A stretch of DNA of 33,689 nucleotides from Bacillota bacterium (GTDB lineage Bacteria; Bacillota; DTU065): NCBI GenBank assembly GCA_028708605.1, contig JAQVYS010000015.1, forward strand, positions 1 through 33,689, given 5' to 3'. The position numbers and the translations under genes were made by a program. The notes under the pieces are model-generated. The model worked only from the letters and a program-made list of their open reading frames with translations, did no database searches and was not told the origin of the DNA. Shown here piece after piece: positions 1 through 33,689 of the stretch. How positions within the stretch are numbered: position 1 is the stretch's first letter; each line of letters starts with the position of its first letter.

Positions 1-519
1 ACCAGTGGACTTGTAATTATTGCTAAAAACTATCCAGCTTTGCAGACAATGACTGAGTTAATTCGCAAAAAGAGAGTCAAGAAATTTTACCTTTGCCTTG
101 TAGAAGGCAGGCTCTCAAAGCCTGGAAGTATCGAATTAAAGCTTGAAAAAATTGAAAAAAAGAATCAAGTTAAAGTCTCTAAAAGAGGATTAACCGCAAT
201 TACTCGCTACCTTCCTATTGAAAATGTAAGTGATTATTCGCTTTTAGAAGTAGAAATAGTTACTGGAAGAACCCACCAGATTCGCGTTCATTTTTCAAGT
301 ATCGGCCATCCTTTGGTAGGAGATCTAAAATATGGTAAAAGAGTTAATAATGAGCGGTTTCGGAAAGAATTTGGTTTAAAAAGACAGTTTTTGCATGCTT
401 ATAAGCTGGTAATAGAGTCGGAGAATACTTCACTTGATTATCTAGATGGTAGACACTTTAGAAGTGATCTACCTAAAGACCTGGAGTTGACACTGTCTAG
501 ACTGGAAGCCTCAAAATAA
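1..519 (+). CDS. RluA/RluD-family 23S rRNA pseudouridine synthase, 5' truncated by window edge
   Basis: Frame is open from base 1 (TSGLVIIAKN..., the end of the RLDxxTSGL catalytic motif); contains TGRTHQIRVHF and HPLVGD motifs; stop at 517-519. Confidence 0.9.
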   Translation, partial: TSGLVIIAKNYPALQTMTELIRKKRVKKFYLCLVEGRLSKPGSIELKLEKIEKKNQVKVSKRGLTAITRYLPIENVSDYSLLEVEIVTGRTHQIRVHFSSIGHPLVGDLKYGKRVNNERFRKEFGLKRQFLHAYKLVIESENTSLDYLDGRHFRSDLPKDLELTLSRLEASK

Positions 520-604
520 CCGCTTTGGCTATTTTCATGTTTACTTTCTAAAAATATGGATATTAGATACATAGTGTCAATTATCTATTGAAAGGGGACT
601 TTAA

Positions 605-964
605 ATGGATAGATTTGGTGATGTTGTTTATACATTCGAAGCTGAAGGAAAAGAAAAGCATGTACCTGTAATTAAAGCACCTAAAAAAGCTAAAGCTGGC
701 GAAGCTTTTGATGTCACCGTAATCGTTGGTGAGGATGTACCACATCCAAACCTAGTAGAACATCATATTAAGTGGATTGCAGTTTTTGCAAAACCTGAGA
801 AGGGTAATGTTATTCATATTGGGACTTTCGATATGGGACCAACTTACGCTGAGCCGAGGGTGGCTTTTCCTTTAAAATTAAAACAGAATTCAACGCTTTT
901 TGCTATAGAGTATTGTAATATCCATGGGCTTTGGGAAAATAGTGTAGAGATCGAAATCGAATGA
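605..964 (+). CDS. Desulfoferrodoxin/neelaredoxin-type superoxide reductase
   Basis: 119 aa; GKEKHVPVI, HPNLVEHHIKWI and the C-terminal CNIHGLW motif (Fe-ligating Cys/His) are typical of class II superoxide reductase; RBS AAGGGG upstream. Confidence 0.88.
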   Translation: MDRFGDVVYTFEAEGKEKHVPVIKAPKKAKAGEAFDVTVIVGEDVPHPNLVEHHIKWIAVFAKPEKGNVIHIGTFDMGPTYAEPRVAFPLKLKQNSTLFAIEYCNIHGLWENSVEIEIE

Positions 965-969
965 GTACA

Positions 970-1000
970 AACAGAGCGCGAGGAGACCTTGCGCTCTGTT
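970..1000 (+). terminator. Hairpin terminator after the superoxide reductase gene
   Basis: Perfect 10-bp stem AACAGAGCGC / GCGCTCTGTT. Confidence 0.7.
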
Positions 1001-1014
1001 TATTTACATAAAAA

Positions 1015-1040
1015 AGCCCACAGGTAAAAACCTGTGGGTT
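1015..1040. terminator. Second hairpin, possibly bidirectional terminator
   Basis: AGCCCACAGGT-aaaa-ACCTGTGGGTT, flanked by A and T-rich sequence. Confidence 0.6.
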
Positions 1041-1256
1041 AAAAGGCAAACAACCAAATATACAATTAAGTAAACTTGGTAGATGCCTCACTAACATAAT
1101 AACCAAGTAAGTTCAGTCTTATTCATGTAACGAAACACTTTTACACTTAACTAAGTTTGAAATGCTTTAAAAAAACTGCAGGACAAAGCTGGCGATTAAA
1201 GAAAAATTATGTAGAGTATTAACCTAAAGAGAGCAAACCGCTACGCAAAAAAGGGG

Positions 1257-2357
1257 ATGGAAAACTTGCTATTTATTCATAAAAGGTTAAAGACAAGGCT
1301 ATTTCTGGTGTTTTTATTGATGATTTTGTTAAGTAGTCTTCTGGCTGCAGAAGATTTAGACATTCAAATGATAGAAGAAGGTATTTTTGGCGCTGAAAGG
1401 CCAAGTATTACAGGTACCTTCTTTGATTTTCAGCATCATTCGAGCACAGAAGGTATCTATTGGAATAGACAAGCAGCAAGATTTACAGACTTAATGTGGG
1501 AGCAGAAGGTTGAAGAAATGGCGGACATGGGTATGGAGTATATCATTGTTATGGCAGTAGCTCTAAATTACAAGAGTTTTTACCCCTCAGAGATTTTCCC
1601 AGAGTATCCTTTAGCTGCCGAAGATCCAGTAAAAGCTGTGCTCGAAGCTGCCCAAAGAAGAGATATGAAAGTTTTCTTAGGAGCTGGTTTTTTTGGCGAG
1701 TGGACGAATCCATGGGAGTCTTTTACCGATAAGACAGTTAGAGAGCGGACTAGGCTATTTATTAAAGAATTGAGCGAAAGATATGGCCACTATGAAAGTT
1801 TTTATGGCTTTTACTGGCCAAATGAACTTGGGATTTCAGGTTATTTTCCACAGCAGTTTGTAGATCATGTCAAAGAGTGTAACAGCTTTGCAAAAAAATA
1901 CCTTCCTAGAGCAAAAACGCTGATAGCACCGTATGGAACAAATATGGTTAGAGCCGATGACAGATATGTAGCACAATTAGAAGAGCTTGGCGTAGATATC
2001 ATTGCCTACCAAGACGAGGTTGGAGTGATGAAAACAAATCCCGATCAGCTCTATCGCATCTTTAAAAACCTCAAGACTGCGCATGATAAGACAGGTGTAG
2101 CTCTTTGGGCTGATATGGAGATCTTCACCTTTGAAAGTGGTAAAGCCTATAAAGGAGCACTGCTTCCTGCAGACATTAATCGGATTAGACTTCAACTAAA
2201 GGAACTTGCTCCATTTGTTGAGGAGATTATCTGTTACCAATATATCGGCTTAATGGATAAACCAAACTCTTTAGCACCCCTTGGCCCAAATGCTGCTAAG
2301 GATCTCTACGTAGATTATCAGAAATATCTAGAAGGACTACCGACAATAAAGATGTAA
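1257..2357 (+). CDS. Secreted DUF4434-like (TIM-barrel glycosidase-like) protein
   Basis: N-terminal signal peptide (FLVFLLMILLSSLLAAE); TGTFFDFQ, MWEQKVEEMADMGMEYIIV and FYWPNELG motifs; paralogous to 27936-29240. The start may be a TTG slightly downstream because AAGGGG directly abuts the ATG. Confidence 0.65.
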   Translation: MENLLFIHKRLKTRLFLVFLLMILLSSLLAAEDLDIQMIEEGIFGAERPSITGTFFDFQHHSSTEGIYWNRQAARFTDLMWEQKVEEMADMGMEYIIVMAVALNYKSFYPSEIFPEYPLAAEDPVKAVLEAAQRRDMKVFLGAGFFGEWTNPWESFTDKTVRERTRLFIKELSERYGHYESFYGFYWPNELGISGYFPQQFVDHVKECNSFAKKYLPRAKTLIAPYGTNMVRADDRYVAQLEELGVDIIAYQDEVGVMKTNPDQLYRIFKNLKTAHDKTGVALWADMEIFTFESGKAYKGALLPADINRIRLQLKELAPFVEEIICYQYIGLMDKPNSLAPLGPNAAKDLYVDYQKYLEGLPTIKM

Positions 2358-2427
2358 AGTCTTTGAAACAAATATACGATTAGGTCGTATTAATATATAG
2401 AAAGCAAAGAATTTGGTGGTGATATGT

Positions 2428-2655
2428 ATGTTGGATATCTTACTATTTCCCTTTAAACTAGTATTTAAATTGATTTTGCTACCGTTTAAGTTAGTGTTTG
2501 CAATTTTTGCTGGTATTTGGGCTGTTTTGGCTATAGTAGTAGGATTTGCAGTTTTATTGCCTATAATTATTGTACTTGGAATAATACCTGTAGGTTTAAC
2601 CGTCATGTTGTTTTCGGTAATTGTTGCAACTCTAAGAGGATTACCAGTAATCTGA
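2428..2655 (+). CDS. Small hydrophobic membrane protein
   Basis: About 75 aa, strongly hydrophobic, with repeated PFKLVF segments; ATG at 2428 follows GGTGGTGA. Confidence 0.55.
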   Translation: MLDILLFPFKLVFKLILLPFKLVFAIFAGIWAVLAIVVGFAVLLPIIIVLGIIPVGLTVMLFSVIVATLRGLPVI

Positions 2656-2676
2656 CGTTTTGTCTTTCGAATATAA

Positions 2677-2758
2677 AAATGCCCTCAGAATGAGCCGGCC
2701 TCCAATCCGTTAGATTTTTTTTCTAACTTTTGGGGGTCACCTTAAATTGAGGGCATTT
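2677..2758. repeat. Long imperfect hairpin with IS3-like terminal sequences inside; possible bidirectional terminator
   Basis: Outer arms AAATGCCCTCA/TGAGGGCATTT; inner GTTAGA-T7-TCTAAC and CCTCCA/TGGGGG; lies between convergent genes. Confidence 0.6.
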
Positions 2759-2777
2759 GGTTTAAACTCTGATACTC

Positions 2778-4538
2778 TTATATTGTAGAGGTTGTCTTTT
2801 TCTTTTGAACAGGCTCATCTACCTCAACTTTTTTACCTAACGTAAAGAGCATACCTACTATTACTAAAAGTCCAACAGGTAGTGCAATCCATACGCTTAC
2901 ACCTAAGCTTGTTGGTAGATAACCAAACAGAATTGTAACAACGCTTATTGCAATAGCATACCAGATTTGTGTGTTTACGTGGTCAAGGTGGTCGCTAGAA
3001 GATCCCATTGAAGAGAGAATAGTAGTATCAGATATCGGTGAGCAGTGATCACCAAAGATGGCACCTGTTAGTACTGCGCCTACACTCATTACCACAAAGC
3101 TTGGATTTGGGTTGATGCTGTATGCTAGAGGAATTGCAAGTGGCATTAAAATACCCATTGTTCCATAACTGGTACCTGTAGCAAATGAAATGATTGAACC
3201 TAGCAAGAAGATCAAGGTCGGCAGTAGAAATGCTGGAAGTGTACCGGAAAGAAGTGACACTAGGTAATTTGCAGTTCCAAGTTCCTTAATGACTCCTGAT
3301 AAAGACCAAGCAAGAAGGAGAATAACTGCTGTAATAATCATTGATCTTAGCCCAGCTATAAAGGTGTCAATTGCTTCGGACACAGAAAAGAGCTTTTGCC
3401 AAACGCCCATTATTATAGCAACAAGACTAGCAAATAATGCAGATTGGAAAAGCACAAGACTAGCATCGCTGCTACTAAAAGCTTCCCGTATTGCATCAAA
3501 TGATAGTGGCGAGGTTTCAAGTAGCGAGATTAGTGCTAGATCCTCTCCACCTATAATTGTCGAGTAGCCGTTAAAGTAAAAACCGACAAACGAAGCGACA
3601 ATTAATACCCCAATAGGAATAACAGCATTCCATACATTGCTTTTTCTGCTTGGAGTTAACTCTTTGACATTTTCATCAGTACTCATAGGCTTTATGCCAG
3701 GAGCAAGTAGTTGCCCTTGTCTTGCTCTACGTTCTGCTTTGAGCATCGGACCAAATTCTCTTAAGAAAAAGGCAGTAGCAAAAACGAAAAACAGCATAAA
3801 AATGTTGTAGAATCTGTAAGGGATTGTCTCTAGGAAGACGACATATGCGTTTGTAGTCTGTCCTATAGAAGCATAAGCATCTCTGATAAGACTCATTTCA
3901 TAGCCAACCCAAGTTGAAATCAGTGCGATACCTGCAACTGGGGCGGCTGTCGCATCGACAATAAAAGACAGCTTTTCGCGGGAAATCTTCATCTTATCGG
4001 TTACCGGACGCATAATAGGTCCAACGATCAGCGAGTTTGCATAGTCATCAAAAAAGACGAGGTGTCCTAAAAACCAAGTGATGATCTGTGCTGAACGTGG
4101 GGTCTTGGCTCGCTTTGATAGTGATTCGGCAATAGCTCTTGCACCGCCCATAGAGGTGACTAAAGCGATAAGACCACCGATTGTCATACATTGAAGGATA
4201 ACGCCTGCATTCCATGGATCAGCAAGAGAAGCTAATGTCAATTCAGTAAGCTTTAAAAATGCAGGAACAATATTAGCTAATACGGCCCACAAGTTTTGGA
4301 AAAATCCGCCGGGCATCACCAGAGTTAGAATGAAAGTACCTGAGAGAATCCCTATAAAAAGGGAAATCACAACATTCTTAGTGATAAAAGCTAAGGTAAT
4401 TGCTACAAGGGGTGGGATCAAGGTCCAAATTCCAAACCGTGCTGCATTATCCTCTGCCGTACTTGCAAATGCAGGCAGAGCTAAAAGCAATACGAATGTC
4501 AAAACCAAAAGCATCTTCGTTTTTGATACCTTCAACAT
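2778..4538 (-). CDS. NhaC-family Na+/H+ antiporter-like transporter, predicted lysine transporter (LysW-type) from the upstream riboswitch
   Basis: Polytopic membrane protein with FFDDYANSLIVG, SFATGTSYGTMGI and GDHCSPISDTT motifs typical of the NhaC superfamily; ATG at 4538 preceded by AGGTGGGG. Confidence 0.85.
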   Translation of the reverse strand: MLKVSKTKMLLVLTFVLLLALPAFASTAEDNAARFGIWTLIPPLVAITLAFITKNVVISLFIGILSGTFILTLVMPGGFFQNLWAVLANIVPAFLKLTELTLASLADPWNAGVILQCMTIGGLIALVTSMGGARAIAESLSKRAKTPRSAQIITWFLGHLVFFDDYANSLIVGPIMRPVTDKMKISREKLSFIVDATAAPVAGIALISTWVGYEMSLIRDAYASIGQTTNAYVVFLETIPYRFYNIFMLFFVFATAFFLREFGPMLKAERRARQGQLLAPGIKPMSTDENVKELTPSRKSNVWNAVIPIGVLIVASFVGFYFNGYSTIIGGEDLALISLLETSPLSFDAIREAFSSSDASLVLFQSALFASLVAIIMGVWQKLFSVSEAIDTFIAGLRSMIITAVILLLAWSLSGVIKELGTANYLVSLLSGTLPAFLLPTLIFLLGSIISFATGTSYGTMGILMPLAIPLAYSINPNPSFVVMSVGAVLTGAIFGDHCSPISDTTILSSMGSSSDHLDHVNTQIWYAIAISVVTILFGYLPTSLGVSVWIALPVGLLVIVGMLFTLGKKVEVDEPVQKKKTTSTI

Positions 4539-4564
4539 TTTCCCCACCTATTCTGTCTAGCCGT

Positions 4565-4775
4565 AAAAAATCTTAGAGCTATTCATAGCTATAAGGCTAA
4601 GAGGCTTAGCTTCGGTAACGCTTTGCAAGACTCCCTATGCTTGTGACAGTTTTAAAGACCAGCTAGTTAGTTTGATAACTAATCTGACTTTGGCGACTTT
4701 TCTTTTACTAGATATCCTAGCAGTTAGGTCCTTCTAGTTACTTATAAGAGTCGCACCTCTATCAATTAACGTCTG
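4565..4775 (-). ncRNA. Lysine riboswitch (L box) with terminator expression platform
   Basis: Reverse complement reads GATAGAGGTGCGACTCTTATAAGTA...AAGTCGCCAAAG...AACTAGCTGG...ACTGTCAC, matching the conserved lysine aptamer blocks (AGAGGUGCGA, GUCGCCGAAG, GCUGG, CUGUCA). Followed by TCTTAG..AGCTATgaATAGCTCTAAGATTTTTT (terminator) and a competing GCTAAGcctCTTAGC stem. Confidence 0.87.
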
Positions 4776-4916
4776 TAGTTAGTATAGTTAGAAATCACCT
4801 GTGCATTTGGGTCAAAGGCATGTTTACGGCTGTCATTTATACAAATTTGTATTCTCTATAATGTCTATTTTCCCTCTATTCACGGTAAACATATATTTTA
4901 GACAAAAAAGGAGATT

Positions 4917-5447
4917 TTGCAGTTGAGACTTGTATATAGTCAAATAAACTTAAAAAATTTAGAGATTAATGAGCGTATAAACCGAATTATTCAAGGAATA
5001 GAAAGGGGTCGAAAAGAGGGAGCGGATCTTGTAGTTCTGCCGCTTTTAGACTACTATGATCTTAAAGAGGCTTTAGCTTTTTCTCCTACTCTTCTAAAAG
5101 GAACCTGTGACTACCCAGATATTACAGTACTATTAGCGGGAAGAAATAACGCAAAATTTCAAACGGTTTTTTTATTAATTACTGAAGGAAAAATTATCGG
5201 TAAAGCAGATTATCTAAGCGATATAAGCAATGCAGAAGCTCTTAAGTGGAGCATAGACTTAAATAGATGTTCTTCTTTAGAGCTTAGCATCTTGATAGAA
5301 AGACCAGCAAACTTTTTAGATTTAGATTATACTAGAAAAGCCTATCTTTTTTTAGATAGTAGTAATGTATTAGATAGTCTATACTATAAAGGGTCTAGCT
5401 ATATGTTAGCTAAAAAAACGGATTCAGTATTCGTTTTTGACTTCTAG
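4917..5447 (+). CDS. Carbon-nitrogen hydrolase (nitrilase)-like protein, probably catalytically degenerate
   Basis: N-terminus LRLVYSQINLKNLEINERINRIIQGIERGRKEGADLVVLPLLDYY resembles nitrilase/NAD synthetase amidase domains, but the FPE catalytic Glu position reads LPLL and the protein is only ~175 aa. TTG start, possibly at 4923. Confidence 0.45.
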   Translation: MQLRLVYSQINLKNLEINERINRIIQGIERGRKEGADLVVLPLLDYYDLKEALAFSPTLLKGTCDYPDITVLLAGRNNAKFQTVFLLITEGKIIGKADYLSDISNAEALKWSIDLNRCSSLELSILIERPANFLDLDYTRKAYLFLDSSNVLDSLYYKGSSYMLAKKTDSVFVFDF

Positions 5448-5584
5448 TTACATTGTTATGTGACATTATTACCAGTTTTGTAGATTTTGTTTAGACGTTT
5501 ACTAAAAAATGTAACAAATGTGCGATTTTTATGGTAGAATTCAGATGTGAATGTATAGGGCAAGAAAAAGTGAGGTGGAACAGA

Positions 5585-7003
5585 ATGAAGAAAACATTAA
5601 ATGTCGTCTTTCTTCTGATTTTAATTGCATTTACAGCCTCAGCAGTCTTTAGGTACGAAATTGATTGGCAAAAAGACATTTTAGAGGTAGATTCATCGGG
5701 TCAGATATTATTAAATAAATCCTTTTCTTTTAGAGTTTTGCCTGAATCAACTGAAAATGGTACAGAAATTTGGGTGGGGCTACCAACTAAGAATACTAAA
5801 GTAACAAATGCTAGCTATGTGGAAAATCGGGTCTCCACCGCTCTTGAGTTTCGACAAGATACTTCTGGAGATAACTACCAGGTCATTTTTGATAGAATAC
5901 CTGCAATATTACCTGGTCAGAGTCTAGAAATACATTATACAGCAACAGTTCCCGATTTAATTTATTGGTTAGATAAAAAACAGCCAGACGAAGAACCAAA
6001 TGCTCAAAGAGTAGCTCTTTCCTATATTCCGGCATGGTGGGATAAAGCAGTGGTAAGAGAGCTAACACTTGAGTTTAGGTTTGCTTCTCATCTTAATTTG
6101 AGTGACGTTCAATACGCAAAGGTGGAGCCTCACTTTGTAGATACAGATCAGCAATTAGTCATAGGTTACACCTACCAAAACGTGCCTCAAGAGACTAAGC
6201 TTCATCATAGTATAATCCTACCTAAAAACTACTTTGCTTCTAATTTTGAGCCCCAAAGAGACTGGCTTACTAACTCACAGATTACAGTCATAGTTAGTAT
6301 AGTTGTCGTTTTAGTACTTTTGTTTGGTGCTTTTGTTCGTTATTTAGTCAAACAAGAAAGATATACGACACCTGCAGCTTACATCACTGGTAAAGAGGCT
6401 TACACAAACTTTGATCCCGTAGAAACAGCCCTGTTTTTTAGTGTCCCTGGCGAAATTTTGGTAAAATTAATAATAATGGGATTAATGGACAAGAATATTA
6501 TTAAGATGACGTCAACAAAACAGCTGAAGAGAGAAGCTACACTAGAAAAATTAACATGGTATGAAGAGTTGTTTCTAGATGTAATTGATAAGGAAGTCAA
6601 CATAAAGCCTGAAAAATGGACAGATTTTTGCCGAGAAACCCTAGACAAACTAAAAGAGATGCTAGGTGGCTATTGTGGGGCGCAGACTAAAGCTTATTAT
6701 CAAAGGAAGTTAGCAGATATTCATGTCGAAGAGAATACAGATCCTAGGTGGCTTGTACTGAAAGACTATTTAAATCGAAAAATCTACGAAAAACCAAAGA
6801 GTAATAAGCAGTATGAACCAGTCTATCTCAACTCATACCTGCCTATATTTTACCTGAGTTTTATTGATAACGATATGGAAAGAGAGCGTAAAGCAGCTTT
6901 TACGAAGACCTTTACGTCGAGTTCTAGTGGTGGTCATAGCGGAGGAAGTAGTTGCGCTTGTGCCTGTGCTTGCGCTTGTGCGAGTAGTGGAGGTTGCACT
7001 TGA
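5585..7003 (+). CDS. DUF2207-like membrane protein with C-terminal Cys-Ala repeat tail
   Basis: MKKTLNVVFLLILIAFTASA signal peptide, extracellular domain, single strong TM (ITVIVSIVVVLVLLFGAFVRYLVKQ), then a soluble region ending SSSSGGHSGGSSCACACACACASSGGCT. ATG 5585 has RBS GTGAGGTGG; the ORF-track start at 5531 is upstream of the RBS. Confidence 0.75.
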   Translation: MKKTLNVVFLLILIAFTASAVFRYEIDWQKDILEVDSSGQILLNKSFSFRVLPESTENGTEIWVGLPTKNTKVTNASYVENRVSTALEFRQDTSGDNYQVIFDRIPAILPGQSLEIHYTATVPDLIYWLDKKQPDEEPNAQRVALSYIPAWWDKAVVRELTLEFRFASHLNLSDVQYAKVEPHFVDTDQQLVIGYTYQNVPQETKLHHSIILPKNYFASNFEPQRDWLTNSQITVIVSIVVVLVLLFGAFVRYLVKQERYTTPAAYITGKEAYTNFDPVETALFFSVPGEILVKLIIMGLMDKNIIKMTSTKQLKREATLEKLTWYEELFLDVIDKEVNIKPEKWTDFCRETLDKLKEMLGGYCGAQTKAYYQRKLADIHVEENTDPRWLVLKDYLNRKIYEKPKSNKQYEPVYLNSYLPIFYLSFIDNDMERERKAAFTKTFTSSSSGGHSGGSSCACACACACASSGGCT

Positions 7004-8277
7004 TGGGTGATAGAAGTAAATTGGTTTTTCGTGAAATAGATGGGAATAACTGGCACCTTCGCCGCGAAAGTGGCGGAGGGGTTCTTATTATAAATGGAAG
7101 TAAATTAATACACCTAAACCAGAGTGCATTTGATTTTGTTTGGCATTATCTCAAGCTAAGAGCAAACGATCAAGCAACAGTTTTTCTAATGAAAATGAAA
7201 TACGGTTTGAGTATTAAGCAAACTAAAGAGGATTGGTTTAAATTAAAGAAGACTCTGTTTCTAGCTTCTGATAACTGCTGTGAAAGATCTGGAGTAGAGG
7301 TCTCAACAGGCCAAAAAGAGTTTGAAGCACCTCTTAGGGTGGACCTAGCATTAACATATCTATGTAATAATGATTGCTTTCATTGCTACGCAGGAGGTAG
7401 TCACCATAGTCTAGAGATGGACACTAATAAATGGAAAGCTGCAATCGACAAGCTTTGGGATTTTGGAGTTCCTCAAGTTGCCTTTACAGGAGGGGAATCC
7501 CTTTTAAGAGAAGACTTGCCAATTCTCATTCGTTATGCCAAAAACCGTGGTATGATAACTGGATTAATTACAAATGGCAGACTTCTTACAAACGCAAAAA
7601 CTAAGGAATTAGCAAGATCTGGCTTAGATTTTGTGCAGATTACTATTGAGTCTCATTTAGAGACTGTTCATAATAATATGGTTAGGGCAGAAGCCTTCGT
7701 TGAGACTTTAGACGGCATCAAAAATGCACTTAAGTCGTCTTTAAAAGTGACAACAAACACGACTATGACTGCATTAAATGCTGATTCAGTGCTTGATACT
7801 GTTTCGTTTTTATTGGAACTTGGAGTAAAACAAATAGGACTAAATGGTCTTATCCGCTCTAAAAGAGGGATCGATAAAGAAGGATTAAGCTTAAAGCAGC
7901 TAGAATTAATATTAGATCAAGCCAAAAATAGTTGCAATTCACATGGCGCAGAGCTTATTTGGTTTACCCCGACATGCTATAGGTATTTTAATCCTTTAAA
8001 AGAGGGTTTGGGTACAAAACGCTGCTCAGCAGCTTCCACAGTTTTAGCCATAGAACCAGATGGAAGAGTGATGCCGTGTCAATCTTATTTCAAAGGAATT
8101 GGTAACATTAACACTGATAGTATGTCTGATATCTGGCACCATCCACTTAGTAACTCAATTCGCAATCGCGATTGGTTAGATGAGGAGTGTAAAAACTGTA
8201 ATCACATTCTAGCTTGTGGCGGAGCATGTCCTTTAGAAAGTGGCTTAGATGCAACTATCAATAAAGGGCTAATTTGA
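7003..8277 (+). CDS. Radical SAM/SPASM domain protein with N-terminal PqqD/RRE-like domain (candidate peptide-modifying enzyme)
   Basis: Radical SAM CX3CX2C (CNNDCFHC), GGESLL motif, SPASM-type Cys pattern (CSAASTVLAIEPDGRVMPC...CKNCNHILACGGAC). The N-terminal ~85 aa (GGGVLIINGSKLIHLNQSAFDFVW...) looks PqqD-like. ATG at 7003 overlaps the upstream TGA (TGATG). Confidence 0.88.
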   Translation: MGDRSKLVFREIDGNNWHLRRESGGGVLIINGSKLIHLNQSAFDFVWHYLKLRANDQATVFLMKMKYGLSIKQTKEDWFKLKKTLFLASDNCCERSGVEVSTGQKEFEAPLRVDLALTYLCNNDCFHCYAGGSHHSLEMDTNKWKAAIDKLWDFGVPQVAFTGGESLLREDLPILIRYAKNRGMITGLITNGRLLTNAKTKELARSGLDFVQITIESHLETVHNNMVRAEAFVETLDGIKNALKSSLKVTTNTTMTALNADSVLDTVSFLLELGVKQIGLNGLIRSKRGIDKEGLSLKQLELILDQAKNSCNSHGAELIWFTPTCYRYFNPLKEGLGTKRCSAASTVLAIEPDGRVMPCQSYFKGIGNINTDSMSDIWHHPLSNSIRNRDWLDEECKNCNHILACGGACPLESGLDATINKGLI

Positions 8278-8333
8278 TATAAGTACATTTTTTGTAATAA
8301 GCTATTATAATTGGTTTTGGAGGCTATAAGGCG

Positions 8334-9227
8334 ATGAAAAAACTTTTTGCTTTAATAATACTACTATCGGCTTTAGTAATCGCTACAGCTGTATTTGCGG
8401 ACAACACAGCTAACACCGTTTTTAGTGAAGCAGTACAGACTTTGAATTTAATGGACGATGTTGTTATAACTAGCCCAGGTAGTCTTAAAACCTTACGGAT
8501 TATGGAAATAGATACTCCAGTCAAAATTAAGGGCTCTAAAAATGATTTTGTAACGATTAAGTTGCTTTCCTCAAAAAAAGGATCAGCTAGTTTAGATCTT
8601 GCATATGAGATTATGGGTGAAGAGATTTGGCTGGCTGTAGAAAAAGTGGTAAGAGAACTTTTCGAAGAAGATGTCATCGAAGAAAATTTACCTATAAGAG
8701 AAAATGATGATGGCGTCTCATTAGAGGATGAAGACAGAAAAAATGTCAATCTTCAAGAAGATAGCCTACAGGAATTATCTCTAGATTTTTGGGTTGAGAT
8801 ATCCATACCCACCCATATGAATGTTGTCTTAGGAGAAACAGTTAATAAAGGCAGTATAATTGGGGTTGCAGGTGTAGATATGAACGCAGGTATTGGCGAT
8901 TTTGTTCTTGAAAATATTACAGGCTTTGTCAGAATCCGAGATAACGCAGGAACTTTAAGGTTAAAGAATGTTACTGGTGATGTTTGGATAAGCGACAAAG
9001 GCGGTGCTATTTCAGTGGAAAATGTCACAGGCCTAGTTACAATCGACAGTGACGTAGGTTTAGCCCTTAGAGTTCAGGATGTAACCGGCGATGTCACTAT
9101 CTCATCTAAGCTTGGAGGTTCTGCAGAAGTTGCGAATGTAAAGGGAAATGTTTCAGTATTCTCAAGAGCCCCGATTAAGACAGCTTGCATTGGTATTACC
9201 GGGAACGTTATAGTTCCTGAAAATTAA
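8334..9227 (+). CDS. Secreted DUF4097-like (adhesin/beta-solenoid) protein
   Basis: Signal peptide MKKLFALIILLSALVIATAVFA; C-terminal repeats of the type NxTGxVxI (ENITGFVRI, KNVTGDVWI, ENVTGLVTI, QDVTGDVTI); RBS TTGGAGG. Confidence 0.7.
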   Translation: MKKLFALIILLSALVIATAVFADNTANTVFSEAVQTLNLMDDVVITSPGSLKTLRIMEIDTPVKIKGSKNDFVTIKLLSSKKGSASLDLAYEIMGEEIWLAVEKVVRELFEEDVIEENLPIRENDDGVSLEDEDRKNVNLQEDSLQELSLDFWVEISIPTHMNVVLGETVNKGSIIGVAGVDMNAGIGDFVLENITGFVRIRDNAGTLRLKNVTGDVWISDKGGAISVENVTGLVTIDSDVGLALRVQDVTGDVTISSKLGGSAEVANVKGNVSVFSRAPIKTACIGITGNVIVPEN

Positions 9228-9233
9228 TAGATT

Positions 9234-9262
9234 AAATATCCTGCTTAAAAGGCAGGATATTT
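9234..9262 (+). terminator. Rho-independent terminator-like hairpin
   Basis: AAATATCCTGC-ttaaaag-GCAGGATATTT. Confidence 0.7.
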
Positions 9263-9324
9263 GTGTTATACGAAAAATATACATAATGAGGGAAAAATAT
9301 AAAATTGAGGGTGGAGGTAAATAA

Positions 9325-10122
9325 GTGAAAAACAAACTAGTTTTATTTATTATTTTTGTCTTAGTCCTTACATCTATTCATATCTATGCTGATGCGATAG
9401 AAGCTATAGTATTACTGCCAGATGGTAATCCTGCTCCATATGCAACCGTTACAGTTGGTGAAGATGCCTTGCAAGCAGACGGAAACGGTAAAGTAACTTT
9501 GGATGTCGGGGCAGACGTGAAGACAGTTACTGTAAAGTGGCTTGATTTAACTGCAGAATTACCTGTTTCAGAAAATCTTAAGTTTAGAAATAAAGTACTT
9601 TATGGTCCTCCTTATAGCAAAGACGACTTCTTAATTACCGGTCCTGATATTTGGGAAATAAAAGATACAGAAATTGTTACTACCGCAGATTCGGAATCAT
9701 CTATCTTCTACGAAGATGCTTTTGAAAACACAATCTTACGAGCAAAGTATACTCTTGATGATGCTGCGCAATGGTATTATATAAGGTTCTTTATTCGTCT
9801 ATATGACGCAGGATTTAACGGCTATAGTCTAAACTTTCCAGGTATCGGCGATGCCTACTATGCACGTTATGACGGTAACTGGGATCAGCATGTTGGTATG
9901 ACCTTCTTTAGGTTTAGGAGTAAAGTAAAAACAGAATACGAGTTTGTAATGTTTGCTAAGGATGAAAATATTACAGTATATCACCGCGAGACAGCAAACA
10001 AATACACTAAGGTTCTTGATATTAATGATAGTAGCCCTGATGCTTACTACGATGGTGGGTTTGCTATCATGAACAGTTTTCTCTCATGCAAAATAACAGA
10101 GCTTGGCTTATTTGCGTATTAA
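9325..10122 (+). CDS. Secreted protein of unknown family, paralogue of 25398-26219
   Basis: GTG start with RBS GGTGGAGG; signal peptide; LPDGNPAPYATVTVGE..KWLDL..YGPPYSKDDFLITGPDIWEI..GFNGYSL shared with the paralogue. Confidence 0.75.
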   Translation: MKNKLVLFIIFVLVLTSIHIYADAIEAIVLLPDGNPAPYATVTVGEDALQADGNGKVTLDVGADVKTVTVKWLDLTAELPVSENLKFRNKVLYGPPYSKDDFLITGPDIWEIKDTEIVTTADSESSIFYEDAFENTILRAKYTLDDAAQWYYIRFFIRLYDAGFNGYSLNFPGIGDAYYARYDGNWDQHVGMTFFRFRSKVKTEYEFVMFAKDENITVYHRETANKYTKVLDINDSSPDAYYDGGFAIMNSFLSCKITELGLFAY

Positions 10123-10180
10123 TTGGTCTGTTTAAATTAACCTAGGATTAACTACGTTAATTTGGGTTTATGAACATTGA

Positions 10181-10221
10181 AAAATCGGCATAGTCGAAAG
10201 GCACGGCTATGCTGATTTTTT
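10181..10221 (+). terminator. Rho-independent terminator
   Basis: AAAATCGGCATAG ... CTATGCTGATTTTTT. Confidence 0.8.
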
Positions 10222-10442
10222 GTTTTAAACTTTAAAGTGGAGATTGTAGTTAATAGCTTAAATGAACGATTTATGCCTTACAGCGTATATCATATATTTA
10301 ACAATATCTTTACACCTAATAAACTGTTATCGTACATAACTAGCTTCGAATTGAAAAAGAGAGAGAATTTGACTGCAAGTGTTACTTTTAAATGTGGATA
10401 TACGAAAATGGAATTGCAAAAAGAGCATGGAGAGAAGCGTTA

Positions 10443-10948
10443 ATGAAGGAGCAAATAAGATCAAAAATAGAACTCTTCGCCGATAACTCACTTAGTTGGA
10501 GAAACTTCATTATGTTTTCTAACCAGCGTTTTTCTCAGCTGACGGTGTGCAAGCTTTGACTCAGGTTTTGGTTCTTGGTGGTACAAATGAAGAGATTAGA
10601 ACTCGTGTAATGGAACTATCTAGCAAATTCGGCCAGAAGGGCTTTAGATTTGACAGTCAGTAAACTTTGCCTACTCTTGGTGTGCTTGCACTACTTCCAG
10701 ATGAGACATATGTCCTTGTTGATGATGTGATAAAAGTATATAGGTTACTCCGGAACCAAAAGGGCTTCGAAAGATGGTCTGTAATGAAACAAGAGCTACT
10801 CGTGCTTTCGGCCTCACTGACGGCAGGAGGGTATATAGATAATGAGAAAACATATAGCCTACAAACCTCGTTATCGCCTAGTTTGATAGACATCATAGTT
10901 GCCGAGCATATAGCTAATTACCAAGCAGCTGTAACCACTTCATCTTAA
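10443..10948 (+). pseudogene. Decayed gene, probably DUF4003-family
   Basis: ATG 10443 gives MKEQIRSKIELFADNSLSWRNFIMFSNQRFS then shifts frame into ADGVQALTQVLVLGGTNEEIRTRVMELSSKFGQKGFRFDSQ, an in-frame TAA (10661-10663), then TLPTLGVLALLPDETYVLVDDVIKVYRLLRNQKGF... to 10948. Confidence 0.7.
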
Positions 10949-11237
10949 AATGTGTAAGCTTTTCTAGATTAGGATAGCTTTTGTTTGGTTGATTTCCTTA
11001 GTTAAGTAAACATAGACTAAGAATGAAATACCGATTTCTAGAATACTTACTCTTAACTTGGCTAGCCTTTTAGATATGGCTTTAGCGGTTTAATGCAGGT
11101 TTTTATTAGGCTTAAAGGGGTGTGGCGAGACGCTTTCTAGTTAGGCCTGCTAAATAGAGGAAAAAAAACACCTTAAGAGAAATAAGTATTACTAAATAAA
11201 AAGCTGTTTTATTAAAAGTTTCATGGTGGTGAAATAA

Positions 11238-12983
11238 GTGTCTGATGCAATAGGTAGTACGCAGATCTTTTATATTTACGACACTGGGAAAAAGTGGTTT
11301 AAAAGAAATATACTTGATACTCGGCTTACGAGCGAGCACAGTCTTACAGAAGAAGACATCTACTGGCTAAATCAAGAGACGATCAGTTTAGAAGATGCCA
11401 AGGAATTTCTTTTAACAGCTTCTACATGGGCTGAGAGATTTGGCAGTGATTTTACGGTTAAAGCAGACGTTGAGCCTGCTCTTTCTGTGCGCCTACTTAA
11501 GGCAAGACCACACGCAAATCAAAATGAAGCCCCTCTAGAGATAGATATAAGATGGTATCTTTTGCCAGATTCCATCGAAGAGCTTTATTCGCCGTTAGGT
11601 TTTGTTATATGTAAAGGAGAGCTTGTGCGCGGAGTTTTTCCGAAATTCCTTAGAAAAGACCTTACCACTGACGGGAAAAAGCAGTTAGTTAAAGACAGAC
11701 TACAACAATTTTTAAGAGATGAATGGGAACTTCTACAACGCTTCTCAAAGACAGAAAATGTCTCTTTAGAGCCACTCTTAGTTCCTCTTAATAGCTGTAA
11801 ATTAATAGACAGTCCTCGTCTATCTGTGCAGATTGGAGATTATTCTTTTGAAGTAGATAAGCTACCTGAAGTTTATGACCGTTATGGTATTTTTGCTTTA
11901 GAGGATAAAGTATTCTATGGCGATCAGCTTTACAGCATAGGTCTTAGACCCTTTAAGAGTTTTTTTACCGGTACTAGCGCTTTAGAAACCAATCTAGAAA
12001 AAGAAGCAACTCCTACCGATGGAGTCTTCCGTGTCCTTAATCCAGGTTTTTGGTATAAAAGTATCTCTTTTAGACCAGCAGAAAACATGAGTGATGTTTT
12101 TTTAGCAGGGGAAAGAGACTTTACTTTTATTGCAGGTCAAGTAGAACATCAACCTACGACACATGAAAAAGCTTTAGCTGTGATTAAAGAACTCAAAGAG
12201 GCCGTAAGTATTGTAAGTCCAGATCACTCTTTCGATAATTATCGAAGGTGGCAAGAATCCTTTGTAAGTACAGGAGATACTGGGGGAAACCCTTTTTACT
12301 GCTTAATTTTTATGCAAGAGATATTAAATGAGTTATTTAAGAGTGACAAAGAAAATAAGTTTCAGATGTTCTGGAGGCTTTGGCAAACTGTAAGTAAAGC
12401 TGGTAGCAGAGAGCTAAAAGGGAGATTTATTGAGGCAGCAATAGACTGGTCGCTAATAGAACAACATTTTGGCATTTATGGGTATATGTCTACTTTGAAG
12501 AACGGTTATATGCATAATGCCCTGCTTTGGCAAGCCTTTTTACCTGAAAATCGCGACTATCTAGATACAGACCTCCTTTTTGAACTTGCTAACCAAAACT
12601 CTCGCCGAGGTGTTTTTGCTGAAAAACCGCAGTATAAAAGAGTTGTTTCTTTAGTCTTTGGTAAGATAGATGATTTTTACAGAGAAAAAACCGGAGCTCC
12701 ATTTTTTGCGAGTTTCCACCCAGACTATTTTGTTGTAAGAGCCTATATGCCTTACAAGGATCAGATTTACACAGGCTTTGTAAAGAAGCTGATGCTAGCA
12801 GAGCTTACGCCTTTAGTTTTTCATAAGCCATTAGTAAATTTTGCAGCAGCTGTTTTTTTAAGCATCAACAATTATCTAAAAGATGAAAATGAAGAGGATC
12901 TAGATACAGGCCTTCCTAAACCAATCGATGAAATAGTCCGAAAAACTGTGTCTGAGTTTCTAAAAGAAAACGCAGCTTTGTAG
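11238..12983 (+). CDS. Uncharacterised protein, possibly TerB-N/TerB-C-like
   Basis: 581 aa; the middle segment YRRWQESFVSTGDTGGNPFYCLIFMQEILNELF...FWRLWQTV and the C-terminal AAAVFLSINNYLKDENEEDLDTG..IDEIVRKTVSEFLKE loosely resemble TerB-N and TerB-C regions; GTG start with GGTGG RBS. Confidence 0.6.
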   Translation: MSDAIGSTQIFYIYDTGKKWFKRNILDTRLTSEHSLTEEDIYWLNQETISLEDAKEFLLTASTWAERFGSDFTVKADVEPALSVRLLKARPHANQNEAPLEIDIRWYLLPDSIEELYSPLGFVICKGELVRGVFPKFLRKDLTTDGKKQLVKDRLQQFLRDEWELLQRFSKTENVSLEPLLVPLNSCKLIDSPRLSVQIGDYSFEVDKLPEVYDRYGIFALEDKVFYGDQLYSIGLRPFKSFFTGTSALETNLEKEATPTDGVFRVLNPGFWYKSISFRPAENMSDVFLAGERDFTFIAGQVEHQPTTHEKALAVIKELKEAVSIVSPDHSFDNYRRWQESFVSTGDTGGNPFYCLIFMQEILNELFKSDKENKFQMFWRLWQTVSKAGSRELKGRFIEAAIDWSLIEQHFGIYGYMSTLKNGYMHNALLWQAFLPENRDYLDTDLLFELANQNSRRGVFAEKPQYKRVVSLVFGKIDDFYREKTGAPFFASFHPDYFVVRAYMPYKDQIYTGFVKKLMLAELTPLVFHKPLVNFAAAVFLSINNYLKDENEEDLDTGLPKPIDEIVRKTVSEFLKENAAL

Positions 12984-12993
12984 GGGGGGTTAA

Positions 12994-13377
12994 ATGAATA
13001 ACCACCAACTTCTAGGTGTTTTAGTACTGTTTTTACTTAGTGCTGTAGTCACCAATAAATTAAAGCAGCCTTTTTTGGGTATAATTTCGGGGTTTAGTTC
13101 GATTTTCTTTGGTGTATTTTTGTTTACAAAAGTTCCTGCGCTTAGCCTTGAAAAATCGGGTGACATTTGGGAGCTACAAATAGCGGAGTTTTCAATCTCA
13201 GATTATATCTGGCCTGTGATCTTTACCTTCACAGGAATTTTGATTTTAGTAACGAGTTTTATGTTTTATGCAATAAAGAAGTATCATAAACTAAATCAGA
13301 AAGAAATAGTTTTGGTTAAAGAAACTAAAGAACCGCTAGATAAAAAAGAAGCACCTGGAGAAAATAAGCCTAGTTAA
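12994..13377 (+). CDS. Small membrane protein of unknown function
   Basis: 127 aa with two or three hydrophobic segments; RBS GGGGGG; 10 nt downstream of the preceding CDS, so likely co-transcribed. Confidence 0.65.
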   Translation: MNNHQLLGVLVLFLLSAVVTNKLKQPFLGIISGFSSIFFGVFLFTKVPALSLEKSGDIWELQIAEFSISDYIWPVIFTFTGILILVTSFMFYAIKKYHKLNQKEIVLVKETKEPLDKKEAPGENKPS

Positions 13378-13452
13378 TCTTGATTTTTCCATTTCCAGTC
13401 TCCTACTTTTAGCACCAGTAGTGTTTGGGCATCTTAAAAGTGGAGGGTTGGT

Positions 13453-13623
13453 ATGATGGCAAAAAACAAAGATCATTACTTTGAAAAATACCTTCTCGAA
13501 CTAAATTCACTTGAGGAGTTAGAAGAGCTCTTAGAACGTGTTTATCCTGAAGAGAGAAGGAGAAAAACCTGCTTGCAAAACAGAATATCTGACCAGTATA
13601 TCGATTATAAGTATAAGGATTAG
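13453..13623 (+). CDS. Small 56-aa acidic/basic protein (not in the ORF track)
   Basis: ATG 13453 preceded by GGAGGG; MMAKNKDHYFEKYLLELNSLEELEELLERVYPEERRRKTCLQNRISDQYIDYKYKD stop; followed by a strong terminator. Confidence 0.65.
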   Translation: MMAKNKDHYFEKYLLELNSLEELEELLERVYPEERRRKTCLQNRISDQYIDYKYKD

Positions 13624-13630
13624 TAAAAAG

Positions 13631-13665
13631 AAAACTGTCGCTTAAAAAAACGCGGCAGTTTTTTT
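13631..13665 (+). terminator. Rho-independent terminator
   Basis: AAAACTGTCGC ... GCGGCAGTTTTTTT. Confidence 0.85.
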
Positions 13666-13749
13666 ACAAAGAGTTGCAAGTCTATTCTGTAGCAGAGTCT
13701 TGACAGAATTAATAGTAGTAGGCTATTTTAGATAGCAAGAGAAGTTGTA

Positions 13750-13857
13750 GTGAAGATAAAAGCATTTGTCTGACTTTTAGTTTTAATTCTTCTGTTTAGC
13801 GTTTGTAGCCTTGCATTAGAGATTAGTGTATGGGTCAAAAAGCAAAAAAGAGTCTGA
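13750..13857 (+). pseudogene. Relic of a sugar-binding protein gene (signal peptide and first mature residues)
   Basis: GTG frame reads VKIKAFV*LLVLILLFSVCSLALEISVWVKKQKRV*, resembling the MKKAIIVGVLVMLVSAIGLATEIEFWMVGW start of the SBP at 23983. Confidence 0.5.
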
Positions 13858-13901
13858 GCATTTTTAAATCTATTACTACTAGTCTTTCTAAAAAACAAAA
13901 A

Positions 13902-13928
13902 AACGGAGACAAGAAAACTGTCTCCGTT
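13902..13928. terminator. Hairpin terminator for the minus-strand SBP gene
   Basis: AACGGAGACA-agaaaac-TGTCTCCGTT. Confidence 0.75.
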
Positions 13929-13935
13929 ATGTTTT

Positions 13936-15231
13936 TTATTTTGAAGTTAAGGTGTTAATAAAGCGAGCATACTCTCTCTGTTTTCTGGCCATCTCGTCAT
14001 TTGAAATATTAGCTGCTTTTCTCATCTCTTCTGCAGGGTCTGCACCAGTTATGACAACAGCTCTAGCTGCATTCATAATGTTTCTCTGGCTGATGATAAG
14101 GCCTAAAGCAAACAAAGGAGCTCGAGAGGCTTCAGCCTGAGTGTTAAGGATCTGGCGATGGGATTCAGGTAAAAATGATAAGGTGTTATATGCTTCCATA
14201 TTTGCTGGCTGGCGGATAATATGCAGTTGGTTCCACATCATATCTGCAAACTCTCTTTGAATACCAGCACTTAACCACCATTTTAAAAACTCAAAAGCCT
14301 CTTCTTTGTTTTGGGAGTTTTTAAACATTACATAAGGGTTTCCGCCAACATAAGCAGCATGGTTAATTGTACCGTCTTCGCGTTTTGTACCAGGAATTAA
14401 GCACAAATCCCATTTGCCTTTGAGATTTGGTGCGCCAAGAGTGATGTCGGAGTAGCCCCAGCTAATACCTACCAAAAATGGGTAATCGCCGCGACTCATA
14501 GCTTCAATAAAAGGCACGCTTTCTGTGGGGATGCCGTGCTTTGTAAACAGTTCAGTAAACTCAGTAAAGGCGTTAATTGCCTCTGGGGAGTCCCAAGTAG
14601 TTTTGGTGCGGTCAGCGTTTACTTCACGGATTCCATGCTGCCACATAAAGATGTAAGCGCCGAACCAGTCCGGAGTTAGATACCATGATGAGGAGCCTAC
14701 ATTCATACCGTTTGCTTGCATTTTAGGAAGAAGAGTTCTAACCTCGTCCCAAGTTGCAGGTACTTCCCAGCCGTTTTCGGCAAAAATGTCAGTACGATAA
14801 AAGGTGAGGGTTTGCCCAAAGCTTGCGTTTAATCCAAAACCAGTACCGTAATAATCTAACGATTCGTTTAGTCCTGGAAAGGCAGTGTTGAAGATCTTAT
14901 CATACTCTTCTTGGAACATCTCACGCATATCGACTAGTCCACCGCGAATGCCAAACTCCAAAGGCCATTCAGATCCAATAACCGCTAGGTCTGGCGTGTC
15001 ATTACTTGCCATAGCTAAGAGTACTTTGTTCCATTGATCAGATCCGCCAGGCATGGCGCTTATGTTGATTTTAATCCCTGTTTGAGGTGTGAATTTTTCT
15101 TCAATAAAGCTGTTCATAATTGCGATTTGCTCATTACTAGATGCTTGCCATATCTCTACAATGGCAGCATTTACAAGTGATGACGCAAATACTAAAATGA
15201 GAAATAAAGTAAGAAAACTCTTTTTGTACAT
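13936..15231 (-). CDS. Extracellular solute (sugar)-binding protein, family 1
   Basis: MYKKSFLTLFLILVFASSLVNAA signal; FTPQTGIKINISAMPGG, SNDTPDLAVIGSEW; C-terminal EMARKQREYARFI. AGGAGG RBS before ATG 15231. Confidence 0.88.
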   Translation of the reverse strand: MYKKSFLTLFLILVFASSLVNAAIVEIWQASSNEQIAIMNSFIEEKFTPQTGIKINISAMPGGSDQWNKVLLAMASNDTPDLAVIGSEWPLEFGIRGGLVDMREMFQEEYDKIFNTAFPGLNESLDYYGTGFGLNASFGQTLTFYRTDIFAENGWEVPATWDEVRTLLPKMQANGMNVGSSSWYLTPDWFGAYIFMWQHGIREVNADRTKTTWDSPEAINAFTEFTELFTKHGIPTESVPFIEAMSRGDYPFLVGISWGYSDITLGAPNLKGKWDLCLIPGTKREDGTINHAAYVGGNPYVMFKNSQNKEEAFEFLKWWLSAGIQREFADMMWNQLHIIRQPANMEAYNTLSFLPESHRQILNTQAEASRAPLFALGLIISQRNIMNAARAVVITGADPAEEMRKAANISNDEMARKQREYARFINTLTSK

Positions 15232-15530
15232 GCTTTTTCCTCCTAGATAAATAAAATGCAATCATAGTATAGCATACATGGCTGAGATGAAAAAGCTAAA
15301 GAGGAAAATTAAAAAAGGGCTAGCAACTGTTGGCAAGGTGTGTGGTTTAGAGAATAAACTAGGAAAAGTAATAAGAGTAGATATCGGTCTTAAACGTTTC
15401 TAGTTGCGAAATTAAAAAGAATCTGTTGCAAATAGCATCTATAACAAGACCTACCGTTTTCCAAAGGCAGGTTTGAAACAAGGTTTATGAGATTAACATA
15501 AGTCTTCTACTAAACTAAGGAGTGATGTAG

Positions 15531-17249
15531 GTGATACCAAGGCCGGAACACCCACGCCCAGACCTATTACGTAAAGACTGGCAAAATCTTAACGGTATCT
15601 GGGGTTTTAGATTTGATTTTGGTGAAAGTGGTTATGAGGAAGAGGCTTTCTTAGGTAAAGGATTTGACTTAAAAATCAATGTGCCGTTTGCCCCTGAAAG
15701 TAAGCTTTCTGGTATCGGTTATACAGGTTTTATGAATAGTGTTTGGTATAAAAGGACCTTTACTATTCCAAGAAAATTTGAAAACCATCGGATTCTACTT
15801 CATTTTGGAGCAGTAGATTATGTTGCATCAGTCTATCTAAATGGTAATTTTTCTGGAGAACATAGAGGAGGCTATACCCCATTTAGAATCGATATCACAG
15901 GCTTCTTAAAAGATGGTGAAAACCTCTTAGTTTTAGGAGTAAAAGATAATAACAGGCTTGGCCTTCAACCTAGAGGTAAGCAAGCAAGTCACTTATACTC
16001 TTCAGGTTGCGACTATACCCGCACCACAGGAATCTGGCAGACAGTCTATTTGGAGTTCGTAAAGGATGGCTTTATCGATGATCTCCACATACAGCCAGAC
16101 TTTAATAACTGCCAAGTGACAATCTCTGGACTTATTAATAAGAAGGCTCCTGTTTCAAGGTCTAGAGGAAACCTTGCAGCTCAAGTGAGACTTGGCAGTG
16201 AGGTTGTAGGAGAGGGCAAGGTTGAGTTTTCTTGGGGAAAATTTCTTTTTACCATACCTCTTAATAGAAAGGTACCTTGGGATATTGGTCAGGGGCACCT
16301 CTATGATCTGGATCTTTACTACACAGACTCTGAAGGCTCGGTAGATTGTCTCCAGACCTATTTTGGTCTTAGAGCTCTCGAAATTGGTGATGGCAAGGTC
16401 TTCCTAAACAATAGACCAATCTTTCAGAGATTAGTCTTAGACCAAGGCTACTACAGAGATGGAATCTATACTGCCAAAGACGAAGCTTTGCTAAAAAAAG
16501 ATATAGAGCTTTCGCTAAAGCTTGGTTTTACTGGAGCAAGAATGCATCAAAAGGTTTTTGAACCAAGATACCTTTATTATGCAGATAAGCTAGGCTATCT
16601 AACATGGGCTGAATTTGGTAGTTGGGGGTTAAATCTTGATGAGAGGGCATGGAAGAACATCTTAGGCCAGTGGATAGAAACGGTTAAAAGAGACCGAAAT
16701 CACCCTTCAATTATCACTTGGTGCCCATTAAACGAGACATACGACGGTCAAGACAGAGAACTGCTTAAAGCGCTATATACTATAACCTATGATCTTGATG
16801 GTAGTCGCCCAGTAATTGATACAAGTGGTTATGTCCACGTAATAACTGATATCTATGATACCCATGACTATATTCAGGATATTGAATCCTATAAAAAACG
16901 CTTTCATAAAAAGGAATTACCAGTTAACTACCCGGAATTTGAAAAATACGAAGGCCAGCCATATATTGTAAGCGAATACGGCGGAATTTGGTGGAGTAAA
17001 TCAGATGAAAACAACTGGGGGTACGGAGATAGGCCCAAGTCGGAAGCGGAATTTATGGAAAGGTTAGATGGATTAACTACCACTCTCTTAGAATGCCCAA
17101 GGGTCTCTGGTTTTTGTTATACTCAGCTCTATGATGTAGAGCAGGAGGTTAACGGTCTTTTAGATTACGACCGAAATCCTAAGTTTTCTTATGAGTCAAT
17201 CCATGAAATTCTCACAAAAAAAGCAAAAATAGAAGAAACTAATCAATAA
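15531..17249 (+). CDS. Glycoside hydrolase family 2 (beta-galactosidase/beta-glucuronidase-like)
   Basis: Jelly-roll N-terminus (RKDWQNLNGIWGF..), acid/base WCPLNETYDG, nucleophile region YIVSEYGGIWW; no signal peptide; GTG start. Confidence 0.88.
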   Translation: MIPRPEHPRPDLLRKDWQNLNGIWGFRFDFGESGYEEEAFLGKGFDLKINVPFAPESKLSGIGYTGFMNSVWYKRTFTIPRKFENHRILLHFGAVDYVASVYLNGNFSGEHRGGYTPFRIDITGFLKDGENLLVLGVKDNNRLGLQPRGKQASHLYSSGCDYTRTTGIWQTVYLEFVKDGFIDDLHIQPDFNNCQVTISGLINKKAPVSRSRGNLAAQVRLGSEVVGEGKVEFSWGKFLFTIPLNRKVPWDIGQGHLYDLDLYYTDSEGSVDCLQTYFGLRALEIGDGKVFLNNRPIFQRLVLDQGYYRDGIYTAKDEALLKKDIELSLKLGFTGARMHQKVFEPRYLYYADKLGYLTWAEFGSWGLNLDERAWKNILGQWIETVKRDRNHPSIITWCPLNETYDGQDRELLKALYTITYDLDGSRPVIDTSGYVHVITDIYDTHDYIQDIESYKKRFHKKELPVNYPEFEKYEGQPYIVSEYGGIWWSKSDENNWGYGDRPKSEAEFMERLDGLTTTLLECPRVSGFCYTQLYDVEQEVNGLLDYDRNPKFSYESIHEILTKKAKIEETNQ

Positions 17250-17250
17250 T

Positions 17251-17297
17251 AAAAAAGGAGAGCTCATAGTTCTTAACACTAAGTGCTCTCTTTTTTC
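17251..17297. terminator. Bidirectional terminator between convergent genes
   Basis: AAAAAAGGAGAGC ... GCTCTCTTTTTT with extended inner pairing. Confidence 0.8.
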
Positions 17298-17306
17298 GTG
17301 TTAAAT

Positions 17307-17963
17307 TTATCTTGAAAAGGCTGCAAGTAAAATGTTGACAAAATAATCGATTGCTGGCTTTATCTTTGCAAGTTTATGCTCATTGGGAAGTTCCTTATCT
17401 AATACTAGTTCTAGATAAGGTCTTCCAGACTGCTTTTCGAAATATTCGCCGATCATCGTATCGAAACGATTAATTAAGTAGCCTGCGGCTTCGATATCAG
17501 TATCTCTTTTGATTAAATTATGTAAAACAGCGTTTTTACAAAACTCAACGTAGAAACTGTCACTTTGCTTTTTGACACTTAAGAGAAAGTTATCTAGTTC
17601 ATCATTTTCTACTTCACTGGCAGTATTTACAAGAAGTTTGCCATGAATAGGTTTTTGAAAGTCAAAGACTCTTCCTAAGGTAAAAAGCTCGGTAAGAACA
17701 GTCTTAAGCAATGTTGCATCTTCTGAGAGGTGCAAGGCAATAAAAAGATATTTTTCTTTAGCGGCATACAAGACCAGATATTCATAGAGGTCTCTTTTAT
17801 TTTCAAAATACTGATAAATACTTCCCTTTGCAATATCAGCCCCTGCAACTATTCTGTTTAGGGAGGCAGCCCTGTACTCATAATCAGCAAACTCTTGGAG
17901 AGCTACATCAATGAACTTTTGGCGTTTCTTTTCGTTGAGGTTAAGAAATGTTGGTTTAGGCAC
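17307..17963 (-). CDS. TetR/AcrR-family transcriptional regulator
   Basis: PTFLNLNEKKRQKFIDVALQEFADYEYRAASLNRIVAGADIAKGSIYQYFENKRDLYEYL is a canonical TetR HTH. GTG at 17963 preceded by GAGGTG; the ORF-track extension to 18176 overlaps the divergent gene and is unlikely. Confidence 0.88.
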   Translation of the reverse strand: MPKPTFLNLNEKKRQKFIDVALQEFADYEYRAASLNRIVAGADIAKGSIYQYFENKRDLYEYLVLYAAKEKYLFIALHLSEDATLLKTVLTELFTLGRVFDFQKPIHGKLLVNTASEVENDELDNFLLSVKKQSDSFYVEFCKNAVLHNLIKRDTDIEAAGYLINRFDTMIGEYFEKQSGRPYLELVLDKELPNEHKLAKIKPAIDYFVNILLAAFSR

Positions 17964-18000
17964 ATAAATCACCTCTACATAGACCTTTTCTTTAAGTATA

Positions 18001-18020
18001 CCAAATAATTCCATTATTGG
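18001..18020. promoter_or_regulatory. Possible TetR operator (palindrome)
   Basis: CCAAATAATtCCATTATTGG between the divergent TetR and SBP genes. Confidence 0.4.
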
Positions 18021-18123
18021 CATAGTAGATTTAGTTTGCATCAAACATAATACTCGGCTAAAAAAAGGAAATTGGCAGGCTAGACGGTAAATAGTCAAAA
18101 GAAGAAATTTAGGGGGAGTAATT

Positions 18124-19398
18124 ATGAAAAGGATTTTGCCAATCTTACTTATCATGTTAATTTTAAGCTTCAGCATTTATGCCGAAAAGATTGTTCTTTG
18201 GACATGGTACGAGGGTGTCCTTGGAGCAATCTTAAGAGATTTAATCAACGAAGAATTCACACCTCAAACAGGAATAGAAGTCGAAGTATTAACTGTACCA
18301 ATTCAGGATATTAATAGTAAACTAATCATGGCACATATCGGCGGAGATGCCCCAGATATAGTAGAACTATATTCTAATCAGGTTGTGGAGCTAGGGGTTA
18401 GGGGAGCTCTTTATAATCTGATGGAGATTCCAGACATTAACAGTGCTATTGATCAAGTCTATCCCCAGTATTTAACGCAGCTCTCTTACAGAAACGCACT
18501 CTTTGGTCTACCAGGCGAAAACAATTGGCTAATGACCTATTACCGCGAAGATATCTTTAATGAGCATGGGTTAGATGCGCCAGAGACTTGGGATGATGTA
18601 AGAGATCTTTCTATTAAGCTTCTAGCAAGAGATATGGGTATGTATTATAACTTTGTTGGCGATGCTATCACCGTAAACACAAATAGACTTTTACCGTTTC
18701 TATTTCAAAGAGACTCTGATCTCTATAATCTAGCTGGAGACGGGTCAAACTTAGATTCAAAAGAGGCAATAGCAGCTTTTTCAGAGTACTGTGCTTTATA
18801 TACTGATAGCAAAATGCGTCTAGAAGATCCAATTGAAACTACTTTTATCAGTGGGGAAACGCCTCTGCTTTTTGCTCAAAGCTACCGCTATTCGGTCTTT
18901 GAGAGAATAGCTCCTAACCTTGTGGGCAAATGGTCTATTAAAGAGCTTCCAGGCACACCGAAAAGATCAGGTAAGATAGATCATACAAATGCAAGTACCT
19001 GCCTTGCCTGGGCGATGCCAGCTTCTATCAAAAATAAAGATGCAGCCTTTAAATTATTAAAATGGTTAACCTCAAGTGAGACCACAGGTAGATTTATGCT
19101 CTTGGCAAACCAATCTTCAGAAAAATGGCGTTTGTTCTTTGCGTCAAAGGATACTCTAGATAATGCTCTCTTTCCAGAAGGACATTTAGAGGTAGCTACC
19201 AGAGGCTTAGAAAATAGTGGCGTGCAAAGAGCGGTTATCGGTGGTTATATCGCAGATCGGTACATTGATTTTGCTTTTAACAGAGTTATTCTCCAAGGAG
19301 AAGACCCAGAAGTAGCAATTAGAGACGCTGCAAAGGAATCTACTATGGAGATCCAAAAAAAGCTTAGAGAGTTTGCAAGATTTATTGATAATCTATAA
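18124..19398 (+). CDS. Extracellular solute (sugar)-binding protein, family 1
   Basis: Signal peptide MKRILPILLIMLILSFSIYA; FTPQTGIEVEVLTVP, GGDAPDIVELYSNQ; C-terminal KKLREFARFIDNL. Confidence 0.88.
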   Translation: MKRILPILLIMLILSFSIYAEKIVLWTWYEGVLGAILRDLINEEFTPQTGIEVEVLTVPIQDINSKLIMAHIGGDAPDIVELYSNQVVELGVRGALYNLMEIPDINSAIDQVYPQYLTQLSYRNALFGLPGENNWLMTYYREDIFNEHGLDAPETWDDVRDLSIKLLARDMGMYYNFVGDAITVNTNRLLPFLFQRDSDLYNLAGDGSNLDSKEAIAAFSEYCALYTDSKMRLEDPIETTFISGETPLLFAQSYRYSVFERIAPNLVGKWSIKELPGTPKRSGKIDHTNASTCLAWAMPASIKNKDAAFKLLKWLTSSETTGRFMLLANQSSEKWRLFFASKDTLDNALFPEGHLEVATRGLENSGVQRAVIGGYIADRYIDFAFNRVILQGEDPEVAIRDAAKESTMEIQKKLREFARFIDNL

Positions 19399-19410
19399 AA
19401 GTAAAGTTTC

Positions 19411-19436
19411 AAGGCTGCTAGCTTGCTAGCAGCCTT
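19411..19436 (+). terminator. Hairpin terminator
   Basis: Perfect palindrome AAGGCTGCTAGCTTGCTAGCAGCCTT. Confidence 0.65.
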
Positions 19437-19535
19437 GTTGGTTACAAGCTTTTTTTGAAGGAAGAAGATTAGGTTTTGGGGAATTAAGTCTATGAATGAA
19501 AAAATACACAGAGATTAGTAGGAAGTGACTCAGAA

Positions 19536-20192
19536 GTGAAGGTTGTTGTATTTGGAGATAGTATAACTAAAGGTGTCTATGTAAGTGAGGAGGAAAACTT
19601 TACTTTTCTAATTCAAAAAGAGACAGGCTTTAATGTTTTTAACCGCGGGGTCCCAGGAAACAACACAAGTCAAGCTCTGTTAAGGTTTAAGGAGGACGTT
19701 TTAGATCTAAAACCTGATCTAGTAATTATTGAATTTGGGATGAATGACCATTTTCTTATAGAAGAAAACTCTCATCAAGTCTCTCCTGAAACTTTCAAAA
19801 GTAACCTAACTGAGATTATTAAAAGGTGTAAAGTCCAAGGCGCAAAGACTCTTATTATGACAATTCATCCAATTCTAGAAGGCGATGATAATCATTACTA
19901 CTATAGTAGACACAAAAAAGAGCTTTACAAAGACTATAGAGGAGCAAACCAGTTAATTAAGCTCTATAACAAAATCATTAAACAGTGTGCTTTAGAAACT
20001 GAATCTACCTTAATTGACGTAGAAAGGTATTTTGAATATATAATAAAAAAAGGAGAGCTTTTGGAGAATCTACTTGTAAGCCTTAAGAGCTCTAATTTAA
20101 ACGATGGTGTTCATCCAACAGCTTTAGGTCACAGGCTTTATGCTAAAGCAGCAATTGATGCATTAAATGAAGTGGGCTTTGTAAATAAGTAA
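19536..20192 (+). CDS. SGNH/GDSL-family hydrolase
   Basis: VVFGDSITKG (block I), GVPGNN (block II/III), FGMNDH, and DGVHPTALGH (block V) catalytic blocks. Confidence 0.88.
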   Translation: MKVVVFGDSITKGVYVSEEENFTFLIQKETGFNVFNRGVPGNNTSQALLRFKEDVLDLKPDLVIIEFGMNDHFLIEENSHQVSPETFKSNLTEIIKRCKVQGAKTLIMTIHPILEGDDNHYYYSRHKKELYKDYRGANQLIKLYNKIIKQCALETESTLIDVERYFEYIIKKGELLENLLVSLKSSNLNDGVHPTALGHRLYAKAAIDALNEVGFVNK

Positions 20193-20208
20193 ACTTGGAG
20201 GGAAAAGG

Positions 20209-22224
20209 GTGTATTACAAAAGAAAAAAAACAACCTATCTGCCGTTTAATTTAGACTTACAGGTCCAAGTGCTGTTCGCAGCAGCAGCTCTTTTTGGCAG
20301 CTTTGTGGTAATTGTACTAGCACTAGGGCTCCTGTCACCTGAATCTTTAGGGTGGTCATTTGTAAAAAACACTACTCTTTGGTTTATTAGCCTTTGGTTT
20401 ATTATCTCGATTGTTTTAGGACTTTTTCGAAAAACACCTCTTTTACTTACTTCGGGATTAATAGCACTTTTATTAACGGTTATCTCTGGGCTTGTCTTTT
20501 TTAAAAGAGGCCTTTACGTTGAAGACATTTTGGTTGCATTTCCTATTCTTATACTTTGGTCATTGATCTATTATTTCTTTGAGCGATACAGAAAAGGCAA
20601 AAATCTAAGATTCGTTTGTCTTGCTTGCTCTGTTTTGTGTTTAGTAGGGCTGGTTGCTTGGATAGCCTTTTTAGTCTATCCTGTAAAAGCTAATAATGTA
20701 ATCACCGTATCTATGCCAGAGAGTGTAGCAAAAGAATATAAAGAACTCACAGAAAAAGGTTCGTATTCATTTAGCGAATTCACGATTAATGGTGACGTAG
20801 CTGGCTCTTTGAAGGTAGATGATTTAGATCTACAAGAGATAGATCCTATGATAAATCCAATTAAACCTCTAGGTAAGGTCTACCTTCCAGAAGGAGGAGA
20901 CGGGCGCTATCCTGTTGTTTTTATTAACTTAAATAGCTTCTTTTATAGAGACAAAGATTTTGCTTATTTAGCAGAGCATCTTGCTTCTAAAGGCTATGCT
21001 ACTATTATCTCACCACTTTATCTTGAACAAAGGCTTGTCGAGACTAACGATATAGATTGGTTAAGAGGGCTTTTGATAATAAAATACCTACACAATCTTG
21101 CTAACTCTTTCGGAAACGCGCAACTTGATCTTGGAAATGTTGCATTTCTAAGCTTTGGAGATGCAATAAATGCCACAAGCAGTGCTTGTTATATTCTGCA
21201 AGAAAAAGTTTACCCTCCTACAGGAAAATTTCCTATAACAGATGATATTTCTGTAAAGACTCTGCTTGCAATTGCGCCTTTAGACCAAAGTTTTGAAAGT
21301 CACCTTAGAAACCTGAACTACATTGCAGTATCAGGAGGACAGGATCCTTACGCAAACCTAGATAACGATCCAATCTATAATAAGGTTGTGTATGATTCCA
21401 AAGAGACACTGTTAAAGTCTCAGATATATTTACAAGATGCAAACCACAGTTACTTTCTAAAGAATATCCCAGGAATGAATTTTCCAGGTTTTCTGCTTTT
21501 TAAGAGAGACTCTGTCTTAGAGGCAAAGAACCAAAAGCAGGTCTTAAAAGCGGTAGTTACAGCTGCAATGCTCCTCTCTTTCGATAACACAAATCTTTCT
21601 ACTTTTTTCAAAAATAACGATATTGAGAAGCTCTATCCAGACCTAAAAACCACTATGCGCACCCAAATTGCAGGAGATGTCCTTATAACTAACTTTGATT
21701 CTGGTTATAGCTTAAATAGCTTTATCTACGAAAACGCAAAGCTAAAAATTGAAAGTCCCAAGGATTGGTATATCAAGGATCTTGGACAAAACCAAGCTTT
21801 ATTTGTCGAGGCGACAGAGGAGACTTATTTAGAACTAGTTCTACCTGACTCTTTTAGTAAGGATGTAGGACTTAATTCTAAAAGCTCTTTAGCGTTTTCT
21901 TTGGCAAATGTCAAAGACCTGGATCTAAGTGACGTTTATATTGAGATTGAAACAAAGAAGGGAGGTAGTCATAGATGTAGTTTGAGGGATATCAAGGAGC
22001 TACCTAAGGCTAGCTCTAGTAAACCTTATAAACTAGAAATTTTAAATCAGTATGTCAAAGAACCGGTTTTTTTCGAAACTTATGCGATACCGCTTTATCT
22101 TTTCTTTTCTGGAAATGACTATCATCCATGGCAAGATTTGCATAGAGTAAAAGTTACTGTTGTTCCAGAACTTGATAAAACAGCTACATTTTTAATTGAT
22201 GATATCTGCTTTAGAGAGCTGTGA
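20209..22224 (+). CDS. Multi-pass membrane protein fused to an alpha/beta-hydrolase-like domain
   Basis: About five N-terminal TM segments, then a hydrolase-like core GRYPVVFINLNSFFYRDKDFAYLAEHLASKGYATIISPLY, candidate nucleophile AFLSFGDA, acid SGGQDPY and His ANHSYF. Confidence 0.65.
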   Translation: MYYKRKKTTYLPFNLDLQVQVLFAAAALFGSFVVIVLALGLLSPESLGWSFVKNTTLWFISLWFIISIVLGLFRKTPLLLTSGLIALLLTVISGLVFFKRGLYVEDILVAFPILILWSLIYYFFERYRKGKNLRFVCLACSVLCLVGLVAWIAFLVYPVKANNVITVSMPESVAKEYKELTEKGSYSFSEFTINGDVAGSLKVDDLDLQEIDPMINPIKPLGKVYLPEGGDGRYPVVFINLNSFFYRDKDFAYLAEHLASKGYATIISPLYLEQRLVETNDIDWLRGLLIIKYLHNLANSFGNAQLDLGNVAFLSFGDAINATSSACYILQEKVYPPTGKFPITDDISVKTLLAIAPLDQSFESHLRNLNYIAVSGGQDPYANLDNDPIYNKVVYDSKETLLKSQIYLQDANHSYFLKNIPGMNFPGFLLFKRDSVLEAKNQKQVLKAVVTAAMLLSFDNTNLSTFFKNNDIEKLYPDLKTTMRTQIAGDVLITNFDSGYSLNSFIYENAKLKIESPKDWYIKDLGQNQALFVEATEETYLELVLPDSFSKDVGLNSKSSLAFSLANVKDLDLSDVYIEIETKKGGSHRCSLRDIKELPKASSSKPYKLEILNQYVKEPVFFETYAIPLYLFFSGNDYHPWQDLHRVKVTVVPELDKTATFLIDDICFREL

Positions 22225-22503
22225 TCAAAGCGCCTGAGAGTAAGTAAAGACTATTTGCATATTATTTCATTGTTTTTGTTTATTACAAGAAGAAAATATG
22301 AGGTAACATTATGATTGAGCGATTATAAATACTTCTCAGGAAATAGTTCAAAGGATATAAAAAGTTTTATCAGACTAAAGCTTAGGTTTACGGCCTTATA
22401 ACAAATAAAGCGATCGTTAGGAGATTGTTAGAAATGAGGTGGTTTTTCTTACACTAATCAACTGGACTTATCACTGTTATTTTTCTTGGGGGGAAATATA
22501 AAA

Positions 22504-23790
22504 ATGAAACTTAGAAAAAGTTTAGGATTGGGACTTATAGTTTTAGTGTTGTGCTCTAGCTTGGCTTTTAGTGCGGAAAAGATTACAGTTTGGATGACTT
22601 ACGGTGGGCATATGGGAGAGGTAGTAGCTAGACTGATTGAAGAGGATTTCATTCCTAGAACAGGTATAGAAGTTGAGTATGTCCCGATGCCAGCCACTCC
22701 TGAAGTTATGACTAAGCTAATACTTGAAATTTTAGGTGGCACTGCTCCAGATATCTGTTCTCTAGAGGGCTATCAGGTCATCGAGCTTGGTATGCGCGGA
22801 GCATTAGAGACTATGAATCAATTTGCTGATCATAAGGATGTTCTTGGTCGCTTCTATCCTGGTTTTAGTGGTCAATTTATCTATAATGACAAGGTTTACG
22901 CACTTCCTGGCGAGTCTAGCTGGACTCAGACTTATTATCGCACCGATATTTTCCAGGAGCTTGGACTAGAGCCAGCACTAACCTGGGATGAAACGCCAAA
23001 TATCTCAGCTAAGCTTAAGGCACGCGAGATGGAGTTTTACTATTTTAATGGTGGAGGACATCCACGCACATTAATGAACTTTACCTTCCAAAAAGGAGAA
23101 GACATTTTTACACCAGACGGTCTGCAATCTAACTTAGACAATCCTGCTGTTGTAGATGCCTTTACAACCTATACGGATCTTTATACTAAACACGGTATGC
23201 CTTTGGAACTGCCAGACTATCAAGTTTTTACTACAGGTGAATCCCCTTATATGGTACACCTTCACTATATCTATGGTTTGATTGATAATCTTGCTCCACA
23301 AGTTAAAGGCAAATGGAATACAGCACACACTCCAGGTACTCTCCAAGCAGACGGTACTATTAACCATGCAATTCCAACATCATCATTTGCGTATGTAATT
23401 CCAAAATACAACCAAAGCCAAGCTAAAAAAGATGCTGCTTGGGAGTTTCTAAAATGGTATACATCAGATGAGACTTTAGCTCGCATTCAAAAAGGCTTCT
23501 ATGACGGGCCAGATCGCTGGGTTCTCGCATTTGGAACAAAATCAAGTTTTGAAAGTGCCATGTTCTATGAAGAAGATCGCGATATTATTACCGAGGTAGT
23601 AGCCGTTGGTAGAAGCATGACCTCTATTCCTGGAGGATATTCAACTTACCGCTATATTGACTTTGCTTATAACCAAGTAGTATTGCAGGGTATGGATCCA
23701 AAAACTGCATTGGAAAAAGCCGCAAAGGATTCTAGTTCTGAGTTGGAAAGAAAGAGGAGAGAGTTTGCTCGTTTCCTTGTCGATATGTAG
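22504..23790 (+). CDS. Extracellular solute (sugar)-binding protein, family 1
   Basis: ATG 22504 with GGGGGG RBS; signal peptide to AFSAEKITVW; GGTAPDICSLEGYQVIELGMRGAL; C-terminal ERKRREFARFLVDM. Closest in the window to the 18124 SBP. Confidence 0.88.
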   Translation: MKLRKSLGLGLIVLVLCSSLAFSAEKITVWMTYGGHMGEVVARLIEEDFIPRTGIEVEYVPMPATPEVMTKLILEILGGTAPDICSLEGYQVIELGMRGALETMNQFADHKDVLGRFYPGFSGQFIYNDKVYALPGESSWTQTYYRTDIFQELGLEPALTWDETPNISAKLKAREMEFYYFNGGGHPRTLMNFTFQKGEDIFTPDGLQSNLDNPAVVDAFTTYTDLYTKHGMPLELPDYQVFTTGESPYMVHLHYIYGLIDNLAPQVKGKWNTAHTPGTLQADGTINHAIPTSSFAYVIPKYNQSQAKKDAAWEFLKWYTSDETLARIQKGFYDGPDRWVLAFGTKSSFESAMFYEEDRDIITEVVAVGRSMTSIPGGYSTYRYIDFAYNQVVLQGMDPKTALEKAAKDSSSELERKRREFARFLVDM

Positions 23791-23799
23791 ATAAAACTT

Positions 23800-23830
23800 A
23801 AGGCTGTGTAACACTTTGTTATGCAGCCTT
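23800..23830 (+). terminator. Hairpin terminator
   Basis: AAGGCTGTGTAAC-acttt-GTTATGCAGCCTT. Confidence 0.7.
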
Positions 23831-23982
23831 TCGGAAATTTTATTTCTTACTGGAACTTTTTAGGTAAAAGGGTTTAATAAATTGCATAACACAGATATAC
23901 ATTCTTCCTTCAATTAAATTTTGATATAACATTCGTGCTTGGTAAAAGTCGTGCTTGAATTATTAGAAGGAGGGTCCGTTCA

Positions 23983-25257
23983 GTGAAAAAAGCAATAATA
24001 GTTGGGGTTTTAGTAATGCTTGTTAGTGCGATAGGTTTAGCAACGGAAATCGAATTTTGGATGGTTGGCTGGAGTAACGAAATGGCTAAAGTGGCAGATG
24101 GGATTATCGATACTGAGTTTACACCACAAACCGGTATTGAGGTATCTATTGTACCAATCGCTTGGGGAGATTATTATCAAAAAAGTCTTTTGTCTCTTGC
24201 GAGCCGAGATACCCCAGATATTTTTAGCCTTGGCTCCGAGATAGCTGACTTTGCGTTAAGAGGAGGTTTAATTGACCTAGCTGCGTTTAAACCTGAAGAA
24301 TATGCTGAGCTTGAAAAAGAGATTTTTGCTTCTGTTATGGGACCGTTTTCATTTAAGGCTAGTCGTTTTGCACTACCAATCGATGTAAGTGGTTATATTG
24401 GCGTATATCGAACTGATCTTTTAACGGAACTTGGCATGCAGGTCCCAGAGACTTGGGATGAGATTAGAGATTGGCAACCTAAAGTTTTAGCAAATGGCAT
24501 GACCTTAGCTTACACAAACTTTGACAATATGTGGGGTGCATACACACTTATTACTCAAAATGGTGGTCAATTCTTTGGTGATGACGGTTTTAGTAGTGCT
24601 TTAGATCAAGAAGAGTCTGTTAAAGGCTTTAGTGATTTTGTTGAACTGTTTACAGTCCATAATCTCCCTAAAACTTTAGTTGGAACAGAGCCTTTTATTA
24701 GAGGAGAGCAGCTTTGCTATGCAGATGGTTTATGGGTTTATGGCACTATGAGTCAAGTCGCTCCTGCACTTCAAGGCAAATGGACGGTTGGCTTAATTCC
24801 TGGAACTAGAAAAGGTGACCAGGTGGTCCATGGATCTTTTGCAGGGAGTACTCTACTTGGAATCTCAGCGTTTTCTAGTAAAAAGGATGAGGCTTGGCAG
24901 TTTCTTAAATGGTTTTTATCAGCTGATGTCCTAGAGCGAATCGCAAATGGAATTATGAGCACCTCAAACGGTTGGATCTGGATTCCGGCAAATAAAAAAG
25001 CTATGACTAACCTGGATCTACCTGATGAAGTCAAAAATGTTTACTATAACCAGATCGATGATAGCTTTCCTGTTCCATATGCGGTAAATGCCCTTGTACA
25101 ATATCGTTTTGTTACTCTAGCTTTGCAGAAGTGTGTGACCCAAAATGCTGATCCTAGAGAAGAGATCTTAGACGCTGCCGATGAGATGAATTCTGAAATG
25201 GCAAGAAGGAAAAAAGAGTATAGTCGCTTTCTAAAATCGATGAATATTAGTATGTAG
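23983..25257 (+). CDS. Extracellular solute (sugar)-binding protein, family 1
   Basis: GTG start with GGAGGG RBS; MKKAIIVGVLVMLVSAIGLATEIEFW; FTPQTGIEVSIVPIAWGDYYQK, SRDTPDIFSLG; C-terminal RRKKEYSRFLKSM. Confidence 0.88.
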   Translation: MKKAIIVGVLVMLVSAIGLATEIEFWMVGWSNEMAKVADGIIDTEFTPQTGIEVSIVPIAWGDYYQKSLLSLASRDTPDIFSLGSEIADFALRGGLIDLAAFKPEEYAELEKEIFASVMGPFSFKASRFALPIDVSGYIGVYRTDLLTELGMQVPETWDEIRDWQPKVLANGMTLAYTNFDNMWGAYTLITQNGGQFFGDDGFSSALDQEESVKGFSDFVELFTVHNLPKTLVGTEPFIRGEQLCYADGLWVYGTMSQVAPALQGKWTVGLIPGTRKGDQVVHGSFAGSTLLGISAFSSKKDEAWQFLKWFLSADVLERIANGIMSTSNGWIWIPANKKAMTNLDLPDEVKNVYYNQIDDSFPVPYAVNALVQYRFVTLALQKCVTQNADPREEILDAADEMNSEMARRKKEYSRFLKSMNISM

Positions 25258-25397
25258 ACTATAGAAAAATAGAAGCTCAAACGTTAATTGAAAATACTTC
25301 CATTTTCGGGTATATAAGAGGAAAAACTTGTTAAAAGGGGAATAAATTAATTAAAGAACAGATTATTTCTATAATTATTTAAGAAGAGGTGTAGGGG

Positions 25398-26219
25398 ATG
25401 AGAAAAGGCTCATTGTTTTTGGTTGTATCTCTGGTTTTGGTTATGGCAACCTGTAGTGTAGGAGCAGCTAGCCTGGCAGCAAGAGTTGTCCTTCCTGACG
25501 GTAGTGGAGCTCCATTTGCCACGATTACAATAGGAGACAAAGTATTTACAGCTTCAGAGAGTGGTAGGGTGGAATTAACTTACGACACCGAGAAAACAGC
25601 TTGTGTAAAATGGCTTGAACTAGAAGAAGAAATTCCAATCTCTGATACAATGACATTTTCTAACAAACTTTACTACGGTGCTCCCTATGATGTATATGAC
25701 TTTCTTACTACTGGTCCTGAAATATGGGAAGTCACTGAAACCGCAATGTTTTGTCCAGGAGGACAAGGAAATGAATCTCAGATATACTTAGATGATAGCT
25801 TTGAGAACTTTGTGTTTAGAAGTAAATTTAACGCTGAGGCAGATGGGCAATGGAATTACCTACGTTTTATGTTAAGGGGTATTGAACCGGGCTTTAACGG
25901 TTATGGTTTAAGTGTTGCTATTCATCCAATCGATGAGTGTTTCTTTGCACGTTTTAATGGTTCATGGGATGCTTATGATCAGTTAACAGAAAGTCTTTTC
26001 GTTGGTCCTTCTATGGATTCTGGAGCCGATAACGAATTTGTTGCATTCTTAAAAGATGAACACATCGTTATTTATATCAGAAATCAAGGCGAAAAAGACT
26101 ATACTAAACTTATCGATCTCGTTGACGAAGATCCTAGTGCATTCTTTGATGGTGGAGTAGGCATTCTAAATAGCTTTACAACTGTAGAGATCACTGAGTT
26201 TTCGGTATTTAGATACTAA
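25398..26219 (+). CDS. Secreted protein of unknown family, paralogue of 9325-10122
   Basis: Signal peptide; LPDGSGAPFATITIGD, KWLELEEEIPIS, YYGAPYDVYDFLTTGPEIWEV, GFNGYGL, FDGGVGILNSFTTVEITEFSVF. Confidence 0.75.
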   Translation: MRKGSLFLVVSLVLVMATCSVGAASLAARVVLPDGSGAPFATITIGDKVFTASESGRVELTYDTEKTACVKWLELEEEIPISDTMTFSNKLYYGAPYDVYDFLTTGPEIWEVTETAMFCPGGQGNESQIYLDDSFENFVFRSKFNAEADGQWNYLRFMLRGIEPGFNGYGLSVAIHPIDECFFARFNGSWDAYDQLTESLFVGPSMDSGADNEFVAFLKDEHIVIYIRNQGEKDYTKLIDLVDEDPSAFFDGGVGILNSFTTVEITEFSVFRY

Positions 26220-26229
26220 GATAAAGTAA

Positions 26230-26263
26230 AAGGGGAGAGTTGACGAAACTCTCCCCCCTTTTT
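26230..26263 (+). terminator. Rho-independent terminator
   Basis: AAGGGGAGAGTT-gacga-AACTCTCCCCCCTTTTT. Confidence 0.88.
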
Positions 26264-26600
26264 GTTCGCTCGGTATGGGCGTAATCTAATCGGTGCAAGA
26301 CCGAAGTGTGTCCTGATAGTGGGAAACACATAGCCAATGACAAGGGTGTTCACCGTGAGATGAAATCTGAAGGAAGTCGGATGGCAAACCTCTGGTCTGA
26401 CAGACATTACTTACTTGAAGTATAAAAAGATAACAGTTGCTCGACAGAGGTTACTTGGTTGACAATAGGTTGGAAACCGACGATAGAAACTAAGAATGTT
26501 TAGTGGTGATAAGACATAGGCAGATCTTATCATCAATTGAACCACCGTGTACTGAACGGTACACACGGTGGTGTGAGAGGACGCGGGTATTATTCGATTG
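26264..26600 (+). mobile_element. Compact ORF-less group II intron (class C-like), possibly with truncated domain VI
   Basis: 5' end GTTCGCTCGGTATGGGCGTAATCTAATCGGTGCAAGACCGAA and internal CAAGGGTGTTCACCGTGAGATGAAATCTGAAGGAAGTCGGATGGCAAACCTCTGGTCTGA match group IIC domain I blocks as remembered from the Oceanobacillus iheyensis intron; domain V is GAACCACCGTGTACTGAACGGTACACACGGTGGTGTGAGAGG (26539-26580); mini domain IV hairpin at 26507-26532; no IEP ORF. The 3' end is approximate. Confidence 0.85.
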
Positions 26601-27075
26601 CTTCCATGACTTCCCCACAGGCGAGCCTGAGTCCAGCCCTTCCATCTGGTTGCGAGGCACCGTCATCTGGGTTTTGATGAATAATAACTGTCCTTCCAAC
26701 TACGTCAATCGGGCTAAACCGATTGGTGTAAAAGACCATAGTAGCTCTACCATCCATAGCAAATAGATTAGGTAGATCTCCTGCATGGTTTCCGTGAGCC
26801 TGGTTATCAGGGTTGTAGTGTCCTCCTGCTGCCATAAAGGGTTGATCACTGTCACCGACTTTGCAGCAAGATCCTTCATGGATATGAAAACCAAACGGTC
26901 CAATTGGAGGCCTTACAGCGGTTTTCGGGCTATAGGGAGGCAGACCTTTAATATCAGCTACAAGATAAGCTCCACCCTCCGGGGCATCTAAAAACCATAC
27001 GGTTCCATTTATTTGAGGTCTTAAAGGACCGCCTCTTAAATAGGCGATCGACCTTGGTTTTACTTTGTTAAACAT
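26590..27075 (-). CDS. Cu/Zn superoxide dismutase family protein (SodC-like)
   Basis: GFHIHEG, AAGGHYNP, HGNHAGDLPNL, VIIHQNPDD and GRAGLRLACG, with the Cu/Zn His/Asp ligands retained; ATG 27075 with GGGGATG RBS. Confidence 0.88.
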   Translation of the reverse strand: MFNKVKPRSIAYLRGGPLRPQINGTVWFLDAPEGGAYLVADIKGLPPYSPKTAVRPPIGPFGFHIHEGSCCKVGDSDQPFMAAGGHYNPDNQAHGNHAGDLPNLFAMDGRATMVFYTNRFSPIDVVGRTVIIHQNPDDGASQPDGRAGLRLACGEVMEAIE

Positions 27076-27160
27076 AGCCAACATCCCCTTAAACTTATAC
27101 ATGGTATACAATATGCCAAAAGGGGAAAATAGGCTTTAGTTTTTGTTACATTTTGCAATG

Positions 27161-27757
27161 TTAAGTATCTAAATAAGCCTCTTTTTGATTAGAAAAAAGG
27201 GCTTTTTTGTGCTTATAGGTTACAATCAAGGATACGAGAAAAACAGCTGAGCGCAGATACCACGATCTGTATGACACAAAAGTTTGGATATTCGCAGTAA
27301 AAAGGGTTATTACTACACTTTTCGGGGTAGGAACACCTAGAACTCTCAAAAAACCAAACAATAAAAACCAGACAAGGGCCACAAATCCTTTAAAGAGGAA
27401 CAGAAACACCCCTGCTGTCACAGCAAGTGCTTTTCCACCGTTAAAATGTAAATAGAAAGACCAAGCATGCCCGCTTACAGCCGATAATGCTGTAAGTAAA
27501 AGTATTAGTTCTGAGTCTGGCCATATCTTTTTTGCAGCGAATACAGCAAGGCCACCTTTTAAAAAGTCTAGACTAAAACCGAAAACTCCGGCTGCTTTAC
27601 TTCCGTAGCGCCAAGCATTATATGCACCGGGATTTTTGTCGCCGTATTCCCTAATATCTGTGCCGCTGAGGCTTTTGGCAACAAGCAAACTAAAAGGGAT
27701 AGAAGAGAGAAGATACACAAAAATTACATAGACCATTTGGTAAAATCGTATAGCCAT
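27161..27757 (-). CDS. PlsY-like glycerol-3-phosphate acyltransferase family membrane protein
   Basis: LLSSIPFSLLVAK, GDKNPGAYNAWRYGSKAAGVFGFSLDFLKG, SGHAWSFYLHFNGGKALAVTAGVF; ATG 27757 with GGAGGG RBS. Confidence 0.82.
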   Translation of the reverse strand: MAIRFYQMVYVIFVYLLSSIPFSLLVAKSLSGTDIREYGDKNPGAYNAWRYGSKAAGVFGFSLDFLKGGLAVFAAKKIWPDSELILLLTALSAVSGHAWSFYLHFNGGKALAVTAGVFLFLFKGFVALVWFLLFGFLRVLGVPTPKSVVITLFTANIQTFVSYRSWYLRSAVFLVSLIVTYKHKKALFSNQKEAYLDT

Positions 27758-27935
27758 AACGTACCCTCCATTTTCTCTACTAGAGGTCTCAGTTGATAGA
27801 TTTGGCAAAAAAGTAAAAAATCCTTGTCTAGGAATTTTTCACTTGTTACAAAATTGTGAGTTCTTTATATGATAGAAGGATAAAGATGCAGGAATTTACT
27901 GTTGAAGTTCTAATTTTCTTAAGGGAGGGGTGCCT

Positions 27936-29240
27936 GTGAGAAGATATATTTTAGTTGTGATTTTTTCTGCTCTTTTAATTTTTTCGGTAGTGGTTTTTGC
28001 AGAACCAACTTGGCCTATAGTTAAAGGGACATTTATACAAGAATGGTTAACTTTGCATTGGTCAGATGAAATGTGGGATAGAGAGTTAGAGTATTTACGG
28101 GAAGTAGGTATGGAATTTATTATTGTTGCACCTACTGGATTTGGCTTTGGAAATAGCGGCCTAAAGACAATCTATCCAACGCAGATTCCAGACTGGATAG
28201 AATACGCCCAAGGCATAGACTTACTTGAAAACACATTAAGAGCTGCAAAAAGAGCAGATATGAAGGTTGTTATAGGTTTAAACATGGATGATCTTTGGTG
28301 GCAAAAGGGTGTGCGTGATCCTAAGTGGCTCTACGAGAGAGTTGAGCTTGGCAATATGCTAGCAGAAGAGATATATAACCTATACTATGAGAGATTTACT
28401 GACACTATTTGTGGTTGGTATTTTGTTTTTGAGATAGACAATTTAATGGTTAGGCAGAAAAACTCTGTGGAGGTGCTTTCTACAGCGTTTAACAAGCAGT
28501 TAGATTTTTTAACCGAACTAAACCCAGATCTCTTTTTTATATGGAGTCCTTACATGAACTCTATGCTTGCTCCTAAAGAAAGCTACGGGAAATTTTGGAC
28601 AGAGTTATTTAAAAAGGTGCGCTTTAGAGACGGGGATATCTTCTCGCCAATGGACTGTGTTGGCGCAGGAGGTACGACAATAGATAACTTTGCTGGTTGG
28701 TTTTTAGAGTTTAGAAAGGCAGTAGATACAAAGCCTGGACTGCAACTCTTTTCGAATGCTGAGAACTTTGACTATAGAGACTGGACCTCAGCTCCTATAA
28801 ATAGATTTATTCAGCAATTAGAGCTAGTGAAGAGTTATGTTGACGGTTTTATCACATTTGCCTATCCTCACTACTACAGTCCAAATATTATTGATCAAGG
28901 TTTTCACGAAACCTACTTACTATACGTAAAGACCGGAAAAACCGATACTCAGTCACCAACGCCCCCTTCTAGTTTGCGGACACTTGAGATGCCTGATGGT
29001 TCTTGTTTTTTGTTGTGGGACAATGGTGAAGACAATGTTGGGGTAGCTGGCTATATTATCTACAGGGACGGTAAAGAGATTGGTAAGACGCAAGTACCAA
29101 GAAAAAATGCCTCTGGTTTTTTAAATGCTTACAAAGAGGAAGGCCTCCAAACAGGTAGAATGTATAGCTATGTTCTTTATACCTATGATTTTGCTGGTAA
29201 TCTTTCAGAAGCAAGTGAAGAGTTTGTTCTAGAATTTTAA
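27936..29240 (+). CDS. Secreted DUF4434-like protein with C-terminal fibronectin type III-like domain
   Basis: Signal peptide; KGTFIQEW..MWDRELEYLREVGMEFIIVAPTGFG parallels 1257-2357; the C-terminal PTPPSSLRTLEMPDGSCFLLWDNGEDNVGVAGYIIYRDGKEIGK...YTYDFAGNLSEAS is FN3-like. Start is GTG 27936 or 27930. Confidence 0.7.
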   Translation: MRRYILVVIFSALLIFSVVVFAEPTWPIVKGTFIQEWLTLHWSDEMWDRELEYLREVGMEFIIVAPTGFGFGNSGLKTIYPTQIPDWIEYAQGIDLLENTLRAAKRADMKVVIGLNMDDLWWQKGVRDPKWLYERVELGNMLAEEIYNLYYERFTDTICGWYFVFEIDNLMVRQKNSVEVLSTAFNKQLDFLTELNPDLFFIWSPYMNSMLAPKESYGKFWTELFKKVRFRDGDIFSPMDCVGAGGTTIDNFAGWFLEFRKAVDTKPGLQLFSNAENFDYRDWTSAPINRFIQQLELVKSYVDGFITFAYPHYYSPNIIDQGFHETYLLYVKTGKTDTQSPTPPSSLRTLEMPDGSCFLLWDNGEDNVGVAGYIIYRDGKEIGKTQVPRKNASGFLNAYKEEGLQTGRMYSYVLYTYDFAGNLSEASEEFVLEF

Positions 29241-29264
29241 GAGATAAAAGATCAACTAAAAACG

Positions 29265-29310
29265 AATTGGCCTCAAAAGTTAGACTGAAATCTGGCTCTT
29301 GGGGTCAATT
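29265..29310. repeat. Inverted-repeat hairpin resembling back-to-back IS3-family ends; possible terminator
   Basis: AATTGGCCTCAAAAG-ttagactgaaatctgg-CTCTTGGGGTCAATT, 15-bp stem with one mismatch plus wobbles. Confidence 0.5.
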
Positions 29311-29447
29311 TTAAACTGGTTTTTTTTGAATAAACTACCATCTATAGACCAATTAAAATCGGAGTTGTGTTAGAGTAGTAAAGGTGATAGACTTATAGTA
29401 GTCTATAATAGCAGGTACTAAACTTAGGTGCCAAAGATGGTGAAGCT

Positions 29448-30398
29448 ATGAAAATACCAGAACTCAAAATAGGAAATTTAAAAGCAAAATTACCCATTAT
29501 CCAAGGTGGTATGGCAGTTAGGATCTCCACGGCTAGACTTGCTGCGCAAGTTGCAAATGAAGGAGCTATCGGAGTAATTGCTGGAACAGGGCTTAACCCT
29601 CAGGAATTAACAGATGAGATTAAGCTAGCTCGTTCCTTAACAGACGGTATAATTGGTGTTAATGTGCTATATGCAGTTAAGGATTTTGCTTTGTTAGTAA
29701 AGACAGCAATTAGCTCTAGCATTGATCTAGTGATTTCTGGGGCTGGTTTTTCTAGAGAGATATTTACTTGGGGCAGGGAAACAGACACTGCTATTTTACC
29801 CGTTGTTTCCTCAGCTCGCCTTGCAATTTTGGCAGAAAGATTAGGAGCAAAGGCTGTGATAGTTGAAGGGACTGAGGCAGGGGGGCATCTTGGTACAGAT
29901 CGAAGATTAGTCGATATTCTTCCTGAAGTAGTTAAAAAGGTAGAAATTCCAGTGATAGGAGCAGGTGGAATCATCGATGGTTTTGATATAGCTAAAATTT
30001 TAAATTTGGGAGCAAGTGGAGTGCAGATGGGCACTCGTTTTGCAGCAAGCGTTGAATCAAATGCTTCAGATGCTATGAAAAAAAGTTATATTACAGCCAC
30101 AAAAGATGATGTTATTTCGGTACCAAGCCCAGTTGGTCTTCCTGGAAGAGCTATAAGAAACAGGTTTACAGATAAAATAAATGGAGATAAAGTCAAGATT
30201 ACCAAATGTAACAACTGTCTTAAAGCCTGCTCACACCGTTATTGTATTATGGATGCACTATTAGAAGCCTCAAGCTTTGGATCAGGAGCTGAAGAAAAGG
30301 CCTTGTTTTTTGCAGGATCTTGCGTAGACCGCATCAAGGAGATCCTACCTGTAAAAGAGATCATTAACAACTTAAAAAAAGAGCTAAAAATGGCTTAA
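29448..30398 (+). CDS. Nitronate monooxygenase / FabK-like enoyl-ACP reductase family flavoprotein
   Basis: PIIQGGMAVRIS, GVIAGTG, GTEAGGHLGTD, VIGAGGIIDG, GASGVQMGTRF motifs; C-terminal CNNCLKACSHRYC. Confidence 0.88.
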   Translation: MKIPELKIGNLKAKLPIIQGGMAVRISTARLAAQVANEGAIGVIAGTGLNPQELTDEIKLARSLTDGIIGVNVLYAVKDFALLVKTAISSSIDLVISGAGFSREIFTWGRETDTAILPVVSSARLAILAERLGAKAVIVEGTEAGGHLGTDRRLVDILPEVVKKVEIPVIGAGGIIDGFDIAKILNLGASGVQMGTRFAASVESNASDAMKKSYITATKDDVISVPSPVGLPGRAIRNRFTDKINGDKVKITKCNNCLKACSHRYCIMDALLEASSFGSGAEEKALFFAGSCVDRIKEILPVKEIINNLKKELKMA

Positions 30399-30435
30399 AA
30401 AAAGAGGGATATCCCGAAGGATGTTCCTCCTTTTT
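30397..30435 (+). terminator. Rho-independent terminator
   Basis: AAAAAGAGGGATATCC-cgaa-GGATGTTCCTCCTTTTT. Confidence 0.75.
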
Positions 30436-30491
30436 GTAATAGATTTTCTTACAGAGCTTTTGTATGAGGTGGCAAGTAAGTTTAACCTAGC

Positions 30492-31634
30492 TTAGTCTAA
30501 ACTTCCGTAGATAGTGACGCTTCCAAGATTCATCCCTGAGGTCATTAATGTGCTATTAACATTGATGGTGATTGGTACAGTTTGATAAAACTCTAACCAA
30601 TTATCTCTTATCTCAAACCAAATGCTAGGATGAAAAGCTCTAAGCAGTCTGCCAAAGCCTACAGGATCTGAGCCCAATTCTCTGATAGTCGCGAGAGCTT
30701 TAGCAGCTTCCTTTTGGACATGGTGCGCCTGAGCTGTTGTAAGGTTGGTCCAATGCTTTGGTATAGTTGGGTCAATAGCACCTGTTTGTTCACCAAGATT
30801 GCTTACGACTTTAATGTTTACTTCATAGCTTACCTTACTGTTTTCGACCTTAGTTTTGATTTTGGTGCTAGCAGAGGTAATTTCTAGAGTTGCAGATTCA
30901 ACTTCAGAATTTTCGATAACTATTAAGCCGCCTTCGATTTGTCCCATTAGCCAAAGCAAACCTCTCGAAGTAAGGGTGTCAATATTCCCTACGAAGGTTT
31001 CGCGTCTAAAGAGTGAAGTTCCCTTAACTTCTATAAATGTTTCGTCTTCCACGTCTCTAGTTCCAAGTAACGTACAAGCAAAGTCCTTACCTTCATTACT
31101 TAAGGAGACAGTAACCTCCTTAAACCTAGTATGGACATATTTACCAAGAGATTGTTTTGTGACAAAGAGTGCGTTTAGGCCTTCTCCAGAAATATCCTCT
31201 AAGGCAACTTTTGCTTTTAATAGCTCTCTAGCTTTTTTTTCGGTGACCGCTATCGAAATAATAGGGCGGACCTCAAAGTCTCTGATGAAACAGTCTGTTA
31301 AGACGGCTAACCCTTTGTCTAAAGAATCTTCACTAAAAATCGCTATCTGTAGATAACCCCAATAGAGTTTGTGAGACAAGTAGCTTGAAGCATTTCGAAT
31401 AGCATCAAATATTGTGGCTCCAGATGTATAGATTGTAGTAGTAACGTTTTCACTTGAAGTTTGGGCGATTTTCTCCGGTCTAATAATTTGAATTGTTAAG
31501 TAGTATTTGTTGTCTTCATAGTCGATACCAACGGCAGAAACTAGAGCTAAATCCTCTAGTTCATATGAACTCCAACATCCAGTTCCAAAAACGACAATCA
31601 GTATCAACAAAATTAGTGTCAGTTTCAGCTTCAA
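30492..31634 (-). CDS. Ger(x)C-family spore germination lipoprotein
   Basis: Lipobox FGTGCW; CWSSYELEDLALVSAVGIDYE typical of GerAC; ATGA overlap with the upstream GerA gene. Confidence 0.92.
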   Translation of the reverse strand: MKLKLTLILLILIVVFGTGCWSSYELEDLALVSAVGIDYEDNKYYLTIQIIRPEKIAQTSSENVTTTIYTSGATIFDAIRNASSYLSHKLYWGYLQIAIFSEDSLDKGLAVLTDCFIRDFEVRPIISIAVTEKKARELLKAKVALEDISGEGLNALFVTKQSLGKYVHTRFKEVTVSLSNEGKDFACTLLGTRDVEDETFIEVKGTSLFRRETFVGNIDTLTSRGLLWLMGQIEGGLIVIENSEVESATLEITSASTKIKTKVENSKVSYEVNIKVVSNLGEQTGAIDPTIPKHWTNLTTAQAHHVQKEAAKALATIRELGSDPVGFGRLLRAFHPSIWFEIRDNWLEFYQTVPITINVNSTLMTSGMNLGSVTIYGSLD

Positions 31635-33208
31635 TGGTTCTCACCTTGGTCATTATTTAAGTGTGTTAACCGAAAGTCAGCGCGCTTTTTGTCTACTGCA
31701 AATTGACGCGGTCGAAAAACTCTCATCCATATTGGCAAACGTACAAAGGTGTCTGCCATCTCTTTTGGAATAAGGGGTGAAATCGGAGAGAGATACGGAA
31801 TCCCAAAAGAATAAAGAGAAGTTAAATAAAGTAAGGTGACAATGATCCCGTAGACAAGGCCATAAAAGCCCAATAATCCTACTAAAAGGAGATAGAAATA
31901 TCTTAAGAAGGTTGCTGGTTCAAAGAGGGACGGAATTATAAAATTCGCAATTGCAGTAAGTGCGATAGAAATCACCATAGGAGCGCCTACAAGACCTGCA
32001 TTTACCGCGGCGTCACCGATAACTAAAGCGCCAACAATGTTTACTGCACCACCAACTGCCCCCGGCATACGAATACCAGCTTCTCTCAGGATTTCGAAAA
32101 ATAAAGACAAAATAAGAGCCTCAACAAAAGCTGAAAACGGTGTGGACATTCTCGCTGCAGCAAAAGAATAGGCTAGGTAATTGGGAAGTAGTTCATGATG
32201 AAATGAAGTAAGCGCTACATAAGAAGGAACTGTAAAGATGCTTAAGAGAAACGCTACAAACCTAAGAAGCCTTAAGGAACTTTGCATAATCCACGGACTA
32301 CAATAATCCGAGGGGACTTGGAAGTGTTCAATAAATAGATGCGGGACAGTCAGCACAAACGGTGTTCCGTTAACTATAATGGCAATTCTTCCCTCTAAAA
32401 TCTTGCTTGCTACCTTATCGGGTCTTTCACTAACTCCTATAGTTGGAAAAGGGGAGTGGGGCGAATCACCTATTAATTCACTAATAATCCCAGATGAGAG
32501 TAAACCATCGATTTTAGAGGATTTTAAACGTCTTTTTACCTCATCCAAAAGCTCAGGGCGTGCGATACCTTTGACATAAGCAATACAGATATCTGTTTTA
32601 GTTACAACACCAATTGAGGTCATCTCTAAAGCTAAATTAGGAGTAGCGATGATCCGCCTTAAAAGAGAGGTGTTGATTCTTAAATTTTCTACGAAACCCA
32701 ATCTAGGGCCTTGTGTAGTTCTTTCTGTATCTGGTTCTTCGATAGCGCGTGTTGCAAATCGCCTGTGTCCTAAGACTAATGTGTCTTGAAAGCCATCGAT
32801 AAGTAGTGCGGTTTCTCCCTGCATAACACGTTCAACAGCTCTATATAACTCGTTTTCGATCTTCAGTTCAGTTGAAAGAATCAAGTGATTGGTGATGGCC
32901 TCTAAAGGGCTTAGGTTCGTACCAATAATATTTTTAAAATATTCCTCCTGAATTAAAGGCTGTATAACTCGAACCTCTAGCGCTTCTTTGTCTACTAATC
33001 CGTCTACAAAAAGCAAGATAGCTCTGATTTCTCCGTTAAACCCGATATTAAGCTCTCTAATAATAATATCGGGGCTTTCTCTGAACTGTCTTTTTAGATA
33101 TAGGATTTTTTTGTCTAATGATTTTGTAGGCAGAGGTATCGTTGGATCTTGATCACTACTTGCAAATAATCTTTTGAGACCTAACTTTTGCTTTAACCAT
33201 GCAAACAT
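31631..33208 (-). CDS. GerA-family spore germination protein (A subunit)
   Basis: GFVENLRINTSLLRRII, KTDICIAYVKGIA, EGRIAIIVNGTPFVLTVPHLF, YVALTSFHHELLP, AVNAGLVGAPMVI motifs. Confidence 0.93.
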   Translation of the reverse strand: MFAWLKQKLGLKRLFASSDQDPTIPLPTKSLDKKILYLKRQFRESPDIIIRELNIGFNGEIRAILLFVDGLVDKEALEVRVIQPLIQEEYFKNIIGTNLSPLEAITNHLILSTELKIENELYRAVERVMQGETALLIDGFQDTLVLGHRRFATRAIEEPDTERTTQGPRLGFVENLRINTSLLRRIIATPNLALEMTSIGVVTKTDICIAYVKGIARPELLDEVKRRLKSSKIDGLLSSGIISELIGDSPHSPFPTIGVSERPDKVASKILEGRIAIIVNGTPFVLTVPHLFIEHFQVPSDYCSPWIMQSSLRLLRFVAFLLSIFTVPSYVALTSFHHELLPNYLAYSFAAARMSTPFSAFVEALILSLFFEILREAGIRMPGAVGGAVNIVGALVIGDAAVNAGLVGAPMVISIALTAIANFIIPSLFEPATFLRYFYLLLVGLLGFYGLVYGIIVTLLYLTSLYSFGIPYLSPISPLIPKEMADTFVRLPIWMRVFRPRQFAVDKKRADFRLTHLNNDQGENH

Positions 33209-33212
33209 CTTC

Positions 33213-33689
33213 TCACCTCTTTAAAATACGAGACTTAGATTTTTTAGTAGGTTTTGGTTTCAAAAAGAAGCTTCTAACTAGGCTGATAATGGGAAATAGG
33301 AAACTGAAGACTAAAGTAAAGTATCTTAAATAGTGTTGCCTAAACCAAGCAATCAAACCAATATTTAGGGGCATTTTATTAGCGACAAAAATTACGGTAA
33401 AAAAAAGCGGTATAAGTAGACTTCGGTAGGATTTTAGATTAAACACTTGGGCGACTGTCAAGATGATGACATAGAGAAACAGGGTGGTTCCTGTAAAGCC
33501 TATCAAGTTTAAGGTAAGGGACATTATTATTTCTACGTGGGTTATACTGGCACCAATACTAATATTTCTAGCAACAGAAATAAAAGGAAATAGCTCATTT
33601 TTTACTCCAGCTCCATAAACAAGAATATTTCGCAACGATGTTAAGAAGACCACACTAGACCCTAATATTACACCTCGAAAAAAGCCTTT
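33213..33689 (-). CDS. GerAB-like endospore germination permease, C-terminal part (continues past window edge)
   Basis: Polytopic; frame is open from the ORF-track start at 33653 to the window edge (GFFRGVILGSSVVFLTSLRN); position next to GerA/GerC. Confidence 0.82.
   Translation of the reverse strand, partial: KGFFRGVILGSSVVFLTSLRNILVYGAGVKNELFPFISVARNISIGASITHVEIIMSLTLNLIGFTGTTLFLYVIILTVAQVFNLKSYRSLLIPLFFTVIFVANKMPLNIGLIAWFRQHYLRYFTLVFSFLFPIISLVRSFFLKPKPTKKSKSRILKR

Follow-up and report, generated by a model that had tools for sequence, protein, structure and literature searches.

Most of what is known about radical SAM/SPASM maturases comes from small secreted peptides. The 33,689-nucleotide stretch of DNA analysed here (the window) encodes an enzyme of this type directly behind a large membrane protein with a cysteine-repeat tail, which raises the question of whether the enzyme is a maturase dedicated to the tail of its neighbor. 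The features of the locus are as follows.

5585 to 7003, + strand: tail protein gene, an open reading frame with its ATG at 5585 (472 aa)
6260 to 6358, + strand: the single internal transmembrane (TM) helix of the tail protein (residues 226-258 by hydropathy; helix 230-257 in the model)
6947 to 7000, + strand: C-terminal tail SSCACACACACASSGGCT, with Cys 457, 459, 461, 463, 465, and 471
6989 to 6994, + strand: GGAGGT, likely Shine-Dalgarno sequence of the radical SAM gene, within the Gly-Gly codons of the tail and 8 nt upstream of the ATG
7003 to 8277, + strand: radical SAM/SPASM enzyme (424 aa), from Pfam, model, and PDB matches
7021 to 7272, + strand: RRE/PqqD-like N-terminal domain of the enzyme (residues 7-90), from model secondary structure and PqqD matches in relatives
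7363 to 7386, + strand: CNNDCFHC, the CxxxCxxC motif for the SAM-binding [4Fe-4S] cluster (C121, C125, and C128; Cys invariant in the family)
8023 to 8229, + strand: SPASM domain of the enzyme (C341-x12-G-x4-C359 and C396-x2-C399-x5-C405-x3-C409)
8334 to 9227, + strand: DUF4097-like secreted protein, a neighbor counted outside the system

As the initial annotation had read, the secreted or TM protein with the Cys-Ala tail (472 aa, 5585-7003) ends in SSCACACACACASSGGCT, and its TGA (7001-7003) overlaps the ATG (7003-7005) of the radical SAM gene as TGATG. The radical SAM gene is predicted from this overlap to be translationally coupled to the tail gene, with the GGAGGT at 6989-6994 as its likely ribosome-binding site. 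Because the Gly-Gly codons of the tail double as this site, part of the Gly-Gly conservation within the window group may reflect constraint on the start of the enzyme gene. The enzyme gene of most Anaerolineae begins further downstream, and GGGR is still kept there with free codon use, which argues that Gly-Gly is also a feature of the protein.

The assignment of the enzyme to the radical SAM/SPASM proteins was borne out by Pfam matches to Radical_SAM (E value of 1.2e-22; 81.3 bits versus a cut-off of 29.5) and SPASM (1.8e-12; 47.8 bits versus 21.5), and the CxxxCxxC motif is present in all of the family enzymes checked (75/75). When its AlphaFold model (pLDDT 89.3, pTM 0.90) was searched against the PDB, SkfB, SuiB (second best), and CteB came out on top, with anSME, PqqE, and TigE lower. 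The RRE domain that had been proposed for the enzyme held up in part: Pfam calls no PqqD/RRE domain in the window enzyme itself, but PqqD was matched in 56 of 69 relatives at E<=0.1, and residues 7-90 of the model form an N-terminal domain consisting of a beta-rich part and then three helices. No existing family model fits the enzyme. Its best NCBIfam score was 126.8 bits versus a cut-off of 525, with no model near its cut-off, and five diverse relatives likewise fell far under the NCBIfam cut-offs.

The seven-Cys SPASM motif is incomplete in the window enzyme, which lacks the last (seventh) Cys, and this Cys is absent within 25 residues in 45 of 74 family members. Its loss could leave an open auxiliary site in the enzyme family. 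Family-specific cysteines are found at C93 (79%) and at position 327 (83%; the window enzyme has C325 instead).

The tail protein is predicted to consist of an N-terminal signal or anchor, an extracytoplasmic beta domain, one TM helix, a cytosolic helical domain, and the Cys-Ala tail. Its model (pLDDT 81.7) has an N-terminal hydrophobic segment, a beta-rich part (residues 24-213), the TM helix (230-257), and a helical domain (278-446) that is followed by a disordered tail. A simple hydropathy scan found a single inner TM segment in 46 of 73 tail proteins, usually followed by positive charge; this charge predicts that the C-terminal half, and with it the tail, is probably cytosolic, on the same side of the membrane as the enzyme. 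The initial annotation had called the protein DUF2207-like, a likeness undetectable in the window protein alone (no match to Pfam DUF2207, PF09972) but visible in its relatives, which match the family weakly and one of which (L177) passes the cut-off with 31.0 versus 24.4 bits. The NCBIfam model TIGR04222 gave weak matches in 8 of 61 members at E<=0.1, including L177 at 1.1e-9; its cut-off of 43 bits was not reached by the best printed score (38.3, L177), and the window tail protein gave no match. These profile matches mark the tail protein as distantly related to DUF2207/TIGR04222. A PDB search with its model was uninformative as to function: the beta domain alone gave matches, to ribophorin I and to M1 aminopeptidase N-domains, at TM-scores of about 0.3.

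From CACACACACA onward, L002/L037 and L003 have identical tails. Relatives at 46-63% overall identity retain the same tail but encode its Cys and Ala with differing synonymous codons, which rules out a DNA microsatellite. Across the family, tails differ in length and pattern, but a Cys recurs at every second or every fourth position; what lies between is nearly always Ala, Gly, Val-Ser, or His-Ser, and codons vary freely at the invariant residues. The segment before the tail carries F[TS]xx[VI]T in 58 of 76 proteins and TNP in 61 of 76.

The initial annotation had proposed that the Cys tail belonging to a large membrane protein has the enzyme as its dedicated maturase, and co-occurrence across genomes had been set beforehand as the refutation test. 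This core inference survived: the enzyme almost never occurs without the tail, and no tail was seen without the enzyme. A scan of named genomes using the enzyme alignment alone as query identified 80 enzyme loci spanning Bacillota, Chloroflexota, a Mcinerneyibacteriota MAG, Bathyarchaeota, Thermoplasmata, and Heimdall-, Hermod-, and Sigynarchaeota, and a Cys-repeat tail gene lay nearby in 76 of the 80. The other four belong to Hermod and Sigyn archaea, with the tail elsewhere in the genome for three; in the Hermod archaeal MAG G665, the enzyme is present and no tail was found. Within the window's phylum (399 genomes), the enzyme is present in 17 genomes at E<=1e-38 and a Cys-repeat tail adjoins it in 16; the remaining genome (L028) shows no tail in a region that is partly masked by N. 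The tail gene may lie before, after, on the opposite strand of, or in trans to the enzyme gene, and this variable order indicates a link beyond mere synteny.

The reverse test covered 249 genomes of the class of Thermanaerothrix daxensis (Chloroflexota). A degenerate DNA pattern for CACAGCACA matched 30 of these genomes, all among the 34 with clade-1 enzymes, and the reversed control of this pattern matched 1 of 249. The CHSACHSA pattern matched 29 genomes, all with a second-clade enzyme. Every genome with a tail therefore had the enzyme (59/59), and 59 of 65 genomes with the enzyme had the tail (Fisher p of 8.6e-51, a value that overstates independence among related genomes). Of the six tail-less genomes, five have the enzyme at a contig end (G423, G545, G574, G441, and G641), leaving G422 as the one real exception. 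G535, a candidate for a tail without an enzyme, was ruled out as such: its tail adjoins an enzyme that is split between two frames and thus falls under the E-value cut. A sister function for tail-less enzymes, with enzyme plus methyltransferase in Hermod and Sigyn archaea, G422, and G423, was likewise rejected on finding tails elsewhere or contig edges. After that check, only G422 and G665 stay enzyme positive without a tail, and the pairing of enzyme and tail is near exclusive.

Short-period repeats can arise by slippage, and a chance low-complexity run might simply have come to lie beside an unrelated enzyme. We give this explanation almost no weight given conservation across phyla with synonymous codon variation and near-perfect co-occurrence; a microsatellite or chance repeat is ruled out by the codon variation together with the reversed-pattern controls.

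Tail type also follows enzyme clade. In a quick tree, the 75 family enzymes were set apart from 11 generic SPASM proteins by a branch with 100% SH-aLRT support, the only type of support calculated. CHSA and CA tails split with the enzyme clades, with one change on the tree. The distribution of tail type over enzyme clade within one class was 30/0 versus 0/29 (Fisher p of 1.7e-17, again overstating independence since the genomes are related). Bacillota enzymes with CHSA tails cluster with Chloroflexota CHSA enzymes and not with their own phylum, at a clade where the program warned of long branches meeting. One locus, L173, is colored as having a tail on the tree though its contig stops before the tail; tail types were counted without this locus, and a different contig of the same genome (G508) does encode a CHSA tail.

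This match bears on the possibility that the tail goes unmodified and serves as a metal-binding or redox strand, the enzyme modifying something else for which the tail protein acts as scaffold or sensor. Cys-rich repeats do bind metals, and the conserved Cys run could do so without covalent change; zinc-ribbon membrane proteins are moreover recurring neighbors, at 52 of 81 loci. The DUF2207 protein SMU.243 of Streptococcus mutans affects acid and oxidative stress tolerance (PMC10457818), with acid and peroxide sensitivity and weaker biofilm as the phenotype. It is the only DUF2207 phenotype that we found in the literature and, by analogy, at most a hint at stress handling for the tail protein. 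Against an unmodified tail stand the tracking of enzyme clade by tail type, the peptide-binding RRE of the enzyme, and the minimal form of the system, consisting of tail and enzyme alone (window, L037, and L038), in which there is no other common substrate gene. We therefore consider an unmodified tail unlikely.

Neighboring genes speak to the fate of the tail. The third open reading frame of the window begins at 8334, 56 nt downstream of the enzyme stop at 8277, as the initial annotation had placed it, but its "DUF4097-like" label found no Pfam or NCBIfam family match. The suggestion that its product is a partner fell away, as the gene is common only to the window and to L037, which belongs to the same genus. 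The enzyme-tail neighborhoods show no conserved protease or ABC exporter, which argues against a classical RiPP pathway in which the tail would be cleaved from the protein and leave the cell as a small modified peptide, the large protein being an oversized leader and carrier. RRE-SPASM enzymes do usually act on peptides, and the tail is a discrete C-terminal module behind a flexible Gly/Ser linker. Group B tail proteins, however, extend well beyond the Cys block, and a 190-residue extracytoplasmic domain and the TM segment are conserved, so we regard a released peptide as quite improbable.

Anaerolineae add three genes to the pair: an enzyme paralog, the zinc-ribbon membrane protein, and a class I methyltransferase, the last found at 44 of the 81 loci. 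CxxxCxxC is kept in 0 of 53 paralog open reading frames near the loci, and the paralog is predicted to be catalytically dead (a pseudo-radical-SAM protein), which as a conserved neighbor is a further unusual feature.

Taken together, these observations make it likely that the locus encodes a two-gene protein modification system, in which a dedicated radical SAM maturase modifies the Cys tail of a membrane protein; that the tail is the substrate is at least as probable in our estimate. Because the pairing is nearly absolute and tail type goes with enzyme clade, this assignment can be tested directly. We propose that the tail protein would be inserted so that the N-terminal beta domain faces outward, and the C-terminal domain would project into the cytosol together with the Cys-repeat tail. 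The cotranslated enzyme would bind the tail protein via the PqqD-like (RRE) domain, probably at the residues that lead into the tail (F[TS]xx[VI]T and TNP), and would use the 5'-deoxyadenosyl radical to modify, in repeated rounds, a tail in which Cys alternates with small residues. The modified tail would remain part of the full-length membrane protein and function there, possibly in responding to metals or redox state, a function at which we can only guess.

The most likely outcome would be Cys thioether cross-links, as in sacti- and ranthipeptides, a plausible chemistry to which the initial annotation had pointed; given a modified tail, this is a guess by analogy to which we assign a little under an even chance. 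The thioether formers SkfB and CteB are among the nearest structural relatives of the enzyme, and Cys are the most conserved residues of the tail. A different modification, such as Cys or Ala oxidation, a C-C or C-N cross-link, or epimerization, followed in Anaerolineae by methylation or assembly with partner proteins, overlaps with our preferred explanation and is a real possibility, if short of probable. It would fit the methyltransferase and dead paralog of those loci, and the varied residues between Cys, among which no single acceptor side chain is evident. The seventh SPASM Cys missing in so many members also differs from the fully ligated Aux II cluster of CteB (PMC6231123).

The enzyme-tail pair occurs in several bacterial phyla and in archaea, Asgard lineages among them. 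Many of the hosts are uncultured; cultured ones include Bellilinea caldifistulae and Thermanaerothrix daxensis, and the two-gene form of the window is a minimal test case. More tentatively, we suggest a widespread bacterial and archaeal (including Asgard) system in which the dedicated enzyme, joined in Anaerolineae by the dead paralog, the methyltransferase, and the zinc-ribbon membrane protein, may turn the tail of the full-length protein into a cross-linked, metal- or electron-handling strand at the cytosolic membrane face. If true, this would be a large undescribed class, with no NCBIfam model and no account found in the open-access papers searched, that modifies membrane-anchored proteins.

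Searches of open-access papers found no match for the enzyme-tail pair, radical SAM pseudoenzymes, or DUF2207 with radical SAM, and we compared the system with its closest known counterparts. Like the sactipeptide and ranthipeptide maturases SkfB, CteB, AlbA, and PapB, the enzyme combines an RRE, a radical SAM domain, and an auxiliary-cluster domain and has a presumed Cys-containing substrate; SkfB and CteB also match the fold of its model. Unlike in those systems, the presumed substrate is a membrane protein of 470-630 aa and not a short leader/core precursor, there is no exporter or protease, and the enzyme lies far under the NCBIfam cut-offs. The enzyme would act like a RiPP maturase, but with a partner that is no small precursor, the pair falls outside the sacti/ranthipeptide systems. 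SuiB (streptide synthase) forms a Lys-Trp C-C bond in a short peptide, whereas the Cys-repeat tail has neither Lys nor Trp. Aux I of SuiB is ligated by a Cys from the linker before SPASM, and the equivalent linker region of our family holds the Cys at position 327 (C325 in the window); in CteB, the open site of Aux I binds a substrate Cys (PMC6231123).

With SMU.243 and other DUF2207 proteins, the tail protein shares a signal segment, a beta-rich extracytoplasmic domain, a TM segment, and a cytosolic domain, but the Cys-repeat tail and partner enzyme define a subset whose window member goes uncalled by Pfam. The closest parallel is provided by MNIO (DUF692-type) enzymes, which adjoin TIGR04222 membrane proteins with Cys-rich C termini, their proposed substrates (PMC12452194). 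Both systems pair an oxidative maturase with an adjoining membrane protein of several hundred residues that has a C-terminal low-complexity Cys-rich segment, and the scaffolds are remotely related. No MNIO-like protein was recognized by eye among the recurring neighbors here, and the unrelated radical SAM/SPASM enzyme stands in that place. The repeats of the present system are strictly patterned (CA or CHSA), its tail is predicted to be cytosolic rather than extracytoplasmic, and its association is much tighter, a third of TIGR04222 genomes being without MNIO (PMC12452194). If the broader reading suggested above is true, it parallels MNIO-TIGR04222, and unrelated maturases would twice have been recruited to the same membrane scaffold.

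In the window, the tail gene, which encodes a membrane protein with a C-terminal Cys repeat, is preceded by a short ORF (4917-5447) that, judged by eye, looks like a carbon-nitrogen hydrolase in its N-terminal portion alone, and conservation of this ORF is limited to the same-genus locus L037. Further genes of the window were likewise assigned by eye:

9325-10122, secreted protein of unknown family, paralogous to 25398-26219
13936-15261, minus strand, sugar-binding-protein-like gene, ABC importer type
18124-19398, plus strand, as 13936-15261
22486-23790, plus strand, as 13936-15261
23983-25257, plus strand, as 13936-15261
25398-26219, secreted protein of unknown family, paralogous to 9325-10122
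30492-33653, minus strand, genes like those of a GerA-type spore germination operon

By the same inspection, no permease genes were evident adjoining the four sugar-binding-protein-like genes.

At loci of relatives whose tail protein carries CHSA repeats, a coiled-coil protein of ~385 aa regularly lies 3' of the radical SAM enzyme (L177:6596-7756, with equivalents in L169, L170, L172, L175, and L178), often followed by a zinc-ribbon membrane protein.

A pseudo-radical-SAM paralogue (~385 aa), for the most part from Anaerolineae, lies directly 3' of the radical SAM gene in L046, L047, L054, L082, and other loci. It retains the PqqD-like domain, CxxxCxxC is missing from all 53 of its ORFs, and the SPASM cysteines are likewise gone from the ORFs that were read. 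At another locus, the radical SAM gene and this inactive paralogue flank a gene (L160:4349-5161) whose product, judged by eye, has a C-terminal part similar to the domain that serves reactivation in cobalamin-dependent methionine synthase.

What the first reader, a model, noticed from the sequence alone, without database searches (positions are those of the whole stretch)
6953..7000. The Cys-Ala repeat is maintained at protein level and is predicted to lie on the cytosolic side
The repeat codons are TGC GCT TGT GCC TGT GCT TGC GCT TGT GCG: Cys alternates TGC/TGT and Ala uses GCT/GCC/GCG. A recent DNA slippage product would be more uniform, so selection on amino acids is suggested. Topology read from sequence is a signal peptide, an outer domain, one strong TM followed by RYLVKQER, then no further clear TM. 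That places the tail in the cytosol, where a radical SAM enzyme could reach it. Alternative: an unmodified metal-binding or redox tail.
Basis: partly seen in the sequence, partly recalled or inferred. Interest (0 to 1): 0.7.

Follow-up and report, generated by a model that had tools for sequence, protein, structure and literature searches.

The report
Cys-Ala membrane-protein tail with dedicated enzyme
A membrane protein in this bacterium ends in a cytosolic tail of alternating cysteine and alanine that is kept almost unchanged from Asgard archaea to several bacterial phyla, nearly always beside a gene for a radical SAM enzyme that probably modifies it chemically, a protein modification system for which I found no description.

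Summary
Window 5585-7003 encodes a 472-aa membrane protein ending SSCACACACACASSGGCT. The next gene (7003-8277, stop/start overlap TGATG) encodes a radical SAM/SPASM enzyme with an N-terminal RRE (PqqD-like) fold. The (Cys-Ala)5 run is identical in five Bacillota orthologues (3-7 of 10 codons differ pairwise, all silently), while the linker before it is saturated with amino-acid changes. Homologues in Asgard archaea, Bathyarchaeota, Chloroflexota and Sumerlaeota carry (CA)n tails too: 10 of the 14 invariant columns in 46 proteins lie in the tail. The enzyme gene is adjacent in 66 of 69 (CA)n loci and found elsewhere in the genome in the other 3. Two sister tail types, (CHSA)n and CACVSCACAC..., also occur with such enzymes. 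Genuine DUF2207 proteins have Gly-rich tails with almost no Cys. Hydropathy, the positive-inside rule and AlphaFold put the tail in the cytosol. Best explanation: an RRE-guided, SkfB/SuiB-like rSAM maturase modifies the tail, most likely by Cys thioethers to the paired Ala; the modified tail then works in metal or redox chemistry or in structure. The chemistry and function are inferred. No matching family in Pfam, NCBIfam or the papers searched. New variant of a known kind.

The parts
5585..7003 (+). Substrate gene: 472-aa membrane protein (signal peptide 1-21, M1-N-domain/DUF2207-like beta-rich outer domain, TM about 230-257, cytosolic helical domain 278-440, disordered tail 444-472)
   Evidence: translation, AF2 model pLDDT 86, hydropathy
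6917..6952 (+). Ser/Gly-rich flexible linker before the repeat; variable between orthologues
6953..6982 (+). (Cys-Ala)5 core repeat, proposed substrate of the radical SAM enzyme
6983..7000 (+). C-terminal SSGGCT; the Gly-Gly codons 6989-6994 read GGAGGT and also form a perfect Shine-Dalgarno 8 nt before the rSAM ATG, so the GG conservation may be partly nucleotide-level
   Evidence: direct reading; orthologue codons
7003..8277 (+). Radical SAM/SPASM maturase gene, overlapping the stop codon of the substrate (TGATG)
   Evidence: Pfam Radical_SAM 1.2e-22 and SPASM 1.8e-12; PDB best SkfB 6efn E=1.6e-36; Foldseek SkfB, SuiB, CteB, PqqE, anSME
7015..7272 (+). RRE (PqqD-like wHTH, residues about 5-90: 4 strands then 3 helices) of the maturase
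   Evidence: AF2 model; PqqD Pfam hits in 7 of 16 family members, best 3.3e-7; the window member itself has no PqqD Pfam hit
7363..7386 (+). CxxxCxxC radical SAM cluster motif (CNNDCFHC)
   Evidence: invariant C121, C125, C128 in 52 enzymes
8023..8229 (+). SPASM cysteines C341, C359, C396, C399, C405, C409 (Cx12GX4C...CX2CX5CX3C); the usual last Cys is absent in this clade
   Evidence: invariants; alignment
8334..9227 (+). Downstream exported protein (weakly DUF4097-like by its G001 orthologue), conserved third gene in G001 and G002
   Evidence: (58% and 35% identity)
9325..10122 (+). Downstream exported protein, conserved fourth gene in G001 and G002; no family
   Evidence: 58% and 49% identity

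Best explanation
The membrane protein is the substrate of a dedicated RRE-containing radical SAM/SPASM maturase encoded by the next gene. The cytosolic domain after the TM acts as the built-in leader that docks on the RRE, and the flexible Gly/Ser linker feeds the (Cys-Ala)n tail into the active site. The enzyme modifies the tail, most likely by linking each Cys sulphur to an Ala alpha carbon (sactionine-type thioethers; Cys and Ala are close to 1:1 in nearly all tails). The product stays on the membrane protein, because neither neighbour of the pair is a protease or exporter. The modified tail then serves at the inner membrane face in metal, redox or structural work. Shown: selection, linkage, enzyme architecture. 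Predicted: topology. Inferred: that modification occurs, its chemistry, and its use.
For: (1) Tail is the best-conserved part: 10 of 14 invariant columns in 46 proteins; pairwise silent codon changes only in the CA run of the window clade. (2) rSAM/SPASM gene adjacent on the same strand in 66 of 69 loci with (CA)n tails, and the other 3 genomes each hold exactly one such enzyme elsewhere. Two same-family genomes without the substrate also lack the enzyme. (3) Tail type tracks enzyme clade: (CHSA)n enzymes form one clade with support 100, one change on the tree. (4) In-frame CA tails in 349 Bacillota genomes were either the 4 window-clade loci or 6 further loci, all with a neighbouring rSAM. 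(5) Genuine DUF2207 proteins end in Gly-rich tails with 0-1 Cys. (6) Enzyme model has the RRE, and its closest solved structures are RiPP maturases (SkfB, SuiB, CteB). (7) Cytosolic tail predicted. (8) SkfB, the nearest solved enzyme, accepts Ala as thioether acceptor (review PMC8326336). C and A counts are equal or differ by one in all 46 tails.
Against: No biochemical data. The 1:1 Cys:Ala ratio also fits Cys-only chemistry with Ala as spacer. SPASM enzymes also make C-C and C-O links, formylglycine and decarboxylations, so homology does not fix the reaction. PqqD is not detected by Pfam in the window enzyme itself, only in 7 of 16 relatives. In Anaerolineae and Sumerlaeota a catalytically dead rSAM paralogue and methyltransferases are nearby, suggesting more than one step. 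Some (CHSA)n loci in Asgard are not on the same strand as, or next to, an rSAM, and G1019 had no family enzyme at E<=1e-50.
Confidence: 0.62

Rival explanations
1. The tail is matured by the rSAM enzyme, but the chemistry is not Cys-alpha-carbon thioether: for example Cys oxidation or rearrangement, beta/gamma thioethers (ranthipeptide type), C-C crosslinks, epimerisation, or modification of the conserved C-terminal GGGR/GGCT.
For: SPASM maturases are chemically diverse (PMC8326336, PMC9062424). Structures similar to PqqE and anSME are also returned. The C-terminus GGGR/GGCT is nearly invariant (40 GGGR, 5 GGCT of 46). An Asp-Cys repeat system with rSAM is described with unknown product (PMC9062424).
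Against: The closest solved enzyme, by sequence and fold, is the sactisynthase SkfB; near 1:1 Cys:Ala in nearly all tails, also across tail types, argues that both residues take part.
Confidence: 0.25
2. The Cys-Ala tail is an unmodified cytosolic metal, Fe-S or redox tail; the rSAM enzyme acts on something else in a shared pathway.
For: Five or more closely spaced Cys can bind soft metals. Small zinc-ribbon membrane proteins (L051, L054, L103) and a calcineurin-like phosphoesterase ((CHSA)n type) occur nearby in some relatives.
Against: Alternating CxC over 10-16 residues with Ala fixed to near identity is not a known metal motif, and Ala would not need conservation. The enzyme is a RiPP-maturase type with RRE and co-varies with tail type.
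Confidence: 0.1
3. The repeat is a recent DNA slippage product or low-complexity accident without function.
For: Other genomes show TGYGCN runs in non-coding frames (QAQA, GAGA on the other strand).
Against: Mixed codons, silent substitutions only, cross-domain conservation, constant position at the C-terminus in the (CA)n type, and rSAM linkage.
Confidence: 0.02
4. The tail, once modified, is released by proteolysis as a secreted or signalling peptide (a classical RiPP).
For: RRE-rSAM pairs usually make RiPPs.
Against: The two genes are coupled to each other, and no peptidase or transporter was seen directly beside them in the window or in the relatives whose neighbours were scanned. The precursor is a 470-630 aa membrane protein with the tail predicted on the cytosolic side.
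Confidence: 0.08

Closest known systems
Sactipeptide/RiPP rSAM-SPASM maturases (SkfB, CteB, SuiB)
   Same: Radical SAM core, SPASM, RRE at the N-terminus; best sequence and fold matches; Cys-containing substrate encoded next door; SkfB tolerates Ala as acceptor (PMC8326336)
   Different: Substrate is the C-terminal tail of a large single-pass membrane protein, not a small secreted peptide; no protease or exporter directly beside it; alternating Cys-Ala motif not found in the literature searched; below every NCBIfam equivalog cut-off
TIGR04222 membrane proteins with Cys-rich Gly/Ser tails beside MNIO enzymes (PMC12452194)
   Same: Membrane protein whose C-terminal Gly/Ser/Cys tail is the presumed target of a neighbouring RiPP enzyme; one Asgard homologue gives a sub-threshold TIGR04222 hit (E=0.0086)
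   Different: Partner here is rSAM/SPASM, not MNIO; the tail is a strict Cys-Ala repeat; the tail is predicted cytosolic here, periplasmic in that paper; below the TIGR04222 cut-off
DUF2207 (PF09972/PF20990) membrane proteins
   Same: Outer beta-rich domain, TM, cytosolic domain, Gly-rich C-terminus; relatives give sub-threshold DUF2207 hits (best 4e-4 for a (CHSA)n protein; 8e-4 for a (CA)n protein)
   Different: Ten genuine DUF2207 proteins have 0-1 Cys in the last 60 residues; window protein has no DUF2207 hit
TIGR04117 Cys-Xaa-Xaa-Xaa repeat radical SAM target protein
   Same: Cys every four residues beside an rSAM enzyme resembles the (CHSA)n sister tails (sub-threshold hit E=0.093)
   Different: TIGR04117 model is 98 positions, so presumably small peptides; window tail has period 2 and does not match
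QhpD (QHNDH maturase)
   Same: rSAM enzyme installing thioethers on a resident protein rather than a peptide product (PMC8326336)
   Different: Not the same family; substrate is a folded dehydrogenase subunit, not a repeat tail

Membership tests
Radical SAM/SPASM peptide maturase (works like one) | CxxxCxxC plus SPASM CX9-15GX4C...CX2CX5CX3C | tested here: met
   Invariant in 52 enzymes; Pfam
Radical SAM/SPASM peptide maturase (works like one) | RRE / PqqD-like recognition domain | tested here: met
   AF2 beta4-alpha3 N-terminus, PqqD hits in 7 of 16 relatives; Foldseek to SuiB and CteB full length
Radical SAM/SPASM peptide maturase (works like one) | Adjacent conserved substrate with repeated target residues | tested here: met
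   66 of 69 adjacent, 69 of 69 in the same genome
Sactipeptide system | Cys S to alpha-carbon thioether in the product | not testable with these tools
   Needs anaerobic co-expression and MS/MS
Sactipeptide system | Small precursor peptide that is cleaved and exported | tested here: not met
   472-aa membrane protein; no protease or exporter directly beside the pair
DUF2207 family | Match to PF09972/PF20990 over gathering score | tested here: not met
   No hit for the window protein; relatives sub-threshold only
TIGR04222 / MNIO substrate | TIGR04222 score over cut-off and MNIO neighbour | tested here: not met
   No NCBIfam hit for the window protein; neighbour is rSAM
Any named NCBIfam rSAM maturase equivalog | Bit score over curated cut-off | tested here: not met
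   Best is TIGR04347, 127 of 525 bits

The most novel reading that the evidence does not exclude
A previously undescribed protein maturation system, shared by Asgard and Bathyarchaeal archaea and by Bacillota, Chloroflexota and Sumerlaeota, in which an RRE-guided radical SAM enzyme permanently installs a run of Cys-Ala crosslinks on the cytosolic tail of a conserved membrane protein, creating a new protein-bound structure (a polythioether rod or metal/electron site) at the membrane.
Probability: 0.4. Interest if true: 0.88.

Novelty: new variant of a known kind. Interest (0 to 1): 0.7.

Why it matters
Radical SAM RiPP enzymes are generally known for making small excreted peptides. Here the presumed product is a resident membrane protein of unknown function, the motif (alternating Cys-Ala) is one I found no record of, and the pair is present in about a third of the Asgard genomes sampled by profile (73 of 228; weak matches include the (CHSA)n type) as well as in several bacterial phyla. 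A simple co-expression and mass spectrometry experiment would reveal whether a new protein-bound modification exists, and would give a first handle on the DUF2207/TPM/LemA-type membrane proteins.

Tried and rejected
Slippage artefact: rejected on silent codon divergence and cross-phylum conservation. Membership in named NCBIfam/Pfam families: no cut-off reached for the substrate; only superfamily level for the enzyme. Solved-structure search with the substrate profile: no hit. Foldseek of the substrate gives M1 aminopeptidase N-domain and ribophorin I type beta domains at low TM-score (0.3); I checked whether the Asgard members are annotated ribophorin I and found no Pfam ribophorin hit, so that link was dropped. 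A first genome scan with the single enzyme sequence found nothing; the alignment-based scan worked. Literature searches for Cys-Ala repeats, DUF2207 plus radical SAM, and Asgard RiPPs gave nothing describing this system. An attempt to confirm a natural Ala acceptor in ruminococcin C failed in the held text; the SkfB Ala substitution is used instead.

Full report
What is there. Window 5585-7003 encodes a 472-residue protein with a signal peptide, an outer domain and a tail ending SSSSGGHSGGSSCACACACACASSGGCT. The (Cys-Ala)5 codons at 6953-6982 are exactly those reported. The stop codon overlaps the ATG of the next gene (TGATG), so the two are translationally coupled; a perfect GGAGGT Shine-Dalgarno for the second gene lies in the codons for the two glycines of GGCT (direct reading). 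The second gene, 7003-8277, encodes a radical SAM/SPASM protein (Radical_SAM 1.2e-22, SPASM 1.8e-12).

Is the repeat selected? The DNA pattern occurs once in the window and never in 100 shuffles; a shorter version occurs only here in the genome. In four orthologues (G001, G002, the Halothermothrix MAG locus L012 and G015) the ten CA residues are identical although pairwise 3-7 of 10 codons differ, all silently, while the preceding 30 codons show 13-27 non-synonymous differences per pair in an ungapped comparison. In an alignment of 46 homologues only 14 columns are invariant, and ten of them lie in the tail.

How widespread? Profile searches with the enzyme and substrate found the pair in Asgard (Heimdallarchaeota and others), Bathyarchaeota, Chloroflexota, Sumerlaeota and several Bacillota families. 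Substrate matches occur in 30 of 400 Chloroflexota and 73 of 228 Asgard-phylum genomes; the weaker Asgard matches include the CHSA type. Tails are CACACACACASSGGCT in the window clade, CACACACACACAGGGR in Heimdallarchaeota, and CACACACAGCACACAGGGR in most Chloroflexota.

Linkage. Of 69 loci with (CA)n tails, 66 have the rSAM gene in the same locus on the same strand, mostly overlapping or within 150 bp. The three exceptions (L051, L103, L116) come from genomes that each contain exactly one enzyme of this family elsewhere. Two genomes of the window's own family without the substrate also lack the enzyme. In the reverse test, a DNA scan of 349 Bacillota genomes for TGYGCN runs found the window-clade loci and six further loci, G052, G090, G155, G180, G254 and G324, where CACVSCACACVSCACACACAGG sits in a single-pass membrane protein beside another rSAM/SPASM gene. 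TPM-domain and LemA genes were confirmed by Pfam next to it at one of these loci, L161. The remaining matches were other-frame low complexity. A third tail type, (CHSA)n, belongs to weaker homologues in Asgard, Chloroflexota and Bacillota; there the rSAM is same-strand adjacent in 5 of 10 loci, and in other Asgard loci it is divergent, a few kb away (G986), or not found (G1019). On the enzyme tree the CHSA type forms one clade with support 100, and tail type needs one change.

Control. Ten genuine DUF2207 proteins from Bacillota end in Gly-rich tails with 0-1 Cys in the last 60 residues. The system looks like a DUF2207-type Gly tail into which a Cys-Ala segment has been built together with its own enzyme.

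Topology. Hydropathy shows a signal peptide or N-terminal hydrophobic segment in 45 of 46 proteins and one strong TM in most, with K/R enriched on the C-terminal side (typically 3-6 after, 0-1 before). A few have three TMs, which keeps the tail on the same side; some are scored as two, where a weak peak lies in the folded domain or a third segment may be missed. The AlphaFold model (pLDDT 86) has a beta-rich outer domain, one TM helix 230-257, a cytosolic helical domain 278-440 and a disordered tail. This is prediction, not measurement.

The enzyme. The model (pLDDT 90, pTM 0.90) begins with four strands and three helices, the RRE arrangement, followed by the radical SAM core and SPASM. Closest solved structures are SkfB, SuiB, CteB, BlsE, PqqE, TigE and anSME by fold, and SkfB by sequence (E=1.6e-36). 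Pfam PqqD is found in 7 of 16 members. It scores far below every NCBIfam equivalog cut-off.

Mechanism. I propose that the cytosolic domain is a built-in leader for the RRE and that the tail is modified by the enzyme. Cys and Ala counts in the (CA)n tails are equal or differ by one (7:7, 6:6, 8:8, 6:5, 7:6, 10:9), Ala also accompanies nearly every Cys in the CHSA repeats, and SkfB accepts Ala as thioether acceptor (PMC8326336), so Cys-Ala alpha-thioethers are my first choice. Nothing here proves modification, and other SPASM chemistry is possible. No protease or transporter is directly beside the pair, so the product probably stays on the protein. Function is inferred only: metal or redox chemistry, or a rigid structural element at the membrane.

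Known versus new. The nearest published idea is that TIGR04222 membrane proteins with Cys-rich tails are MNIO substrates (PMC12452194). Here the enzyme class, the motif and the predicted side of the membrane differ. A published mapping of rSAM/SPASM RiPP clusters mentions an Asp-Cys repeat but no Cys-Ala repeat (PMC9062424). I found no description of this system; most subscription papers are not in the held library.

Noticed in passing
L018:6242-7438, L022:4074-5267, L025:6366-7655: Anaerolineae and Sumerlaeota loci carry a second rSAM-like protein with a PqqD domain but no CxxxCxxC motif, apparently a catalytically dead partner.
   Followed up: partly
L015:6176-7000, L018:7398-8165, L051:3203-4024: A class I SAM methyltransferase lies next to the rSAM or the substrate in Heimdallarchaeota and Chloroflexota; possible second tailoring step.
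   Followed up: partly
L111-L115, L081, L082, L026-L028: Sister family with (CHSA)n C-terminal tails on larger membrane proteins; in three Asgard loci beside a phosphoesterase-like gene (calcineurin-like by Pfam in L113:2725-3480).
   Followed up: partly
L161:6156-7619, L163:5664-6970: CACVSCACACVSCACACACAGG tails in Bacillota lie in rSAM - tail protein - TPM domain - LemA gene clusters; in L159 and L160 the tail protein reads through into a TPM domain in one frame.
   Followed up: partly
L051:1085-1441, L054:152-592, L103:572-982: A small membrane protein with a C-terminal zinc ribbon ending EEPKW/EDVKW lies just upstream of the substrate in Chloroflexota and an Asgard-phylum genome.
   Followed up: no
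window 8334-9227 and 9325-10122: Two exported proteins follow the rSAM gene and are conserved in G001 and G002; the first is weakly DUF4097-like by its G001 orthologue.
   Followed up: partly
window 605-964: Desulfoferrodoxin-type protein (PF01880 E=6.4e-32), upstream in the window.
   Followed up: no
window 30492-33208 (-): GerA and GerAC type spore germination genes, so the host is probably a spore former.
   Followed up: no
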